In this document: piece by piece, positions 1-64,000 of the stretch
Position numbering within the stretch: position 1 is the stretch's first letter
Layout of the letters: each line of letters starts with the position of its first letter
Virus record (IMG/VR): IMGVR_UViG_3300026521_000161
Location: 1 to 64,000 of that record
From: a virus
Length of the DNA stretch: 64,000 nucleotides
Direction: 5' to 3' (one strand)
Notes under the pieces: generated by a model
What the model was told of the DNA's origin: nothing
Databases searched by the model: none
The model's input: only the letters and a program-made list of their open reading frames with translations
Made by a program: the position numbers and the translations under genes

Positions 1-225
1 TCGTTGAACTCACACACTCCATATAGGATGTATCTCTACGTTTAAGGTGCTTCGCTGCGTCGGTTGCCCAATCCTATAGAGTTTTTACTATGCCACACAC
101 TTCCATTACTGGGTGTGGTATTATACTATGTTTCCATGTATAAGTAGTATCTATAGGCTCTAAGGGGTTCCCCGCAATTAACTGAATTTTTTACTTAGTT
201 TTAAAACTAAGGAGGACCAAAATCA
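1..225 (-). ncRNA. Group I intron A, 5' part (continues off the left edge)
   Basis: Self-splicing group I intron interrupting the RNAP beta N-part gene. The exon end GGAGGAT can pair with GTCCTCC a few bases into the intron, giving a P1 helix with a U.G pair at the splice site, so the intron starts at 225. Its first three bases form an in-frame TGA. The core at about 185 down to 1 is closely related to the intron at 16752-18663, with an identical 49-nt block (17-65 here). Stems covary between the two copies (CCACAC/GTGTGG here, CTTAAC/GTTAAG there) around the conserved loop TTCCATTACTGG. The P7 strand is cut by the window edge. No endonuclease ORF lies between P1 and the core, unlike the second intron. 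Confidence 0.85.
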
Positions 226-1659
226 ATCCTCCAGTATACTAGTGATTTTAAAATATAGACTGTCAGTGGTACTATCCACTGGACTAACTGCTATATTAGT
301 ACCACCATTACCACCTTTAATAAGTGAGTAAATCTTCTTAGAACTTAGATGTCTATTAAACAATCTAGATATCTCTTTCTCAGTCATTATCTTTCTAGAT
401 GATGTCCTCTTAAATTCTAAAAAGGCCTTATTAATACCTACTATAAGATCAAATAGGATATAATACAAAATCTCTATATATCTATTATCTAGATTACTAG
501 AGTACTTTTCATGGTTAACGACTAACTCATGAAAGTTTTCTATAACCCATGCTATAAGATCATAGAAATCTTCTATATCTATACCTGCCTCTTTAAGCTT
601 ATGCAATATGATAGTATCCATATAGCCGTTAAGTATGTCTATATGCTCGAACATATCTGCCTGAACCCTATCCATAGAGAACTTATTCTTGAAGACTATC
701 TTACCTAACATAGATACCCAGAATAATGATTCATCATCTATATCACCTTGTCCGAAGTAAGTATTTGGTTCTGTCTTCTTACCAGCTACTTTCTTTATGT
801 TCATAGCAAATTGTGGAGTCATATCGAAACTATATATAAGACTAGATACGACTATTTCTAGAAATGGCGTTATATCCTCTTTCTTAATAAGTATCTTGAT
901 ACTATGTGGTGCGTATGTATTGTTACTATTCTTGGAGAATAGATTTTTAGGACGCATACCTGTAGTTGTATATTCAACATACTCATCTCTATATTTATCT
1001 GTTTTGATATTTGGATCTGTGAATATGATAGGTGTTGTATTAAAATACTTTTTAAACACACCAAAGAACCCATGTTTTATGAACATATACAATGCTATAG
1101 GTATAACATCATTAACATTCTTTAATAGTTTATAAGATTTACTATGTATGATCTGTTTAGGCGTCTTAACGCCATTAACTAAGATGTTACGTTCCATTTT
1201 CTTCATATTTAGCTTATCTCTTAATAAACGTATAAATAACTCTCCTGGTGCTGGAGATATAGGATACTCACTTAACACAGGCACTATCGTGTAGTATGCG
1301 TCTGTTAAGCGTAATACACCACCTCTTTCTACGTACGGTAATGCTATGATTCTATTAACAGGTATGCCATTATATTCAAAACCAAACTCTACCTTAGTAA
1401 TATAGTTAGTAGATATATCAACTATATTTTTACTCATAGAGCTATTTATGTTATTGAAATAGTCTTCTTTAGGAGTTATCCTCCTAAAACCTTTATATGT
1501 TAATAAAGTATCTGATGGTAAAGTACTTATAGCGGACTTTATGATCGCATCTAGATGACTAGATATCTTACTAACATATTTGATCGACAACCCTTTCATT
1601 ATGTCTGGATCAAATTTAACGCCTTCTTTTTCTATAAACTTTTTAGTAACTATATTCAT
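226..1659 (-). CDS. RNA polymerase beta subunit, N-terminal part, exon 1 (phiKZ gp123-like)
   Basis: Exon 1 encodes 478 residues. The segment around residues 100-170 (PYVERGGVLRLTD, then LFIRLLRDKL and NILVNGVKTP) resembles the part of bacterial beta that carries the conserved inner lobe and fork region. The C-terminal part has HLSSKKIYSLI and ends SPVDSTTDSLYFKITSILED. The apparent stop lies in the group I intron, so the protein continues in an exon beyond position 1. The gene follows the capsid gene with two small genes between, the same order as gp120 to gp123 in phiKZ, where gp123 is the beta N-part of the non-virion RNAP. That synteny is from memory. It could instead belong to the virion RNAP. 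AGGAGG precedes the start. Confidence 0.7.
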
Positions 1660-1706
1660 TCTTCCTCCTAATATGGATTACATATTATATAAACTATCGA
1701 AAATAA

Positions 1707-2753
1707 TTATTTAAAACTACCTAATAATTTAATAAACTCCTTAGCTGTACTTATCTCCTCTTTCTCTAGAGCTAGTAATGCAGCTTCCTCCCTGACAACG
1801 TAACTAAGTAACTTATGTAAAGATACATTATGTTCATAGATAAATTTCTCCATAACCATATTATTATCGAATTTCTCATTAAGAGAATTTATAAGTTCCT
1901 TTCTTTGCGCCTTAGCTTCTTCTTGAAATTCCTCGGTCTTCTCATCAACGCTGTTAACTAAGTAACCTTGTTCGGCTAAAACATTCCTCTTATACATACC
2001 TAACTGTTCACATTTACCCTCCTTATGTTTGTTAACTACCAATGAGTCTTCACTCATTAACTCGGTATCTATCTCTTCTGCATCACTATCATTCTTTAAA
2101 ACAATTTCATTACCAAAAACATTTATAGTTAAACTTTTACCGCTATAAGATGTAAAGTTAAATTCTATAGTCTCATTAGCTGTAAATATTTTACTCCTAT
2201 TTAAGTCACTACCTACTTCCTCTCTTGTTATTGGTTTATCCATACTAAACAACATACTATCCACATTAACAACCTTATTATCTTTAAGATCATCCTCATA
2301 TATGATATATGTTAACCTTATCCTTTCCTGTACACCGTATGACACATCACCTTCTTTAAAAGCTAATAGTTGATCTAATACTTTTTGTTTAACATCCCCG
2401 TGGTCAGTTGTATCTGAAAATAAATGTTTTATAACAAATGAATAATCTCCTTTATTCCTGAACTTAAAATCTAATGTTTTTATAACTATAACACACTTAT
2501 TAAACTCTCTAAGTTTAACTGGTATGTCTTTATTAATCGGTACCTGCATAGGTACAAAACTATCTGTCGTCCATATTTGTCTATTCTCTATATTAGTATA
2601 CATCCACGTCTTAACAGACGGTCGTCTGTATTCAATATCATTCTCTATAGAATTAGCTGTACCATAATCTAATGTATTAAAAATGGTATCTGATATTTTT
2701 CTTTCTTGGTCTAGTTTTACATTATCACTACGGTTTAAAACTTTAGTAACCAT
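1707..2753 (-). CDS. Unknown protein, 348 aa
   Basis: I do not recognise this family. The N-terminal two thirds look like mixed beta structure (repeated alternating strands such as KCVIVIKTLDFKF and ETIEFNFTSY). The last 100 residues are charged and helical (EEFQEEAKAQRKELINSLNEK), probably a coiled coil. The gene lies between the capsid-proximal gene and the RNAP beta N-part, at the position of phiKZ gp122, and has its own ATATTATTAATG box about 30 nt upstream plus a good GGAG site. No catalytic motif or membrane segment is visible. It may be a virion protein or an RNAP-associated factor; I cannot decide. Confidence 0.6.
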   Translation of the reverse strand: MVTKVLNRSDNVKLDQERKISDTIFNTLDYGTANSIENDIEYRRPSVKTWMYTNIENRQIWTTDSFVPMQVPINKDIPVKLREFNKCVIVIKTLDFKFRNKGDYSFVIKHLFSDTTDHGDVKQKVLDQLLAFKEGDVSYGVQERIRLTYIIYEDDLKDNKVVNVDSMLFSMDKPITREEVGSDLNRSKIFTANETIEFNFTSYSGKSLTINVFGNEIVLKNDSDAEEIDTELMSEDSLVVNKHKEGKCEQLGMYKRNVLAEQGYLVNSVDEKTEEFQEEAKAQRKELINSLNEKFDNNMVMEKFIYEHNVSLHKLLSYVVREEAALLALEKEEISTAKEFIKLLGSFK

Positions 2754-2781
2754 GGTACTCCTTTATATATTATAAATACTA

Positions 2782-2796
2782 CATTAATAATATATA
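2782..2796 (-). promoter_or_regulatory. ATATTATTAAT-type promoter element (class 1)
   Basis: On the minus strand this reads TATATATTATTAATG, 29-43 nt before the start at 2753. It matches the box found upstream of six other genes in this window. The palindrome that follows the box elsewhere is weak here. Confidence 0.5.
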
Positions 2797-2810
2797 GGTT
2801 AAAAAAGTTA

Positions 2811-2842
2811 TAACACAATAGAGCTTACGCCCTATTGTGTTA
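2811..2842 (-). terminator. Intrinsic terminator
   Basis: An 11-bp perfect stem (TAACACAATAG / CTATTGTGTTA) includes the stop codon of the 227-aa gene and is followed on the minus strand by TTTTTT. Confidence 0.8.
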
Positions 2843-3523
2843 GATTTTATAATATGTTTCTAATTTACCAACAATACCTTGTGGTAAGAAAGATCCCATT
2901 TTAGAAGCGATATGTGTTTTAGCAACTTCCTTTCTTGTGTTGGGATTAGCCATAGCTGAGATGAATTTAACTAACATAGTATAACCCATCTTAGTACTTG
3001 CACCAAATTTCCAGAAATGATCATATCTACTTAGAGCGATAGGGCTAAAGTATCTATCCTTTTCTACTAAGAACACCTTGTTGATAAGGTTCATTTGTTT
3101 TGTAGATGCTTTTCTATCTGGGTTGTTAAGAGCATTGATGATGATGTTATATAAGTTATAATTAGCGTTAGCGATTGTTTCGCCATTACCGCTAGTCTTA
3201 GTATAACATACCTCTACATAATGCTGTAGGCCTTTTGCAGTAGGAACAACTAAAGGATCTTTCATAGCGTCAGCGATAACATCGTCAAATGTTTTCTTAA
3301 CTTGTTTAGGTTCCTCTTTTTTAGGTTCAGTCTTAGAAGCTTCTTTTGGTTCTACCTTAGGCTCTTCTTTAACTTCTTCCTCTTTTTGCTCTACAACTGG
3401 TTCTTGTTGCGGTTGCTCGACCTCTACCTGTTGATCTTCTACGATAGGATCTTTTACTTCAGTAGCTTGCTGATCTACAACCGGTTCTTCTACTTTAGTT
3501 TGTTTTTTTCTTTGTTTAGCCAT
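2840..3523 (-). CDS. Capsid-proximal protein with disordered E/P/V/Q/K N-terminus, 227 aa
   Basis: Residues 1-80 are low complexity, made of repeated blocks such as VEEPVV, VEQPQQEPVVEQ and EEPKVEPKEA, so strongly acidic and disordered. Residues 80-227 are a compact, mostly helical domain with many basic and aromatic residues (SRYDHFWKFG, MGSFLPQGIVGKLETYY). It follows the capsid gene directly. A head-assembly role would fit the position (phiKZ gp121 slot), but there is no motif to prove it. The C-terminal domain could also bind nucleic acid. Codon use is fairly GC-rich compared with neighbours, suggesting good expression. Confidence 0.6.
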   Translation of the reverse strand: MAKQRKKQTKVEEPVVDQQATEVKDPIVEDQQVEVEQPQQEPVVEQKEEEVKEEPKVEPKEASKTEPKKEEPKQVKKTFDDVIADAMKDPLVVPTAKGLQHYVEVCYTKTSGNGETIANANYNLYNIIINALNNPDRKASTKQMNLINKVFLVEKDRYFSPIALSRYDHFWKFGASTKMGYTMLVKFISAMANPNTRKEVAKTHIASKMGSFLPQGIVGKLETYYKI

Positions 3524-3562
3524 AATGGACTCCTTCTTTTAAAATTTTAAAAAATAGATAGT

Positions 3563-3588
3563 ATAGTAAGGAACTTAATCCTTACTAT
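3563..3588 (-). terminator. Hairpin downstream of the capsid gene
   Basis: A 10-bp perfect stem ATAGTAAGGA / TCCTTACTAT with a 6-nt loop lies just past the capsid stop codon. Confidence 0.75.
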
Positions 3589-3594
3589 ATATCA

Positions 3595-5721
3595 TTATGC
3601 ATCAGCAATAAGTTGCGTAATTTTACCACTTACTTCTTCAACACCAGTGATCTCTAATAGACCTAAGATAGGCATAAGAGTTTGATGTTTGTAACGAGGC
3701 ATAGAGATAGTTTCTTGTACTACCGTACCGTTCTCTTGTCTTTGGATAGAAATAACAGTTTCAGGAGACCAGAAACATACACCAAAACTTAATGGATCGC
3801 CCATTTTGTTTCTACTTGCACCCATGTTACCGAATGAGATAAACGTTTTACCAGCCATAAGAACATCGTTACTTGTAGCTACTTCATAGTTAAAGATCTC
3901 ATCTGAGAATGAACTTAAGTATAGACCGATGTCTGTATCAGTACCAATGATAACTGTTGGTTTAACACCAGGACGCACAGCTTCAAATGTTTTGTTATAA
4001 CCAGACTCTGTATAAAGTTTAAGAGCTGTGTTACGGATTTTAAGTTTAAGTGCAGCACGGATATCTGCTTCACGGTCACTTGAAGTTTCGCTATCTACGA
4101 TAGTAGCTAAATCTACAGTTTCTCTGTAAGATGCTTTTGATACAAGTCTGCTAGAGATACCGAAATCTTCTGTATCAATGCTTAAGTTTTCAAGTACTGT
4201 TAATGTACTGTTAAGTTCTAAAAGACCAGCTTTTGTAAGAGCTTGCTTGTTGAATTGGATTTGACCAAGTAAACCAGCAGTATCACCATCTTCGCCATCG
4301 TTGAATACAGCGGTAACTTCTCTAAGTTTGGCACGAACTGGTACAGTATAAACAGATGTATATGTATCAGTAGTTAACATACGACCACGGAATCTTGCAT
4401 TTGTATTTGTAGCATAAGCTTCAACATCAACACCTTCGATATCAGATGCAGCAAATAGCGTAGTTAAATCAGTTACAGTAGAGCTATCAGACGCTAATGC
4501 GTTTCCAGATGCATCAAGAACTTCAGCTAACTCAGTTTTAACAGGGAATACCTCGATAGAACCTTTTTGAGTATTAGCATCACCTTTAAGGTTAATTCTA
4601 ACTTTAACTGTATAACCTTCAGTTAGATCTTTAAGAACTTTGATCTCTGTTGGTGTACCATCAGCTTTAACAATTTTACCACCAGTCCATGTAATAGAAT
4701 CAGTTTTGTAATCAAGTTGTAGATCTTTGTTATGTCCAGTTGGAGTCATTGTGAATAACGCTGGAAGACCATTGATCTCACGTTTATGATACTCAGTGAT
4801 TTCATTGTCATCAGAGTCTTTACCTGTGATTTTGAAATATAAGCTTTCCACTGTTAAATGTGCAGTAAGTGCATCAGTATGATCCATAACACCACGATTG
4901 ATAAGTTCAGCAGTTTGAGCAGCACCAAGAAGATCTACTTCCATACGAGTTTTAATAGGAGCAGTTACAACTTCCACGCCTTCGAAAACTTCAACTGTTC
5001 TAGTAAGACCATTTACATCATCAGGGTTTAAAAGACGGTCTTCTGCATTTTCAAGTACTGGGTAAAGTCTATTTGAATCAAGAGTAAACAGTTTAGTGTT
5101 GTTAAGGTTCTTGATGATAGAATCTTTTTTAAGCTCGATTGGCTTACCAGATGGATCTCTTTTAACAGTTGACATAATACTTGCAACTTTTGCAGTAACA
5201 GTAGCACCAGTTAAGTTACTATCAATAACAACGATAGGATAGAAAAGGTTATTAACAGCATCTTGCTCGATAGTTAACGCATTGAAAACAATAGATGAGA
5301 ATAGTGATGCAGATACATCTTGACCATCGAAAGCTTCATTACCAACTGTAAGTTTGTTATCAGGAATGAAATCACCGATATATTTGCTAGTATCAACAAT
5401 GATTGATTCACCAGCAGCTTCAACATCTTGTCTACCTTTAGTAGCAATCTTGTTAAGTGTTCCAATAGGATCAACTGCATGTTTAGCAACAGCAGCAGCA
5501 GCAGCGATTTGATGTGGCGCGAATTCAACTGGAGTATCAGCGTCTAATGCGATTGCTTCAAAAGCAGCTTGTACGTCAGAAGCTAAAGCAGCAGCTTCAC
5601 TCTCGATAACAGGTTTAACTGCTGCATCGATACTTTCATTTCCTGCGATAAGTTTTGCGTGGTCAGCATTCACAGATACAGAATTCTTAAGACCACTCAT
5701 TAATTTTTGTAAAACATTCAT
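3595..5721 (-). CDS. Major capsid protein (phiKZ gp120-like)
   Basis: 708 residues, close to the roughly 750 of phiKZ gp120. The N-terminal 130 residues are Ala/Glu-rich and helical, as expected of a propeptide or delta domain. They contain GNE (27-29), AGE (103-105) and GNE (127-129), matching the S/A/G-x-E cleavage rule known for the phiKZ head protease gp175. The remainder is beta-rich with a C-terminal HK97-type look (SYRETVDLAT, then ESGYNKTFEAVRPGVKPTVIIG and FISFGNMGASRNKMGDP). Codon use is clearly more GC-rich and biased than in neighbours, typical of the most abundant protein. The 95-nt leader carries two hairpins. It is unlikely to be a tail sheath because it lacks sheath features and has the capsid gene order. 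Confidence 0.82.
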   Translation of the reverse strand: MNVLQKLMSGLKNSVSVNADHAKLIAGNESIDAAVKPVIESEAAALASDVQAAFEAIALDADTPVEFAPHQIAAAAAVAKHAVDPIGTLNKIATKGRQDVEAAGESIIVDTSKYIGDFIPDNKLTVGNEAFDGQDVSASLFSSIVFNALTIEQDAVNNLFYPIVVIDSNLTGATVTAKVASIMSTVKRDPSGKPIELKKDSIIKNLNNTKLFTLDSNRLYPVLENAEDRLLNPDDVNGLTRTVEVFEGVEVVTAPIKTRMEVDLLGAAQTAELINRGVMDHTDALTAHLTVESLYFKITGKDSDDNEITEYHKREINGLPALFTMTPTGHNKDLQLDYKTDSITWTGGKIVKADGTPTEIKVLKDLTEGYTVKVRINLKGDANTQKGSIEVFPVKTELAEVLDASGNALASDSSTVTDLTTLFAASDIEGVDVEAYATNTNARFRGRMLTTDTYTSVYTVPVRAKLREVTAVFNDGEDGDTAGLLGQIQFNKQALTKAGLLELNSTLTVLENLSIDTEDFGISSRLVSKASYRETVDLATIVDSETSSDREADIRAALKLKIRNTALKLYTESGYNKTFEAVRPGVKPTVIIGTDTDIGLYLSSFSDEIFNYEVATSNDVLMAGKTFISFGNMGASRNKMGDPLSFGVCFWSPETVISIQRQENGTVVQETISMPRYKHQTLMPILGLLEITGVEEVSGKITQLIADA

Positions 5722-5817
5722 ATTTTATCTCCTAAAATTTATATAACATCAAGTCATGAACCCAGTTAAGGGTTCCTAGATGTAATGCATGGGTTATATA
5801 ACCACTATCAGCGTTAG
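5722..5817 (-). promoter_or_regulatory. Leader and terminator region of the capsid gene
   Basis: The gap holds GAACCC / GGGTTC (5758-5775), the palindrome GGTTATATAACC (5792-5803) and a CAGCG / CGCTG stem around 5808-5824 that overlaps the end of the upstream gene. These may serve as terminator and as a 5' stabilising hairpin for capsid mRNA. A TTGAT variant of the TTGAA box lies about 28 nt before the start, and AGGAG precedes it. Confidence 0.45.
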
Positions 5818-6456
5818 TTACGCTGGACTATGCATAGTTTTTATATAGGGCATCATATAACCCAAAAACTCTTTATCAATTTTCTTATTAAAATCAATAT
5901 TGCTAGCAATACCATTTATGTTTAAATACATACCATATAGGAGATTAAACATAGACTCTCCCTGACTACTACTAGTAATGACTTGTAGCGTCTCATTGTC
6001 TACCTTACAGACTAGGAATCCACCTAAGTCTAGTACATCATCTTTTGTTAAATCAGAATACCTATTTTTGAGGTCTAGCATGGTATTCTTTTTAACTTCA
6101 GTTAATATACTTTCATTTTTTCTCTTTTTACCTGTAACAGCACCATACACCTGCTCTATTTTTTTAGCTTTTTGTAAAATTGGATTATGATGTTGTTTCA
6201 ATCTAGGAGAAATTAGTGAACTTTTATTTATTACTGAATTTACGATATTACTATAATATATAATATCTTCTAATTCCTGCCTACTTACCTTATTATGTAG
6301 CATAGTTAAATGTAATTCTATTGTCTCATTTTCTATCACGTTGTTCTTTATGACTGTATCTAAATATAAATTAGTTAATAGTGTTTTGTCTAGTTTAACT
6401 AGATTAAAAACATTATCATTAACTATTAATACAGGTCTCATACCTGTCTGTTTCAT
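5818..6456 (-). CDS. Unknown protein upstream of the capsid gene, 212 aa
   Basis: Not recognised. The protein is mostly helical, with a basic middle segment (KKIEQVYGAVTGKKRKNES) around residue 105-120 and no membrane segment. It occupies the slot before the capsid gene (phiKZ gp119 position, by synteny only). A TTGAA box stands 22 nt before the start, followed by AAGGAG. It may act in head assembly, but nothing in the sequence proves that. Confidence 0.55.
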   Translation of the reverse strand: MKQTGMRPVLIVNDNVFNLVKLDKTLLTNLYLDTVIKNNVIENETIELHLTMLHNKVSRQELEDIIYYSNIVNSVINKSSLISPRLKQHHNPILQKAKKIEQVYGAVTGKKRKNESILTEVKKNTMLDLKNRYSDLTKDDVLDLGGFLVCKVDNETLQVITSSSQGESMFNLLYGMYLNINGIASNIDFNKKIDKEFLGYMMPYIKTMHSPA

Positions 6457-6477
6457 TATGGCTCCTTATCTTTATAA

Positions 6478-6482
6478 TTCAA
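6478..6482 (-). promoter_or_regulatory. TTGAA element (class 2) before the 5818-6456 gene
   Basis: The minus strand reads TTGAATTATAAAGATAAGGAG, with TTGAA 22 nt before the ATG. It is one of at least eleven boxes at nearly fixed spacing. Confidence 0.5.
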
Positions 6483-6525
6483 GACATTTAGATTTATACG
6501 TAATAAATATAAGAGTATCTGTTAT

Positions 6526-6530
6526 TTGAA
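6526..6530 (+). promoter_or_regulatory. TTGAA element (class 2) before the DnaB-like helicase
   Basis: Plus strand TTGAATATAAAATAAAGGA, with TTGAA 20 nt before the ATG at 6551. The two divergent genes each have a copy within a 50-nt gap. Confidence 0.5.
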
Positions 6531-6550
6531 TATAAAATAAAGGAAGCACG

Positions 6551-8044
6551 ATGCACAAGTTAGAATTATTCATAAAAGCCTTAATATTAGCTATGGCCGA
6601 ATATAAACTAGAACAAAGAGTTAGTTCTAATGCTCTTATAGAGAAAGTTATAGAAACGCCAGATATAAGAGCTAATAAAGTAAAAACTTTTAACGATGAA
6701 AATGATATTATAGATAAATTAAAAACTTTAATAAAGTCTATACTAGACGGAACAACTAAACCAACACAAGACATCATGGTTTCTATAGAAATTATTCTAG
6801 CTGAAAAACAAAGCTTCATAAAGTTAATAGAGAAATATGTTTTTAAAAAAGAAACTAAACCCACTATAGACCTAATGAAAGAAGAGATAAGACAGGAGCT
6901 TAAAAGAGATGAAGCTAAAACAACTTTAAGTTTTGCATTATCTAGAATAATAAAACCTGGTGCTAATGTTGATAAAATACTAGATGAGACATCTGATACT
7001 ATAAATATCATAAAAGAACTAAAAGGTATGGCTGATGTTAGTTTAGTAGATGAGGTAGACTTCGACAATAGAGATAGTGTTTTAGCAGCTAATGCTAAAG
7101 CTAAAGAGTTAGTGTCTGGCGGTAAGTCGTTTAAAACAGGTTGGTCTAGTGTTAACAGAATGACGCAAGGTGGTCCTAGAAGAGGTGAGTTCGTTACCAT
7201 AAGTGCTTTAAGACATAATTATAAATCTAGTTTTATTAAATCATTATTTATGCAAATATTAAGACTTAATAAAGCTGATGTTAATACTGATGGTAAAAAA
7301 CCTATGTTCGTATTTATATCCCTAGAGGAAGAAGTTGATAACATTATGTTCTTCTTTTATGTGTATCTTAAATATGCTGTAGAGGGTATAGAGATTAAAG
7401 ATAGTGAACAGAAGAACCTTAACATAGAAGAGATGACGGATTATGTTATGAAACATGCGTTAGGTAATGGGTTTAGTGTTAGGGTATATAGATTCATACC
7501 AGAACTATTTACATACAGTAAATTATTTAACCTAATAGAGAAGTTAGAGAGACAAGGTTTCGAGATTTATGGTACGTTTTTAGATTACGTTAAAAAGATG
7601 AGTAGAGATGGTTGTAATAAGAATGGGCCTAGTGGTACAGATCTATTAGAGTTATTTAGTAGGTTAAGAGGTTTCTTTAGTTCTAAAAATATCTTATTCT
7701 TCACACCACACCAACTTAACACACAAGCCAACGCATTGATAAGAACAGGGTTACCTGCTGAGGAATTTGTTAAACACATCGCTGATAAAAACTATTATGC
7801 CGATAGTGCGCAGTTAGGGCAAGAGATAGACTTAGAGCTATTCTCCCATAAAGCTATAGTTAATAAACAAACTGTTTTATATGTTAGTAGAGGTAAACAT
7901 AGGTTACCTACCAATATACCAGAAGAAGATAAAATTACCGTACTTAAGTTCACTAGTAAAGTAGCGCCTATTCCGGAAGAGAATGAAATCCATAAAGATG
8001 TTGTTATGGAGGATGTTAATAGTAATGACGAATTTGATTTTTAA
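6551..8044 (+). CDS. DnaB-like replicative helicase
   Basis: 497 residues: a helical N-terminal half, then a RecA-type core. The lead-in TGWSSVNRMTQGGPRRGEF (196-213) matches the DnaB/gp41 pattern. The P-loop is atypical: SALRHNYKSSF (218-228) has Tyr where Gly normally precedes the Lys. Later come FVFISLEEE, the Walker B-like GTFLDYVKKM, the Q/H4 motif FFTPHQLNTQA and the arginine-finger-like YVSRGKHR. It would unwind the replication fork inside the phage nucleus. It is a single plus-strand gene between two minus-strand blocks and ends at a bidirectional terminator. The atypical P-loop occurs, as far as I recall, in other large-phage DnaB-like proteins, so the enzyme need not be inactive. 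Confidence 0.75.
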   Translation: MHKLELFIKALILAMAEYKLEQRVSSNALIEKVIETPDIRANKVKTFNDENDIIDKLKTLIKSILDGTTKPTQDIMVSIEIILAEKQSFIKLIEKYVFKKETKPTIDLMKEEIRQELKRDEAKTTLSFALSRIIKPGANVDKILDETSDTINIIKELKGMADVSLVDEVDFDNRDSVLAANAKAKELVSGGKSFKTGWSSVNRMTQGGPRRGEFVTISALRHNYKSSFIKSLFMQILRLNKADVNTDGKKPMFVFISLEEEVDNIMFFFYVYLKYAVEGIEIKDSEQKNLNIEEMTDYVMKHALGNGFSVRVYRFIPELFTYSKLFNLIEKLERQGFEIYGTFLDYVKKMSRDGCNKNGPSGTDLLELFSRLRGFFSSKNILFFTPHQLNTQANALIRTGLPAEEFVKHIADKNYYADSAQLGQEIDLELFSHKAIVNKQTVLYVSRGKHRLPTNIPEEDKITVLKFTSKVAPIPEENEIHKDVVMEDVNSNDEFDF

Positions 8045-8073
8045 GTTATAGATACCGTAAGGTATCTATAACT
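8044..8073. terminator. Bidirectional terminator between convergent genes
   Basis: A 13-bp perfect stem AGTTATAGATACC / GGTATCTATAACT with a GTAA loop overlaps both gene ends. Confidence 0.85.
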
Positions 8074-8959
8074 ATACTTTTAATGTCTGGTATTTCCAAG
8101 CTGTTTCTGAACCATCTTCATATTCTACTTTTATAGCTAAAACATATTCATTTGTTCTATTAGTAGAAAATACTTCATTAGGTATAACTAGATTATACTC
8201 ATCAGTATCCCCTGTGAATACTTCTTTAGGATCACCATAACCCACTGCTAATAGCTTAACATACATACGATTAAAACTACTTATAGGAGCTATACTTAAA
8301 TTATAACCATCTACGATACTTGGTTCGTTTAAAACTGATTTAACAATGATATCAGGTATCTTTCTAACGTACACTATTTGTGAAGCAAAATCACTTGTAT
8401 CGTTACTAGTTGCTGTATGTGATACTTTTATAACGTATGGTCTACCCTCTTCTAACTTAACATCACCTATTAACTTACTAGTTAGATTTTCCTTATCCAC
8501 TAATTTAGTGTAAACTGGATTACCTAACATATCTTCTATAATATAGGAAGTATATTCATGACTAGCATTTGATGTCGTGTTTATATCATTTGTCTTAATA
8601 GTAAACATAGTAGAAGGGAAATTCATAACGTCAAAATCTAATGTTATAGTTGGTTTCATAACTACTGAAGGTATAGCATGGTTAAAAGCTACCTTAATAA
8701 AATCAGTTGGCTTTAAGATATCTGTTTTAGACCACTCAAAAATAGCCCTATCACAGACAACCCTTGCTCTACTATAATATGTTTTATCTGTATCTAAATC
8801 AACATCAAATATAATAGATGTTAAGTTAACCTCATCATCCCTAGATGATGCTACTATGTCTTCTTCTTTAAATAACGGGGATGTAGCTATCTCCCAGTCA
8901 GTTGTTTCGTGTACATACTTCTTAGGTAAATCTGGTTTAGGTATGAACAATATAGTCAT
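8072..8959 (-). CDS. FN3/Ig-like multi-domain protein, probable virion surface or tail protein
   Basis: 295 residues with three beta-sandwich-like segments. The first has TTDWEIATSPLF followed by YYSRARVV, a pattern common in fibronectin-type-III-like modules of phage tail fibres. Similar spacing recurs around YVIKVSHTAT and YVLAIKVEYEDGSETAW. No enzymatic motif, signal peptide or coiled coil is visible. It sits in a run with a fibre-like gene and a 166-aa gene, suggesting a shared surface appendage. A TTGAA box lies 22 nt before the start. Exact role unknown. Confidence 0.6.
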   Translation of the reverse strand: MTILFIPKPDLPKKYVHETTDWEIATSPLFKEEDIVASSRDDEVNLTSIIFDVDLDTDKTYYSRARVVCDRAIFEWSKTDILKPTDFIKVAFNHAIPSVVMKPTITLDFDVMNFPSTMFTIKTNDINTTSNASHEYTSYIIEDMLGNPVYTKLVDKENLTSKLIGDVKLEEGRPYVIKVSHTATSNDTSDFASQIVYVRKIPDIIVKSVLNEPSIVDGYNLSIAPISSFNRMYVKLLAVGYGDPKEVFTGDTDEYNLVIPNEVFSTNRTNEYVLAIKVEYEDGSETAWKYQTLKV

Positions 8960-8981
8960 CTGGACTCCTTATAAATTCTAT

Positions 8982-8986
8982 TTCAA
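8982..8986 (-). promoter_or_regulatory. TTGAA element (class 2) before the FN3-like gene
   Basis: Minus strand TTGAAATAGAATTTATAAGGA, 22 nt before the start at 8959. Confidence 0.5.
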
Positions 8987-9014
8987 GCTATGTTGCGGTA
9001 GACGGTAAAAAAGA

Positions 9015-9043
9015 TATATAGAGACCGATATGGTCTCTATATA
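9015..9043 (-). terminator. Intrinsic terminator after the fibre-like gene
   Basis: A 12-bp stem TATATAGAGACC / GGTCTCTATATA is followed on the minus strand by TTTTTTACC. Confidence 0.8.
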
Positions 9044-9048
9044 CAAGA

Positions 9049-9876
9049 TTAGTTATCTTTTAAAGCGTAGAAATACTCGACTACACATTTATATTCACTA
9101 AGATCGTCATCAGATTCCACGAAGTAATCTTTAGCACCAGCATCATCAGCAGTAGAAGGTACGATAGTGTTAATAGATTCGATAGTAATATTACCATCAT
9201 CATCTTCGCTATATACTGTAGCTTTACCACCAACGATATCGCCAGTTGGAACAAGTGAAAGAGTGATACAGTTGTTGTCATCATCGTCTAGAGTGATACC
9301 TAAACCAGAATCATATTTATAATGTGGGATAGAGTTAGATACAGCAACGATATCTGCATTAGCAGCAGCAATCTGCTCTTCTAAATCAGCTTTAATAGCA
9401 AGAACTGAAGCTTCAATTTTCTCTAATGTATTGTAGCTATCTGACGCATCACCTACTACAGCGTTAACTTTATCATTAAGTTGTGTGATAAGATCATTAA
9501 GATCTGCATCTTCGTTGTTAATAAGATCTAATAACTCTTTAAGAGTATCGTACGCTTCAGGAGCACCGTCAACCATAGCAGTTACTGCAGATGCTACCTT
9601 AGCATCGATAGAACCTTCTGTATCTTTATCACCATTAATAACAGCTAACGCATCATTAATATTAGCAATATCATTATCTTTAAGATCTTGAATAGCTGCA
9701 CCGATGTTGTCATTAAGTGTCGCATCAGCTGCTTCCATGTCATCACGTAATTTAGTGAATCTATCTGAAATATCGTTCATACTTACATTATAAGTAGAAA
9801 GATTAACTTTGTTAGCATTAAGAGCTTCAATACTAGCTGATTGATCTAAATCGGCTCTAAAAGTAATTTTACCCAT
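9049..9876 (-). CDS. Fibre-like trimeric appendage protein
   Basis: 275 residues. The N-terminus (MGKITFRADLDQ) is followed by a long heptad-like coiled coil. It contains two related repeats, VDGAPEAYDTLKELLDLIN and VGDASDSYNTLEKIEASV, a pattern well known in phage tail and head fibres. Residues 185-275 form an acidic, beta-rich tip (LGITLDDDDNNCITLSLVP). Codon use is GC-rich and biased, as in the capsid gene, so it should be abundant. Whether it decorates the head or the tail is not visible. Confidence 0.65.
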   Translation of the reverse strand: MGKITFRADLDQSASIEALNANKVNLSTYNVSMNDISDRFTKLRDDMEAADATLNDNIGAAIQDLKDNDIANINDALAVINGDKDTEGSIDAKVASAVTAMVDGAPEAYDTLKELLDLINNEDADLNDLITQLNDKVNAVVGDASDSYNTLEKIEASVLAIKADLEEQIAAANADIVAVSNSIPHYKYDSGLGITLDDDDNNCITLSLVPTGDIVGGKATVYSEDDDGNITIESINTIVPSTADDAGAKDYFVESDDDLSEYKCVVEYFYALKDN

Positions 9877-9886
9877 GGGAAATCCT

Positions 9887-10387
9887 TTAAATGTTTTCTA
9901 ATGTATAATCTAAACCACCGACAGTTTCTTCGTCTAGAACAAAGTATGAAACAGTAGCTGTCCCATTCACTGTCTCGTCGTTTAAACTACACTTCAAACT
10001 ATCTAATGTAAAATCTACATCATCGTAGAAACTATATGTATTGTCAGAATTTTTTACAACTATTAAATTATTTATAAAAATAGATGATCCCATGAAGTAT
10101 GGTTTACTAGTTATATAAAAGACACCATTCTTAACATCACATCTCTCTGTAACTGGATGAAAAACTATACTAGGCGTTACTTTAATACCTTCCTCTATGA
10201 TGTTATTTAATAATGAAACAACTCTGTTACATTGTAACTTAGCGTCGAAATATTGGATAAGACCTTTTATACTAAAACTACCTGTTGCCGCTATCGCCTC
10301 ATTAAGTTTAATAATGTCCTCTGATGTAAAATACCCCTTAACTTCTGTGACAACTTCTTTTGTACCACATATATCAATAGTCTCCAT
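9887..10387 (-). CDS. Unknown protein, 166 aa, in the fibre gene pair
   Basis: Not recognised. It is beta-rich and acidic, has no membrane segment, and is followed closely by the fibre-like gene, which shares its transcript. The TTGAA box (10408-10412) with AAGGA serves both. It may be a fibre-attachment or surface protein. Confidence 0.55.
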   Translation of the reverse strand: METIDICGTKEVVTEVKGYFTSEDIIKLNEAIAATGSFSIKGLIQYFDAKLQCNRVVSLLNNIIEEGIKVTPSIVFHPVTERCDVKNGVFYITSKPYFMGSSIFINNLIVVKNSDNTYSFYDDVDFTLDSLKCSLNDETVNGTATVSYFVLDEETVGGLDYTLENI

Positions 10388-10407
10388 GTGTATCCTTTAT
10401 GTTAAAT

Positions 10408-10412
10408 TTCAA
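10408..10412 (-). promoter_or_regulatory. TTGAA element (class 2)
   Basis: Minus strand TTTGAAATTTAACATAAAGGA, 20 nt before the start at 10387. Confidence 0.5.
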
Positions 10413-10427
10413 AAAAAGAAAACCATA

Positions 10428-10451
10428 CTAGTAACGTATATACGTTACTAG
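10428..10451 (-). terminator. Terminator of the UvsW-like helicase gene
   Basis: Perfect palindrome CTAGTAACGTA / TACGTTACTAG overlapping the stop codon, followed on the minus strand by a T-rich run. Confidence 0.8.
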
Positions 10452-13400
10452 ATGAATTCCCTATATTCGATAGACTTAATATTTTTAGCTCTCTTCCTGA
10501 ATAACTTCATTCTGTTATGGTTATATGTTTTATGTTGTCTTATATCAGACGACCATATATAAACAAAATCCATCTTCTTACCTTTTAAATCTCTAAGTCT
10601 ACCTAATGTCTGCAAGTTAGCTTGCACGCTATCGACATTAACAGTTTGTATAACTGTTACTAGGTTAGGAATATCTAATGCGGTACCGGCACTTTGTAAC
10701 GTACTAATAATAATATCGGACTTCTCTATAACATCGTAACCATCCTCCTCTGTATACTTACTGATATTAAGTTTAAGTTTTGTTCTTAAATAATCAGCCA
10801 TCATCACACACATTTTAACTGTACCCATGAATATCATAAGCTTATCATCTTTAGCTCTTTTCTTAACATAGAAACCTAATGTTAAACCATATATCATCTT
10901 TAGATAATTATTTAGTATCCTTCTATTTTTTATAATAGAATTCTCTAACATTGGCTGGTTGTATCCGAAGTTGTTTTTAAACCTTATAAGCTTTCTCTGC
11001 ATGAATCTAAACCTAACAGATGTTATGTATATATAAGGTTTATACTTAACTATATTAGAAGCTCTATTACTCTCCGGGAACATGATGTGGTACATCTTAT
11101 CTAGTTCTTTATCTTTAGTAACTAATGTAGCTGTAATACCTATAAATAACTTTATATTACTAAACAACATAGTCTTATAAACATTAAAGAACTCTTGATG
11201 TGTTTCATCATTAAGAACTATTTCTGTACCTAGTGCATCGAATAAGTCATCTGGTGATAGATCTGTATACTCCGTTAATTCACCAGTTAGATATCTCTTA
11301 ACTAAGTAATTCAACGTTGTTAACGATATGATGAAACATTTATATCTCTTAGCTAATTCTTCATTGTGCATGAGGTTAACAAGATTTGTTAAACCTTTAA
11401 CTATACATATCTCATCTCTCTTTATATCTGTGAGAGTTGTTATGTCATCTACCCATTTATCTATGTATCTAGGTAAAACTATCATAGAGAATGTTTTATT
11501 TATTCTGGACATAGATGCCATGGATATGAACGTGTTGTGTGTTACTATATAATCTTTAACAACAAAGAGTTTATCTTTATTATCCACAGATATACATACG
11601 GCTTCCTCTTTTACAGATTTCTCTATAGAAACTATACGTAGTTTAAGATTATGACTATATTGGTTCTTATCCTTTAATCTATCTCTACGTTTAGGTAATG
11701 TTACTATATCTCTAGGGTTTTTGACACGTATATGTAGTCTATACGATAGCCTACCACGTTTCTTCTCTCCTTTATGTGTATAGTATGTATATCTAGTACC
11801 TACGCTACACATTCCTCCAAGACTCCTAACTAATAACTGTACGTCTTTAGCTAACTGTTCACTAGTAGTACTATAAGAGGCCCCGCCATTTATACCTACT
11901 TCTCCATCTGTATCCATTAAACCACGTAATAGTTCGTATCTCTGTTCTAACGATCCCTCCATGTATTCTTCCGGTATGAACTTAGACCACGCGCGCTTAT
12001 CATATAGACCATATTCCCTAAGAGCTTCGCGCATATCTATATCGGGTTTATTACGTAGGTCTTGAAAAAGTATGGAGAATGTTTTAAAGTCCTTTTTTCT
12101 ACGTATTTTGTAACCTTCATTAATGAACTTACCAACTCTATTAAAAACGTGATCAGAAACATTAGTTATCTCTAGTGCTGGCATATGTCCATCCCCTAAA
12201 AGAGCACCCATAACATATGGATGTATCTTAAGATACATAGGTTCTTTATCCATAGGCTCTGGTAGATCTATATAATACCGACTACCATCTTTCTTACCCT
12301 TAACTGTATCTAGATAGTTCATGATATCTTCGGTAGTTAATACCTTAGCACTCATGTTTTTACCGATCGTATCAAAATTAGTTAGTTTAGGTAATTCATC
12401 TTCTATATCCATGATAGTATCTACATATATATCAACAGCTATAAAATCTGTACCTGGTACTTTATCGATATGTGCTATACCCATAAGACTTTCCACTAAC
12501 GCCACTATCTGTTTAGCATATGCTAATGTATCACAAATGATCCTAGGACCACCATTACCTTTTATAATACCATCTAGTAAATCTTTACGTTGCTTAGGTA
12601 AGCCAGAAAGATATCTACCTGGTATAAAGAAACCATTATTATCCGGACCTAGTTTAAGTAGGTTAAGCTGTCTCATGATAGCGTGTTTTTGTATCTTTTC
12701 ATTAACATGCTTTATATATAAAACACCATCATTAACTTCTGTATAGAATATGTCCCTTAAGCCATTGTTAATCTTATTTATATCATATCCAGAGAGGTTA
12801 GGTATATCTAAAACAACATTGGCTTGCTTACTACCTATCATTAGACCTAATAGAAATGGATCTATTATATAGTTACGGTATTTATAATTTTTAACACTTC
12901 TTTTAGTGAACAGATAAGAATGCACTGTCCATAAGTGATCTAGACCTGCCTCTATTGTTCTACCGTCCGAAAATGTTACTTTATATAATTGCATTATACC
13001 TTGCGGATATACGCCAGTAACCGTTGTCTCTAACCCATCCCTTCCTATAACTTTTTCGCCCCTTCTAACGTCTCCTATACGCTTCCAGCCATGCTTTAGA
13101 CGTATAGGTGTATCACAGCTTATCATCTTCCCGTAACCTGTGAAAAGATCGATGAGCACGTTATGTTTGTTGAATTCAGTTATCTTTTGTATATAGGTCT
13201 CTTGATAATCCCTTGGTATATAATTGGGATTAAGTTCTATATTTACATCGTTACCAATGATAGGTTTAAAAGCTTCTACGCGTATGTTATCTTTTTCTAT
13301 TCCCATATTCTGTAAGAAAGTTGTGAGGCTATCTAATAACGTTATAGGGTAACGTAGTTGATCCTGTTTAACATTATATCCCTCTTCTCTTGTCTCTGTT

Positions 13401-13579
13401 ATATAGAAATGTTTATCTGGTTTAGTTACTACTTGTGGTTTTCTACTATTATTAACTTTCATTAACGCTATCTTGTGTGTTATAAGTGATTTATTAAAAT
13501 CATATAGTGTATGTAAAAGCTTACTATAGTTATCACTCGTAACAGTGAAATACTGACTATACTTCTTGATGAAAATCAT
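10448..13579 (-). CDS. UvsW-like SF2 helicase interrupted by a class 3 intein
   Basis: 1043 residues before splicing and about 512 after. The extein is an SF2 helicase: Q-like RDYQETYIQK, P-loop FTGYGK/T (148-151 plus 683), DEAD-box position VLNDETHQE, motif III GITATL, and C-terminal ISTLQSAGTALD and LGRLRDLKGKK for motifs V-VI. UvsW-type helicases act on recombination and replication forks. The intein spans residues 152-682. The gene follows the RNAP beta-prime part, the slot where I recall a helicase (gp75) in phiKZ. Splicing must succeed for ATPase activity because the intein splits the P-loop between Lys and Thr. Confidence 0.8.
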   Translation of the reverse strand: MIFIKKYSQYFTVTSDNYSKLLHTLYDFNKSLITHKIALMKVNNSRKPQVVTKPDKHFYITETREEGYNVKQDQLRYPITLLDSLTTFLQNMGIEKDNIRVEAFKPIIGNDVNIELNPNYIPRDYQETYIQKITEFNKHNVLIDLFTGYGKMISCDTPIRLKHGWKRIGDVRRGEKVIGRDGLETTVTGVYPQGIMQLYKVTFSDGRTIEAGLDHLWTVHSYLFTKRSVKNYKYRNYIIDPFLLGLMIGSKQANVVLDIPNLSGYDINKINNGLRDIFYTEVNDGVLYIKHVNEKIQKHAIMRQLNLLKLGPDNNGFFIPGRYLSGLPKQRKDLLDGIIKGNGGPRIICDTLAYAKQIVALVESLMGIAHIDKVPGTDFIAVDIYVDTIMDIEDELPKLTNFDTIGKNMSAKVLTTEDIMNYLDTVKGKKDGSRYYIDLPEPMDKEPMYLKIHPYVMGALLGDGHMPALEITNVSDHVFNRVGKFINEGYKIRRKKDFKTFSILFQDLRNKPDIDMREALREYGLYDKRAWSKFIPEEYMEGSLEQRYELLRGLMDTDGEVGINGGASYSTTSEQLAKDVQLLVRSLGGMCSVGTRYTYYTHKGEKKRGRLSYRLHIRVKNPRDIVTLPKRRDRLKDKNQYSHNLKLRIVSIEKSVKEEAVCISVDNKDKLFVVKDYIVTHNTFISMASMSRINKTFSMIVLPRYIDKWVDDITTLTDIKRDEICIVKGLTNLVNLMHNEELAKRYKCFIISLTTLNYLVKRYLTGELTEYTDLSPDDLFDALGTEIVLNDETHQEFFNVYKTMLFSNIKLFIGITATLVTKDKELDKMYHIMFPESNRASNIVKYKPYIYITSVRFRFMQRKLIRFKNNFGYNQPMLENSIIKNRRILNNYLKMIYGLTLGFYVKKRAKDDKLMIFMGTVKMCVMMADYLRTKLKLNISKYTEEDGYDVIEKSDIIISTLQSAGTALDIPNLVTVIQTVNVDSVQANLQTLGRLRDLKGKKMDFVYIWSSDIRQHKTYNHNRMKLFRKRAKNIKSIEYREFI
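11534..13126 (-). mobile_element. Intein 1 (class 3 type) with a tandem LAGLIDADG region
   Basis: Residues 152-682 of the helicase, 531 aa. It starts MISCDTPIRL, so position 1 is Met, not Cys/Ser/Ala, and ends IVTHN before Thr+1. It carries the W-C-T triad of class 3 inteins: W217 (DHLWTV), C662 (AVCISV) and T680 (VTHN). It has two LAGLIDADG-like pairs. The first (FLLGLMIGS at 242-250, LLDGIIKGNG at 334-343) lacks the catalytic Asp. The second (VMGALLGDG at 456-464, LLRGLMDTDG at 550-559) keeps both. The second pair may therefore be an active homing endonuclease. Confidence 0.85.
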
Positions 13580-13684
13580 AACGCCTCCTTTTCTTTCTAA
13601 TTTAAATCAGGTTGTGGAATTTCCTACTACCTAGTGTTTAACACGGTTTTCTCCTTTTTTTATAAATATTAAAAACATGAACAC

Positions 13685-13710
13685 CATACAGAGGATAATA
13701 CCTCTGTATG
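13685..13710 (-). terminator. Terminator after RNAP beta-prime part
   Basis: 10-bp stem CATACAGAGG / CCTCTGTATG just past the stop at 13720. Confidence 0.75.
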
Positions 13711-13719
13711 ATATTGCTT

Positions 13720-15735
13720 TTACTTGTTCTTTGATTTATAATCTTCAATAGCCTCATTTGGACAGAAGAATACATCCATAGGTGTACTACATTTGTTTTC
13801 TTTCACATGCGTAACAGGTGATAACGTTTTACCTAATAAGTTATCCCAGTTGAAAGATGCTCCTACTGATCTATAATCTATAACTTCTCTAAAAGCAACT
13901 ACATCTCTACTTTTAGCGTTTCTACCTAAGTCAAAGTTTCTGTTAGTAAGATCTTGAACTGTGAACGCATATGTAAGTACTTCTAATAACGCTATGTTAA
14001 CATTAAGCTTATTGTTTATAAGCTCAAATAGATTTTGTACTAAAACATGTGGACCAAATTCTGACTTGTATCTACCATTAACATTTTTATACTTACGTGT
14101 CTTGAGCATAGATTTAAACTCTTTAATAAGTGCTGCAAAATCGAACTCTACTTTTTCATAAATAAACACAGGTCTCTTGTTATCAAAGTTGTTGATATCC
14201 ACCATATAGTATTCTTCATCTAGAGTACTATAACCATTCTTGATGATGTGTGAGAGCATGTCTATGGAGAATACAGCTCTTCTTGTAGCATACTTAAGAT
14301 TAAGCTCTATCTCTACTGATTCTTTCTTAGATTCTATAACTAAGATAACCGATGACAATCTAGATACCTTATTGATGTTAATGGAGAATATATCTTTAAC
14401 ATTCATGATGTTATCTATACCCCATGCTTCTCTCTGTTTGAACTTAAGATAGATATTCTTAATCTTCTTACCTAGGACACCAGCTTTAAATAGCAGTTTT
14501 TCATTGTTGCGTACTAACATAAACTTAGATACAGATGGATCGAGTTTAATGCTTGCCGTAACTGCTGATGTTAATAGGTGTTTAGTAGATAGTAGGGCTT
14601 GCGACATACCTGCTGAACCAGATGTCGATGTTATATGTCCTAAGTTCTGGTGGTCTAATATAGAATCAGCTATCTCACCTATACAAGCTGAACATATAGA
14701 ATGTTTATCTGGTAAACCACAATATACAGCCATACGTAATTGTATGTATTCACCTACTAAATGTTCCTCGGTACCATCTATGATACGCTCTACATTATCT
14801 TTAAACTTATAGCGTTTACCTATAAGATTAGTTAGATCTCCTTTTCTCTCTAATTCACCATTACCATTATATTCATCTGGCCTAACATAGAAATCCACAT
14901 AAGTAGGTTTCCCACAATCTCCTCTATGAACATTTTCTATAGTCATAGTAGCTAACTGTAACTCTCTAGCCATATACTCAGCATCTTGAATAGCTTTACT
15001 AGAAAGATACATAGCTTTAGCACCTGCTCTAGATTCTATAGCTGCATCATAGATACCCTTAAACCCTAGTGTGAAACTGTTAGACATAGGTATAGTGAAT
15101 ATCTTACTATCCATCTCTGTTACGAAACCACGCGGTCCTAATAACTGGCGCATCTGTCCTATAGAAACCATCTTAGATCTATATAGTAAACTAACTGGGT
15201 TATTGTTAAACTTTGGTAGTTTCATAACTTCATCTAACACATTATACGCCTCGTCTATAGAGACTTTACTATTTTTAATGCTTACATTATGAATAGCTTC
15301 CATAAGCTTTGGTTCGAATTGTATATCTAATATGTCTAGTAATGAACTACCTATAGCATAATGTGCTACTTCAGCTACTAAGTATTTGTTAACTAAATCT
15401 ATACTAACGTACATATTTTTAAATAGCTTTAGTTTACTGGAGTTAGACATATATCTATCTGATGATTTAGCTACTTTCCTAAATACTAAACTATATATAG
15501 ATAGATACGTTCCATTAGTAAATAAACCGTTTACTAAGTGTTTCTCTACCCATAGGTCTGATGTTAGTTCTACTTTACTACTTTTATAGAAGTTAAGCAG
15601 GTATCTAAAAAGTATGATATGTTTATAAAACGCATGTATAACCACACCATCTTCAAAAACTATATCTATGTTCTTTCTTAGACCTAAAATAGTTTTTAGG
15701 TCTACCTGCATGATCTTACTAATAGGTATTTGCAT
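13720..15735 (-). CDS. RNA polymerase beta-prime subunit, C-terminal part (phiKZ gp74-like)
   Basis: 671 residues. The segment near 195-275 (MVSIGQMRQLLGPRGFV, IPMSNSFTLGFKGIYD, ARELQLATMTIENVHRGDCG) matches the bridge-helix and trigger-loop part of bacterial beta-prime (RQLAGMRG, FREGLTV, RRLVDVAQD, DCGT). Around 365 SGSAGMSQALLSTKHLL replaces the usual GEPGTQLTMRTFH. The catalytic NADFDGD motif is absent and must be in another gene outside the window, as in phiKZ where beta-prime is split. It lies 2 nt downstream of the beta C-part gene, so both share one transcript. Most likely the non-virion RNAP that transcribes later genes inside the phage nucleus. Confidence 0.85.
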   Translation of the reverse strand: MQIPISKIMQVDLKTILGLRKNIDIVFEDGVVIHAFYKHIILFRYLLNFYKSSKVELTSDLWVEKHLVNGLFTNGTYLSIYSLVFRKVAKSSDRYMSNSSKLKLFKNMYVSIDLVNKYLVAEVAHYAIGSSLLDILDIQFEPKLMEAIHNVSIKNSKVSIDEAYNVLDEVMKLPKFNNNPVSLLYRSKMVSIGQMRQLLGPRGFVTEMDSKIFTIPMSNSFTLGFKGIYDAAIESRAGAKAMYLSSKAIQDAEYMARELQLATMTIENVHRGDCGKPTYVDFYVRPDEYNGNGELERKGDLTNLIGKRYKFKDNVERIIDGTEEHLVGEYIQLRMAVYCGLPDKHSICSACIGEIADSILDHQNLGHITSTSGSAGMSQALLSTKHLLTSAVTASIKLDPSVSKFMLVRNNEKLLFKAGVLGKKIKNIYLKFKQREAWGIDNIMNVKDIFSININKVSRLSSVILVIESKKESVEIELNLKYATRRAVFSIDMLSHIIKNGYSTLDEEYYMVDINNFDNKRPVFIYEKVEFDFAALIKEFKSMLKTRKYKNVNGRYKSEFGPHVLVQNLFELINNKLNVNIALLEVLTYAFTVQDLTNRNFDLGRNAKSRDVVAFREVIDYRSVGASFNWDNLLGKTLSPVTHVKENKCSTPMDVFFCPNEAIEDYKSKNK

Positions 15736-15737
15736 CT

Positions 15738-16751
15738 TTACTCCTTATCTTCTGCTAGATCTGATTCATCTACATCACTGATATTAGTTATATCTGTGAT
15801 ATATTCCTCAACACTGTTTTCCTCGTACTCGTACTCTGATTGGGTTTCAGGCACATATTCTAATTCCATACCTATAGAATTCCATAATGATGTTAATATA
15901 GTCAACCCACGTTCTCTACCATATGGCGTCACTGATCTATCTATAATAGTATCTATAGATGTTGGTGTGCCATTAGTTAATAATTTACTATACACTTCCT
16001 CATGTGACTCTATAGACGTATTAAGATCTTTTAACTCAGCTAAGAACTCTCTACCACCATAGGCAGCGAATATACGTCCCTCTGTTTCACCTTGTGTTCT
16101 AACAGGACTATTCTTAGCAGGTAACCTATATCTATCATTTTTGCTTGTAACGATAGGTATACCAAAATGATTTAATTTAGCAGAACTAGTAGTTAATACT
16201 GTATCAGCTATCTTACTTAACATAAAGATATACATAGGCGCTATCATAACTGGATCTTCCGAAGTACGCGGCCTACCATCATATGTAAATTTTACCTTAT
16301 CGTAAACTGGTTTATAAATAGATTTATCTAAATCCTTTATAATCTCATACTTACGTTTTTCATTATCGGTAGTTAGGTAAGCTCTAAATCTATCATATAT
16401 GATCTCCTCTACTACAGATAGCATAGACTCTCTATCATTATTGTGTAGTATACCGTTATAAACATCAAACATACCATTACCTAATATACCCATGAAATCC
16501 CTAGCATGCAGGAATAGATTTTTAAGCTGTACATCTGTTAACTCATATGGTTCCGTTACATTATACCTTTTATATTCGTCTCTTACAATGCGCTCTAACT
16601 TCAGCATAGATGCTTTAGTAGTAGCTTCATAAGGACCACCTATATTAAGCCTAGATATAGTAGATTTCGGATCCACTATCATCTCCGCTCTATTACCGTC
16701 TTTATCGATAGGCATCTCTTCATCAGGCCATACCGATACAATTGTACCTTT
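15738..16751 (-). CDS. RNA polymerase beta subunit, C-terminal part, exon 2
   Basis: The exon encodes 337 residues starting KGTIVSVWPDEEMPIDKDGN, which aligns with the beta segment after GRHGNKG that leads to MP(I/F/Y)D and SRLNIG. Later PVRTQGETEGRIFAAYGG matches the clamp-contacting GxQxxGEMExWALxAYGA region of beta. The exon start was set by protein continuity and by the intron ending in G. It ends 2 nt before the beta-prime part gene. Joined to exon 1 (18664-19875) it gives about 741 residues, the counterpart of phiKZ gp71-73. Confidence 0.85.
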   Translation of the reverse strand, partial: KGTIVSVWPDEEMPIDKDGNRAEMIVDPKSTISRLNIGGPYEATTKASMLKLERIVRDEYKRYNVTEPYELTDVQLKNLFLHARDFMGILGNGMFDVYNGILHNNDRESMLSVVEEIIYDRFRAYLTTDNEKRKYEIIKDLDKSIYKPVYDKVKFTYDGRPRTSEDPVMIAPMYIFMLSKIADTVLTTSSAKLNHFGIPIVTSKNDRYRLPAKNSPVRTQGETEGRIFAAYGGREFLAELKDLNTSIESHEEVYSKLLTNGTPTSIDTIIDRSVTPYGRERGLTILTSLWNSIGMELEYVPETQSEYEYEENSVEEYITDITNISDVDESDLAEDKE

Positions 16752-18663
16752 CGAATATGTTCAAGTGGCTCGCTACACCACCCCGCGTCTCTAAACGCTG
16801 CTCACTCTCTCGAATGAAGACTTGGTCGATTACCAAGAATGACTTTCGTCGTCCAGACTATATCTAATCCCTTATTACTAAGGGCCGAAACATTTCCATT
16901 TAAGGGATTTTATACCCACCTGCTTAGGCCGTACTCCCTGGTGAGGGGATAGTCGTTGAGCCCACACGCTCCATATAGGATGTATCTCTACGTTTAAGGT
17001 GCTTCGCTGCGTCGGTTACCTAATCTCATAAGGTTTTTACTATGCTTAACTCTTCCATTACTGGGTTAAGTATCATAGTCTGTTTCCAGCTATGAGTAGT
17101 ACTTATGAGCTCTAAAGGCGTCCCCGTCATTAGTATCGTTCTAAGTTATAAGATTACTCCTATAACTGGCTTACATAATATTCCATTACATTAATCTATC
17201 TGTATAATCTTCAGGCTTCGCATCTCCTGGAAGATTAAGATCTTTCTTCATATCTTCAAAAGTCTGATACGACTTTCCATTATATGTGTATTTATAAAAC
17301 TCACGTAATATTTTACGTAGTTCACCTTCTATACTCTGAAACTTTGTGTTATGTAGTATATTTAATCTAACTTTCATCTTCTTAGCTATCTCTGCTTTTT
17401 GAGCATCGTTAGTCTGTACTTCTTTAAGTAGGTCATTACCGCCCCATGCCTTAATAGGAATGTAGTGTTGGTTACCATTGTACTCTATGAAGATGTTAAG
17501 TCTGTTAAGATAGAAGTCATACTTGTATTTGTAATCTTTGATACCGTATTCTCTTTCATGCTCTATACCGAATTTATTAAGAACACGCTCTATCTCTTTC
17601 TCATTCTTAGACCCAGCACATAGTAAACAACCCCTACCTCTAAGATGCTCGTTAGCAACTTGCTGGAAATCCCCATGAACAGGACACCCTATAGTTACTG
17701 TATCCAATGTTGTTCTAAATGATACTTTACTATAATCATATCTGTTGTTATGTATTTCATTAGCTTTAGATATGAACTCCGATACATCTGTCCTACGATT
17801 ATCGTTATAACATTTACTACAACCTCTACCCTCTAGATGTCCATCCAGCCTCTGCTCGAATTCACCATGTATAGGACAAATAATAGTACCCTTATGAGCA
17901 ACACTCTTGAATATAAGTTTACTATAATCGTACTTGTTGTTATGTACCTTATTAGCCCTCTCTATAAATCCATCTCTACCCATACTAGTGTTATTGGCAG
18001 CTTTATCTCTACCGCACCTAGCACAACCGAACCCTGCTAAATGACTACTAGGTAATTGTTTAAAATCACCATGGACTGGACACGTTATGATAACGTGTTT
18101 GGTAACACCTTTATAATCTGTTTTACCATAGCTATACTTTTTACCGTGTTTGGCCTCAGCTTCCCTAATAAAATCTTCAGTAGTTCTTTTAGGTCCAGCT
18201 GAACATTTAGGACATCCCTGTCCAATTAGATGCTTGTCTGGTCTCTTATCAAAATCACCGTGTATAGGACACCCTATCACAACAGCTGTTCTATTGTTAA
18301 TATAGTTAACTTTAGAATAATCATATTTATCGCCATGGATTTTACGAGCTTTAGCTACGAACTTATCTGCGTTAGATGATATACTACTATGTGCTTTCTT
18401 TTTACCGCATTCTGGACAACCACTACCCTTAAGAAAATTATTTGGTGTTGGGTAAAAGCTACCGTGGATGGGGCATATAACTTCTATGTCTTCTTTACTA
18501 CCTTTGTATACGACTTTACTGAAATCGTATTTGGTACCTAACCTTCTGGCTTTCTCTAAAAACGTTTCTGTTGTTAACGCTTTAGCCATTTCATATCCTT
18601 TTGTTTTATTTGCGAATTTGTGTTTGTAATTGGAATATCAGTCTTTACCTACCGGTAAATCAC
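16752..18663 (-). ncRNA. Group I intron B in the RNAP beta gene
   Basis: A 1912-nt group I intron on the minus strand. P7 strands are visible (CGACTATCCCC at 16945-16955 and GATATAGTC at 16856-16864). The core 16950-17130 covaries with intron A. The 5' exon ends in T and the intron ends in G, as the class requires. Splicing joins MGG to KGT, restoring KFTNLMGGKG, which aligns with the universally conserved KLTGRHGNKG of beta. The P1 pairing is less clear than in intron A, so the 5' site rests mainly on protein continuity. It carries its own homing endonuclease gene. phiKZ also has an intron with an endonuclease (gp72) in this gene. Confidence 0.88.
17186..18589 (-). CDS. Intron-encoded homing endonuclease, five zinc-type modules plus EDxHD/Vsr-like nuclease
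   Basis: 467 residues. Residues 1-330 hold five tandem modules of about 60 residues. Each starts FxxKAxxxHxxKYDYSKxxY and has CP(I/V)HGxF followed by GxGCxxC, together a plausible Cys-His-Cys-Cys metal site for sequence-specific DNA binding. The last 140 residues are a nuclease domain of the PD-(D/E)xK/Vsr-like EDxHD type: YKYDFYLNRLNIFIEYNGNQHY with Asp, Glu and His in the expected order. It lies between P1 and the intron core. It would cut intronless RNAP beta genes and spread the intron. Confidence 0.82.
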   Translation of the reverse strand: MAKALTTETFLEKARRLGTKYDFSKVVYKGSKEDIEVICPIHGSFYPTPNNFLKGSGCPECGKKKAHSSISSNADKFVAKARKIHGDKYDYSKVNYINNRTAVVIGCPIHGDFDKRPDKHLIGQGCPKCSAGPKRTTEDFIREAEAKHGKKYSYGKTDYKGVTKHVIITCPVHGDFKQLPSSHLAGFGCARCGRDKAANNTSMGRDGFIERANKVHNNKYDYSKLIFKSVAHKGTIICPIHGEFEQRLDGHLEGRGCSKCYNDNRRTDVSEFISKANEIHNNRYDYSKVSFRTTLDTVTIGCPVHGDFQQVANEHLRGRGCLLCAGSKNEKEIERVLNKFGIEHEREYGIKDYKYKYDFYLNRLNIFIEYNGNQHYIPIKAWGGNDLLKEVQTNDAQKAEIAKKMKVRLNILHNTKFQSIEGELRKILREFYKYTYNGKSYQTFEDMKKDLNLPGDAKPEDYTDRLM

Positions 18664-19875
18664 ACCACCCATTAAATTAGTAAATTTATTCTTTACCCCC
18701 GGAGTTAATTCATACTCGATAGTAAATTCTATTCTGAAAAGATCTAGGGATTCTTTTCTGTATGTTTTCTTACGCTTGGTGCCATAGTGACTCGAATCTA
18801 AAATACCGTACGCTTCTACTAGCAAAGCATTGAATGCATTACTTACAGTTATGTCTTTGTTAAACATTCTTTTATAATCCCTATTAATAGATTCATATGT
18901 CTCTACTATCTGATTATAGTATGCTAATAAAGCATCTGAGTATTTAACTAAATATTTTTCTGTACCTGCTGGTAATGCTCTCTTTCTCTTAGGCGAATAA
19001 TAGACTTTGATATCTACTATCTTACCTTTATTACCTCTAGTATATACAGCTTCATCGAACAAGGGGTTAAAGTCTTGTGTATCTTTAACGCTTGTTAAAC
19101 ATGGCGCGTATAAAGGGTTATTTTTTCTTACGGCAGCTACTACGCCTGTATCGTTGATATATTCACCTATCTCTGGGAACGGTTTATAGTTATCATCATC
19201 ACCATAGATATTAAGTAAGAATGAATCTTCACCTGCTTCCACTACACGCTTATCAAAGATCTTGAATTTAAATTTGTTACAGAAGCTTTCAGATACTACG
19301 AAACCATCTTCGTCTACTTCAGGTAGAGTCATAGTTGCTACGTTGATATCTTTACCGAAGCCATAACCTCCGTCGTCTAATACGGTAGGAGGTACAGCTA
19401 ATTGAGTATCTTTTGGTAGGACGTCACCTCTTACATAAGAGTCTAGTTCTTCATTAAGCTTATACTTAAATCCGAAATAGGGATGGAAAGTATTAGAATA
19501 AGGTATATCTACTATATCTAATTCACCTGTTTCTAGATCTCTTATGATAACTAATCTAGATGTTGTTTTGTTGTCTTCTCCTAAGATATTATATCTCTTG
19601 ATAACAGCTAAGACTTCAGAATCATTATCTACTTGTTTGGCTACAGTATATTTTCTTAATTCTGATTCTAAACCTGTTTGTAACATGTTTTCTTCTGGTT
19701 CGTTGATAACAACTAATTGTGCTATATGACTAGACATCATAAGACCACGTGGTGACGAGTTATGCTCTACGAACGGGTTGATGGCCGCCATAGAGAACAT
19801 CTTCTTATTGAGCTGGAGATCTGGGTCTTGCTCCACATATGAATCTATATGATCTTTATAGTTAAATTCACTCAT
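18664..19875 (-). CDS. RNA polymerase beta subunit, C-terminal part, exon 1
   Basis: Encodes 404 residues: RGLMMSSHIAQ (as in beta MGANMQRQAV), then DGYGFGKDINVATMTLPEVDEDGFVVSE, matching the beta pattern LAxGxxLxNxLVAFMPWxGYNFEDAI/VxSE, and RGNKGKIVDIKVY. It ends KFTNLMGG at the intron. Without splicing the protein would stop four residues later (VIYR). The class 1 promoter lies at 19900-19926. Together with exon 2 it forms the active-site half of beta in the non-virion RNAP. Confidence 0.85.
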
Positions 19876-19899
19876 GTACTTCCTTTAAAATTATAGTAT

Positions 19900-19926
19900 T
19901 AGGACGTTGTCCTATATTAATAATAT
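19900..19926 (-). promoter_or_regulatory. Class 1 promoter with palindrome before RNAP beta C-part
   Basis: Minus strand ATATTATTAATA followed by the palindrome TAGGACAACGTCCTA. Other copies have TAGTACAnTGTACTA, so both arms changed together. About 40-50 nt before the start at 19875. Confidence 0.6.
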
Positions 19927-19954
19927 GGTTATAAAAAAAGATAGAACAGAAAAA

Positions 19955-19983
19955 AGCTAGAGTAGGCATAGCCTACTCTAGCT
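19955..19983 (-). terminator. Intrinsic terminator
   Basis: 13-bp perfect stem AGCTAGAGTAGGC / GCCTACTCTAGCT followed on the minus strand by TTTTTTCTG, closing the transcript of the 115-aa gene. Confidence 0.85.
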
Positions 19984-19994
19984 TATAATTTAAT

Positions 19995-20342
19995 TTATCT
20001 TGTACCTAAACTTTTTCTATATGCTTTATTTATCTCATATGTATTTAATACATTCTCAAATGTTTCAGGATCTAATATCTTTATCTCTCTTCTACCATCA
20101 TAATCTGTGTTAAGTTTAAGATCGTTTATTCTAAGATGTATATAAAGGGCATTCTCACTTATAGATAGCTCCTTACTTAATAAACCGAATAGATTACCTA
20201 CCCACCTTTGTCCTACTACTGGATCTACTAATGTTGTTCTTATATTATCTTGTATAATAGGTCTAGCTAATATAGATTCTAGATAATGTACGTATTCTTC
20301 ATCCATCTCTATAGGTTCTATACTTAAATCTGTTATAGTCAT
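19995..20342 (-). CDS. Unknown small protein, 115 aa
   Basis: The start is ATG at 20342, five bases after GAGGAG; a GTG two codons upstream is too close to that site. The protein is acidic and helical with no known motif. It sits in the gene run leading to RNAP beta C-part, at the position of phiKZ gp70 by order alone. Confidence 0.6.
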   Translation of the reverse strand: MTITDLSIEPIEMDEEYVHYLESILARPIIQDNIRTTLVDPVVGQRWVGNLFGLLSKELSISENALYIHLRINDLKLNTDYDGRREIKILDPETFENVLNTYEINKAYRKSLGTR

Positions 20343-20370
20343 GATCACTCCTCTAATTAAAAAATAAAAA

Positions 20371-20394
20371 ACTAGAGGAAGTTAATCCTCTAGT
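20371..20394 (-). terminator. Hairpin after the 428-aa gene
   Basis: Stem ACTAGAGGA / TCCTCTAGT, then a T-rich run (TTTTTATTTTTTAATT) on the minus strand. Confidence 0.8.
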
Positions 20395-20397
20395 ATG

Positions 20398-21684
20398 CTA
20401 CCACGGTGCTCTATCATAAGAACGACCATATCCACCTCTTGCTGGACGCTTCTCTTCCCATGGATCATCCGCTATAGGGATAGATCTCCTAGCATATGGA
20501 TCTCTCGCTGGAGCTACTGGATTCCTATGTGAATTAGGGAATAATGGTTCTCTAGGCGGTTCCGTACGCGGAGGCTCTCTATGAACTGGTTCTAATCTTC
20601 TAGGTGGTTCAGGAGCTCTTCTCTGTAAAAGAGGTTCATCTTTTGGTAAAGTATTCTGAGTTGCTCTATCCCAGAAACTTCCTGACTTAGGGGCAGGTTT
20701 CTCTTCTAATGGGTTAACTCTTTCAACAACAGCCGGTCTTTTATCTACGATAGATTCTTTTGGTACTCTACGTACTTCTGATTCTAAATCATCTATGTAC
20801 CCACCTAGTGCTTCTATCTTAACTGGCAATGGGTTTAATGTTAATGATTCCTCGATATCACTCTCAACGCCATTAGCAATGATAGAATCAATGATCGGTC
20901 TTAATCTTTTGTATAGACTATCATAAGCTATAAGTAACGTGTGTAGTGATGGTGATTTTTTGTTAAGGCTACCGAATTGGTTAACATCTTTCGGCTCTAA
21001 TGTAACAAACATGTAGTTAAAGAGTGCTTCTATAGTATCTATATCAGCTTTTCTTAATTTATGGTCTAAGAACTTTTTCTCTTTTCTACCGATAGCTTCT
21101 TCAAACTTCTCCATAAATGGATAAGTGATAGTTCCTACTCTGTTGTATTTAACACCATCTATAACACCACCCTTCTTAATGTATATCTTAACATACCTAT
21201 GATCTTGTCTAGATATGATCTTTTCATATAGGTTAACCCATAGAGCTACAGTTTTGTTATCTACAAGTTGTTTGCGGTTAGAAGTTTTGTTTTTGCTTAA
21301 AACATTAACAAACTTGATGAGCTCCATGTCATCCATTTTAGAATTATCCTCTGTCATAATAGATAACATGCTAATACCAATGTTACCTATAACAGATAAC
21401 ATCTTAAGCTCTATAATATTTTTAAGCTTAGTGAAACCTTCATTTGTGCCCTTCATAACATCCTCTTCTAGAGGATTGAAAAGCACCTTAACAGGTGTAG
21501 GTGTACCGTTAACTAACTCTACAGTAGTGTTAACATTTTCATCTGTAGGTAGGTATAATGGAACACCTTTAATATCTAATGGTTTTTTAATACCATGTGC
21601 CTGTACGTAAATAAGACCTTTATCATCAACTATTAGCCCTAGTGATTCAAGTAGATCTTTATAGAACTTACTTATTTCATTCAT
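20398..21684 (-). CDS. Protein with folded N-part and Arg/Pro/Gly-rich disordered tail, 428 aa
   Basis: Residues 1-290 look folded and mostly helical. From about 300 the sequence becomes low complexity with many Pro, Arg and Glu (EPPRRLEPVHREPPRTEPPR), ending GGYGRSYDRAPW. The tail resembles RG/RY-rich regions that bind RNA or condense. It lies in the run before RNAP beta C-part, in the order where phiKZ has gp69 (PicA, the nuclear import factor). That match is positional only; I cannot confirm homology. It is probably co-transcribed with 21707-23200. Confidence 0.55.
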   Translation of the reverse strand: MNEISKFYKDLLESLGLIVDDKGLIYVQAHGIKKPLDIKGVPLYLPTDENVNTTVELVNGTPTPVKVLFNPLEEDVMKGTNEGFTKLKNIIELKMLSVIGNIGISMLSIMTEDNSKMDDMELIKFVNVLSKNKTSNRKQLVDNKTVALWVNLYEKIISRQDHRYVKIYIKKGGVIDGVKYNRVGTITYPFMEKFEEAIGRKEKKFLDHKLRKADIDTIEALFNYMFVTLEPKDVNQFGSLNKKSPSLHTLLIAYDSLYKRLRPIIDSIIANGVESDIEESLTLNPLPVKIEALGGYIDDLESEVRRVPKESIVDKRPAVVERVNPLEEKPAPKSGSFWDRATQNTLPKDEPLLQRRAPEPPRRLEPVHREPPRTEPPREPLFPNSHRNPVAPARDPYARRSIPIADDPWEEKRPARGGYGRSYDRAPW

Positions 21685-21706
21685 TGTTTTTCCTTTTTAT
21701 AATTTG

Positions 21707-23200
21707 TTATACTCTATATAACTTTTCTTCAGTTATGATAGGTGGTCTATTTTGCTGGTTCATAGCATTACCAACTGTACCTAGAGTAGCTTCTATAAGA
21801 GTGTTGTAATCTTCTGTTAAAACATCAAGATCTTTGTTCTCCATGATAACAGGTAAGAATTTAGAGTTACTAAATGTAGGATACTTATACGTTATAGGCG
21901 GTCTCCCATCTAGAGTGATGATGATAGTTGTTTTTGATTCTAACATACCCATAACAAGTAAACTAACTATAGTGTTATTGTTGTTTGTGATAGTATTCCA
22001 GGCTCTCTGGATAAATGATGTTACAAACATATTAGCAGCAGTTACTAAATCATAATTTTCTATAAAGCTACCGCTATCTAGAATATGTGCATCTGGCTCG
22101 CCTTTGTAATTATCGATTTCAAACACTATACTATTTAAAGCTGATTTATCTAGTATAGCAACAACAGCTTCTAACGCTACTAACGACATCCTTGTTTCTA
22201 AACTACTATCATATGTATCAGCACTATCCTCTGTAAACAGTTCTCTCGGTAGATCATAATTTGTAACGCCGTCATTGATCCCAATAACTGTCTCTATGAT
22301 ATTGTTAATGTTAGGCTCTATAAGAGCTAAATCACCTAATGTGAAATCTTCACTTCTACCTTTTATATCTAGTATAGTCTTAAAGAAATCTACGTTATAG
22401 ATAGATGGTTCTGATAAGTTACCTACCATGGAAGATACAACATCACCGTTCTCACCAAGATAACCAACATTACGTTTAGCATCTATAGCATTTTTGATAG
22501 TTGTCGCAACATGATCATTTGGTAATAATGATGTTTTATTCACTAGCTCATGAGAGTTAACGCTACCGACATTACTCATAGCCACAACGCTCTCATCCTC
22601 GTCTAGATCCATAACAGAAGCTATGTTCATAGTTATATCTGACGGTCTAGCAAGCTTCTTACTTTCATAGGCGTTATTAACCTCTCTAGTTTCGTCATGT
22701 ACGACATTATAGCTCTCTAGTGGAACTGTGTGTACTCTACCTGAAACGGAATCTACATAACGTTTTAGTTTAAGAACACTATTTGTAAAAAATCTCATAT
22801 TTTCATCTAGATGGTCGCTTCTAGATATACCTAAGTACTCTGTATAGCCTTGTATATAGTTTATAACACTTGCACTACTTCCTGATTGAGACATCTCTAC
22901 TATAAGAACAAACTTAAACCTACGCTCACCCCAACCATTTATGATATTAGCTTTACCAGAAACCATAGCACTAGGAGCTAGTATATTAGGCATCTCGTTA
23001 GCCATCATTCCTTGGATAGCGTTAGTATTAGTAGTAGCTAATGATCTAGCTACTATATCCTCAACTCTACTAACATCATCGTGACCTAAGTCCATCTCAT
23101 ATGGACGATGCCACATATCTTTACTACCTTCTGCTTCTACTAATAATAACTTTAAAATCCTAACTGTTGGCTTAATCTCTTGTGGTCTATATCTACTCAT
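21707..23200 (-). CDS. Unknown protein, 497 aa; candidate RNAP fifth subunit (gp68-like) or virion protein
   Basis: The start is ATG at 23200 after AGGAG-TGTTT. A GTG six bases upstream is too close to the ribosome site. Recognisable landmarks are INGWGERRFKFVLIVE and YIQGYTEYLGISR, which I associate loosely with conserved large-phage proteins, and a C-terminal region rich in Asn. The length is near my recollection of phiKZ gp68 (about 520), the fifth non-virion RNAP subunit, and the order 68-69-70-71/73-74 would place gp68 here. The class 1 promoter upstream matches that of RNAP beta. A tail or head role cannot be excluded. Confidence 0.5.
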   Translation of the reverse strand: MSRYRPQEIKPTVRILKLLLVEAEGSKDMWHRPYEMDLGHDDVSRVEDIVARSLATTNTNAIQGMMANEMPNILAPSAMVSGKANIINGWGERRFKFVLIVEMSQSGSSASVINYIQGYTEYLGISRSDHLDENMRFFTNSVLKLKRYVDSVSGRVHTVPLESYNVVHDETREVNNAYESKKLARPSDITMNIASVMDLDEDESVVAMSNVGSVNSHELVNKTSLLPNDHVATTIKNAIDAKRNVGYLGENGDVVSSMVGNLSEPSIYNVDFFKTILDIKGRSEDFTLGDLALIEPNINNIIETVIGINDGVTNYDLPRELFTEDSADTYDSSLETRMSLVALEAVVAILDKSALNSIVFEIDNYKGEPDAHILDSGSFIENYDLVTAANMFVTSFIQRAWNTITNNNNTIVSLLVMGMLESKTTIIITLDGRPPITYKYPTFSNSKFLPVIMENKDLDVLTEDYNTLIEATLGTVGNAMNQQNRPPIITEEKLYRV

Positions 23201-23229
23201 AAACACTCCTTTATCATTTTTACTTTTTT

Positions 23230-23257
23230 AGTACTAAGTACTTACTTAATAATATAT
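23230..23257 (-). promoter_or_regulatory. Class 1 promoter with palindrome
   Basis: Minus strand ATATATTATTAAGTA then AGTACTTAGTACT, 30-57 nt before the ATG at 23200. Confidence 0.55.
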
Positions 23258-23281
23258 CGTGATAATATATTAGAACTTAAC

Positions 23282-24826
23282 TTACTCATCTTCAACGTGT
23301 CCATCATTAATAAAGATTATGTATCTAGCTAACCTGTTCTTTATGGTTTCATCCATTAAAACATTTCTACTACCGTTATTACCTTCATCTAGATATCTTT
23401 TTGGTAGTATTGAAACTAAATTATACCCCATAAGATTCTTAGATAGTAACGTTATAGTTTCATCTATAGAACTTGTCTCTGTATTACCCTCTGGACCAAC
23501 TATAACCTTTTTGTAAGGAAATATTCTATCCAACTCATCTCTAACATTTTGTTTAAGCTTATTCCTTAGTGAGAAGTTAACTTTAAAGTTATCTACAGAT
23601 GATGAGAATGAACTAAGTATTAAAGCTATATCTCTGTAACCTTTTTCCCATAGATATAAAAATGCTACTGCTAAAGCATTTATAAGTTCATCTATAACCA
23701 AATGATCAAAGGCTCTCGGATCTATTATATCTTTAAATACATATGATGCTAAGTACAACGATTCATTTATAGGGAGCGGTTCTTCTAATTTACGAAACAT
23801 GTCCACCATCTCATATATAACATCATCAGAAACATTAAGTCCAAGATTCCTACTTAACTCTATAGGACACTTAAACTCATTTCTAAACTCCAAAATAGAA
23901 CCAGGTGGTAATGTAGTTGGTGTTCTATATGATTCCATAACAGACTCACTCTCACCACTATCATCTTCTCCGTTCATAATGTGTTTAATGCGAACCTCTG
24001 ATGCATTATCCTTAAGCTTTATTTTGTTACTAGCAAAATGATATATTTTTGTTACAGTATTTCTACTATCTGTATCTGATAATTCAGAATTCACTAATAG
24101 CTTTTGTATTGTAACATAAGCTGTTATATATGTAGGAAAAGTATCCTTATCTATAGTGCGTTCTATAAGACGAATAGCCGTGTTGTCCCTATCTGAAAAT
24201 AAACGTTCTATAAGTTTATGTATACCATCATACACTTTTTGAAATGCAGGCGTTCTAAATATACTATGCGACGCATAAAATGTAAATAGGATATATTCTC
24301 TATAATCATTTTTAGCTAGAACATCGCTTTTTATACTCGCGTACTCACCAACTATGCCTAATGTTGATTTTAATATAGTTATAAGCGCTATAAGTTCCAT
24401 ATAGTCTCTCTTGAGATACGTTTGCTCTCTAGTACCCTTTTCATCTAACTCTATAAGTTTATCATATTTATCGGCTAGGTTTGTAGGGACTCTAACTAGA
24501 CCAGTTGATTTAATATAATCATAAACATCGTTAAAATCAAACATATTTAAAACATCGTGAACTATGTGTAACGGCATAGGATCAACATCTCTTATAGACG
24601 TTTGTAATAATAATTCATTACTAGAATTTAGTAATGTTTTATAAAGTTCACTAGCAAATGCATTACCCTTATAGGCAATATATCCATTCAGTAATTTGAA
24701 CATTGTTTCAGGGATTATCTCATCCTTGAGCCTCTTATTGATTGTGTCTATTGTAAAGTTTACAACATTATCTTTGTATGTGTATCTAACTGTAGTTTCA
24801 GCAACAGTCGATATGAATTCAAACAT
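23282..24826 (-). CDS. Unknown protein, 514 aa
   Basis: Not recognised. Mainly helical, with an acidic loop near residue 285-300 (NGEDDSGESESVMES) and a second helical half containing ALAVAFLYLWEKGYRDIALIL. No enzymatic motif is visible. It has its own class 1 promoter and good GGAG. By length (514) it is another candidate for the gp68-like RNAP subunit, by position it is one gene further away. A virion function is also possible. Confidence 0.5.
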   Translation of the reverse strand: MFEFISTVAETTVRYTYKDNVVNFTIDTINKRLKDEIIPETMFKLLNGYIAYKGNAFASELYKTLLNSSNELLLQTSIRDVDPMPLHIVHDVLNMFDFNDVYDYIKSTGLVRVPTNLADKYDKLIELDEKGTREQTYLKRDYMELIALITILKSTLGIVGEYASIKSDVLAKNDYREYILFTFYASHSIFRTPAFQKVYDGIHKLIERLFSDRDNTAIRLIERTIDKDTFPTYITAYVTIQKLLVNSELSDTDSRNTVTKIYHFASNKIKLKDNASEVRIKHIMNGEDDSGESESVMESYRTPTTLPPGSILEFRNEFKCPIELSRNLGLNVSDDVIYEMVDMFRKLEEPLPINESLYLASYVFKDIIDPRAFDHLVIDELINALAVAFLYLWEKGYRDIALILSSFSSSVDNFKVNFSLRNKLKQNVRDELDRIFPYKKVIVGPEGNTETSSIDETITLLSKNLMGYNLVSILPKRYLDEGNNGSRNVLMDETIKNRLARYIIFINDGHVEDE

Positions 24827-24851
24827 ACATACTCCTTCATATATTTAAAAT

Positions 24852-24878
24852 TAGTACATTGTACTATATTAATAATAT
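24852..24878 (-). promoter_or_regulatory. Class 1 promoter with palindrome
   Basis: Minus strand ATATTATTAATA then TAGTACAATGTACTA, about 26-52 nt before the start at 24826. This is the cleanest copy of the motif. Confidence 0.65.
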
Positions 24879-24903
24879 GGTTATGAAAAAAAATAGAAAA
24901 GAA

Positions 24904-24931
24904 CTATAGAGATACATATGTATCTCTATAG
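24904..24931 (-). terminator. Intrinsic terminator after the SSB-like gene
   Basis: 13-bp perfect stem CTATAGAGATACA / TGTATCTCTATAG overlapping the stop codon, then TTCTTTTCTATTTTTTTT on the minus strand. Confidence 0.85.
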
Positions 24932-25588
24932 GCTACCGAGCATGTCGTCTAAATCATCACCGCTATTAACATTGTTAGCGGGTTGTTGTTTTTGATAAGG
25001 TTTTTTATTGTAACCTTTATTGTTCTCTTCATCGTCTTTACGTAGATTGTTTACTTCAGGTAGGCTCGATAAAACATGCTCGAAAGAACGATAATAAGCT
25101 TTTGTCCATCTCTCAGAAAGTTCCTTTTTATCCTCTACTTTCTTACCTTTAACATATATGTCTAAATATGGCGTCGGTATTAGAGGGAATACTTTCTTAA
25201 CATTATCTTTTGTGATAACGAATACCAAGTTAACTACCTCTTTAGCTGCATTCTCCATTCTAGCTAAACCTATTTTACCCATAAGAGTTCTATCATGCGG
25301 GATGCGTTCTTTTGTGTTTGGATCCCATTTAGGGCCATACATATCGAAGCTAATGCTGTAACCAACATCACGAGTATTTAAAACTTCTAACTCGTCTAAG
25401 AATGCTCTTGCATAAATAAACATGAATGGCATGTTGATAAGATTCCTACTCTTTTTACCATTCTCACTACTTTCCTTAACATAGATGCGTAGTATCTCTT
25501 TATACACACCAAAATTAAGTACTTCATAATTACCTTCTTTAAGCTCTTTATAGAGAGTTAACTTCCCTAGTGCTATATCTGATTTCAT
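24926..25588 (-). CDS. Candidate single-stranded DNA-binding protein
   Basis: 220 residues: a folded domain (1-175), then a flexible Lys/Asn/Gln linker (NNKGYNKKPYQKQQPANN) and an acidic end SGDDLDDMLGSL. That layout, a body plus linker plus short acidic hydrophobic tip, is the classic SSB design (T4 gp32 ends in a similar DLDDLL-type tail) used to recruit replication proteins. The body itself is not recognisable as an OB fold by eye. It lies beside an Mre11-like nuclease gene run. A TTGAA box is 20 nt before the start. Confidence 0.5.
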   Translation of the reverse strand: MKSDIALGKLTLYKELKEGNYEVLNFGVYKEILRIYVKESSENGKKSRNLINMPFMFIYARAFLDELEVLNTRDVGYSISFDMYGPKWDPNTKERIPHDRTLMGKIGLARMENAAKEVVNLVFVITKDNVKKVFPLIPTPYLDIYVKGKKVEDKKELSERWTKAYYRSFEHVLSSLPEVNNLRKDDEENNKGYNKKPYQKQQPANNVNSGDDLDDMLGSL

Positions 25589-25608
25589 CTTTTATCCTTG
25601 TTTTCATA

Positions 25609-25613
25609 TTCAA
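25609..25613 (-). promoter_or_regulatory. TTGAA element (class 2) before the SSB-like gene
   Basis: Minus strand TTGAATATGAAAACAAGGA, 20 nt before the start at 25588. Confidence 0.5.
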
Positions 25614-25626
25614 TTGTTTTACATAA

Positions 25627-26448
25627 CTAGAAAAATAGTTTAAAGCTAAACTTCTTCTTCTCCTCTGGTGTCTTGGTATTCCTCATTATTGCCGATAATA
25701 TACTATGTGGGTTAAGTCCTTGATACCATCCTAACTTCTTAGCTATTTCATATACGAAACGTTTTGTCGCTATAGATTCAGATTTAACAAATTCTTTATC
25801 CCCGAATATCCTATAAGTAACCTCGTTAAATGGTATAATAGACATATCATATTTACCAAACTTTTTTAATTTAGTATACCACATATTATTATCTTTCATA
25901 TCACCTGTATGTGATTCTATTAAGATAACATCTTTCTTATCTCGTAATGGCAATAAATCTAGACCTATATGTGTTATAATAAACATATTTTTTTCATATG
26001 GTAATTTAGGCCCATACTTCTTATATATACCTGGTATGTTATTCTTTAGTTTGTTAACAGCGGCATCTTGTGTTGTTGCTATATAATATTTTAAACCCTT
26101 AAACTCCATAGGTGTTTTAAAGTTACCCATAATTTTAGACATCCTAGTATAGTCTAACTCATAAACAGTAACCTTAATATTATTGGTCATGGCAGCATTA
26201 ACCATTGTTAACGTATCCTCTATGAAAAGCTTAAATATAGCATCTAGTGTAGATCTAGATTTAAATAACCTTAGTTTATCATCATTACTACCATCCAAAC
26301 ACGATACAAAATTACGATATAACGTATATGCGTTTATATATAGGTGTTTATCATTATTATCATAATCCATTAGCTGTTCCAATGGAGTAGAAGTAACAAC
26401 ATTAAAACCTAAGTCACCTATTGCGTCACTATTTATTTTTATCTGCAT
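25627..26448 (-). CDS. Unknown protein, 273 aa, in the DNA-repair gene run
   Basis: Not recognised. It has two hydrophobic strand-acid patterns (NMFIITHIGLDLLP and DVILIESHTGD) that look like core strands of an alpha/beta fold with possible metal-binding Asp/Glu, and a basic C-terminus (TPEEKKKFSFKLFF). A nuclease is conceivable but unproven. It overlaps the start of the 81-aa gene by 20 nt and lies in one transcript with the Mre11-like nuclease. Confidence 0.5.
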   Translation of the reverse strand: MQIKINSDAIGDLGFNVVTSTPLEQLMDYDNNDKHLYINAYTLYRNFVSCLDGSNDDKLRLFKSRSTLDAIFKLFIEDTLTMVNAAMTNNIKVTVYELDYTRMSKIMGNFKTPMEFKGLKYYIATTQDAAVNKLKNNIPGIYKKYGPKLPYEKNMFIITHIGLDLLPLRDKKDVILIESHTGDMKDNNMWYTKLKKFGKYDMSIIPFNEVTYRIFGDKEFVKSESIATKRFVYEIAKKLGWYQGLNPHSILSAIMRNTKTPEEKKKFSFKLFF

Positions 26449-26674
26449 CTCTGAACACTCCTTTAACAGAAGCTATACATTTAGTAAAATTATCTGTCTC
26501 TACATCTAAATCACCATACCATGTTATGGTTAACTTACGTCTTTTTATAGAATACTTAAATCTATCTACACAGTAACCGTATTGCTTAGATATAAATTTG
26601 ATTAAGCGTTTCTGGTGATCTGTTGGTACCTTTACTACAAATGTATACTCCGTTTCATTTATCTCTTCTTCCAA
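26429..26674 (-). CDS. Small basic protein, 81 aa
   Basis: Not recognised. Beta-alpha-beta pattern with Lys/Arg-rich middle (RFKYSIKRRKLTITW). It overlaps the 273-aa gene by 20 nt and lies 9 nt after the Mre11-like gene, so translation is probably coupled. Confidence 0.55.
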   Translation of the reverse strand: MEEEINETEYTFVVKVPTDHQKRLIKFISKQYGYCVDRFKYSIKRRKLTITWYGDLDVETDNFTKCIASVKGVFRDADKNK

Positions 26675-26683
26675 GATATACTC

Positions 26684-27775
26684 CTATAATTTCTCTATAA
26701 TAGAGATCTCTTCTTTCATAATACCTAATGTATCACGGTCGACTTTAGAAGATATATAATCTATAATATATCTTTTATCTAAAACACTTTTTGTATGTTC
26801 ACGTTTCTCTTTTTTAAGAATCGATACTTTATCATTCTTCTCCTTCTTAACTGTTACTTTAATATTAACATAATCTTTAGCAAATTCTGTTATGGATTCA
26901 CTTAGTTTATTATTAATACCTACTAAGAAACGTATGAAAACTCTATTGTACTTCTTATGCTTATTCAGTATTTTTTTAACGTCATCTATAGTTTTATCCC
27001 TTACATCAAATGTAAAAAACTTTAACGCATTCTCATTATCAAGATACTTATAATCCCACTTATGGTTACCTTCATCATACTTTATATAAAGTCCCCCTTT
27101 CTTTTCATTATCATCACTATGACTAAGACTATCAAAACTTCCTGGTATAATAATATTCTTATACCTAGAACGTATGTGCACGTGGCCTGTTATAATGGGT
27201 CCGTGTGCTAGTTTAGTATATAGTTTAGGATCATGAGTATGGTCTAAGAAGTCTGGTAACTGGTAACTAAAAGCACCATGCATAATTATTATGTCTACTT
27301 TAGTTAAATTCTTTTCTTTTAACTTAGCTATAACATCTAAATAAACATCCGATAATTTAGTCTTCCATTCGTCTGGTATATATAGAACATTTATATTAAG
27401 TTCTTCTATATACTCTATATCAAGAATATCGAAGTATTTAAAATTAGAATTTATATTAAGTTTACTCATCATACTGTAAAGTAATTTAGCCTGCCCCCAA
27501 TCATGAGACGGCGTCCCTTCTAATATCCTTAATATTATACCGTACTTTTCACAAAGTATAACTAGCTCTGTAAGCCATTCATAAGCTAAGTGATAATCAG
27601 CTGAATTTGTAGTTAATAATCGATCAAAAATATCCCCTGATATAGTTAAAAGATCTAATGTCTTTAAATATTTATCATATACTTTAAAAAACGTTCTTAA
27701 ATTATCTACAATATTTTCTGTTTTATTCTTGTCATGTCCTAAATGTATATCTGATAGATTAAGTATATTAACCAT
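26684..27775 (-). CDS. Mre11/SbcD/gp47-like DNA nuclease subunit
   Basis: 363 residues of the calcineurin-like metallophosphoesterase fold. Motifs in order: LSDIHLGH (7-14), SGDIFDR (46-52), EGTPSHDWGQ in place of GNHD, MHGAF and GHVHIRS. These bind two metals. In T4 the equivalent gp47 works with ATPase gp46 (Rad50/SbcC) in DNA end resection and recombination-dependent replication. No gp46 partner is seen in this window. It starts the transcript that continues into the 81-aa and 273-aa genes. Confidence 0.82.
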   Translation of the reverse strand: MVNILNLSDIHLGHDKNKTENIVDNLRTFFKVYDKYLKTLDLLTISGDIFDRLLTTNSADYHLAYEWLTELVILCEKYGIILRILEGTPSHDWGQAKLLYSMMSKLNINSNFKYFDILDIEYIEELNINVLYIPDEWKTKLSDVYLDVIAKLKEKNLTKVDIIIMHGAFSYQLPDFLDHTHDPKLYTKLAHGPIITGHVHIRSRYKNIIIPGSFDSLSHSDDNEKKGGLYIKYDEGNHKWDYKYLDNENALKFFTFDVRDKTIDDVKKILNKHKKYNRVFIRFLVGINNKLSESITEFAKDYVNIKVTVKKEKNDKVSILKKEKREHTKSVLDKRYIIDYISSKVDRDTLGIMKEEISIIEKL

Positions 27776-27797
27776 AGTAGCTCCTTATCAAACTAGT

Positions 27798-27802
27798 TTG
27801 AA
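27798..27802 (+). promoter_or_regulatory. TTGAA element (class 2, longer spacing)
   Basis: TTTGAATAGCG lies 27 nt before the start at 27829, in the short divergent gap with the Mre11-like gene. Confidence 0.35.
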
Positions 27803-27828
27803 TAGCGTAAAAAATTATAGGAGGACTT

Positions 27829-28233
27829 ATGAGTAAAAAGATAGTTCCAACATTATCCTTAGATGGATACGTACAAGATGAGAATGTGATGATGAGTAAA
27901 ATATATGAATATTTCTTATTAACACAATACTCACAAAGTTATCTATATGGTGGGTATATAGAAAGTTATGATAAATCTATCAAGGCTACTACCGCATTGG
28001 GTTCTGAGGTTGAAGCGGCTTTAGAGAACTCCTTATACAGGTTATATGATAAATACTTTACAGATGTTGAGCCAACTGTAAAACTTGAAGATGAGGATGG
28101 TTTATATAAATTAACTATAGACGTCAGTTGCGTCGGCGCTAATGGTGATAAATTATATTTATCTAAAGCTATGACTATTACCGATGGTAAAATTAACGAA
28201 ATAGCTGGTATACTAGACTATTTTAATTCTTAG
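27829..28233 (+). CDS. Conserved large-phage structural protein, 134 aa
   Basis: Begins KKIVPTLSLDGYVQDENVMM and has YFLLTQYSQSYLYGGYIESYD, a pattern I associate with a small conserved virion protein of several jumbo phages, often near baseplate genes. The rest is a beta-rich acidic domain. It is followed 9 nt later by the next gene with a strong AGGAGG. Precise role not known. Confidence 0.55.
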   Translation: MSKKIVPTLSLDGYVQDENVMMSKIYEYFLLTQYSQSYLYGGYIESYDKSIKATTALGSEVEAALENSLYRLYDKYFTDVEPTVKLEDEDGLYKLTIDVSCVGANGDKLYLSKAMTITDGKINEIAGILDYFNS

Positions 28234-28242
28234 GAGGAAATT

Positions 28243-28827
28243 ATGAATGAACTGGATAAAGTAGCTGACGCTATGGCTGAAAATGAAAAAGAAGAGATAG
28301 CCTCGTTTAGTAAAGTTATAGCAAGCTTAAAAAACGAAGATAAGACTATAAATATGTATGATTTTGAATTATACTTTTTACCGTATATAATCGGAGAGAT
28401 AGCTAGAACTGATGAGAATAAAGCTGTGTACATCTCTAACTTTTTAAGAGTAACAGAATCACATCATATTGGTATAGCTGTTGTTAATGGAGAGAATGAG
28501 GTTGTATTTAAGCTACCGCCACTTATAACAGATAGTGATGTTAGTGAGTTAAGTAACATAGCATTTAATCGAGTAATGAAACAAGTTAGAGCATATTCGG
28601 ATAGTAATCCATGGAAAGCCGATGCTATCATGAAGAATGTAACTAACGAAGTGATAAGTAAAATGAAAGTTGATGACAGTAAAGGTTATTTAGAGGATTT
28701 AATAAAGATATATAAAACTTATCCAGATAGAGTTAATAAAGTTATTTTAAGAGATGGCGAACTTATTATTAAAGACAATAAACAACAAACAACGCAAGAA
28801 GATGAAGAAGAACTATTCGACTACTAA
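28243..28827 (+). CDS. Unknown protein, 194 aa, second gene of the plus-strand pair
   Basis: Not recognised. Mostly helical, acidic at the C-terminus (TTQEDEEELFDY). It is translated from AGGAGG right after the preceding gene, so the two probably act together in tail or neck assembly. It ends at a bidirectional terminator. Confidence 0.5.
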   Translation: MNELDKVADAMAENEKEEIASFSKVIASLKNEDKTINMYDFELYFLPYIIGEIARTDENKAVYISNFLRVTESHHIGIAVVNGENEVVFKLPPLITDSDVSELSNIAFNRVMKQVRAYSDSNPWKADAIMKNVTNEVISKMKVDDSKGYLEDLIKIYKTYPDRVNKVILRDGELIIKDNKQQTTQEDEEELFDY

Positions 28828-28848
28828 CGCTACTCATTGTAGCGTTAG
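28824..28848. terminator. Bidirectional terminator between convergent genes
   Basis: 10-bp stem CTAACGCTAC / GTAGCGTTAG overlapping both ends. Confidence 0.8.
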
Positions 28849-29154
28849 TGCGATTGTATACCCTTTTCCTACTTTTTCATTATCTACATACGAGACAGAG
28901 AATCTGTATAAATCATTATCTAACATAAGTTCTACTATATAACCTCTATTATCTTCTAATTTAAAACTACTATCTATAGCCTTAACTATTAATCTTTTAA
29001 CAATCACAATTAATAACTCATTATTGTCTGGAGCTAAGAATAAGTCTGATGGAACAATATTGTCTATCTGTTCTTTTATATACTTACGTAACGCATGTTT
29101 ATCTTTAACAACACATTTTATTTTATCTTTAACGGGTTCACTTACTAATAACAT
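28834..29154 (-). CDS. Unknown protein, 106 aa
   Basis: Start overlaps the stop of the upstream baseplate gene (TAATG), implying translational coupling. Alpha plus beta, no motif. Likely an accessory tail or baseplate protein by context. Confidence 0.5.
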   Translation of the reverse strand: MLLVSEPVKDKIKCVVKDKHALRKYIKEQIDNIVPSDLFLAPDNNELLIVIVKRLIVKAIDSSFKLEDNRGYIVELMLDNDLYRFSVSYVDNEKVGKGYTIALTLQ

Positions 29155-30530
29155 TATTTCTCCTTAATTCTTCTAAATAGCCCAGCTATCGCTACGACCG
29201 TAGCTTTATTAGCTATATCGTAATAATATTCAACAGCTTGAACTATACCTGTTGTCTCAGCAATTAATCCATCTTTATCAAAAATATATTTAAAAGGCAT
29301 ACCTGGATAAATAAAGTCGGGGTTTATTTTACCAAGTTTCATTATGCCCGGTATAACCTCTGTTCTATTAACAACTGATCTATATGTATATGCGTTATGA
29401 TCTAGATCTGTATCTATAACTGTATCAAATGTCTCTGGTTTATCCGTTAATGTTTCTAAACTATTGTGATCTTTATCAGAATATAAAACATCATCATTTG
29501 TTATATCATATCCTGAACTATCTAATATACTTTCTGTATCTGTTAAAGCTATAGTTTTACCAATGTTATATTGGTCTCCCTCATCACTATCTTTAAATGT
29601 TATGTCTGATATAACTAACTTAAACACGCCATCTTGGTAAAAGAAGTCACTATCATTAGTGGACATCTCTTTTACAGAAGGGCTTACTATAAGTAACTTA
29701 GGTCTTAATGTTTCCTTATCATATCTAGTAACATCATGCAATGGGAAAATCTCTATATCATAATTCTCACCAGTACCAAACAACCATTCAGGCTTATCTT
29801 TATTAGGACCAGAATTATATACTTTATACTCACCACCATACCTTATCTTAGTAAAATATATATTAATGCCATTATTATAAACACCGAACATCTCTTTTTG
29901 TAATATATAAGGAACTTTAATAAGTTTAGTAAATGGTTTTATTAAGATGTTTCTATATACATCTTTATTATCTGGTTCATACACCATTATTTTACTTTCT
30001 ACACCATGTATTTTTACTTCATAATTTATTAATGTGGACATGAATTGTTTTAAATTCATATCGTGATATATACCTGAGATATATTGGTTTTTTAAGTTTA
30101 GCGTTAACTTATCCACACATTCACCTTTTATAGTTAATAAATCTGACTCATCTTGTTCTGACTCATCTAGTTTATTGCTATGTGAGGTATTGACATCTGG
30201 ATTTTCAGTTAGAAGTATGAACTTATATCGTAGCTTACGTATAGCTTTATTATCGTAATTGAAAAGTAATGTTATTTCTAAATCGTCTCTCTTAGGGTAT
30301 ATAGTTTTAAAGTATGTACCTGCTGGCATCATGAACTCCACGAATAACACATCTGTTATGTTTGTACTAAAGTTCCTACTAACTCTTACATCTGTAACTA
30401 AATCTATAGGATAATCATCATCTTTATTATGTAATGTTACAGTTATTTTAGGCATTATGAAATGTCTTGGTTGGTTAAAGACATCGAACGCTACATTATC
30501 TATATTAGACTGTTGTTTTATTTTTATCAT
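29154..30530 (-). CDS. Probable baseplate hub protein (gp27/gpD-like), 458 aa
   Basis: The N-terminus has ITVTLHNKDDDYPIDLVTDVRVSR and FVEFMMPAGTYFKTIYPKRDDLEITLLF, resembling the barrel domains of tail hub proteins. The C-terminus ends with GIVQAVEYYYDIANKATVVAIAG, as hub proteins often do. Length fits. It would form the threefold hub linking tail tube and spike. It lies in a co-directional run of structural genes. The assignment rests on pattern, not alignment. Confidence 0.5.
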   Translation of the reverse strand: MIKIKQQSNIDNVAFDVFNQPRHFIMPKITVTLHNKDDDYPIDLVTDVRVSRNFSTNITDVLFVEFMMPAGTYFKTIYPKRDDLEITLLFNYDNKAIRKLRYKFILLTENPDVNTSHSNKLDESEQDESDLLTIKGECVDKLTLNLKNQYISGIYHDMNLKQFMSTLINYEVKIHGVESKIMVYEPDNKDVYRNILIKPFTKLIKVPYILQKEMFGVYNNGINIYFTKIRYGGEYKVYNSGPNKDKPEWLFGTGENYDIEIFPLHDVTRYDKETLRPKLLIVSPSVKEMSTNDSDFFYQDGVFKLVISDITFKDSDEGDQYNIGKTIALTDTESILDSSGYDITNDDVLYSDKDHNSLETLTDKPETFDTVIDTDLDHNAYTYRSVVNRTEVIPGIMKLGKINPDFIYPGMPFKYIFDKDGLIAETTGIVQAVEYYYDIANKATVVAIAGLFRRIKEK

Positions 30531-30539
30531 AATTTACCC

Positions 30540-31049
30540 TTAGAAAACTATATCTGATAGATCTATCATAGCTAACTTATTACTACGTTCAGCATAGTTA
30601 CCGGTTAACGTATCACTTAGACCTAATACTTTTGGTTTATCTTTTTCCATACGTCTTATTATTTTATCTTTATTTTGCTTAACTATAGACTCGTAAAAAT
30701 CATTAACATAATCATATACTTCTTTAGCTTCTTCAGATGCTTGATTTTCTAATCTGTCTAATATACTTTCTATAGATTTAGTTATCTTAAGTAAATCCTC
30801 TTTTCTAGTTATTGAAATAGAATAATCCTCGTGATATATATCTATAACTTTAGATAGTGGTAAGAATACTGTTTCTGGGTTGTTTAGTGATGCCTTCACT
30901 GCTTGACCGTTTATGAAGTCAACAGGCTCTCCATATAATTCTATCTCTGCTTCAGTAGTCACTGCTATCCTAGGAACAACTACAAAAACTTTTACTTTAT
31001 GCAATTCTTTAACTACTCTTTTAAATGTATGTGAATTAAATCCTATCAT
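30540..31049 (-). CDS. Unknown protein in baseplate operon, 169 aa
   Basis: The start chosen is ATG at 31049, five bases after AGGAG; the GTG one codon earlier is too close. Beta-rich N-part, helical charged C-part (RRMEKDKPKVLGLSDTL). Not recognised. TTGAA lies only about 15 nt upstream. Confidence 0.5.
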   Translation of the reverse strand: MIGFNSHTFKRVVKELHKVKVFVVVPRIAVTTEAEIELYGEPVDFINGQAVKASLNNPETVFLPLSKVIDIYHEDYSISITRKEDLLKITKSIESILDRLENQASEEAKEVYDYVNDFYESIVKQNKDKIIRRMEKDKPKVLGLSDTLTGNYAERSNKLAMIDLSDIVF

Positions 31050-31076
31050 CACTTCTCCTTTTATTCAAAAGATACA

Positions 31077-31101
31077 TAGGATGTGGTTTAACCACATCCT
31101 A
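31077..31101 (-). terminator. Terminator
   Basis: 10-bp stem TAGGATGTGG / CCACATCCTA at the end of the next gene upstream, then ...TCTTTTGAATAA on the minus strand. Confidence 0.75.
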
Positions 31102-32337
31102 TATAAATTCTATTGTAAATGTACTTAAATAATATTTTATAATATATGTTAGAATAGGCATAAAGTAATATTGTTCTTTATCACCTATATCGAATATTTT
31201 TTCATATAACGTATCTATCATAGCTCTATCTATAGTTCCTCCTGACATAGTCGCTATTAATAACTGCTCGAACATAGTTAGATCACCATATTCCAATGGT
31301 AATGTTGGGTTAAAGATTATATCATATACTTGTTTCCTAAAGATATAATGTTCTGTTTCTAATTCTGGGAAATATTGGTTTATTATATTGTTTGTTTCTT
31401 CATAAACTGCATCCCTACTCACATCTATGATATCATCCACTTGTATATAATCTATAGTGAATAAATGAGGATTATTAGAAACATCTGTCCTATCTAATTC
31501 TGATGTATATTTATGCACTCTACCTCTACCTATATCTTGTTTAACTAACAAATCTAATATACTTATTTTAACATCTACTACTTCAACTGTCTCTATTCTG
31601 TTACTTATGTTATTAAGTCCTATAGTATCTCTTATAAAGGTTTCTAATTGTGGATCATATACTAATGATAATTCATCTTTATAACACATAAAGAAATTCG
31701 TATCTTGATTTATGAACTTTCTAGACCATTCAGATATAAGATCTTCCATAACTTTATATAACTCTCTTTTATCTTTAACTTCTGTTTTAGTATATAATGG
31801 CTGAGTTTTAGTTTTTCTATAGTCTTTATTAAAAACAAATTCATTAGCTGTAGAGTTTAAAAGTGTTGTTAATTGTGGATCATCTAAACCTGTTATTTCT
31901 CCATATACTTCATAATCTACATTATAAACTTTATCGTTATTATAATCGACTTTCCTAACATTAGTTATAACAAATATAACTGATTTACCATCTGCTATTT
32001 TAGCTATAAATAAATCATTAGGATTAACAGCTTCATTAAGATCTACAATACCACTACCTGATGATAACTCAGAATCTAACGGTGTCTCCACATTTATAAT
32101 AAAATTATCTATCCTGTTATAGCTTTGTAAAGCAGGACTAAGCTCTGGATCATATTCTGTTACATATGTATTCTCGTCTATATTTCTATGGAAATATGTT
32201 ACTTCCCATTTATATCCTGCTATATATGCCCTTATCTCCTCATTTGTTCTCTCCGTCTCGAACATAGGAACGATGGACTTATTTTGTTTCTCTTCTACGT
32301 TAAGATTAACTTCTTCACTTATACCAAATATAGGCAT
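31099..32337 (-). CDS. Probable baseplate or tail structural protein, 412 aa
   Basis: The start is ATG at 32337, after AAGGAGATAACG. A longer frame upstream would include the ribosome site. Typical of a conserved jumbo-phage virion protein with the pattern WEVTYFHRNIDENTYV, DDLFIAKIADGKSVIFVI-like strands and VDYEVYGEIT. No enzymatic motif. It lies in the tail/baseplate run. Confidence 0.5.
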   Translation of the reverse strand: MPIFGISEEVNLNVEEKQNKSIVPMFETERTNEEIRAYIAGYKWEVTYFHRNIDENTYVTEYDPELSPALQSYNRIDNFIINVETPLDSELSSGSGIVDLNEAVNPNDLFIAKIADGKSVIFVITNVRKVDYNNDKVYNVDYEVYGEITGLDDPQLTTLLNSTANEFVFNKDYRKTKTQPLYTKTEVKDKRELYKVMEDLISEWSRKFINQDTNFFMCYKDELSLVYDPQLETFIRDTIGLNNISNRIETVEVVDVKISILDLLVKQDIGRGRVHKYTSELDRTDVSNNPHLFTIDYIQVDDIIDVSRDAVYEETNNIINQYFPELETEHYIFRKQVYDIIFNPTLPLEYGDLTMFEQLLIATMSGGTIDRAMIDTLYEKIFDIGDKEQYYFMPILTYIIKYYLSTFTIEFI

Positions 32338-32361
32338 CGTTATCTCCTTTTTATTAATCAA

Positions 32362-32387
32362 CGTAACACGGAATATTCCGTGTTACG
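32362..32387 (-). terminator. Terminator (perfect palindrome)
   Basis: CGTAACACGGAAT / ATTCCGTGTTACG, 26 bp, overlapping the stop of the 458-aa gene. Confidence 0.75.
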
Positions 32388-33759
32388 CTAATTTAGTGTT
32401 AAGTATTTTTTCGTTAAAACTAGAAACTGGTAGTTTATATAGAGCTATCAAAGTCTCATCCCTCTCTACCTTAGTTTCATCTCTATTAGTAGGAGAGAAA
32501 TAATATATAACGCTTCTATCAGTTATAAAGTTTATCACTAAGTGATAACTACTAGTTATTAGTAAAGGCTCCTCTGTTTTTATATTACCATCTTCATCTT
32601 TATATAATTTTAGATCTCGTTTGTTATTACCATCATATAACTCTAAATACACTAACGCCATATGGTATTCGAATAACTCACTACTATCACATTCAGACAT
32701 ATAGTTTATAAGTGAGTCAGGTATACCTATGTAACGTAAGTCATTTATATTAAATAAAAGATTAGGGTTATCAGGATCTACTTCCAACAATATACTAACA
32801 GCACGCATCATATCGGCTCTATCGTATCCTAACGGATAAAAGTTATCGTATGTAGGTATATGGAACATAGCTGCTTCATTATCCTTAAATGATTTATATT
32901 TAGATATAACATGTGTTATGTCTAATTTATCCTCAGCATGATCTATTTGTTTAGCTATTGTTTCTCTAGGTAACCATCTATCTGGTATTCTTTTATTATT
33001 AACTATTATAGGGTATTGCACTGTTAGTGAATATGGTTGCTTTATAGAAACCTTATAACTAAAACTAACATCAAAATACGCATCATCTTGTTTCTCTATA
33101 TTAACATCACTAGGAACTTCTTCGAACATACCAAATATATTATTAAATACCCCTCTAAAAACAGGAACACTATAATTGCTACCTCTGTTAATAGTTCTAT
33201 CTAGTTTATATATGGATATAACATCTATATACCCCATAAGATCCATATCTAGCTCTCTAAGAGCTTTTATATCATTTATGAGTGCTAATACATTATTCGG
33301 TATTAAATAGCTATATGGTAAGTTATGGGCCATTGTATAACCACTTATATCGTAATATGCTTGTAGATTACTTATAACCCTTTGTGCTAGTGTTTTAGAC
33401 TGTGTTTTATAAGTAAAGTGGATAGTTAAATCTATACCTTTATAATTAGGCCTTACATTAAATCCGTTAGTTCTATCTAGTAACATTATTTTATTAAGCG
33501 GATGATATGTATTCGTGCCTAACCTCATATTCTCATCCGGAGTTATTTCATATGTATATGATAATACTGGTCCACCTATAGTATTATCATATGTATTATC
33601 AGTAACTTCAACATTCTCTCTATTGTAATTACCTACATCATAACTAAATGCTTCAGGGTCTTTTATAATCTTTCTATTAAGATCATCTCTGATAGTGTTT
33701 ATGATAGGCTGTACAAATGTATGTTCGATACCATCTAAAACACTTACTCTAGTTATCAT
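32383..33759 (-). CDS. Probable baseplate wedge or tail protein, 458 aa
   Basis: Patterns GGPVLSYTYEITPDEN, DLTIHFTYKTQSKTLAQRV and DAYFDVSFSYKVSIKQP resemble conserved virion proteins of large phages such as G and AR9, where they are thought to be tail or baseplate parts. It starts 3 nt after the preceding gene's stop, so the two are coupled. No enzymatic motif. Confidence 0.5.
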   Translation of the reverse strand: MITRVSVLDGIEHTFVQPIINTIRDDLNRKIIKDPEAFSYDVGNYNRENVEVTDNTYDNTIGGPVLSYTYEITPDENMRLGTNTYHPLNKIMLLDRTNGFNVRPNYKGIDLTIHFTYKTQSKTLAQRVISNLQAYYDISGYTMAHNLPYSYLIPNNVLALINDIKALRELDMDLMGYIDVISIYKLDRTINRGSNYSVPVFRGVFNNIFGMFEEVPSDVNIEKQDDAYFDVSFSYKVSIKQPYSLTVQYPIIVNNKRIPDRWLPRETIAKQIDHAEDKLDITHVISKYKSFKDNEAAMFHIPTYDNFYPLGYDRADMMRAVSILLEVDPDNPNLLFNINDLRYIGIPDSLINYMSECDSSELFEYHMALVYLELYDGNNKRDLKLYKDEDGNIKTEEPLLITSSYHLVINFITDRSVIYYFSPTNRDETKVERDETLIALYKLPVSSFNEKILNTKLA

Positions 33760-33762
33760 TGT

Positions 33763-34257
33763 TTATTCCCAATCATAGTTTTTTAAAACTTTAACAACAG
33801 TTAATGTATCCCTATAACCTAAACGTTCCATAAGTAATGCAAACACTTCGTCTATAGGAAGATCATTTTTGATATCAGTTAGCTTGTATTCTACCTTTAA
33901 ATGCGAACCATGGCCATATTCAGTCTTCTCTACTTCTCGATAACTAACGTTCATATGTTTCATCATGTTTACTAAATATGTATAATCTGTATCTAACTCT
34001 GGGTTATTAGAAATGTTTATAACCATATCTACAATTTTATAGACAGCTACATCATCACTCCACTTTAGTTTACCTGATTTTAATAACAATATAAGATCTG
34101 AAAGCTTAGTAATACCATTAGTATTAAAAACATTTGATATTAGCACAACTGCCTCGCATGTCTCTGTAAAAGTCTTACTACCGTCTTTACTACTATATAG
34201 TAAACTATCTAGCTCTTTCTTTTCTGTTTTTTTATTTCCTAAATCTACTTTAAACAT
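33763..34257 (-). CDS. Unknown protein in baseplate run, 164 aa
   Basis: The start is ATG at 34257, with AAGGA six bases before it; the GTG one codon earlier is less well spaced. Helical, acidic. TTGAA box upstream. By position, an accessory baseplate protein. Confidence 0.5.
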   Translation of the reverse strand: MFKVDLGNKKTEKKELDSLLYSSKDGSKTFTETCEAVVLISNVFNTNGITKLSDLILLLKSGKLKWSDDVAVYKIVDMVINISNNPELDTDYTYLVNMMKHMNVSYREVEKTEYGHGSHLKVEYKLTDIKNDLPIDEVFALLMERLGYRDTLTVVKVLKNYDWE

Positions 34258-34279
34258 CACTGTTCCTTTATTACTTTAA

Positions 34280-34284
34280 TTCAA
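34280..34284 (-). promoter_or_regulatory. TTGAA element (class 2)
   Basis: Minus strand TTGAATTAAAGTAATAAAGGA, about 20 nt before the start codon near 34257. It heads the baseplate run 33763-31099. Confidence 0.5.
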
Positions 34285-34347
34285 GAAAAAAGAAATCAAA
34301 CACCACATGCAGCCTAAGCCACATGCGGAGTAATGTTTGTTAGACGA

Positions 34348-35841
34348 TTAGTCTTTTTTGTATAGTTTTGCAGATTCTACAGCATAGTCATATACTGGAG
34401 AAGTAACCATATCTTTTGCAGTACTAGTCACACCAGCAGCAACAGCTTTAGCAATTTTTGTTTTTGCGTTAATGATTCTACCGATAAGAGATTTAACTTT
34501 ATCAGAGATTGGAGATGCAGATTTATCGATCTCTTTCATAGTGCTTTTAAGAAGTTTTTCCATATCTTTTTTCTCTTTAGAGATTTTTGCACCATAACCT
34601 TTGATAACTTTTGCAGCAGTTTTGTCAAGATCTTTCATATCATTTTTAAGAGTTTCAACTTCAGTAAACTCTAATGGCTCTACATCTTTAAAGTTATCTT
34701 CATACTCAGAAGCTTCTGGAGCAACGATAAACTCTACAACTTTAATACCATTTGCGATTTTGTTAGCAAGTGAAAATGCTTTTGATGGCTTTGCATCAGC
34801 TTCAGATGGAAGTTTCTCAAGATCAGCCATAGCGTCTTTTGCTTCAGTAGTAACACATACAGCAAGACATCTAAGTTTATCAAAAGACATACCAACAGCA
34901 GAAACAACACCACCTTCAACATCACCAACAGCTTGCTCAGCAGCATCTAAGATATCGATATTTTTAAAACCAGCAGCTACTTTAGAAGCGTCGTTATCAA
35001 GTTCTAATTTAGAAGAGTTAACAGGTAAAGTTTTGATCATACCTTTAACCATGTTAGCGATAGTTACAACATCTTCTTTATCATTTCCACCATTCTCAGT
35101 GAACCCTTGAGCATACTTCATCATGTTTTCAATATCAGCCATAGGCATTTGCGCTTGAAGCACTTCATTCTTCATGCTTTCTACTGCTTCCATAAGTGTA
35201 GACTGACTAGAGATAAACTCACCGATTGAACCAGATGATACATCGCCTGTTAATGATAAAAGTTTGAATTTGTTGTTGATTGCTTTTTGAACTGACTCAG
35301 AGAACTCTTGACCATCTAAGTTAGTAGTTTTTGCATCTTTATGTTTTTTAACAAGTTTAACAAGACGCTCATAAGTAGTGTCACCTTTACCAACAAGTGA
35401 AGATAAGAAATGCCCAACTTTACCAACTAGATCTAAAATCCATTTCCAGATTTTCATAGCGATCTCTTTTGTTTTTTCCCATGCTTTTTTAAGCATTTCA
35501 CCGATACCTTCGTTTGCAGCAACGATAGATTCAGTACCTGGAGTAACAACAGCACTTACGATATGCTCTTGACCGATCATAGCAAGGTTTTGACGAAGTG
35601 ATTCATTCGCAACAGCTACACCTGTAGACTCGTCACCTTTTGCAGCGATAGCTTCACCAAGAGCCACACCAGCTTCAATATTTTCACACGCAGTAACTAA
35701 CATATCAAAGTTAGCAGAAGTAACAAGAAGGCTCTCTTCACCAACTTGTACGTCTTGTAGCGCTGCTACTGGATCAATAGCACCGTTTTCGTGCTTTGGC
35801 TTTTCGTTAGCCATAAAGTTTAAATCGTTTCTTCCGAACAT
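34348..35841 (-). CDS. Inner-body / internal head protein with cleaved propeptide, 497 aa
   Basis: The start is ATG at 35841 after AAAGGA. The N-terminal 120 residues contain several S/A/G-x-E sites (VANES, GQEH, PGTESIVAANEG) expected for cleavage by the head protease. An amphipathic helix follows (AWEKTKEIAMKIWKWILDL), then a long helical body. It shares the PGTES site and following amphipathic segment with the next gene, suggesting paralogues, like the phiKZ inner-body family (gp93, gp95, gp97) ejected or packed with DNA. Codon use is strongly GC-biased, so it is abundant. No virion RNAP motif. Confidence 0.6.
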   Translation of the reverse strand: MFGRNDLNFMANEKPKHENGAIDPVAALQDVQVGEESLLVTSANFDMLVTACENIEAGVALGEAIAAKGDESTGVAVANESLRQNLAMIGQEHIVSAVVTPGTESIVAANEGIGEMLKKAWEKTKEIAMKIWKWILDLVGKVGHFLSSLVGKGDTTYERLVKLVKKHKDAKTTNLDGQEFSESVQKAINNKFKLLSLTGDVSSGSIGEFISSQSTLMEAVESMKNEVLQAQMPMADIENMMKYAQGFTENGGNDKEDVVTIANMVKGMIKTLPVNSSKLELDNDASKVAAGFKNIDILDAAEQAVGDVEGGVVSAVGMSFDKLRCLAVCVTTEAKDAMADLEKLPSEADAKPSKAFSLANKIANGIKVVEFIVAPEASEYEDNFKDVEPLEFTEVETLKNDMKDLDKTAAKVIKGYGAKISKEKKDMEKLLKSTMKEIDKSASPISDKVKSLIGRIINAKTKIAKAVAAGVTSTAKDMVTSPVYDYAVESAKLYKKD

Positions 35842-35871
35842 AATATTTTCCTTTAATGTTTTATTTTTACT

Positions 35872-35895
35872 AGACCTCAATATAGATATTGGTCT
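35872..35895 (-). terminator. Hairpin between inner-body genes
   Basis: Stem AGACC-CAATAT / ATATTG-GTCT. It may end the 567-aa gene transcript or stabilise the next mRNA. Confidence 0.5.
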
Positions 35896-35902
35896 TTAGA
35901 TT

Positions 35903-37606
35903 TTATGATCTTAGTAGACCAGCCTCTTGCATACGCCATAACGCATACATATCCATAAGAATATCTAATGTAGAATAGTTAGACTTTTTATAATCAGTCA
36001 TCATACTTTCAAATGGTGTATTGTGTAAACCTATGATAGTATTATTCATATTGTTACTAACACCTAAGAACTCTTTTAATGGATTTAAATAACCTGTTGT
36101 TAATGCTTTAGTAGCACCAACTATATTACTTATAGTAGAAGTTAAGTATTTCTTACTTTCTTCATCTATGATCTCTTTAGGTAACTCTTTACATAACTCT
36201 TTCAATCGTCTAACTTCTCTGGTTATAGAGTTATTGTTCTTCTCTTTTCTATCTAAAGTCTTTTGTGTTAACTTAGCTATCTTAACAACCTTAGTATCTA
36301 TATCCTCATAAAGATCTAGAGCTGATGTTAATATCTTTTCTACACCCATTTCTGTTATATGTAGTTCTTCTACTTTACTATAGAGCTCCTCTAATTCAGG
36401 GGCCTCATTTGTTACTGTATAAGACTCTATAGATAACGTAAAGCATGATAGAACATCATTAACTAATTTACTCATATCTCTTATACCTTCCAACACACTA
36501 ACTGTATCTTCGCTGTTTGAAAAGTTCTTAACATTCTTATCTATAAGATGTATAAGTTCTACCTCAGCACGTTTATTATAAACGCGTTTAAGATAAACCA
36601 TTTTATCCCTACTAACTGATATAAGTGTTCTTTTAACACTATAATCAGATTCATCATAAGATTGGAATTGATCTTTAATTTCGTCTGGTACAGGTATTTC
36701 TTTACCACCAAATTTAATAACTTCTATCTTATAATCATCTTTTGTTAAATCACTAGCAGTATTTATGAATGTCTTAAGCTGTAATCCTAACATATCCATA
36801 TTCTCCATAACATCTTCTGTCATGATATCAAATACTTTACCACGAGATTCTTTACTTAACTCTACAGCTAATCTATATGAATCCACTAGTATGCCAAGAG
36901 ATTTAACTAAATCACTATTCTTACCTTTACCTAAAACAATATTAAATGGATTTAAATTACCATTAAGAACATCGTTAAGTAATCCTCTGTTTATATAGTT
37001 ATAACTATTAGTCATAACCTCTAAATGATTAAACAGATCCACGGCAGTTATCTTATCCTTATCTTCTAAAGGCATATAAAAAAATGTAGGATGTTTACGT
37101 AACCCATAAGCTACTCTTTTCTTCATTTTTTCTAAATATAACTTAACTTCATCACCTTGTCTTTTGTTCGGCATCTTCTTTATATCCTCTATCTCTTTCT
37201 GTATCTCTTTCTTTCTATCTCGGTAGCGTTCTCTTGGAGTATCACCGCCTGAACCACCACCACCTTTTCTCTTTTCTTTAAATAAACCTATGATAAAATC
37301 AAAGATCTTTTTAAATAGTGCAAATATCTTTCTACCCAATTCTTTTAAAAAATCTAATATTTTAGAAAAAGCGGCTGTAAATGTATCCATAACTTTAGAT
37401 ATAAAAGATTCTGTACCAGGTACAAGTTCTATATCGCCAGCATCTATTTTATAGATATCAGTAGCCACGGGAGCTAAACCGCCCTCCCCTTTATTATATT
37501 CCATTTCTAATATACCTATATCTTCATTAGCTATTAATGCCATATTTGATGTAGGTATATCAAGTTTACTTACCTTAGTTTTATAACCAAGATCTATGTT
37601 AACCAT
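35903..37606 (-). CDS. Internal head protein with propeptide, 567 aa
   Basis: N-terminus has IANEDIG and PGTESFISK, candidate protease sites, then an amphipathic, partly hydrophobic stretch (residues 70-110: AFSKILDFLKELGRKIFALF) and a Gly-rich linker. The rest is helical. The PGTES plus amphipathic helix layout repeats that of 34348-35841, so the two look paralogous. Probably part of the inner body or packaged for ejection. Codon use here is ordinary, so it is less abundant than its relative. Confidence 0.55.
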   Translation of the reverse strand: MVNIDLGYKTKVSKLDIPTSNMALIANEDIGILEMEYNKGEGGLAPVATDIYKIDAGDIELVPGTESFISKVMDTFTAAFSKILDFLKELGRKIFALFKKIFDFIIGLFKEKRKGGGGSGGDTPRERYRDRKKEIQKEIEDIKKMPNKRQGDEVKLYLEKMKKRVAYGLRKHPTFFYMPLEDKDKITAVDLFNHLEVMTNSYNYINRGLLNDVLNGNLNPFNIVLGKGKNSDLVKSLGILVDSYRLAVELSKESRGKVFDIMTEDVMENMDMLGLQLKTFINTASDLTKDDYKIEVIKFGGKEIPVPDEIKDQFQSYDESDYSVKRTLISVSRDKMVYLKRVYNKRAEVELIHLIDKNVKNFSNSEDTVSVLEGIRDMSKLVNDVLSCFTLSIESYTVTNEAPELEELYSKVEELHITEMGVEKILTSALDLYEDIDTKVVKIAKLTQKTLDRKEKNNNSITREVRRLKELCKELPKEIIDEESKKYLTSTISNIVGATKALTTGYLNPLKEFLGVSNNMNNTIIGLHNTPFESMMTDYKKSNYSTLDILMDMYALWRMQEAGLLRS

Positions 37607-37612
37607 GATGGA

Positions 37613-38539
37613 CTACTTTACTTCTGATAATCTACGGATCTTCATATCTAATTTATTAAGCTTATTCTCGTAATAAGCTATCTGCTGTTTAAGTTTACCA
37701 TCAGTATCTTCCTGTCTAAGCTCTAGGATTCTAAGCTCTAGTAAACTTTTCTCATCTTTTAATCTTTCTAATCTTAAAACTTGGATATCTACTATAAATA
37801 AATGCAGATGATAGATAGGGTTACCTATAAAGTTTTTGGTAACATTAGAATGTTTCTTATGTTCTTTTTTAAAATTAAAATAACCTAACATACGTTTTAA
37901 GAATGTTTGTGTATGAAAATCACTTATCTTAAATGTTTCCTTAAAGAAACCCATGACAACTTCTGTAGGGATCTCTGATGTATCTTCCTCTCTAAGAGTT
38001 TTGATAGTAGGGACATTACCAATAGTATCAACAATCTTCTCTAAATCAGCTTTCTCCATCTCTGGGATGATCTGGATAAGTAAAGTTAATCTTTGTGATA
38101 GATGTCTAGACATCTCTGGTGATAACTCTGTACCTGATTTACTATAGAACTTATTGATCATATTGCTTAGAAGCATAGGTACTTCTTCCGCGAAATACAC
38201 ACCTTCACTTAGTAATGAAAATACAATTCTATTGTTAACATTGTTAGTACCAGATGTGATAGTCTCTGCAATATTTTCCTCTACAGCTTTTTTAAAGTTA
38301 GGTAGGACTTTAGCAAACTTCTCTACAACATTTAATAATCTTTTAAAAAGATCTTTATCGGACTTTAAATTAAGTCTCGAGAATGCTACGTTTTCAGATA
38401 TCTCTTTCTTATCACTAACTTCTTTAATAAGATCGTGTAATGATGGTATAAGTGTAGTATTGATACTTTTATCTATGATACCGATCATGTCTATAATTTC
38501 TTCGTTCTTTAAAACGATTCTACTTAGTCTTCTCTTCAT
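37613..38539 (-). CDS. Unknown helical protein in head-gene run, 308 aa
   Basis: Mostly helical with a C-terminal coiled coil (LERLKDEKSLLELRILELRQ). The order and spacing (6 nt before the 567-aa gene) put it in the head-protein transcript. No recognisable motif. It may be an inner-body or scaffold component. Confidence 0.5.
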   Translation of the reverse strand: MKRRLSRIVLKNEEIIDMIGIIDKSINTTLIPSLHDLIKEVSDKKEISENVAFSRLNLKSDKDLFKRLLNVVEKFAKVLPNFKKAVEENIAETITSGTNNVNNRIVFSLLSEGVYFAEEVPMLLSNMINKFYSKSGTELSPEMSRHLSQRLTLLIQIIPEMEKADLEKIVDTIGNVPTIKTLREEDTSEIPTEVVMGFFKETFKISDFHTQTFLKRMLGYFNFKKEHKKHSNVTKNFIGNPIYHLHLFIVDIQVLRLERLKDEKSLLELRILELRQEDTDGKLKQQIAYYENKLNKLDMKIRRLSEVK

Positions 38540-38548
38540 GACTACTCC

Positions 38549-39670
38549 TTAAAATGGTTGCTTGTTCTTAACAAGCTCTTTCATAACGTCTTCTATTTTA
38601 GTTTCTTTCTCTTTCTTAAGCATGTTGAAATTAAGAGATGTGAAACCTGGGATACTATCCATAAATATAACAACTTCTTCTGCTTCTGTATCTACCAATG
38701 TAACAGAGAACGCAGCTAATGTATCAGTTAACTTATTTTTGTATTTTTCTACATAAACAGAACCTCTTAACTCTTTCTCTATAAGAGCTTTGTTAGCTAT
38801 GTCTAAAATATAAATATTAAAGTTTTTATGGAAGCTGTTATGTCCATAGAAAAGATCTTTTATACTTGTTACTTTATCTACCTTGTTAAGATATTTAGAA
38901 AAATCATTATCATTTTTGATTTTCTTCTCTTTATACTTTTTAACTAAGTCAGTAGCGAAGATTAGGTCAGACATAGATATAACCCCAGCTCTATAATCAT
39001 CAAATCTTTCGAAAAAGTGTTTACCGTTATTAGTCTCTACCATGTTAGAGATTAAACTAGCTGAATCTGTATAAATGATATTAGGATACACAACAACGGG
39101 CAGCACGATAACTCTTGTATCGCCACTCTCTGTAGATACTGAAATCTGTACTTCATATGTAGTAACAAACATATTAACATCTTTAGAGATAGCATTGTTA
39201 TTTTTAATATCCACAGATGCGTGTTTACTTTCATTACCAGGTAATGGAAGTGGGCCATCCCCTTCTAAGAGATCCATAATATAATCAAAATTCTCATTAC
39301 CTCTAATAAGTCCTTCTCCATGGATAAGATCTCTATATTGGAATTTACCGTGGTTAGCCATCTTGTTAACAATAACACTTGGCTTGTCCGAATAAACTTC
39401 TGATAAAACTCTGAAAGCTTGTAATAGAATACCTGAAAAAGCTAATAGTTCCGTTTTAATAAGATCTCTAAGTTGCCCTTCGTCCATATATTTTAAATTG
39501 TTGTCAATAACAACGTTAGGCGTGTATGTGAATGATGACATGAGTTTAGTAATTTTACCACTACTTTCTATATCTGGATTAACTTTAAGGAAATTATCAT
39601 TACCTTCAGTAACGTTCTTAATAACGTTACCTATTAACAATAAACCCTTACTTATACCTGCTCCTTGCAT
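38549..39670 (-). CDS. Probable head or tail structural protein, 373 aa
   Basis: Mixed alpha/beta. It contains RGNENFDY and LPGNESKHAS, possible head-protease sites of the G-x-E type, and FSYTPNVVIDNN-like beta strands. It is the first gene of the head-protein transcript. Its AAGGAG site lies in a 94-nt divergent gap facing the plus-strand baseplate genes. Function not known. Confidence 0.5.
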   Translation of the reverse strand: MQGAGISKGLLLIGNVIKNVTEGNDNFLKVNPDIESSGKITKLMSSFTYTPNVVIDNNLKYMDEGQLRDLIKTELLAFSGILLQAFRVLSEVYSDKPSVIVNKMANHGKFQYRDLIHGEGLIRGNENFDYIMDLLEGDGPLPLPGNESKHASVDIKNNNAISKDVNMFVTTYEVQISVSTESGDTRVIVLPVVVYPNIIYTDSASLISNMVETNNGKHFFERFDDYRAGVISMSDLIFATDLVKKYKEKKIKNDNDFSKYLNKVDKVTSIKDLFYGHNSFHKNFNIYILDIANKALIEKELRGSVYVEKYKNKLTDTLAAFSVTLVDTEAEEVVIFMDSIPGFTSLNFNMLKKEKETKIEDVMKELVKNKQPF

Positions 39671-39737
39671 GTGTGCTCCTTAATTTCTTTTTATTTAATA
39701 TAAAACATCATTGGAATAGTAGTAGGCCCCTGTTCCG

Positions 39738-39742
39738 TTGAA
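39738..39742 (+). promoter_or_regulatory. TTGAA element (class 2) before plus-strand baseplate genes
   Basis: GTTGAAAAAATAATATAAAGGAG; TTGAA is 23 nt before the ATG at 39765. Confidence 0.5.
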
Positions 39743-39764
39743 AAAATAATATAAAGGAGTTGCT

Positions 39765-40853
39765 ATGGCTATTAGTATAAATGACGTATTAGACGGTAGT
39801 GAAGTCAACCGTTTTGATAAAGAAATAAGTAGTACGTTATATGGTTTAAAGTCATCGGGAGAACTACCTGTTTTGGAAAAGAATAATGACGTTAGAGGAT
39901 ACGTGTTCTTCACTAGACCACAGTTTAATCTAACAGATGAGAATATAAGGAATATAAGACAATTCTACCCTTTATTAAGTAAAGATGAATTATCTATACA
40001 AAGGTTCGTTAGGACTACATTAGACCCTAGATTACAGACAGGTGTTGTTGGTCCAGGTTCTGACTTATATAAAGATATAATAAGACCTTGTCCTCTTGTA
40101 GATAAAGGTAATGCTTTTATACCAGTATTAACGAACACTATAACGTCTTTAACTGGTTGGCCTGATTTAGTAACACCTACATACACTACATCAGCCGGTT
40201 TAAGGAAAGAACAAATGACTATGGTGGATGGTACTTTTGAAAAATTCGATTCTTTCGACCTTAGTGCTGTATTTGAAAACTTTAAAGGCGAACCTTTATC
40301 TCTATTATTCCAAGTATGGCTGATGTATCCTCCTTTAGTTTTTGAAGGTATGATGAACCCTTATGTAGATTTTATAGGTAGTAACGAATTCGATTATAAT
40401 ACTAGGGTATATAGATTCATCATGGACTCCACAAATACTTATATTAAAAAAGCGGCTGCTACTGGAGCTAGTTTTTTTAATAGTGCTCCTACTGGTAAAT
40501 TCTTCGATTACGATAGAAGTAAACCAATGAGTGACGCTACTGGTAGTATAAACGTTAATTTAAAATCTGATGGAGCTATGTACTTCGATGATATAGTGTT
40601 AAAAGAGTTTAATATGGTACAAACATATTTTAACCGGGAAATAGAGGATTATCTTAAAGATCCAGAAACTTCCAATATGGTTAAAGTACCTAAACGTTTA
40701 ATGAAAGAGTTAGATGGTAGGATGTATCCTATAGTAGACTTAGAAACATATGAACTAGAATGGGTTATAAGTAAAGATAGTAAAGCTTATAATAAATTAA
40801 TAGAATCTGTAGAGGTTCTAGATGAACTTGATGAAACTGAAGGAGTAGAATAA
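39765..40853 (+). CDS. Conserved jumbo-phage virion protein (baseplate-associated), 362 aa
   Basis: Contains GYVFFTRPQFNLTDENI, a signature I associate with conserved structural proteins of jumbo phages (phiKZ, AR9 and G groups), usually near baseplate genes. The pattern PLSLLFQVWLMYPPLVFEG follows. It overlaps the start of the next gene by 1 nt (TAATG), so the two are coupled. No enzyme motif. Confidence 0.6.
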   Translation: MAISINDVLDGSEVNRFDKEISSTLYGLKSSGELPVLEKNNDVRGYVFFTRPQFNLTDENIRNIRQFYPLLSKDELSIQRFVRTTLDPRLQTGVVGPGSDLYKDIIRPCPLVDKGNAFIPVLTNTITSLTGWPDLVTPTYTTSAGLRKEQMTMVDGTFEKFDSFDLSAVFENFKGEPLSLLFQVWLMYPPLVFEGMMNPYVDFIGSNEFDYNTRVYRFIMDSTNTYIKKAAATGASFFNSAPTGKFFDYDRSKPMSDATGSINVNLKSDGAMYFDDIVLKEFNMVQTYFNREIEDYLKDPETSNMVKVPKRLMKELDGRMYPIVDLETYELEWVISKDSKAYNKLIESVEVLDELDETEGVE

Positions 40854-43678
40854 TGTCTATAAGTAATGAAGATATAGAGGAACTTAAAAAGGCTATATTA
40901 GATCCAGCTAGTATGCAAGCTGCATCCATGAATAGACTCGAGAAAGCACTGAACGGTGAATTTGACATAGTTGATCCTAATAACCCTATGGCGTTCTTAA
41001 TGGAGAATACATCAGTATTAACGGCCACAATGATGCAGGGCATAGAAACAAACATGAGGCAGATGTATCCTGTATTAGCTAATGATAAAAGTGATCTATA
41101 TAACCATATTAACGATAGTGAAATAAATGATATCATAGCAACACCAAGTGAGGCTATATTTAGCATATTCCTATTGTTAACGGATATAGTAGAATACGGT
41201 AAAGAAGATGCTTATGGTTATAGTGTTAAGATACCTAAATATAGTTTTATAACTGTTAATGGATTAACATTCACATTACTGAATGATGTCAGTGTTAAAT
41301 ACTTTGCTAATGGTAGTGTGTATGCAGAAATTCTGTATGATGATCTAGACTTAGCTATTAATGTTAATAAAACAGTGGAGTCATCTATCGTAACTAATGC
41401 TGATGGTGTTAAGCATGTGTTATTAAGCCTACCTATTAAACAGGTTAAAAGATATGAGGTAAGAGAGACGTTGTTATATAAACAACCTTTTATAAAAGAT
41501 GTTATAGTAGAAGATTCATTCACATTTCTTAAAGCTACTTCTGTCTCAACAGCACTTAAAAGAGAGATAGAACTTGAGAAAACATTTAGTGAATTTGTTT
41601 ATAACCCTAATAAACCATCTATACTTATTAAACCTTTAGAAACTGCATTAAGGTTAGAAGTACCGAGTGTCTATCTTATAAATAACGATATAACATCATA
41701 TGTGGATCTAGAGATATATACAACTAGAGGCGATATAGTAGTCCCTTTATCAACTTACTCAGCTGATGAGTTCGAGATGACGTACAACATGAGTGCTGCT
41801 GAGATAGACAATAATATAAACAGTATATCAACATTCATATTAGCGACTACATACACATATGGCGGTAGGGCCGAAGTGACATTTGAAGAGCTAAAAGAGA
41901 AGGTAGTACAATACAGTACTGGTGATAATAAATTACCTATAACGATAGATGAGATAAAAGATAATGTTAAAAAGAATGGTTATGAATTCATGTTTGTCAC
42001 TGATACAGTTACAAAAAGAGAGTTTGCTATAGCTAAGTACTTAAATAACCTAGGTTATAATGTTTTGTCTAATGTAGATTTATTTATGGGTGAATTAGTT
42101 TTAGATTTAACAAAAGTTTATAGTAGTAAGATAGTAAATGTTGATGATTCAATAATCATAAATCCATTTCAGAGATTTAATTTAAAAGATGGTAAGTTAA
42201 TACCTTTAACGGATAGTGAGGAGGAGACTCTTCTTAATAATAGTAAAGTTGATCTAACATCCTATAATAAAGATATAGTTTTACTTAACCCATATCTTTA
42301 TATTTTAGATTATAAGAAATCACTCTCTACTAGAATATACGATATAAACCAACCAACTATTAATGATGTTAAAACTATCTTTAATAATGGACCTGTTTCT
42401 CCTGTAGAATTTGAAGATAGGGTTATAAAAAGAAAGAAGTTTGGTTTTGAATTTTATTTCTATCTAACGGATGACAATAATCTAGATAAAGTACTTTTAG
42501 ATAAAACACTAGCACAGTTAGATATCACTGTTAGTAATGTTACAAGGTTATCTTATAAAGGTGAAGTTATACTAGATGAATATATTGGTGTGTATATCTA
42601 TTTCGATATAGATTTAGAAGGCCACATAAGTGAAGATGATAAGATGCTATTTATAAACGCTGATAGTGACGTAAATAGTGCTTATGTGGATATAGAGTCA
42701 GACATGACATTATATATCTATAGTACAGATGAAGATGTTTCTGGTGTTGAAACCTATGATGTCGCTAGTATAGTGGACGAGGACGCAAAAGCCATATTAT
42801 ATATAGAAGAATTCACAACATCTTTAGCTATGAACTTAGATAGCATCTATAGAAACTATAATGTTAAATTCTCGGATAGAAAGTTTAAAACATATGAAGA
42901 AGATGTTTACTTAACGTATAAAACAGATATTTATGAAATAGATGAAGATGGTACTGTTTTATTAAAGTATGATGAAAGTACAGGTGAAGATGAATTAGTT
43001 ATTAAGTATAATGCAGGAGATACAGTACTTGATGAGAATGATGAGCCAGTTATATTACATAGAGCTGGTGATATAATGTTAGACGAAAATGATGAACCTA
43101 TTATAGATTTCGTTGGAGGATTAGAACACATTATAGACCTTATGTTATTCGAAGATGGTTTTACAAAATCTACTAATACAGACTATATAGATTATACATT
43201 AACATACTTACAACAATTAACATCTGTTGTTACTGATGAAATACCATTATTGGAAGAAGGTCTTATAGAAAACACTAAGTTTAAGTTAACGGCTTTAAAT
43301 ACTATAAAACCTGTTAGTATTTTAATAGGTGGCGAATGGGTTACATACAGTAACTTTATATACCCTACTATAACGATAAACGTATTACGCGGTGAAGAAA
43401 TCTTAGTAGATGATGTTTTAGAAGCAAAGATAACTATGGTGTTACAGGAATTATTATCCACTAATGTTGTTTTAAATACGATAGAGGAAGTGTTAAAAAA
43501 TATCATAGGAGAGAATGTTATATCTGTAAGAATATCTGACATAGTAGATACAGAGATAAGTAGTATAGAATATAAAGAAGATAGTGGTAGATTCATTCTT
43601 ACTAAAGAACTTACTAAAAATATAAATGGTGAGTCTATAGTTAAATCTAAAATAAAAATAAATGTTATAGCTATATAG
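40853..43678 (+). CDS. Large baseplate wedge-like protein, 941 aa
   Basis: Starts MSISNEDIEELKKAILDP and continues with NPMAFLMENTSVLTATMMQG, a pattern consistent with baseplate wedge/J-like proteins (T4 gp6 role). A beta-rich, acidic middle contains two repeats of the type GDTVLDENDEPVI / GDIMLDENDEPII near residues 725-750. The protein is long, has no membrane segment and is translated from the stop of the preceding gene. Confidence 0.55.
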   Translation: MSISNEDIEELKKAILDPASMQAASMNRLEKALNGEFDIVDPNNPMAFLMENTSVLTATMMQGIETNMRQMYPVLANDKSDLYNHINDSEINDIIATPSEAIFSIFLLLTDIVEYGKEDAYGYSVKIPKYSFITVNGLTFTLLNDVSVKYFANGSVYAEILYDDLDLAINVNKTVESSIVTNADGVKHVLLSLPIKQVKRYEVRETLLYKQPFIKDVIVEDSFTFLKATSVSTALKREIELEKTFSEFVYNPNKPSILIKPLETALRLEVPSVYLINNDITSYVDLEIYTTRGDIVVPLSTYSADEFEMTYNMSAAEIDNNINSISTFILATTYTYGGRAEVTFEELKEKVVQYSTGDNKLPITIDEIKDNVKKNGYEFMFVTDTVTKREFAIAKYLNNLGYNVLSNVDLFMGELVLDLTKVYSSKIVNVDDSIIINPFQRFNLKDGKLIPLTDSEEETLLNNSKVDLTSYNKDIVLLNPYLYILDYKKSLSTRIYDINQPTINDVKTIFNNGPVSPVEFEDRVIKRKKFGFEFYFYLTDDNNLDKVLLDKTLAQLDITVSNVTRLSYKGEVILDEYIGVYIYFDIDLEGHISEDDKMLFINADSDVNSAYVDIESDMTLYIYSTDEDVSGVETYDVASIVDEDAKAILYIEEFTTSLAMNLDSIYRNYNVKFSDRKFKTYEEDVYLTYKTDIYEIDEDGTVLLKYDESTGEDELVIKYNAGDTVLDENDEPVILHRAGDIMLDENDEPIIDFVGGLEHIIDLMLFEDGFTKSTNTDYIDYTLTYLQQLTSVVTDEIPLLEEGLIENTKFKLTALNTIKPVSILIGGEWVTYSNFIYPTITINVLRGEEILVDDVLEAKITMVLQELLSTNVVLNTIEEVLKNIIGENVISVRISDIVDTEISSIEYKEDSGRFILTKELTKNINGESIVKSKIKINVIAI

Positions 43679-43699
43679 GACCTATGGTCCTATATAGCT
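43669..43699. terminator. Bidirectional terminator between convergent genes
   Basis: 14-bp perfect stem AGCTATATAGGACC / GGTCCTATATAGCT spanning both gene ends. Confidence 0.85.
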
Positions 43700-44159
43700 A
43701 GTATACTCTTTTATAAAAACTAGTTAATAGAGATTTATTTTCATCAATAAGTTTAATAATCTCGATAGGTAGTTGTCTACCAAATAAAATCCTCTCCATC
43801 ATACCTCTATTATTAAATAGGTGCATGAATTTAGAATACATAAGAGATCTGAATAATGATTCAAATAACCCATATTCAACTGTTATCTTTTCGTTTAACT
43901 CTTTAACTAAAGCTTTAGCTAAGATAGAAATAACAATTTTAAATTTATTACTATCTCTAAAATCATCTCTACCATAATCAACATCAGCTTTATCTACTAA
44001 ATAAGTAGCAATAACTAACGTCATTAATTTACGTTGGTCTTCTGTAACCACATCTATGTTAGGGAACGCTCTAACTAATTTAGCAAGAACATCATCTAGC
44101 AACTCTACTGACTCAGCCATATTATCTGGCTCCATATTTACACCGTTTATTAAAATCAC
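43698..44159 (-). CDS. Unknown protein, 153 aa
   Basis: Helical with basic C-terminus (NKSLLTSFYKRVY). The start overlaps the stop of the 486-aa gene by 4 nt, so they are co-translated. By position, a tail or membrane-associated partner of that gene. Confidence 0.5.
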   Translation of the reverse strand: MILINGVNMEPDNMAESVELLDDVLAKLVRAFPNIDVVTEDQRKLMTLVIATYLVDKADVDYGRDDFRDSNKFKIVISILAKALVKELNEKITVEYGLFESLFRSLMYSKFMHLFNNRGMMERILFGRQLPIEIIKLIDENKSLLTSFYKRVY

Positions 44160-45616
44160 GACAATTCCTTTAATTTAAATTTCTCTTGCATTATGTAAAG
44201 TTCATTTTCTTGCAAGTTTTCTGTAAGAAAATTTATATCATCTATTTTGTTATAGTCTAAATCTCTACTAGGTTCTAACATACTATCGACGACACTTATC
44301 TTCTCTTCTGTTTGTTTAACTAGATCTTTGACAAGATCTAATTGCCTCATTATATTATCTTTACCTATCTCACCAGCATCTGTTTTTCTTAACTCTCTTA
44401 TAAGTTCTAATTTTATCTGTTTTAATCTTCTCTGTATATTATCTTTTTTAACCATAGTACCTGGGTCGTTAAGTACTAATCTACTAAATACATCACTTAT
44501 AAATTTAGATAACATAGCGAAGAAGTAAGAGATTAACCTTACAGTAATATATGTTAAAAATATCATTAACCCTAAAACACTAAATAGTACAGTAACCACA
44601 ACAGCAGCTAATAAAGAAAATACGGTTAAGAACGTTCCTTTATTATTTGCATCATATACTCTTCCATCTTTAGAAACACCTATATCTCTATCACCTACTT
44701 TAACTATCATAGAAGCTAATAAATCACCTATACCAAATCTAGTAGCAAATTGATCAGATAGCCTTTCATAATCTAATACTATAGTTGTATTTGTTTTACT
44801 TACTCTATAAGTTTTTAATATAAAACTATCTAATGTTTCTAATGTTTTAACAGGAGTAGAGAAGTCTGTTTTAACGTCTATAGTTGTTTTATCTATCGCT
44901 ATCTTAATAGCATCTATAGGTTCTTTAGAACCGCTAAAACGCTCCTTTAAAAAAACATCAGCTAAAGTTTTCGTTGCGTTAGTAGTTGATGTCATGTATT
45001 CTAATCTAGTAAAAATAACACCCACCTGTTTTAATAATAACGCAGCTACTTCATCTGGCTCTAACCCAGCCATTTTAGCAGATAAAAAATTTATGTTAAT
45101 AACAAACTTTGATCCCTCTAAACCATTTATCCTAGCATTTTCTAAATCAATAGTTATACCATCATTATCTAGCGCGTTCTTGATATCGTTAAGTATCTTA
45201 TATAACTTCTCTTCTCTACTATTTTTAATAACTTTATTTAAGATATCTTTACTTTTAGGAAATAAATCAGACATACTATTCATAGCTACATTAAGTAACT
45301 TATAATTTAAAGAGGGCATGATTACCCTAGATAGATCATCTAACTCTCTACGCGTGTTCTCTACAATAATACCAACACCAAATCTTTTAGATAGAATATC
45401 ACTTATATTATCTAGGTTCTTTTTATACATACTATCTTTAACGATTCGTTTATATTTATCATATACTTTCATATGCCTATTTCTATCTAAATCCATCATA
45501 GTTACATTATCCATTCTTAGATTATAGATGTTAAATATATTATTAACCTCTCTAGTTAGCCTAATAACTAGTTCTAAATCTCGCTGTGTTTCTATTACTT
45601 CATTACCTACTAACAT
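44156..45616 (-). CDS. Membrane-segment-containing structural protein, 486 aa
   Basis: Residues 330-380 contain a long hydrophobic stretch (FLTVFSLLAAVVVTVLFSVL and on to FLTYITVRLISYFFAML) that would form two transmembrane helices. The remainder is charged and helical with coiled-coil character. It could sit in the tail tip or act at the host membrane on infection. A TTGAA box lies 20 nt before the start. Confidence 0.5.
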   Translation of the reverse strand: MLVGNEVIETQRDLELVIRLTREVNNIFNIYNLRMDNVTMMDLDRNRHMKVYDKYKRIVKDSMYKKNLDNISDILSKRFGVGIIVENTRRELDDLSRVIMPSLNYKLLNVAMNSMSDLFPKSKDILNKVIKNSREEKLYKILNDIKNALDNDGITIDLENARINGLEGSKFVININFLSAKMAGLEPDEVAALLLKQVGVIFTRLEYMTSTTNATKTLADVFLKERFSGSKEPIDAIKIAIDKTTIDVKTDFSTPVKTLETLDSFILKTYRVSKTNTTIVLDYERLSDQFATRFGIGDLLASMIVKVGDRDIGVSKDGRVYDANNKGTFLTVFSLLAAVVVTVLFSVLGLMIFLTYITVRLISYFFAMLSKFISDVFSRLVLNDPGTMVKKDNIQRRLKQIKLELIRELRKTDAGEIGKDNIMRQLDLVKDLVKQTEEKISVVDSMLEPSRDLDYNKIDDINFLTENLQENELYIMQEKFKLKELS

Positions 45617-45636
45617 AGTATTCCTTATCCTTTAAA

Positions 45637-45641
45637 TTCAA
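45637..45641 (-). promoter_or_regulatory. TTGAA element (class 2)
   Basis: Minus strand TTTTGAATTTAAAGGATAAGG, 20 nt before the start at 45616. Confidence 0.5.
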
Positions 45642-45680
45642 AATAACTAACTTGTAATGATAATAATAAAGGAGTCTATC

Positions 45681-46055
45681 ATGGCTAAAGTCTTTCTTAA
45701 AGATTTTTTTATAAAGAATACAGCTAGCGAAATAGTTGCAGTTAGTTGGCAGATATCAACTTCTAGAACATTTGGTGTCATAAATAATGAATCTATATTT
45801 GATACAGAAAACATACTATCTTGGGACGTTGTTGTTAGGCATTATGCAACTGGTGAAAAATTAAACATTGATAATATAGACTTATATGCTAGAGTTAAAA
45901 TATATACTAGAGATATGGGTAAGATACATGAAAGTGATTGGTATGCGGCTAAACTAATAGACCCAACAAATGGTGAATCTGATTTAACTTATGATGGTAA
46001 TATTATAGGCAGAATAAAAAAACATGAAGATGGAACATATACACCTCTCTACTAA
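45681..46055 (+). CDS. Small beta-rich protein, 124 aa
   Basis: The real start is ATG at 45681, six bases after AAAGGAG; an upstream in-frame ATG at 45657 has no ribosome site. The protein is beta-strand-rich (VVVRHYATGEKLNIDNIDLY) and looks like a single Ig-like or decoration domain. Single-gene transcript, closed by a bidirectional terminator. Function not known. Confidence 0.55.
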   Translation: MAKVFLKDFFIKNTASEIVAVSWQISTSRTFGVINNESIFDTENILSWDVVVRHYATGEKLNIDNIDLYARVKIYTRDMGKIHESDWYAAKLIDPTNGESDLTYDGNIIGRIKKHEDGTYTPLY

Positions 46056-46066
46056 GAGAGGTGTAT
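46039..46066. terminator. Bidirectional terminator
   Basis: 12-bp stem ATACACCTCTCT / AGAGAGGTGTAT between convergent genes. Confidence 0.85.
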
Positions 46067-46068
46067 AG

Positions 46069-46617
46069 TTAAATAATTTCATTTGTTATAAACGTTTCTA
46101 TATCAAACTTTAATGTATCTATAGATCCTTCCTCATTTTTAAAAACATAATCGAACTCCTTATCTTTTAATAAAGGCTCTGTACATTTCTCTAAGTTAGA
46201 ATCTATTTTTATAAAATATATATCTCTTGTTTTATCTTGTTTAAAGGTCTCATATTCGTTTATAAATCTTAAATCAGAAATAATAGCGTAATCACATTCG
46301 CTATTTAAAATATCGCCATATGCTGCTCTAACATAATAATTCTCATTTGTTAGATCTTTAACCCTTCTAGAATACTCTACAAGGAACTCTCTTGTTTCTA
46401 TAGTACGTTTACCTATAGTTATATATTGTTTCTCATTCTTCATGATATCTAGCTCTTCTAGCGTTACGCCTAGAAAACTACTAACATCTTCTTTTATAGG
46501 TTTAGCAAAACTAGTAACATAGACAGTCTTACCAAAAGACTCTATCCTCTCCTTGAGTAGTTCGGCTGTAGTATCTTTACCACACCTATCACCACTATGT
46601 ATTAAAATAATCTTCAT
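46069..46617 (-). CDS. Deoxynucleoside monophosphate kinase
   Basis: 182 residues beginning MKIILIHSGDRCGKDTTAELL, an adenylate-kinase-type P-loop (GDRCGKDT) as in phage dNMP kinases such as T4 gp1. Later YAIISDLRFINEYE supplies the second conserved region. It phosphorylates dNMPs for DNA synthesis. It follows the polymerase gene by 8 nt and is grouped with ThyX-like and MazG-like genes. Confidence 0.75.
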   Translation of the reverse strand: MKIILIHSGDRCGKDTTAELLKERIESFGKTVYVTSFAKPIKEDVSSFLGVTLEELDIMKNEKQYITIGKRTIETREFLVEYSRRVKDLTNENYYVRAAYGDILNSECDYAIISDLRFINEYETFKQDKTRDIYFIKIDSNLEKCTEPLLKDKEFDYVFKNEEGSIDTLKFDIETFITNEII

Positions 46618-46625
46618 TTATACTC

Positions 46626-48758
46626 CTAAGTTAGCATTTCTGTTAAAGTCATACCATCTTTCACGTAGAAACCTAATGACTCTAAAACAATGTATAATAC
46701 TTTACAGTTATCTAAAATAACTCTCTTTCTATCAATGATCGGTAGGATCTCTTTTGGTATACCACTATTATAAATTAAAATTAGTGGTAGTCTAAACGTT
46801 TTAATATCGTCTTTCTTTTTATCATTTAAAAAAGTTCTAAACCTATCAGCAAAATCTTGGTTATCTAAACTATCTAAAAACTCATTCATAGTGTTCTTAT
46901 TAGTTATCACAGTAGGGAATTTGATAGCCATATAGGTAGGGTCTGGTGCTTTACCATAGTCTTCCTCGAACACCTCTTGCCATAACATATGGTGCATATA
47001 TGGAGATTTATCTGGTTCTAGTTTATAAGACTTAGCTTCTTTTATCTTTTCTAGTTTAAGTACGTCAGGAGACCCCTCGCTAAGTTTACTATCAATGAGT
47101 GCTTCTGCTTCCATAACCATTCTTTGGTACTCTTCTAACTTTATCTTTTCACCATTATAGATGGTCTCCATGGATTCTATCATTAACTTTTCAGCCAAAT
47201 CACGAATAGGCTGATATGCATTAGGTGCTATGAGGTGTACGCCTTTCTTTTCTAAAGTTTTCTTTTTATCTAAATTAAAGATATTACCTTCCTGGATGAA
47301 TATATCTGCGAAATAATGCTTACTAACATTAGTATTAACAAACACTTTCCAAAAAAACTCATTCTTCATTTCCATAACATTAGTATCTTTATACTTAATG
47401 TTCATATTCGTGCCAAATAATTTTATATAGTGATCAACAGCTTGTGTCATGATTGTCATAACAGCAGCAGTAACACCAATAGATTTAGCTGAATAATTGG
47501 GTCCATTAAAATACCAATGAACCCATTCACTATATGTAGCACACGTACTATCTGTATCAGATAACACGATTGTTTCCCTAACTAAATTCTTAACTGTGCC
47601 TATACTGACAGGGAATACATTAGTGATAATGAATGTTTTAAATAAGTTACCATAATAAGAAAACTTCTCTGTTAGATTTATAGCTATAGAAACGATATGT
47701 TGTTTATCTGCTAAAGTAAAATCATCTTTCTTCCTACCTTTAAGTCTTTCTGATAAAATATGCATAACGAAGTTATATATCCACTCATTGATATCTTTCA
47801 TAGCTTCGTTAATATCTTCTTCTGGAGCGTCTATAACAGTATACTCTATCATATCTGTTATAATAGTCCTAACAAGATCCTCATTATACTTTCTAAGGTG
47901 GAACATATCATTATGGTATGTTATATAAGCTCTTGTCTCTACATCTAACTTTTTAAGATAATTATAGATAACCATCTCTTTAACTGTATCTCTCCAGTAT
48001 TTTCTACTTGATTTAAGAATAGCATCCATAGCGTCTTGTGCTGTCGGTAAATGTAAATTATAATACTTTATGACTTCACGTATCTTATCTCTATTAACAT
48101 CTTTAGCCAGAGTAACTAAATGATTAAGTGTTACATCTGGACTTCTAAAATGTTTATTACCAGCAATAACTGATTCTGATAATGCGTTACCTATACCTGA
48201 TAAACATCTTGTTATAGACGTTAATGTATAATGTGCTGATGGGTTATTTAAAACTGTACCAGCTGAAGCATATGCCCCTGATAAACTATTGTTAAAAATC
48301 TTCATAGACTTCTGTAATGTGTTGTGGTAATTAAACATATCGAAGTTATTGTTCATCTTTTGTCTAAAAGCTTCTTTCTTGTGCTTAGAACGCTTTGTTG
48401 TATTTACTTCGATAAAGTTAGAGTGTAATGATTTCTTCTCGTCTGTATTAAAATATACAGTAAATGACGGAGCTACTATTTTATTATTAGCTGTCACATA
48501 GCTTATATAATTAGATAATGTGTCTACTTGTTTAGATCTATTACCATTTATATCTCTCTCGTAAAAATAAACTTTTGGGTTATTATACTGTTTTGTTTCT
48601 TTTATATATTCTTTAACTTTTTGTTTAGCTGTTTCTTCGTCCATATCACCCATAACAGATACGAATTGACCACTCATATCGAAATAATCTTTTATAGGGT
48701 TAAACGTTATACCATATTCATTTTCTGGGTGTTTAAATATATTACTTACATCTTTCAT
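46626..48758 (-). CDS. Family B DNA polymerase, palm/thumb fragment
   Basis: 710 residues. Motif B is KIFNNSLSGAYASAG (163-177), the KxxxNSxYG pattern, and motif C is LSDTDSTCA (399-407), giving the catalytic DTDS. NVSKHYFADIFIQEG looks like the KxRY/thumb region. The 3'-5' exonuclease motifs and motif A (SLYPS) are not found in the N-terminal 160 residues, so the polymerase is probably split, with those parts in another gene outside the window, unless strongly diverged. Confidence 0.7.
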   Translation of the reverse strand: MKDVSNIFKHPENEYGITFNPIKDYFDMSGQFVSVMGDMDEETAKQKVKEYIKETKQYNNPKVYFYERDINGNRSKQVDTLSNYISYVTANNKIVAPSFTVYFNTDEKKSLHSNFIEVNTTKRSKHKKEAFRQKMNNNFDMFNYHNTLQKSMKIFNNSLSGAYASAGTVLNNPSAHYTLTSITRCLSGIGNALSESVIAGNKHFRSPDVTLNHLVTLAKDVNRDKIREVIKYYNLHLPTAQDAMDAILKSSRKYWRDTVKEMVIYNYLKKLDVETRAYITYHNDMFHLRKYNEDLVRTIITDMIEYTVIDAPEEDINEAMKDINEWIYNFVMHILSERLKGRKKDDFTLADKQHIVSIAINLTEKFSYYGNLFKTFIITNVFPVSIGTVKNLVRETIVLSDTDSTCATYSEWVHWYFNGPNYSAKSIGVTAAVMTIMTQAVDHYIKLFGTNMNIKYKDTNVMEMKNEFFWKVFVNTNVSKHYFADIFIQEGNIFNLDKKKTLEKKGVHLIAPNAYQPIRDLAEKLMIESMETIYNGEKIKLEEYQRMVMEAEALIDSKLSEGSPDVLKLEKIKEAKSYKLEPDKSPYMHHMLWQEVFEEDYGKAPDPTYMAIKFPTVITNKNTMNEFLDSLDNQDFADRFRTFLNDKKKDDIKTFRLPLILIYNSGIPKEILPIIDRKRVILDNCKVLYIVLESLGFYVKDGMTLTEMLT

Positions 48759-48808
48759 ATCACATCCTTTTTTATCATGTAAGTCATGATCTGTAAAAAA
48801 GAAAAAAC

Positions 48809-48834
48809 AGATAAGTAGCCTAGGCTACTTATCT
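48809..48834 (-). terminator. Terminator after the ThyX-like gene
   Basis: 12-bp stem AGATAAGTAGCC / GGCTACTTATCT, then TGTTTTTTCTTTTTTAC on the minus strand. Confidence 0.85.
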
Positions 48835-49847
48835 AATAAAACCTTTTTAATAGCAACAGCTGTCTCTCTTGTTGTATCTTGTACCCATGAAGAATATAAT
48901 TCTGGATATGCTTCTCTCTCTAGTAGGAAATGACTCCATGCTTTTGGATCATTCATATACCCGCCTATGATCCATCTTTTATACATAAGGTGGTTAGGCC
49001 ATCTATCATAGATCTCTTTATGATATCCAGCTATTTTAAGGATATTTTGCACTTTACCAATAGGTAGTTCTAAAAAAATATCTACTAGTTCATCTATACT
49101 AGATGCATCTAGTATACGCTTACTGTATTTACACTCATCACATCCGATGCAATCTAAGTCCATATCTTCTATGTGTTTATACGTTAACGTCTTTTTAACT
49201 TTACTAAGGACATCCTCTGGTAACCAATATTCATCTTCTTCAACTACTCTAGCTGATAAGGCTATTTGACTTAGTCTACCATGAGTTCTAATTTGTCCGA
49301 AAACAAAATATGGAGCTTTAACTTCTATAGCCTTATAATTAGTGACATGACTAAACGGTATATCATCATGTTTGATACCGGCTGCCATAAGTGCACGTAT
49401 ATTTGTATAAAGCTTACCATTCTCTATAAAGCTAAACGGGGCTATATAATTCATGAACTCTTCATTTTCCAACGTGGCTACATGTGATTTAAGAGATATC
49501 TGATGTAGTACTTTAACTTCATATACATCATTAACAGTTGTAGTATGATAATCGAGTATAACTGGAGCAAACTCTAATGGTCTTCCAGGCACTTTTCCAA
49601 TTTCACTGTTACTTACATCGAGTTCTTTAAAACTTAAATCAGGAGCAGCTTCCTTTAATAACTTATCGTAACGTTTATATTTACTATTCGACTTATCCTT
49701 ACCTCTACTTATAGCAGCAATACTAGTAACAAAGTTAACTCTACTATCTAAATCAGTATTTAACGGTACATCGACATCACCAAAGATTTGGTAATTGATG
49801 TCTTTAACATAACAGCCGTTAGAAAACTCTGTGAATGTAACTTTCAT
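48825..49847 (-). CDS. ThyX-like flavin-dependent thymidylate synthase
   Basis: 340 residues. The pattern FVFGQIRTHGRLSQIALSAR followed by EEDEYWLP (181-209) matches the ThyX signature region (RHRxxSxNExSxR, then YYxP) although the first Arg and the NE pair are not kept. A CIGCDECK cluster near 231-238 is unusual. It would make dTMP from dUMP using FAD. It overlaps the MazG-like gene by 1 nt. The degenerate signature leaves a related non-synthase role possible. Confidence 0.6.
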   Translation of the reverse strand: MKVTFTEFSNGCYVKDINYQIFGDVDVPLNTDLDSRVNFVTSIAAISRGKDKSNSKYKRYDKLLKEAAPDLSFKELDVSNSEIGKVPGRPLEFAPVILDYHTTTVNDVYEVKVLHQISLKSHVATLENEEFMNYIAPFSFIENGKLYTNIRALMAAGIKHDDIPFSHVTNYKAIEVKAPYFVFGQIRTHGRLSQIALSARVVEEDEYWLPEDVLSKVKKTLTYKHIEDMDLDCIGCDECKYSKRILDASSIDELVDIFLELPIGKVQNILKIAGYHKEIYDRWPNHLMYKRWIIGGYMNDPKAWSHFLLEREAYPELYSSWVQDTTRETAVAIKKVLLDK

Positions 49848-50380
49848 TATTTTAGCCCTTCTTCTAATGTTTCTCTCTCTTTATCTAGATCCCTGTTTAA
49901 AGCACCATCACTTGTAAACTTGTCCCCAAATCTAGCCTTTAGCTTGTTTATGTTAGTAACCATAACCTGCTCAGCACTACCATTATTTTTCTCAATAGCT
50001 GCTAGTACAAGATTATAAACTTTGTTAGCTTCTGTTTTAACATCCCCTATGTTTAACACTTTACCATAGAACATAGTCTTTTTAATCATGTCTAAACCAT
50101 CTAAAGATAAACGTAGTCCTCTTGTATCAATTCTATCTAGAGGAAAATCTACTTCATCCTTTAAAACCGCTAAAAACCACAACATGTCACCTAGTTCTTC
50201 TAGACCATTAATTCTGTCATATTTCTCCATAGCCAAATTGTACTCGTCTAACTCACCGGCTAAGCCTATAAACGCATGTGCTATCCTATCTGTTAAACCT
50301 AAATCAACAACATCTAAACTTAATGGTCTAAATTTACTTTCTGTTTTTAAAGCTAAATTAACATATTCTAAAAATACCAT
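49847..50380 (-). CDS. MazG-like nucleotide pyrophosphohydrolase
   Basis: 177 residues. GLAGELDEYNLA followed by LEELGDMLWFLA (residues 38-73) gives the paired ExxE...ExxD metal site of MazG/all-alpha NTP pyrophosphatases, which hydrolyse NTPs or dNTPs to the monophosphate. Adjacent to ThyX-like and dNMP kinase genes, so it likely trims dNTP pools (for example dUTP to dUMP, feeding the ThyX-like enzyme). Confidence 0.7.
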   Translation of the reverse strand: MVFLEYVNLALKTESKFRPLSLDVVDLGLTDRIAHAFIGLAGELDEYNLAMEKYDRINGLEELGDMLWFLAVLKDEVDFPLDRIDTRGLRLSLDGLDMIKKTMFYGKVLNIGDVKTEANKVYNLVLAAIEKNNGSAEQVMVTNINKLKARFGDKFTSDGALNRDLDKERETLEEGLK

Positions 50381-50383
50381 AAA

Positions 50384-50533
50384 TCATACCTCACTTTTTT
50401 TAACATCACCTGTTAAAAAAAAATTATTTAGAGCCACACGTAACCATTCCTTATGCTCATCACTACCGTGTTTGATTTGGTCAAATAACGATTTTGCTTT
50501 ACTTAACGCTTCTTCTCTTTCTTTGTCAGTCAT
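50384..50533 (-). CDS. Small charged protein, 49 aa
   Basis: Starts ATG at 50533, after AAGGAG, and ends 3 nt before the MazG-like gene. Sequence begins MTDKEREEALSKAKSLFDQI, helical, no motif. It is the first gene of the nucleotide-metabolism transcript, with a TTGAA box 20 nt upstream. Confidence 0.6.
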   Translation of the reverse strand: MTDKEREEALSKAKSLFDQIKHGSDEHKEWLRVALNNFFLTGDVKKSEV

Positions 50534-50552
50534 ATTTACTCCTTCTTTATAT

Positions 50553-50557
50553 TTCAA
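50553..50557 (-). promoter_or_regulatory. TTGAA element (class 2) before nucleotide-metabolism genes
   Basis: Minus strand TTGAAATATAAAGAAGGAG, 20 nt before the ATG at 50533. Confidence 0.5.
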
Positions 50558-50585
50558 TCATTATTAGTTACATAAAAAAAGAATA

Positions 50586-50613
50586 GTAACTAGTGGTCAT
50601 GACCACTAGTTAC
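50586..50613 (-). terminator. Terminator (28-nt perfect palindrome)
   Basis: GTAACTAGTGGTCA / TGACCACTAGTTAC right after the stop of the 41-aa gene, then TATTCTTTTTTTATG on the minus strand. Confidence 0.85.
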
Positions 50614-50739
50614 CTAATTAAACATTTCGCATGCATTACATTCATAAAGCTCGGCTTCTTCTAAAATACTAAACTCCTCCTCTACGTCTTCTGGTAGGTC
50701 ATTAACTATTTGTTCTTGTTCTTTGTTATTATCTTCCAT
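50614..50739 (-). CDS. Tiny acidic protein with CxxC, 41 aa
   Basis: MEDNNKEQEQ... ending ELYECNACEMFN. Acidic helix plus a CNAC pair. It lies between the 317-aa gene (17 nt gap) and a strong terminator, which supports a real gene, although no clear ribosome site is seen. Confidence 0.45.
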   Translation of the reverse strand: MEDNNKEQEQIVNDLPEDVEEEFSILEEAELYECNACEMFN

Positions 50740-50756
50740 ATAGACAACCAATTACT

Positions 50757-51710
50757 TTAAAGTATTTCATTTTCGTAAACCTCCTTTAACTGTATTGCTA
50801 GTTCCTTACCTTTAACATTACGTTTATTACTATCAAGTATTTTTCTATATGTAGATTTACTATTAATGCCTTCTAACATAACGTTAATGATAATGGCCAT
50901 AAATGTTGGTAAATGCTCAGCCATAGCTATAGATAGATTTTTACTATCTAAACTAAAGAACCCCCTACCGAGAACCTGTATATATAGATCAGATGTTAAG
51001 CCTTCACCTCTACCTGTAGGGATGATAGTTTTAATGTTGTTAACCATATTAACAATAGTTCTACTTGGTAATACAAACTCTTTCTTACTAAACTCATGAG
51101 TTAATAGACCAAATAGATCTTTCATGCTACCATGTTGTAACTCTTTAATATCTTTTCTGTTAAGTCTCATGATATAATCAGTTAGTTTGTGGCTATCTTC
51201 TACATCATCCATAGTTAACATATGTAACTTAGAAACTATATTAACGTTATCTATAATAGTTCTATCAAACACCATCATAGACGTGGTTGTTGATATGATA
51301 CTACCAAAAGCTTCTACTAGTTGTGGTTTAACATATGGTAACCAATCTGTCTCACCCTCATACATGAGTTTAGTGAAAATCAATCTTTGTAATTGCAGTT
51401 CACCATTATACTTATCTTGTAATTTTTCATGCACAGTAACCATATCGTCTAATTTACTTTTCATATATGGACGCATGTCTAAAGCGATAGCATCATCACC
51501 TCTAACGGTTTTAAATATAAGAGGATGTTGAAAGAGATCAATATCTTTTTCTAAATCATTCTTACCGGTAATAATGATAAGTTTAGTTCTTCCTTCTTTA
51601 AATTCATAAGCTAAGTTATCATTTGTTTTAGCTAGGTAAGAGTTAATACTCGCCTCCAATTTATCCTTGTCTAGGAATGCTCCTAGCGTACCTTCATAAA
51701 TGTCAATCAT
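50757..51710 (-). CDS. Unknown protein downstream of chmA, 317 aa
   Basis: Mixed alpha/beta, with KLIIITGKNDLEKDIDLF and VLGRGFFSLDSKNLSIAMAE. No recognised motif. It follows chmA in the same direction but has its own TTGAA box, and chmA ends in its own terminator, so they are separate units. Confidence 0.55.
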   Translation of the reverse strand: MIDIYEGTLGAFLDKDKLEASINSYLAKTNDNLAYEFKEGRTKLIIITGKNDLEKDIDLFQHPLIFKTVRGDDAIALDMRPYMKSKLDDMVTVHEKLQDKYNGELQLQRLIFTKLMYEGETDWLPYVKPQLVEAFGSIISTTTSMMVFDRTIIDNVNIVSKLHMLTMDDVEDSHKLTDYIMRLNRKDIKELQHGSMKDLFGLLTHEFSKKEFVLPSRTIVNMVNNIKTIIPTGRGEGLTSDLYIQVLGRGFFSLDSKNLSIAMAEHLPTFMAIIINVMLEGINSKSTYRKILDSNKRNVKGKELAIQLKEVYENEIL

Positions 51711-51729
51711 ATGTATCCTTTATCGATAT

Positions 51730-51734
51730 TTCAA
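51730..51734 (-). promoter_or_regulatory. TTGAA element (class 2)
   Basis: Minus strand TTGAAATATCGATAAAGGA, 20 nt before the start at 51710. Confidence 0.5.
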
Positions 51735-51767
51735 GTTATCTCCTAACTTTTAAGTAAAAAAGAAATA

Positions 51768-51796
51768 CTAAGTTATGGACTATGTCCATAACTTAG
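51768..51796 (-). terminator. chmA terminator
   Basis: 13-bp perfect stem CTAAGTTATGGAC / GTCCATAACTTAG, then TATTTCTTTTTTAC on the minus strand. Confidence 0.85.
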
Positions 51797-51804
51797 ATCT
51801 TTTG

Positions 51805-53607
51805 TTAACGTCTATATCTGTTGTATGTTGCGTGTGGCGCACTGTAGTGCTGCCTTGCAGTAGACATACCAAAACCAGTAGAACCAACTGACGCAGAAGC
51901 ATATGCAGATGCAATGTTTTGTAGGTTATTAAATTCAGAATATCCGATAGATGGATTATCAGTATCTGGAGTATAACCACCATCCATAGCACGGCTTGTT
52001 AATTCATCGATGAAAGCTCCATCTAAAACAACTCTAACTGCTCTACCAGTAATAACTGGTTTAAGGTTAAGCATTGTAGCAACTTTATCGATAACTTCAA
52101 GTTTTAGTGTATATGGATCTTTACCTGTTGATGACACACAGATGTCCTCTGGTGCATTAGAATAAATCCAATCGATTAATAAGCCAGGATCATTTGTGTG
52201 TTTAGCGATGAACACTGTGTCGATCTCTCTGATGTCTCTAGGATTAGACTCATTATCTAGGAACTCACCTAGTGGAACATACATAGTCGCAGCAGCAACT
52301 GGAATATCAGGCATTTCACTTCCAACAAGATCTGAAGCTGCATTTAAAATATCTTCTGTAGCGAAGCGTCTACTAGCTTTATCAGCTAATGCAGTAAATG
52401 GTCTTAAGTACGGATAATCAGAACCAAACTCTTCAATATCTAAAGCAAAGATAGGCTTTGGAACGATATGCTCTCTGATGATATCGTTAACGATTTCTGG
52501 GCTAGCTTTCTCATCGTTGAACGAAATTTTCTCACCATATTTACGCCCATCACCTTGGTAGTTAAATAGGAAGTTAAGCGGACCAGCATCTTTCTCTACA
52601 ATAAGATTTTTAAGTACACCACGGTTAGTAAACGTTGTAGCATTGATCATAGATAATAACGCATAGTTGATTGTAGGTGCAGCACCAATGAACTCATTAA
52701 GGATGATCATAGGTTCAGCCATACGTTTAAATTTACCTGTATATCTATCTGTATCTTCACTAATGATATACTCGATGTAACCAGCAGTAGTTGTTAACTT
52801 GTTACGACCGCCTTGACCATTTAATCTTCTTGCACTTGTATTTTTAACGATAGATACCTCAACGTTGAAGTCTGTACGTACATTACGACCTAACATGTTG
52901 ATAGAGCTACCTGAGTTAAGACCAAGATCTAAAACTAATCTACCATTTTCAGTTACAGCATCAATAGCATCTACAGTGATGTCACTCTCGATACCAGTGT
53001 CTTTTGCATAGTTAGAAACAATGATATCTTGTGCATATCTAGCGATGATTTCAGCAGTTTGCTCTAATGGAGCACCAGTAGGCATGATAACACCTTCACA
53101 GAATACTAAATCTTCCTCTTTTGTTTCCATAGCACGACATAGTACAGCTGTTGCAGCTTCGAAGAAAATATCATCAAAACCATCTGCAGTAACAAGAACA
53201 TCAGAACTGTTTTTAATGTTAAAGCTTTCAACGATTGTATGTACGTCTAAAGGAGCACGACCAGTAGCTTCTAGTAGTGTAGAGAAGTAATATGTTTTAC
53301 CGTTATCGCCTTTGTAAGCGAATACCAAGTGACTGAACTCGAAATCAAATTTGTTAAGATCCATCTTGATGAACTTGATATCAACTTTTGTATGCTTAAG
53401 TGTTTTTTGCGCTATCTCTAAAAAGCTCTCTAGAATTTCATTGTCTCCATAGTTACCGATAAGTAAACTATCTGCACCAGATAAACCAAGAACATTTAAA
53501 CTTTGTCTTTGTTGTCTTTCTCTTCTTTGTCCAGTTCTTTCAGAACCACCTCTTGTTTCATTTAGGTTTTCTAAACCTTCGTCGAAATTTACTTTTTCGA
53601 ATGCCAT
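51805..53607 (-). CDS. chmA: Chimallin, phage nucleus shell protein
   Basis: 600 residues. I align it from memory, end to end, with 201phi2-1 ChmA (gp105, about 630): NEILESFLEIAQKTL with SEALTVFTRLKEQAV; LVFCEGVIMPTGAPLE with VVLAGPFPIPADLVL; VPKPIFALDIEEFG with QPNPVFQIDLNRMGE; YVPLGEFLDNESNPRDIREI with VIDLGNWFDGDEKRDRRDL; and the C-tail QNIASAYASASVGSTGFG with QAQVHSAYAGTQGFN. Chimallin tiles into a proteinaceous nucleus that shields DNA from host nucleases. The first 35 residues are an Arg/Gln-rich disordered arm, and the C-terminal segment that would contact neighbouring subunits is kept. Codon use is strongly biased, as for an abundant protein. Class 1 promoter with a long leader. Confidence 0.88.
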   Translation of the reverse strand: MAFEKVNFDEGLENLNETRGGSERTGQRRERQQRQSLNVLGLSGADSLLIGNYGDNEILESFLEIAQKTLKHTKVDIKFIKMDLNKFDFEFSHLVFAYKGDNGKTYYFSTLLEATGRAPLDVHTIVESFNIKNSSDVLVTADGFDDIFFEAATAVLCRAMETKEEDLVFCEGVIMPTGAPLEQTAEIIARYAQDIIVSNYAKDTGIESDITVDAIDAVTENGRLVLDLGLNSGSSINMLGRNVRTDFNVEVSIVKNTSARRLNGQGGRNKLTTTAGYIEYIISEDTDRYTGKFKRMAEPMIILNEFIGAAPTINYALLSMINATTFTNRGVLKNLIVEKDAGPLNFLFNYQGDGRKYGEKISFNDEKASPEIVNDIIREHIVPKPIFALDIEEFGSDYPYLRPFTALADKASRRFATEDILNAASDLVGSEMPDIPVAAATMYVPLGEFLDNESNPRDIREIDTVFIAKHTNDPGLLIDWIYSNAPEDICVSSTGKDPYTLKLEVIDKVATMLNLKPVITGRAVRVVLDGAFIDELTSRAMDGGYTPDTDNPSIGYSEFNNLQNIASAYASASVGSTGFGMSTARQHYSAPHATYNRYRR

Positions 53608-53804
53608 AGTATTTCCTTTGTTTTTTATAGATTAGAGCATAAGGCTCTAGTAAATTATATAGGTATAAAATATATACGAACTAAATAACTTAATAGAACC
53701 TGTGCTCCGTGTATATGCATATCTACCGAAGTAGATAAAACATTATGTTCAATATAGTAATATTTTGTAAAAATATATTACTAAGTACTATATGAATAAT
53801 ATGT
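53608..53804 (-). promoter_or_regulatory. chmA leader with class 1 promoter
   Basis: Minus strand CATATTATTCATATAGTACTTAGTA at 53778-53803 matches the class 1 box and palindrome. It lies about 175-195 nt before the start, giving a long 5' leader. The leader holds hairpins ATCTAC / GTAGAT (near 53720) and AGAGC / GCTCT (53633-53647), the second about 30 nt before the start. Confidence 0.5.
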
Positions 53805-53858
53805 TGTTAATTATAATTAGAATTAATAAAACATCATATATCAAGTATATTCGTTTTG

Positions 53859-53863
53859 TTGAA
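53859..53863 (+). promoter_or_regulatory. TTGAA element (class 2)
   Basis: GTTGAAAAAAATTTAAAGGA, 20 nt before the start at 53883. Confidence 0.5.
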
Positions 53864-53882
53864 AAAAATTTAAAGGATTTTT

Positions 53883-54953
53883 ATGTTAAGCCTTTTCTAT
53901 AAAAAGAATGATGTAAATTACAGTATGATACACGGACCTAAATTAGAATATATAAGAAATAATATACATAGTATTTTATATATACTAAACTCCTATTATA
54001 AAGATATAAAAGGATATGTACGTAGACCTAACATGTTAGTTAGTTTATTAGAGTCTTTAGATATAGACCCAACACTAGAACCAGATGTTGTTTATGGTAA
54101 TATATCTTCAGATAGTATATACCTAGCGTCTAACTTTAATATTATTAATGGCGTTAAGACAGACGATGTGTTTAATAAGGATACAGTAATCTATAATACT
54201 AAAGAGATATTCATATACAACAACGATAACTTTAATTTCCTAGATGAAAGCATATTAGATATCCCTAGTGTAGAATGTATTTGGTCTAATAACACTGATC
54301 TGTTTTTAACGCACCCTAAAAACTATAAAGGTGGTGTTTATGATTTCGATATGTATGAATACACTATAAATATAGATATGTTAGCTATGCAGTATTATTA
54401 CTGGATGAAAGAACAAAAAACCTTAGAATTAGATTTAGACCCAGCTAGGTTTATACATGATGTAGTTTTAACAAATACTATTAAATCTATATTTAATATA
54501 AACTACATTAACCGCATAATAGCTATAGCTAATGACGAATTTGTTAATCCTTTCACTAACGATAACCCTTTCTTTATTAAAGATATATCTAAAAAGATAG
54601 ACAGTATGATATTATGGTATCTTAAGAATTTAAGAAAAAAGAAAGATCTTTATTATAAAGAGATATTGACTATACTTCCTATATTAACAGGAGGCTCTGT
54701 GTTAGATACGTTAACTCTTTCTGAATTATACCTTAACAGAAGAACTAAATGGGTATACATATTAGCACGCTTAGATATAGTTAACTTTTTATTATATAAT
54801 TTTAAATCTAAAAAAGAGAAACACTACCATAATGATATCATGAGTGATTTTAGCTATATGGTTAAAAATAAATATTTGATTACAAATAACGAAACAATAA
54901 ATAGTGTACTCGAGAAAAAGGAGGATAAATTGAAACAATATTTATTCCTGTAG
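53883..54953 (+). CDS. Unknown structural-type protein, 356 aa
   Basis: Helical with many Tyr/Asn/Ile; the C-terminus is Lys-rich. First gene of a three-gene plus-strand transcript. The next genes resemble conserved large-phage virion proteins, so a neck or tail role is likely. No enzyme motif. Confidence 0.5.
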   Translation: MLSLFYKKNDVNYSMIHGPKLEYIRNNIHSILYILNSYYKDIKGYVRRPNMLVSLLESLDIDPTLEPDVVYGNISSDSIYLASNFNIINGVKTDDVFNKDTVIYNTKEIFIYNNDNFNFLDESILDIPSVECIWSNNTDLFLTHPKNYKGGVYDFDMYEYTINIDMLAMQYYYWMKEQKTLELDLDPARFIHDVVLTNTIKSIFNINYINRIIAIANDEFVNPFTNDNPFFIKDISKKIDSMILWYLKNLRKKKDLYYKEILTILPILTGGSVLDTLTLSELYLNRRTKWVYILARLDIVNFLLYNFKSKKEKHYHNDIMSDFSYMVKNKYLITNNETINSVLEKKEDKLKQYLFL

Positions 54954-54962
54954 GAGGTTAGC

Positions 54963-55202
54963 ATGGGTGATAGTGTTAAAGGTAACGTAGGTTCATTCGT
55001 ACCAACAACTTGTCTATCAAGGGCTGGTGATGAAACAAAAGCACTTAAAATCATTAGCAATAGTGTAGATGTGTTACTTGTAGAAACTGACGTTATAGAT
55101 TTTAATAAAGAGATAGGTCTACATGAGTTCTCTCGTGGTGCTGCTAGAACATACCTAGCATTAGTAAGAGCTATAGATTATCTTAGAGTAAGAAGAAACT
55201 GA
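54963..55202 (+). CDS. Small protein of the plus-strand structural operon, 79 aa
   Basis: Alpha/beta with LVETDVIDFNKEIGLHEFSR. Its stop overlaps the start of the next gene (TGATG), so translation is coupled. AGGAGG precedes its start. Confidence 0.6.
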   Translation: MGDSVKGNVGSFVPTTCLSRAGDETKALKIISNSVDVLLVETDVIDFNKEIGLHEFSRGAARTYLALVRAIDYLRVRRN

Positions 55203-55999
55203 TGGGTGCTATAAGTTACGGTGTTTCTCGCATCATGCGGGAGATACCATCTGAAATTTTACATATGGCTTTCTTAAGAAAATCTACATATTTTAGTGTA
55301 GAAACCTCTTTAGAAAAACAGATAACAGATTTAGTTATAAAAAGTGTAGTGCTTAGGGATACCAATATAGTTGGTGGTATGACTGTCACTATACAATTAG
55401 AGAAATGTAGTTTAACGTATTACGAAAAAAATCCAACACAACACAACTTAGTTATAAAGGTACCATACCTAGCTACCAATGGTAAAAAGATATTATCCCC
55501 ATTATCACTGGTAGCTGATACAGGTGGTAGATCAGGCTATAATAGTTCAGATAACGCTATATTATCCTCTCTTAATAACAAGATGGAACATGATGCCTTC
55601 ATAGGTGAAGGTATAGCAACGTCTAACCTAGAGCTCATAGCCCCTAATACCATTTTAGTCTATGATGAAGTATCTATGGTTGTTAATGGGTATATAAAGG
55701 TACTCATAGAGAACAATGAGAAACTCTCCAACCTATCCCCTAAATCATATCTTAACTTCGGTGAGCTATGTGTATTAGCAGCTAAACAATACATATACAA
55801 TAAACTAGTTATAGATCTAGATAAAGGAGCTCTCTATAGCGGCCATGAGTTAGGTAAGATAGCAGATATCATTAACAGCTATGAATCAGCTACAGATGAA
55901 TACAACACATTCATAAAAGAAAAATGGATGAAGACGTTATTCATAAATGATAAACCAGCTATGTCTAGTTTCATCAAAGCTATGGTTAGGCCTATGTAA
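55202..55999 (+). CDS. Conserved large-phage virion protein, 265 aa
   Basis: Begins MGAISYGVSRIMREIPSEIL, a pattern I associate with neck or tail proteins of large phages, followed by TVTIQLEKCSLTYYEK. Mixed alpha/beta, no enzyme motif. Coupled to the preceding 79-aa gene. Confidence 0.55.
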   Translation: MGAISYGVSRIMREIPSEILHMAFLRKSTYFSVETSLEKQITDLVIKSVVLRDTNIVGGMTVTIQLEKCSLTYYEKNPTQHNLVIKVPYLATNGKKILSPLSLVADTGGRSGYNSSDNAILSSLNNKMEHDAFIGEGIATSNLELIAPNTILVYDEVSMVVNGYIKVLIENNEKLSNLSPKSYLNFGELCVLAAKQYIYNKLVIDLDKGALYSGHELGKIADIINSYESATDEYNTFIKEKWMKTLFINDKPAMSSFIKAMVRPM

Positions 56000-56015
56000 C
56001 AAACAATAATATAAC

Positions 56016-56045
56016 ATATAGAGTAGGTATCATCCTACTCTATAT
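56016..56045 (+). terminator. Terminator of the plus-strand structural operon
   Basis: 12-bp stem ATATAGAGTAGG / CCTACTCTATAT with a 6-nt loop. Confidence 0.75.
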
Positions 56046-56208
56046 ATATATACATCTTTTATCTTATGTTAAGTAACATAGTTACTCTTTATTTAAGAGG
56101 TATAAGTGATATACTATATCACTCTTATATAGGTATTATTAAAACCTCCCTCCTTTAATGGTTCCCTCCTACGAGTAGAATCATCAATATATAAATCTAT
56201 CCTATATA
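56046..56208. repeat. Intergenic repeat block 1
   Basis: Contains ATAAGTGATAT...ATATCACTCTTATATA (56104-56134) and CTCTTTATTTAAGAGGTA (56085-56101). Versions of both recur at 56420-56490 on the other side of the 60-aa gene. Confidence 0.4.
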
Positions 56209-56391
56209 TTATTTATATCTAGGTATAACTATAACTGTATCTATATGTTCAACCTCATGCCCAACATCAACAACACCCCTAACAACTACATGATCTTCAT
56301 CTACCATCTCTGTAGTTATCTTCATAACTCTACCACGCATATATAACTTACGTATAGCTTCATCCATCTCTTTTATAACACGTTCCATCAT
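56209..56391 (-). CDS. Small protein, 60 aa
   Basis: MMERVIKEMDEAIRKLYMRG then beta strands, ending VIVIPRYK. AAGGAG site in front. Gene flanked by related repeat blocks. Function not known. Confidence 0.5.
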   Translation of the reverse strand: MMERVIKEMDEAIRKLYMRGRVMKITTEMVDEDHVVVRGVVDVGHEVEHIDTVIVIPRYK

Positions 56392-56885
56392 AACTCCTTA
56401 TATTATACTTCATAACAACATATATAAGAGTGATATATATATATATACTAACAACATACACATAACATACTCTTCTCTTATTTAAGAAGGTAAGAGTTAA
56501 CATAGTTGGTTAACTCTCATTCTCCCACACCCACCCGTAACGATGTTATCTAAGCCCTCATGATTCACTACGTTCACATGGGACTTAAACTCTCCCCCTC
56601 CTTTCCCCCACTGTTCCTAGTAGTTGCTAGGTCTTGACACATCTGCATACTTCTCTTATAACCCATCCCTTTCCAGAGACAGGTTATAAGATACTCACAT
56701 GTGTAATAAGAGTGGTCGCCATGGTCCGCATGACTAGATATCAGTGATCGCAACTTAACAGGTTATCACTATGGATGGTTTGCTAAGTGATTTAGATATG
56801 ATTATCTTTCTTATTATTTAAATCAATAACATATATGTAACTAAAAAATAAAATATAAATAACTAAGGACATAAGTCCCTAGCTA
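56392..56885. other. Gene-poor stretch with GC-richer, hairpin-rich sequence (candidate structured RNA)
   Basis: From about 56491 the sequence is more GC-rich than anywhere nearby and has nested hairpins: AGAGTTAAC / GTTAACTCT (56491-56516), AG-CC-CATG / CATG-GG-CT (around 56556-56590), CCTAG / CTAGG (56618-56633), CTTATAACC / GGTTATAAG (around 56655-56690) and AGTGAT / ATCACT (56743-56770). No ORF or tRNA pattern. The strand is uncertain. I searched for group I P7 pairs and did not find a convincing set. Confidence 0.45.
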
Positions 56886-58514
56886 TTAAAGTTCATATGT
56901 TGTTACACCCATTCTATCTATAGTTTTAGTAACTAACTTTATATCTCCTTCTAGAGTCCTAAACAACTGTAACATATCATATATGTAATGTGTGTTTAGA
57001 TTGTTCATAAGGATATCATGTAACTGTTCTATTTGCATATTAGTTAACTCTCCAAAATACTCTATACCAGATATAATACCAGACTTAACCTTTATCTTAA
57101 CATTACTATCAACATCCCCATAAATATCATATATAACCCTAGTGTCTTCATTACTATCTAGTTTCTTAAAGAACACTGATAATAGTTCATGGGGTTTATT
57201 GTCCTCTTTTTTAAGTTTAGGTCTTAAATATGTATCTACAAGTGTATTATGTATATTATTTATACGATCTCGTAAATCATTACTATCAGGATATACCTTC
57301 TTTAATTCATCATGCACATCATGAATATCACTAACATCGCTAGTTAATGTAAAATAACTACCACTAACATCACTCATGAATCTAGCGTATAGTACATTAT
57401 CTATAATTGTGGCTTCTATTATAGAGACAGGTGTGTATTTATCCATAGCCTCAGATATCTCCTTAAAACCTTCAGTAAGTATACTAGTGTATTTTCCTAA
57501 TGGATAATTGGCATCAAGACTATCGCTTGTATCGTTACTCATATGTACCTCTTTAGCATAAATTATAGCCTTACACATCATATCTTTATCAACACCATCT
57601 GTTAAGTCAGAGATATCTGTAGATAATACATACTTCTTACTATAAGATTCATATACTATAGTTAATGTGTTTTCATGTTCCATTATATCATTAACCGTAA
57701 TACTACCACAACACACCGTATCCAACATATCACCAACAGCATCAGATATAGAGACATTAAGTTCTACCTCACCAACTGTCGGGTAGCCTTTGTTAAGTAG
57801 ATACGCCTGCTCTATAAGTAAGAATAAATAATTTATAGTTAAATCATCTATATCTCTGATATCTATAGTATATTCTAGTTTAACTATCTCACCGATGTAT
57901 TTATTTAATTCTATTTCCAATATACCGTGGTTACATAACGCACCATTTACATATTTAAATATACCATCAGTATGTTCTAGATTAATATCTCTAAGAATGC
58001 TGTTAGCTTTTTCATTTGCTTTAATATGGACTATAGCATCACATGTATTTAATGCGATATTATATTTTATGGTATCAGCATCTATGATGTTGCTTAGATT
58101 CCCGAATAGCTCGTTATCTATTTCAGTAACAGATATGAACTTACTATCCTTAGTCTGTACATCTAAAACAATAACCGTACGAGCAATCTTCACTACTACT
58201 ATATCAGCAATGCCTTCACTAATATTTTGTCTAAACTCATCTGTAAGGATCCTACTAACTATATTATCATTAAGTGTTTTAGAGACAATCAGCTCTAATG
58301 TATCATCCTCTTCCGATTCTAAATCACCTATAAGATATTTATAGCTTTCATAATCCGTAACAGACATCGCTTTTATGAAACTTAATGTATTTAAAGTTAT
58401 GTTAACTTCTGTTAATGTTATAGATGTTATTCTATAAGGTACCTCATTCTCTGTTAATAAATCAACAACCTCTTTATAAGATCTGAAAAAATCCGAAACG
58501 TTTCTAGTTACCAT
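56886..58514 (-). CDS. Unknown protein, 542 aa
   Basis: Acidic, beta-strand-rich repeats of strand-turn-strand (TVIVLDVQTKDSKFISVTEI, TLTIVYESYSKKYVLSTDIS, SGSYFTLTSDVSDIHD) suggest repeated domains of one fold along the protein. No recognised motif. It has its own class 1 promoter and sits between two structured non-coding stretches. Confidence 0.5.
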   Translation of the reverse strand: MVTRNVSDFFRSYKEVVDLLTENEVPYRITSITLTEVNITLNTLSFIKAMSVTDYESYKYLIGDLESEEDDTLELIVSKTLNDNIVSRILTDEFRQNISEGIADIVVVKIARTVIVLDVQTKDSKFISVTEIDNELFGNLSNIIDADTIKYNIALNTCDAIVHIKANEKANSILRDINLEHTDGIFKYVNGALCNHGILEIELNKYIGEIVKLEYTIDIRDIDDLTINYLFLLIEQAYLLNKGYPTVGEVELNVSISDAVGDMLDTVCCGSITVNDIMEHENTLTIVYESYSKKYVLSTDISDLTDGVDKDMMCKAIIYAKEVHMSNDTSDSLDANYPLGKYTSILTEGFKEISEAMDKYTPVSIIEATIIDNVLYARFMSDVSGSYFTLTSDVSDIHDVHDELKKVYPDSNDLRDRINNIHNTLVDTYLRPKLKKEDNKPHELLSVFFKKLDSNEDTRVIYDIYGDVDSNVKIKVKSGIISGIEYFGELTNMQIEQLHDILMNNLNTHYIYDMLQLFRTLEGDIKLVTKTIDRMGVTTYEL

Positions 58515-58544
58515 AATAACTCCTTCTTTTATTAAAATATATTT

Positions 58545-58576
58545 AGTATATAACTATACTGTATTAATAATATATA
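58545..58576 (-). promoter_or_regulatory. Class 1 promoter with palindrome
   Basis: Minus strand ATATATTATTAATAC then AGTATAGTTATATACT, about 30-60 nt before the start at 58514. Palindrome arms differ in sequence from other copies but still pair. Confidence 0.55.
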
Positions 58577-59002
58577 AGTAAAATATATTACATAACATAT
58601 ATTTCGCCTATAATCAATTTTATATATTAACCTATCATTTTATCCTGTAAACATTATTATAGCTTTCTAGCTATATCTATGTTAGTATTAAACACATATA
58701 AACACAATGATAATAAATTAAATAACCAAAACAGCAAAACTGCATTTCATATACCTGTTTGTTATACATACACACGTAGTGTAGTCTTTTATATATACAT
58801 ACTAGTAAGTAACTACGTAGTTATTAGGTATATGATACATATATACTATATAGTAATATTTATACATATAGCTGTATATACTGTATATTATACACCTTAT
58901 ATAGGTATATACATACTATATTTAACTTATATATACCTATACTAGATAGTGTAGTTGTTATTTTTATCAACTACACTATTAATTGAGTATTATTATTATA
59001 GA
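58577..59002. other. AT-rich intergenic stretch
   Basis: Very AT-rich, with runs of TATATAC-type steps at 58780-58940. No convincing gene; the 88-residue plus-strand frame here is low complexity with no ribosome site. It could hold an origin-like or promoter region, but nothing specific is seen. Confidence 0.35.
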
Positions 59003-59033
59003 GCTATAAAGGGGACTTTGTCCCCTTTATAGC
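59003..59033 (+). terminator. Strong hairpin (terminator) in the intergenic region
   Basis: 14-bp perfect stem GCTATAAAGGGGAC / GTCCCCTTTATAGC. No annotated gene ends near it on the plus strand, so it may close a non-coding transcript. Confidence 0.65.
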
Positions 59034-59220
59034 GATATATAGTAAGTGAGTGTAGCTCTGTGCTGCTCTGTTTCTTTTATCCGCTCACGTTTCGCCTTTG
59101 GGGGCTACACGACCGCTCCGATTAGTCCTCTCCCCCCAGAAAATGTCTGGGTCATGGATCGAGGTTGTGACTTTATTATGGTCACAGTTGTCATCGTTAG
59201 ATAATTAATTATTTTAATCA
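59034..59220. other. GC-richer hairpin cluster before the SNF2-like helicase (candidate structured RNA)
   Basis: Contains TGTAGC / GCTACA (about 59051 and 59105), CCCAGA / TCTGGG (59136-59152) and TGTGAC / GTCACA (59165-59186). It is much more GC-rich than its surroundings and carries no ORF. Confidence 0.4.
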
Positions 59221-59309
59221 ATATATAAATATTTATCTATTATTAGATATTTACTAATTACAGGTATACCATTAGTTAGAATGAATATAGACAGTTAAAG
59301 GAAACAATA

Positions 59310-62300
59310 ATGGAAAAGTATAAGAGTTTAAAATACATTTATAATAATAGAACTAAGAGATATACCATATACATAGATAATGTAGATCTTATAAAAGATG
59401 GTATAAAACATATCATAGGTAGAAGTGCTAGTAGGATACTTATAATAAAAGATAAGAAGACACAGTTTGATATCTATAGTTTCTTCTTATTAGAGTTAGA
59501 GCATACATTAGAAACATTAAAAGAGACTAGACCGGACTTAGCTGTTAAGATAGGTGGTATAGTACTTAATGATCTTATGAGTTTCCTTAAGACTAAAACA
59601 TGGTTAGCTGAACGTAATCATAAATCAGTAGTTAACGTATTAGATTATAATAATATTAGATCAGTTATGAAATATACGTTATTACCTCACCAAGTAGAAG
59701 TATTTAAGAAATATGAAGTTGTTAAACGTATGGCTAACCTTAGAGGATTCATGATGGATCTAGGAGCTGGGCAAGGTAAGATGGAAAAGAATGGTACACC
59801 AGTTAAAACACCTACTGGTTGGACTAATATAGAAAAGCTTAAGGTAGGCGATAAAGTTATAGGTAGTAATGGCAGACCAACTACTGTAACTGGTGTGTTC
59901 CCGCAAGGTAGGTTACCGTTAGTTAGGTTAAAGTTTGAAGATAATAGATATAGCGATGTAGGGCATGAACATCTATGGAGTGTTTCTGTAAATAATAAAT
60001 GGTCTGTTATGAAAACTTCTAAAATAATGAAATACATAGATAAAGGAAAAGATATTTATATACCTCTTATAGATTATAAGGTAAATAAGAATGATGTAGT
60101 AGATGAGCATTATATACATCCTTACCTAGTAGGAGTTATATTAGCTAGCGGTAGTAAGGTTAAGTGTATTAATGTAACCATAGATAAGGAACATGATAAA
60201 GTTAAATCTATATTACCAGAAGAGTATAGTCTATATAAAGATATTAACACATATCACGATACGCATAACCATAGGTTATTTTATAATGGTAAAGGTGATT
60301 GTAAGATAACTAAGCAGCTAAAGAAACTCAATATCTTTAATGGTAGAGACATAGTACCGGCACTACCAGCTAGTTATGAACACGGTTCTTATCTGACTAG
60401 AGTAGAGTTACTTAATGGTATATTAAATACTTCAGGAACTAACACTAAAGGTAATATCACTTACACAGAAGTTAAAGATATAAAGCTAGCTAACGTTATA
60501 AAAAGATTAGCATGGACTTTAGGGGATATAGCTTCCATACGTAAAGTTATAAGAACTACTAGATTAGGTTATGAATATACAGCATATGTGGTTAAGATAG
60601 TTAAAGAAAAGATCATTAAGATAACTGGTTATACAGAGTTACCAGAGCATGAAGCAACATGTATATCTGTATCTGCTAAAAATAAACTATATGTTACAAA
60701 AGACTATATAGTAACACATAACACATTTTCTTCATTAGCGTTAGGTGAAGCTCTTTCTTATAACAATGTTATAGTTATAGCTCCTAGCGCTACCATAGAT
60801 GACGTATGGGTTAAATCTGTTACAAAAGAGTTATATAAATCACCACAGCCTTATTTTGTTCTTAATAGTAAAAATAGGGATTATAAAAAAGAAAGATTTC
60901 TGATAATGAGTTACGAGACATTAGATAAGGTTAATAAAGATAAGAAATTGTTAAGAATGCTTAAGAGACTTAATCCTATGCTGATAGTGGACGAGTTCCA
61001 TAACTTTAACAATATCAAGGCTTTAAGAACATTTAACCTTATGGAGTTTGTTAAGAGAGTTGATTTTCAAGATGTTGTATTACTAACAGGTACGCCTGTG
61101 AAGATGAGCCTTAATGAACTTAAACCTATGTTATATATACTAGACGATAAGTTTAAATCTATAGTAGATATGTATGATGATTTCTACAGAGGTAGATATG
61201 AAATGTTTAGGAATAGATTCGACGTATATAGGAAACATGTTCCTAAAGATACTAAATCATTACCTCCTATTAAAATATCTGAATATAGAGTACAAATACC
61301 AGATAGTGATAGATTTACTCTAAAGGTAATTAATGAAGAGATAAAAGAGTTTAAGCTTAAACGTATGGAAGAGATAATGAGTAAGATGGATATATATGAG
61401 TCTATATACGAAGCAGCTCTTAATGAAGTATTTGTTTCTATGGTTACGTCAGGTATTAAAAAAGGCGAAGCTAATAAGTTATTATCTGATTATAGGAAAC
61501 TAGTTAAGTCTATAAGAAAGTTTAATAAAGATAAAAAGTTATATATGGCTCAGAATGATATCATAAGTGCTCGAGAAATGGAAAAAGAGATAATTTTAAG
61601 TAATCTATCTAGTAAAAGTAAAAAAGCTTTTAAAGACGTTATAAGCATCATTAAGTATCCAGAGCTTAAAGTACTTGGTGAAGCATTGGGCAAAGTGTTG
61701 TTAGGTACTAGAATAAAGTGTTATAACGAATTAGCCAAACATATTAACTACAAGAACATCCTATTATTAACAGATAAGAAAGGTATCGTATTTAGTAATT
61801 ATGTTAGTACATGTAAAGTAGCTATAAATAAAGCTACTAAGGATGGTTATAAACCTGTAGGTGTATTTGGTGATTTAGTAGAGAAACTACCTGTTTCTGT
61901 TAAAGCGTTCAATGATTTAAAAGATAAGACAAATCCTATAGTAGCTACTTATAAATCATTATCAACCGGTGTTCCTTTAGTAGCTGGTAACATAGTTATA
62001 TTACTAGACACTCCTGTTAGGAATTATCTACTAGACCAATCTATATCTAGAGCATGGAGGATAGGTCAGGATAGACCAGTAGAGGTATTAATGGTTAAAT
62101 TAGATACTGAAGGTAAATTAAATATAACAGATAGAGACCATTATATTTTAAATATGTCTACACAGAATGTAGAAATGATAACAGGTAATGTTAACCCTTT
62201 CGAGATACCACAACAGATAATGATAGAGGATGATATAGTAGATGAAGAAGATGAAGCTATACTAGATATGGAAAATACAGTTAAAGAAGAACTTAAGTCA

Positions 62301-62399
62301 TCTTTATTAAATAATATTAATTCAAATATGGTTAGTACAGATGAAGATAATACGAGTGTGTTAGGTAATATAATAAATAAATTTAAGTTTAAATTATAA
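59310..62399 (+). CDS. SNF2-like helicase interrupted by a class 3 intein
   Basis: 1029 residues before splicing, 715 after. Extein motifs: LLPHQVEVFKK (Q/Ia lead-in), P-loop DLGAGQGK/T (150-157 plus 472), VIVIAPSATIDDVW (Ia), MLIVDEFHNF (II), LLTGTPVKM (III), VFSNYVSTCKV, ATYKSLSTGVPL (V) and SISRAWRIGQDRPVEV (VI), typical of SNF2-family ATPases that move on double-stranded DNA or remodel complexes. The C-tail (residues 960-1029) is acidic. The intein covers 158-471 and must be removed to restore the P-loop. Confidence 0.82.
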   Translation: MEKYKSLKYIYNNRTKRYTIYIDNVDLIKDGIKHIIGRSASRILIIKDKKTQFDIYSFFLLELEHTLETLKETRPDLAVKIGGIVLNDLMSFLKTKTWLAERNHKSVVNVLDYNNIRSVMKYTLLPHQVEVFKKYEVVKRMANLRGFMMDLGAGQGKMEKNGTPVKTPTGWTNIEKLKVGDKVIGSNGRPTTVTGVFPQGRLPLVRLKFEDNRYSDVGHEHLWSVSVNNKWSVMKTSKIMKYIDKGKDIYIPLIDYKVNKNDVVDEHYIHPYLVGVILASGSKVKCINVTIDKEHDKVKSILPEEYSLYKDINTYHDTHNHRLFYNGKGDCKITKQLKKLNIFNGRDIVPALPASYEHGSYLTRVELLNGILNTSGTNTKGNITYTEVKDIKLANVIKRLAWTLGDIASIRKVIRTTRLGYEYTAYVVKIVKEKIIKITGYTELPEHEATCISVSAKNKLYVTKDYIVTHNTFSSLALGEALSYNNVIVIAPSATIDDVWVKSVTKELYKSPQPYFVLNSKNRDYKKERFLIMSYETLDKVNKDKKLLRMLKRLNPMLIVDEFHNFNNIKALRTFNLMEFVKRVDFQDVVLLTGTPVKMSLNELKPMLYILDDKFKSIVDMYDDFYRGRYEMFRNRFDVYRKHVPKDTKSLPPIKISEYRVQIPDSDRFTLKVINEEIKEFKLKRMEEIMSKMDIYESIYEAALNEVFVSMVTSGIKKGEANKLLSDYRKLVKSIRKFNKDKKLYMAQNDIISAREMEKEIILSNLSSKSKKAFKDVISIIKYPELKVLGEALGKVLLGTRIKCYNELAKHINYKNILLLTDKKGIVFSNYVSTCKVAINKATKDGYKPVGVFGDLVEKLPVSVKAFNDLKDKTNPIVATYKSLSTGVPLVAGNIVILLDTPVRNYLLDQSISRAWRIGQDRPVEVLMVKLDTEGKLNITDRDHYILNMSTQNVEMITGNVNPFEIPQQIMIEDDIVDEEDEAILDMENTVKEELKSSLLNNINSNMVSTDEDNTSVLGNIINKFKFKL
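59781..60722 (+). mobile_element. Intein 2 (class 3 type) with an inactivated homing endonuclease
   Basis: Residues 158-471, 314 aa. Starts MEKNGTPVKTPTGW (Met at position 1), ends IVTHN before Thr+1. W-C-T triad: W223 (HLWSV), C451 (ATCISV), T469. LAGLIDADG remnants YLVGVILASGS (272-282) and LLNGILNTSG (367-376) have Ser in place of both catalytic Asp, so the endonuclease should be dead. Same insertion point in the P-loop (GK/T) as intein 1. Confidence 0.85.
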
Positions 62400-62416
62400 A
62401 AAAAAAATAAAGTAAG

Positions 62417-62442
62417 CCATAGTGAGCGTTAGCTCACTATGG
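62417..62442. terminator. Bidirectional terminator between convergent genes
   Basis: 11-bp stem CCATAGTGAGC / GCTCACTATGG, with T/A runs on both sides. Confidence 0.85.
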
Positions 62443-62444
62443 TG

Positions 62445-63218
62445 TTATTTAAGTTTGTATGCATGTCTTCTAACGTTTGATAGCTCGCCGCACTCTATCT
62501 CACGGATTGTGATGTTACCAGCGAAACTTCTACCTAGATAGTAAGTAGCATCGTCAGTAAATACGATAGTGTCATTTTTCATATTGTTAGGTTTAAGACC
62601 AGCGTTTGGTAGCACTGTTGTTGGGTCTAATAATAATAATGTGTTACCATTTCTTAGTCTACTACTAGTAGGTAACTTAACGTTATCTAACTTCATGAAG
62701 TCAAGTTTGTATATAAATAATAATGGGATAACATCATCATCTACCTTAAAGTAACTCTCCATCTCTTTTAACACATCCTCAGAGAACGATTCTCTGTAAG
62801 GGAACTCTACGTTAGATAATAGTTTAGCAAATCTATCATCATTACGCATCAGGTTAGATACGAGTTCATTACGATCTTCCTCATAATCACCCATAACTAA
62901 TCTCGTTTGTGTTACTCTACCTTGCTCACTTGCATGGACATCACATAACCCACTAACTAGTTTCTTGTTAACGAAATTAGTCAATGCTGTGTTGTAAAAC
63001 TTACTTATATCTTTACGAACATCCTCTCTAACAACCGGGAAGTCTATCTTACTTTCCACCGCATCATCAAGTAGCATATAAGGACCTTTAAGTTCACCTC
63101 TTCTCACGTATTTAACAACAACAAATATACCGTTAAGTAAAACAGGCTCCCCTACGAGCATTTTGTTTACATCAGCATTTTTAACCATATCTTCTAAACT
63201 TTCTACAATGATCTCCAT
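62445..63218 (-). CDS. Unknown protein, 257 aa
   Basis: Mixed alpha/beta: VFVVVKYVRRGELKGPYMLL-like strand region, helical middle, and LLLLDPTTVLPNAGLKP near the C-terminus. No recognised motif. Translated 9 nt after the RG/RS-rich gene, so the pair share a class 1 promoter. Confidence 0.55.
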   Translation of the reverse strand: MEIIVESLEDMVKNADVNKMLVGEPVLLNGIFVVVKYVRRGELKGPYMLLDDAVESKIDFPVVREDVRKDISKFYNTALTNFVNKKLVSGLCDVHASEQGRVTQTRLVMGDYEEDRNELVSNLMRNDDRFAKLLSNVEFPYRESFSEDVLKEMESYFKVDDDVIPLLFIYKLDFMKLDNVKLPTSSRLRNGNTLLLLDPTTVLPNAGLKPNNMKNDTIVFTDDATYYLGRSFAGNITIREIECGELSNVRRHAYKLK

Positions 63219-63227
63219 GATCTTCTC

Positions 63228-63821
63228 CTATTTACTTTCTACAATAAATTTAAATGTTTTACCATCATTGTCTATGATGATTTTAAGTGTTTCGTCATCA
63301 CTCATGAACGGTAATAATTCACTACCGTGTTGTGGTTTATAACCAGCATCATAAAGACTTATAAGTTTATCACTTATAGTTTCTTTAACTGGTTCAATAA
63401 TTTCAGGTTCAGGGACTCTTTCTCTGGATCTAGGTTTATAATCTCTAGCAGAAGATCTATACTCTCTAGAACTCTCACGAGAGCTTCTACTACCACCTAT
63501 ACCTATAGAAGCAGAACTACTACCACCATATCTTTGCCCTCCTCTAGACGAACGTCTAGGTTCCTCATAAGAGGCACCAGCTCTGGACGGCATTCTTGGT
63601 GGTACGTCGTCGTAATAAGGATCTCTACCATATCCTCTATCTCTACCACCATAAGCAGGTTCTCTACCTACAGGTGGTCTACCAGCATCTAACGGCCTAC
63701 CCATATCATCACATTCCACCCAACGATCGTAATCGTCATATCTCCAAAATCGATTATAACGATCTACCCATACAACAGGTTGTTTGTATTCGTCCACTAG
63801 GAACGGTTCATAATCAGTCAT
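63228..63821 (-). CDS. RG/RS/RY-rich disordered protein, 197 aa
   Basis: Residues 1-40 are Trp/Tyr/Asp-rich (VVWVDRYNRFWRYDDYDRW). Residues 45-135 are low complexity with Gly, Arg, Ser and Tyr (GGRDRGYGRDPYYDD, SSRESSREYRSSARDYKPRS). Residues 140-197 look folded (SDKLISLYDAGYKPQHGSEL). RG/RY-rich segments often bind nucleic acid or condense. It has a class 1 promoter shared in type with chmA and RNAP beta. Function not known. Confidence 0.6.
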   Translation of the reverse strand: MTDYEPFLVDEYKQPVVWVDRYNRFWRYDDYDRWVECDDMGRPLDAGRPPVGREPAYGGRDRGYGRDPYYDDVPPRMPSRAGASYEEPRRSSRGGQRYGGSSSASIGIGGSRSSRESSREYRSSARDYKPRSRERVPEPEIIEPVKETISDKLISLYDAGYKPQHGSELLPFMSDDETLKIIIDNDGKTFKFIVESK

Positions 63822-63848
63822 TACGACTCCTTCTTTTTTATATAAAAT

Positions 63849-63875
63849 TAGTACACTGTACTATTTGAATAATAT
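63849..63875 (-). promoter_or_regulatory. Class 1 promoter with palindrome
   Basis: Minus strand CATATTATTCAAATAGTACAGTGTACTAA, about 30-54 nt before the start at 63821. Confidence 0.6.
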
Positions 63876-63894
63876 GTGGATAAAAAAATGTAGA

Positions 63895-63922
63895 AATAAC
63901 GTAGCCGTTAAGCCACGTTATT
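63895..63922 (-). terminator. Terminator of the partial gene
   Basis: Imperfect stem AATAACGT-GC / GC-ACGTTATT, then TCTACATTTTTTTATCC on the minus strand. Confidence 0.7.
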
Positions 63923-63924
63923 CT

Positions 63925-64000
63925 TTATTCTATTTTGTCTGTTGGTTCTTCAGGTTCATCACCATCTTCTGGAGTTTCATCCACATTACCTTCAGTAGAT
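63925..64000 (-). CDS. C-terminal end of a further gene (partial)
   Basis: Only the last 25 codons are inside the window: acidic, Pro/Glu-rich tail ending DEPEEPTDKIE. Stop at 63925-63927, followed by the terminator. Identity unknown. Confidence 0.6.
   Translation of the reverse strand, partial: STEGNVDETPEDGDEPEEPTDKIE

Follow-up and report, generated by a model that had tools for sequence, protein, structure and literature searches.

A class 3 intein in a phiKZ-like phage helicase with a degenerate and an apparently intact LAGLIDADG domain in tandem

The SF2 helicase encoded in the analysed stretch of viral DNA (the window, 64 kb of a 106-kb IMG/VR record) is interrupted by an unusually long intein (intein 1) that contains two LAGLIDADG folds in tandem. 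The first domain (D1) has lost its catalytic residues, and the second (D2) retains them. Taken as a whole, the structure is probably best explained as a class 3 intein with a resident, active D2 and an added, decayed D1 that is carried as a passenger.

The record encodes a phiKZ-type capsid protein, a divergent family B DNA polymerase and a divergent DnaB, and thus is a fragment of a phiKZ-like jumbo phage. The search for closer relatives of the phage gave four pattern matches to its capsid protein, none of which is a relative. The helicase ORF (window 10448-13579, minus strand, 1043 residues) is of the phiKZ-like phage type (ResIII match at residues 121-151; phrog_16, DNA helicase), and RNA polymerase genes adjoin it in the same manner as in isolated phiKZ-like phages. 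An RNA polymerase beta gene is apparently split (15738-19875, minus strand). The part at 18649-19875 corresponds to positions 9-403 of phrog_3295 and the part at 15738-16715 (minus strand) to positions 416-695, with a DUF723/homing-endonuclease-like ORF (17186-18589) between them. A group I intron around this ORF was considered and rejected, as no Rfam match was obtained. A further intein of the window (intein 2; 59781..60722, plus strand, 314 residues), located in the SNF2-type helicase ORF 59310-62399, was used as a comparator. Intein 2 is inserted at GQGK^T, begins with Met1 and contains one LAGLIDADG pair that is dead at all three catalytic positions.

Intein 1 comprises residues 152-682 of the helicase (window 11534-13126, minus strand) and splits the Walker A motif at GYGK^T. 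Re-reading of the ORF gave the same limits and the same length of 531 residues as the original prediction. The residue after GYGK is a Met, and the Cys, Ser or Thr nucleophile is therefore absent from position 1. The W-C-T triplet is present, with the Trp in block B (HLWTV), the Cys at block F:4 (AVCISV) and the Thr at +1 (HN/T). The closest PDB sequence match of intein 1 is the class 3 DnaB intein of Mycobacterium smegmatis (6bs8), in which the W-C-T residues are aligned with those of intein 1. By this signature intein 1 is a class 3 intein, and from the W-C-T triplet we infer splicing via a branched intermediate on the internal Cys. In the class 3 route the block F Cys would be the first nucleophile, followed by Thr+1 and cyclisation of the Asn, and the Walker A motif would be rejoined. 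The mycobacterial class 3 DnaB mini-inteins (6bs8, 6rix) have the splicing fold and the class 3 residues in common with intein 1, but their solved forms are without an endonuclease and belong to a different host protein. The parts of the interrupted helicase, all on the minus strand of the window, are as follows.

13127..13579, minus strand: N-extein, residues 1-151 of the SF2 helicase, ending in the first Walker A half GYGK (ResIII 121-151, phrog_16).
12923..13126, minus strand: N-terminal splicing half, residues 152-219, blocks A and B with Met1 and the Trp in HLWTV (alignment; AF2 pLDDT >95).
12356..12922, minus strand: D1, degenerate extra LAGLIDADG domain, residues 220-408, between block B and the usual linker (alignment, profile, AF2, structure matches).
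12827..12853, minus strand: D1 motif 1, LLGLMIGSK, residues 243-251, S in place of the catalytic D (sequence).
12551..12580, minus strand: D1 motif 2, LLDGIIKGNG, residues 334-343, N in place of the catalytic D (sequence).
12239..12355, minus strand: family-typical linker ..AKVLTTEDIM..YYIDLPEP.., residues 409-447 (alignment).
11651..12238, minus strand: D2, intact LAGLIDADG domain, residues 448-643, homologous to the single domain of other same-site inteins (alignment, profile, AF2).
12188..12214, minus strand: D2 motif 1, VMGALLGDG, residues 456-464, D kept (sequence).
11903..11932, minus strand: D2 motif 2, LLRGLMDTDG, residues 550-559, D kept (sequence; Pfam).
11534..11650, minus strand: C-terminal splicing half, residues 644-682, blocks F and G with the Cys in AVCISV and the terminal HN (alignment).
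10451..11533, minus strand: C-extein from Thr+1, with the remaining Walker A motif, the DETH box and helicase C (domain matches); the stop codon is at 10448-10450.

The four motifs lie at the positions originally predicted for them, with the first at residues 243-251 rather than 242-250. A nested arrangement, an intein within an intein, was rejected, as the sequences flanking D1 in the alignment contain no further set of splicing blocks.

Profile and structural comparisons showed that D1 and D2 are separate LAGLIDADG domains. With a LAGLIDADG profile from which it had been left out, D1 cut out alone scored 38.9 bits, compared with a maximum of 4.9 bits in 2000 shuffles. A profile from the inteins of other phages gave 222 bits for D2 and 33 bits for D1 in the same search. 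The stand-alone AF2 model of D1, for which the input was an alignment with 80 LAGLIDADG domains from related viral loci, has a pLDDT of 77 and a pTM of 0.73. The model exhibits the pseudo-twofold alpha-beta-beta-alpha fold with the two motif helices (H22-31 and H109-123) and paired strands. Structural comparisons of the model showed matches with TliVMA (Z 13.0, 169 residues, rmsd 3.7), PI-SceI (Z about 12.5), I-DmoI (Z 9.7, 141 residues, rmsd 3.3) and WhiA (Z 9.7), and nearly all the top rows from Foldseek and VIA are LAGLIDADG proteins. In the AF2 model of the whole intein, the confidence is above 90 for most residues of the splicing halves and D2 and about 45 for D1, because no other row of the alignment covers D1. 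The identity of D1 to its relatives is only about 16-28%, and Pfam reports no match in D1, its LAGLIDADG_3 match covering part of D2; both observations would fit another fold with a chance resemblance to the motifs, and hence a single endonuclease. The gap between the D1 score and the shuffles, together with the dominance of LAGLIDADG proteins among the structural matches, makes such a fold very improbable. D1 was also considered as a DNA recognition region of the PI-SceI type, which was rejected as D1 is itself a full LAGLIDADG fold. Thus, the structure prediction that had been proposed as a check resulted in two separate folds and not in a single one, and a tandem of two LAGLIDADG folds in one class 3 intein is established.

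The two domains differ in their catalytic residues. The residues at the positions of the two catalytic Asp and the conserved Lys are S, N and F in D1, D, D and K in D2, and S, S and P in intein 2. The acidic residues expected in both motifs of a LAGLIDADG homing endonuclease are therefore replaced in D1, whereas the two LAGLIDADG helices of D2 each carry the catalytic Asp, as originally described for a degenerate first and an intact second pair. The D/D/K set is nearly invariant in the relatives, in a census biased by the partial use of the DTDG pattern in finding them. The alignment showed that D1 is without about 25 residues of the second hairpin. The net charge is -4 for D1 and +11 for D2, compared with a family median of +6. 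The terminal branches in an 87-row tree are 6.2 changes per column for D1, 0.81 for D2 and 3.5 for intein 2. The GC content of D1 is 31%, like that of the exteins, and gives no sign of a recent import. Judged by its sequence, D1 is a degenerate relative of the LAGLIDADG endonucleases that no longer works as one. D2 presumably cuts intein-free alleles of the helicase, and this cleavage would bring about homing of the intein.

Comparison with the inteins of related helicases showed how D1 is placed. Eleven single-domain inteins of 342-364 residues are located at exactly the same helicase site, and all 11 align in the order of N-terminal splicing half, linker (..VLTTEDIM..), D2 and C-terminal half, with no D1. 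In this alignment D1 stands out as a single insert of about 185 residues that separates HLWTV from the linker. Five inteins at the same site are reduced (EL, 248 residues; AhC3, 231; KpXa, 197; L043, 291; L044, 213). The same-site class 3 inteins (Serratia BUCT660, Proteus 10, Erwinia Rebecca, Salmonella SA002, Xanthomonas LucasX and others) have the host gene, the Walker A insertion point, the splicing halves, the linker and the D2-type endonuclease in common with intein 1, and their host gene lies mostly beside an RNA polymerase gene, likewise in the window. However, these phiKZ-like inteins have one LAGLIDADG domain or are reduced (197-364 residues) and none contains D1, in comparison with the 531 residues of intein 1. 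Across the family, the similarity profile of D2 matches that of the C-terminal splicing half (98th percentile of controls), and its agreement with that of the N-terminal half is ordinary (62nd percentile). The nearest helicase found (L042, 5560-7101, plus strand, 40% identity) has an empty intein site (LFTGYGKTTLSMA), showing that intein-free alleles exist. Yet this helicase may itself be no target of D2, because its empty site agrees with the window at only 14 of the 24 central bases.

The tandem is rare among inteins of this kind. When 340 loci (IMG/VR, GTDB genomes and named phages) were screened with profiles, 255 distinct inteins were obtained, a sample drawn with single-domain queries and therefore possibly biased against odd architectures. 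The lengths have a median of 351 residues and a 99th percentile of 414. Intein 1 is the longest (529 residues by the measure of the screen, the next being 418). Two overlapping full-domain matches occur in intein 1 and in none of the other 254. The inteins of 408-418 residues have a single domain with an insertion, and the LAGLIDADG domain in these (L296, L321, L091, L118 and L004) is apparently split by the insertion between its halves. Three loci (L004, L077 and L080) contain two complete class 3 inteins per ORF, about 40 residues apart in L004. All intein endonucleases are said to occupy one conserved insertion site (PMC6801210). A search of largely open-access literature found no paper on two endonuclease domains in one intein. 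An intein holding both a dead LAGLIDADG domain and an apparently live one is a real and rare arrangement.

For the parentage of D1, a site-heterogeneous model was used to build a tree of 87 rows. D1 does not join intein 2 in this tree, although such a grouping of the first half had been predicted; when forced, it is 33 lnL worse than the free tree (p-AU 0.097), which is not a formal rejection. When D1 was constrained to group with D2, the resulting tree gained 9 lnL over the free tree (p-AU 0.70). A simpler placement scan with 49 rows has its leading placements within about 2 lnL, with D2 at 0.5 and intein 2 at 1.8 from the best. By blastp, the E value is 1e-7 for D1 and D2 and 0.033 for D1 and intein 2, and D2 has rank 26 among the phmmer matches of D1. 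D1 scored 37.6 bits with profiles of jumbo-phage helicase inteins and 31.9 bits with those of other class 3 inteins. These comparisons point to an origin of D1 somewhere in the broad family of class 3 intein LAGLIDADG domains, which would allow a duplication from D2, and a descent shared with intein 2 appears less likely. With about 6 changes per site, the branch of D1 is so long that the domain can be neither dated nor placed.

Read most simply, the aligned sequences make D2 the resident endonuclease and D1 an addition to the linker that later decayed, the opposite of the order originally proposed. D2 looks resident because all the full-size same-site inteins have a single domain that aligns with D2, together with the linker, and because the similarity profiles of D2 match those of the C-terminal half. 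This order is an argument from parsimony of the architecture and not a proof, the placement of D1 being left undecided by the 49-row scan. Unequal recombination would yield the same layout and could have joined the N-terminal half and the dead D1 of one intein to the linker, D2 and C-terminal half of another. In the order preferred here, duplication, or recombination with another class 3 intein, would have placed a LAGLIDADG domain of the same broad family in the linker between block B and D2. This domain would then have lost the catalytic residues, part of the second hairpin and the positive charge, and would persist as a folded, non-cleaving domain in a zone tolerant of bulky inserts. D1 most likely persists as a passenger, since a bulky insert is tolerated in the linker zone and any deletion has to preserve the reading frame.

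The original prediction held that D1 was the first endonuclease, that it decayed and that D2 then invaded downstream, leaving a record of two homing cycles. The much greater divergence of D1 than of D2 fits this order, and the same-site inteins with eroded endonucleases (EL, AhC3, KpXa, L043 and L044) make a decayed host for re-invasion plausible. However, the same-site relatives have the D2-type domain, the same linker and the same junction between D2 and the C-terminal half, the profiles tie D2 to the C-terminal splicing half, and the grouping of D1 with intein 2 is disfavoured. Since the same-site single domains align with D2 and the linker, an invasion by D2 after the decay of D1 is unsupported, and we consider it unlikely; to read intein 1 as the fossil record of two homing cycles is possible, though unproven. 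A tandem may also have arisen by internal duplication or by unequal crossover of two class 3 inteins, with both copies active and the redundant one decaying without any separate invasion. This is a sub-case of the explanation with D2 as resident, one that commits D1 to being a copy of D2 or of the domain of a sister intein. The better likelihood of the D1 and D2 clade, the lower blastp E value for D1 with D2 than with intein 2 and, slightly, the higher score with the jumbo-phage helicase-intein profiles speak for such a copy. However, D2 is not the top phmmer match of D1 and the 49-row scan leaves the placements unseparated, so that this origin of the tandem is possible but still doubtful.

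Retention of D1 for use, as a DNA-recognition or scaffold module that aids site-finding by D2 or holds the splicing halves, has its own precedents. WhiA is a case in which catalytically dead LAGLIDADG domains are in use, and it is among the structural matches of D1. The fold of D1 is almost complete, and D1 has not been deleted, unlike the endonuclease parts of the reduced same-site inteins. In the MjaTFIIB intein, a degenerate endonuclease supports splicing (PMC6801210). However, the negative net charge of D1 against a positive family median and the lost hairpin speak against DNA binding, the long branch indicates little constraint, and the 11 single-domain same-site inteins manage without D1. 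A use of this kind therefore appears rather improbable, and a D1 carried as a passenger beside the resident D2 is preferred.

Dead and active LAGLIDADG domains are known from separate inteins. The PhoVMA intein (7qst) has a degenerate endonuclease and the TliVMA intein (7qss/7qsu) an active one (PMC8966425). In both, the LAGLIDADG domain is located inside the intein and is structurally matched by D1, whereas intein 1 combines a dead and an apparently live domain in one intein. The nearest analogue found, with two homing endonucleases in one mobile element, is the fungal group I intron cox2-i1 of Hypomyces aurantius (PMC4964425). However, cox2-i1 is an RNA intron in which the second ORF interrupts the GIY-YIG-like one, whereas intein 1 is a polypeptide with two LAGLIDADG domains.

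The two domains might represent successive endonuclease captures by one intein, a new LAGLIDADG domain having been taken up beside a dying one, although we regard this as unlikely. If true, the intein would have been re-mobilised without first passing through a mini-intein stage. In the homing-cycle model, the endonuclease is gained, decays and is lost between cycles. With one dead and one apparently live LAGLIDADG domain, intein 1 is a rare intermediate with overlapping gain and decay, and it shows that two domains are tolerated in the zone where endonucleases are usually inserted. If closer relatives could fix the order of events, the acquisition of endonucleases by inteins, a long-standing question, would become directly visible in intein 1.

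Follow-up and report, generated by a model that had tools for sequence, protein, structure and literature searches.

Class 3 inteins have no nucleophile at position 1. They carry Trp at B:12, Cys at F:4, and Thr at G:5 (the WCT signature), and the +1 residue is usually Ser or Thr (PMC5222942, PMC7664689). They occur at the P-loops of phage terminases, as at the TerL1 sites of mycobacteriophages (PMC5050341). The Snf2 intein of Deinococcus radiodurans is reported, in work cited in PMC3196547, to be of class 3 and to splice. The PhoVMA intein (7qst; PMC8966425) has kept its LAGLIDADG fold and lost the active-site residues. Class 3 phage inteins at P-loops, a class 3 Snf2 intein, and inteins with a dead LAGLIDADG domain are all already known.

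We analyzed a window of 64,000 nucleotides from a virus record of 106,141 bases and describe in it an SNF2-type helicase interrupted by an intein, here called intein A. Intein A shares the WCT signature, the Hint fold, and an ATPase P-loop site with the TerL1-site inteins, MchDnaB1 (6rix), and MsmDnaB (6bs8). Those inteins sit in other host proteins and the solved mycobacterial ones are mini-inteins, whereas intein A starts with Met and contains an apparently decayed LAGLIDADG domain. The likeness to the D. radiodurans intein, which has a bacterial host, is one of class and host protein family. PhoVMA resembles intein A in its inactive nuclease but is a VMA intein from an archaeon, and its native residue 1 is Cys, the solved chain being a C1A variant. 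The same helicase, junction, and class 3 signature recur in the SNF2-site inteins of phages PhiPA3, SL2, PA1C, HHBS36_1, FishSpeaker, CF8, BUCT660, phiKT1019, and MIZ-Pa99. These are about 30% identical to intein A and mostly begin with Ala; several retain both catalytic Asp residues and others are differently eroded. In the public records examined they are labeled only as helicase, hypothetical, or DarB-like. In PA1C (L009, 722-3876) the helicase with its intein is recorded as two helicase genes that overlap in different frames, the break falling in the nuclease part of the intein. The intein of the Pseudomonas phage HHBS36_1 (L005:1202-2236) has Ser1 yet a full WCT signature, as does that of L182.

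Phage setting and the class 3 signature of intein A

The window encodes a PhiKZ-type major capsid protein, a divergent DNA polymerase, RNA polymerase subunits, and a diverged homologue of chimallin, the phage nuclear shell protein (51805-53607, minus strand; PHROG 4795, E 4e-22). Together these genes identify the source as a phiKZ-like, probably nucleus-forming jumbo phage. Searching 50,697 phage records by megablast with 24 kb of window sequence gave no matches, nor did single-sequence scans of IMG/VR with intein A, the C-extein, or the DNA polymerase; finding relatives required alignments. An RNA polymerase beta-type subunit gene lies in two parts within 15738-19875 (minus strand), with 18649-19875 covering positions 9-403 and 15738-16715 covering positions 416-695 of the PHROG 3295 profile. 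Between the halves are an HNH endonuclease ORF (17186-18589) and a match to the group I intron family RF00028 (16839-17189, E 1.5e-6, below the gathering score). The gene is probably interrupted by a group I intron carrying an HNH homing endonuclease.

The helicase ORF matches Pfam SNF2-rel_dom (2.1e-11) and Helicase_C (3.4e-6) as well as the PHROG DNA helicase family (5.7e-54), and contains the motifs DEFH, LTGTPV, and QSISRAWRIGQ. Its Walker A motif, GAGQGK|T, is split by residues 158-471; homologues from other phages with an uninterrupted P-loop place the junction identically, at GxGK|T. Protein identity to the nearest extein is 51%, a distance at which silent sites would be saturated. The roughly 800 bases between the divergent neighboring gene and the helicase (58515-59309) hold no convincing gene. 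The features of the locus are as follows.

59310..62399, plus strand: SNF2/SF2-type helicase gene, 1029-aa precursor (ORF, Pfam and PHROG matches, motifs)
59310..59780, plus strand: N-extein, ending in the P-loop half GAGQGK (59763-59780); empty homologues have this GxGK just before T
59781..60722, plus strand: intein A, class 3 by signature, profile, and fold; 314 aa (host residues 158-471), in frame and stop-free
59970..59978, plus strand: block B His64 and Trp66 (host H221, W223), invariant in 102 of 102 relatives
60090..60566, plus strand: degenerate LAGLIDADG homing endonuclease domain, approximate limits (profile score, z -5.2)
60147..60149, plus strand: Ser (AGC) in place of the first catalytic Asp (S123; host S280), from the family alignment
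60432..60434, plus strand: Ser (TCA) in place of the second catalytic Asp (S218; host S375), from the family alignment
60660..60662, plus strand: block F Cys294 (host C451), the predicted class 3 nucleophile, invariant in 102 of 102 relatives
60714..60722, plus strand: block G Thr312-His313-Asn314 (host T469, H470, N471), from the family alignment
60723..62399, plus strand: C-extein, whose first residue is the +1 Thr that completes the P-loop (ORF and empty homologues)

Each element of the class 3 signature was found in intein A. Position 1 is Met (ATG, 59781-59783) rather than a Cys, Ser, or Thr nucleophile; the Trp of B:12 lies two residues past the block B His, in H64-L65-W66; Cys F:4 is C294; and Thr G:5 is followed by His-Asn and by T472 at +1. 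His64, Trp66, Cys294, Thr312, His313, and Asn314 are invariant in all 102 distinct related inteins, although the search patterns for 70 of the 102 contained VTHN, so that the C-terminal T-H-N was partly selected; H64, W66, and C294 are unaffected. Residue 1 varies in the same set (Ala in 67, Ser in 8, Glu in 7, Met in 6). A family profile built from eleven related inteins matches the class 3 structures 6rix and 6riy (about 1e-13) and 6bs8 (4e-14); it also matches gp41-1 and, for the nuclease part, PI-SceI (5e-9). With the invariant residues and the empty P-loops, these matches exclude a chance resemblance. Hint identity to any relative is at most 50%, leaving intein A with no close relative.

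An AlphaFold2 model derived from a family alignment, which speaks to fold and not to activity, has a mean pLDDT of 92.6 and a pTM of 0.89, with pLDDT about 97 across the Hint blocks. It predicts an intact Hint fold together with a LAGLIDADG domain. By Foldseek the model aligns to 6rix, 6riy, and 6bs8 with TM scores (by target) of 0.74-0.84, and it resembles PI-SceI along its length and the class 3 mini-inteins across the Hint part. Sequence criteria, profile, and fold therefore agree in supporting a class 3 intein. A first-pass annotation of this DNA had proposed that class, and its boundaries prove exact; the Met1, W223, C451, T469, and +1 Thr that it named, in host-protein numbering, are all in place, and the broken Hint fold that it said would refute its reading is absent from the predicted structure.

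Nuclease decay and occupancy of the SNF2 site

The nuclease motifs of intein A read LVGVILASGS and LNGILNTSGT, where intact relatives have GxLLGDG and GLMDTDG. Nuclease activity needs an acidic residue in each LAGLIDADG motif. Intein A has none in either motif, while 72 of the 102 relatives have Asp in both. Reaching AGC from an Asp codon takes at least two substitutions and reaching TCA at least three, so at least five for the two codons together, which argues that the loss of Asp is not recent. Some 30 residues are also absent past the second motif in the alignment. Against a profile of the intact domain the nuclease scores 74 bits, compared with 220 bits for the intact module of a second intein in the window (intein B, below). 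In a regression of nuclease identity on Hint identity across 71 relatives with both Asp, intein A falls 5.2 standard deviations below the line (z -5.2) and intein B at +0.4. Pfam LAGLIDADG_3 is recognized in 27 of 35 relatives, and a Pfam search of intein A recognized no LAGLIDADG domain. By every computational sign, then, the homing endonuclease appears dead; the earlier reading of both Asp as Ser holds, and the missing residues and relaxed divergence add to it. Relaxed selection on the nuclease with maintained selection on splicing is the simplest reading of this pattern.

We compared alleles among related phages, as the first-pass annotation had suggested, in a sample of 96 homologous helicases drawn from phage records and IMG/VR, plus a few from bacterial contigs. 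The SNF2 junction is occupied in 28 and empty in 68, and the tree of these helicases requires roughly 11-13 gains or losses. L019, L020, and L021, the three helicases nearest to that of the window (C-extein identity 45-54%), are all empty, and the next-nearest, L022, is occupied, with one of the two Asp changed to Asn. The intein had been described as fixed and non-mobile. Loss of mobility by its own nuclease is likely, but fixation is not supported, because with L019-L021 empty the intein is not fixed in the lineage of the window. Either descent with loss in these three relatives or an independent gain could account for the pattern, and a Hint-only tree, with few columns, left intein A unplaced. 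A separate clade of 13 phages (MIZ-Pa99, L065, L066, L068, L069, L072, L074, L081, L082, L084, L087, L094, and L095) is occupied throughout; its inteins are 250-271 aa long and their nucleases are all shortened and eroded. Occupancy differs within the closely related pairs HHBS36_1/HPP-Temi and SL2/L041.

A second intein with two nuclease modules

The other SF2 helicase of the window, which adjoins the RNA polymerase genes, also carries an intein at GK|T.

11534..13126, minus strand: intein B, class 3, 531 aa, Met1, at GK|T of the other SF2 helicase (ORF 10448-13579)
12422..12874, minus strand: predicted dead module 1, LLGLMIGSKQ / LLDGIIKGNGG, approximate limits (40 bits)
11642..12238, minus strand: predicted intact module 2, VMGALLGDGH / LRGLMDTDGE, approximate limits (220 bits; z +0.4)

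Module 1 has no acidic residue in either motif, and its 40 bits against the nuclease profile compare with a maximum of 5 bits in 1000 shuffles. A structure model fits two modules in series; its confidence is low for the first half of module 1. We assigned the catalytic residues from the family alignment rather than from a direct alignment to PI-SceI, and a phmmer search of the live module against the PDB returned chance matches only. In its Hint part, intein B most resembles its two nearest relatives, L213 (66%) and L214 (52%), whose nucleases are eroded. Recognizable inteins among 80 IMG/VR h2 loci span 143-348 aa, none of them the size of intein B. A 143-aa, nuclease-free class 3 mini-intein occupies the h2 helicase P-loop in L216, L260, and L261. 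Within the partial literature covered, we found no published intein that pairs a dead LAGLIDADG module with an intact one in tandem. Intein B is more unusual than intein A. A tentative account, which we consider rather unlikely as it stands, is that it is a tandem-nuclease intein that arose when an intein with a decaying first nuclease either underwent an internal duplication or was invaded. If so, the tandem would re-arm an intein that was dying, and the live module might also serve intein A.

Splicing, mobility, and the homing cycle

We are confident, from sequence and model alike, in reading intein A as a splicing class 3 intein with a decayed LAGLIDADG homing endonuclease. It very probably still splices, because it interrupts the P-loop of a helicase whose motifs are intact. 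After translation, C451 would attack the Lys157-Met158 peptide bond, leaving intein residue 1 unused and forming the branched intermediate typical of class 3; transfer of the N-extein to Thr472 would follow, and cyclization of Asn471 would let the exteins join and restore the P-loop GAGQGKT. Selection would maintain the Hint domain, since a helicase that fails to splice has no ATP site, and the nuclease would be free to decay, with both catalytic aspartates becoming Ser and the second half losing about 30 residues. Intein A would then be inherited passively or be exchanged with other phages through ordinary recombination, and would be gained and lost among relatives.

Patchy occupancy, with 28 of 96 helicases occupied and 11-13 changes, is also what one would see if intein A were still mobile, either because the Ser-substituted nuclease is active or because another endonuclease cuts the empty site in trans. 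The intact module of intein B, in the same genome, and the HNH enzyme at 17186-18589 would be the candidates for the latter; inteins A and B share the GK|T position, and 11 of the 20 central bases are identical between the two insertion sites. P-loop conservation alone gives that similarity, however, and the domain of intein A is truncated and strongly diverged as well as lacking the acid that each motif needs, so continued mobility seems very unlikely. The decaying nuclease part could likewise belong to an intein that has stopped splicing, for which the class 3 intein Arth_1007 of Arthrobacter is a known precedent (PMC3196547). That intein has neither Cys F:4, nor the block B His, nor real exteins, whereas intein A retains all catalytic residues, a confident Hint fold, and intact helicase motifs around it; a loss of splicing here is highly improbable.

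Compatible with the preferred reading of intein A as a splicing intein with a decayed nuclease, though a further claim, is that it has been retained as a post-translational switch on the helicase. In mycobacteria, a DnaB intein of class 3 is responsive to oxidative stress (PMC6195587), and all members of the 13-phage clade retain nuclease-eroded inteins at the SNF2 site. The window sequence gives no sign of a switch, and the closest relatives manage without an intein, which makes conditional splicing very unlikely. The ATG at residue 1, which follows AAGG and has GCAAGGTAAG upstream, could in principle start a separate protein of intein and C-extein. The upstream bases merely encode GQGK of the P-loop, though, and residue 1 is variable in the family; we regard an internal start as extremely improbable.

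Among nucleus-forming jumbo phages, the SNF2 helicase site can be seen at every stage of the homing cycle, from empty alleles through inteins with an intact, a half-dead, or a fully dead nuclease to shortened ones. Close pairs that differ in occupancy make the homing-cycle model testable in culturable Pseudomonas phages.
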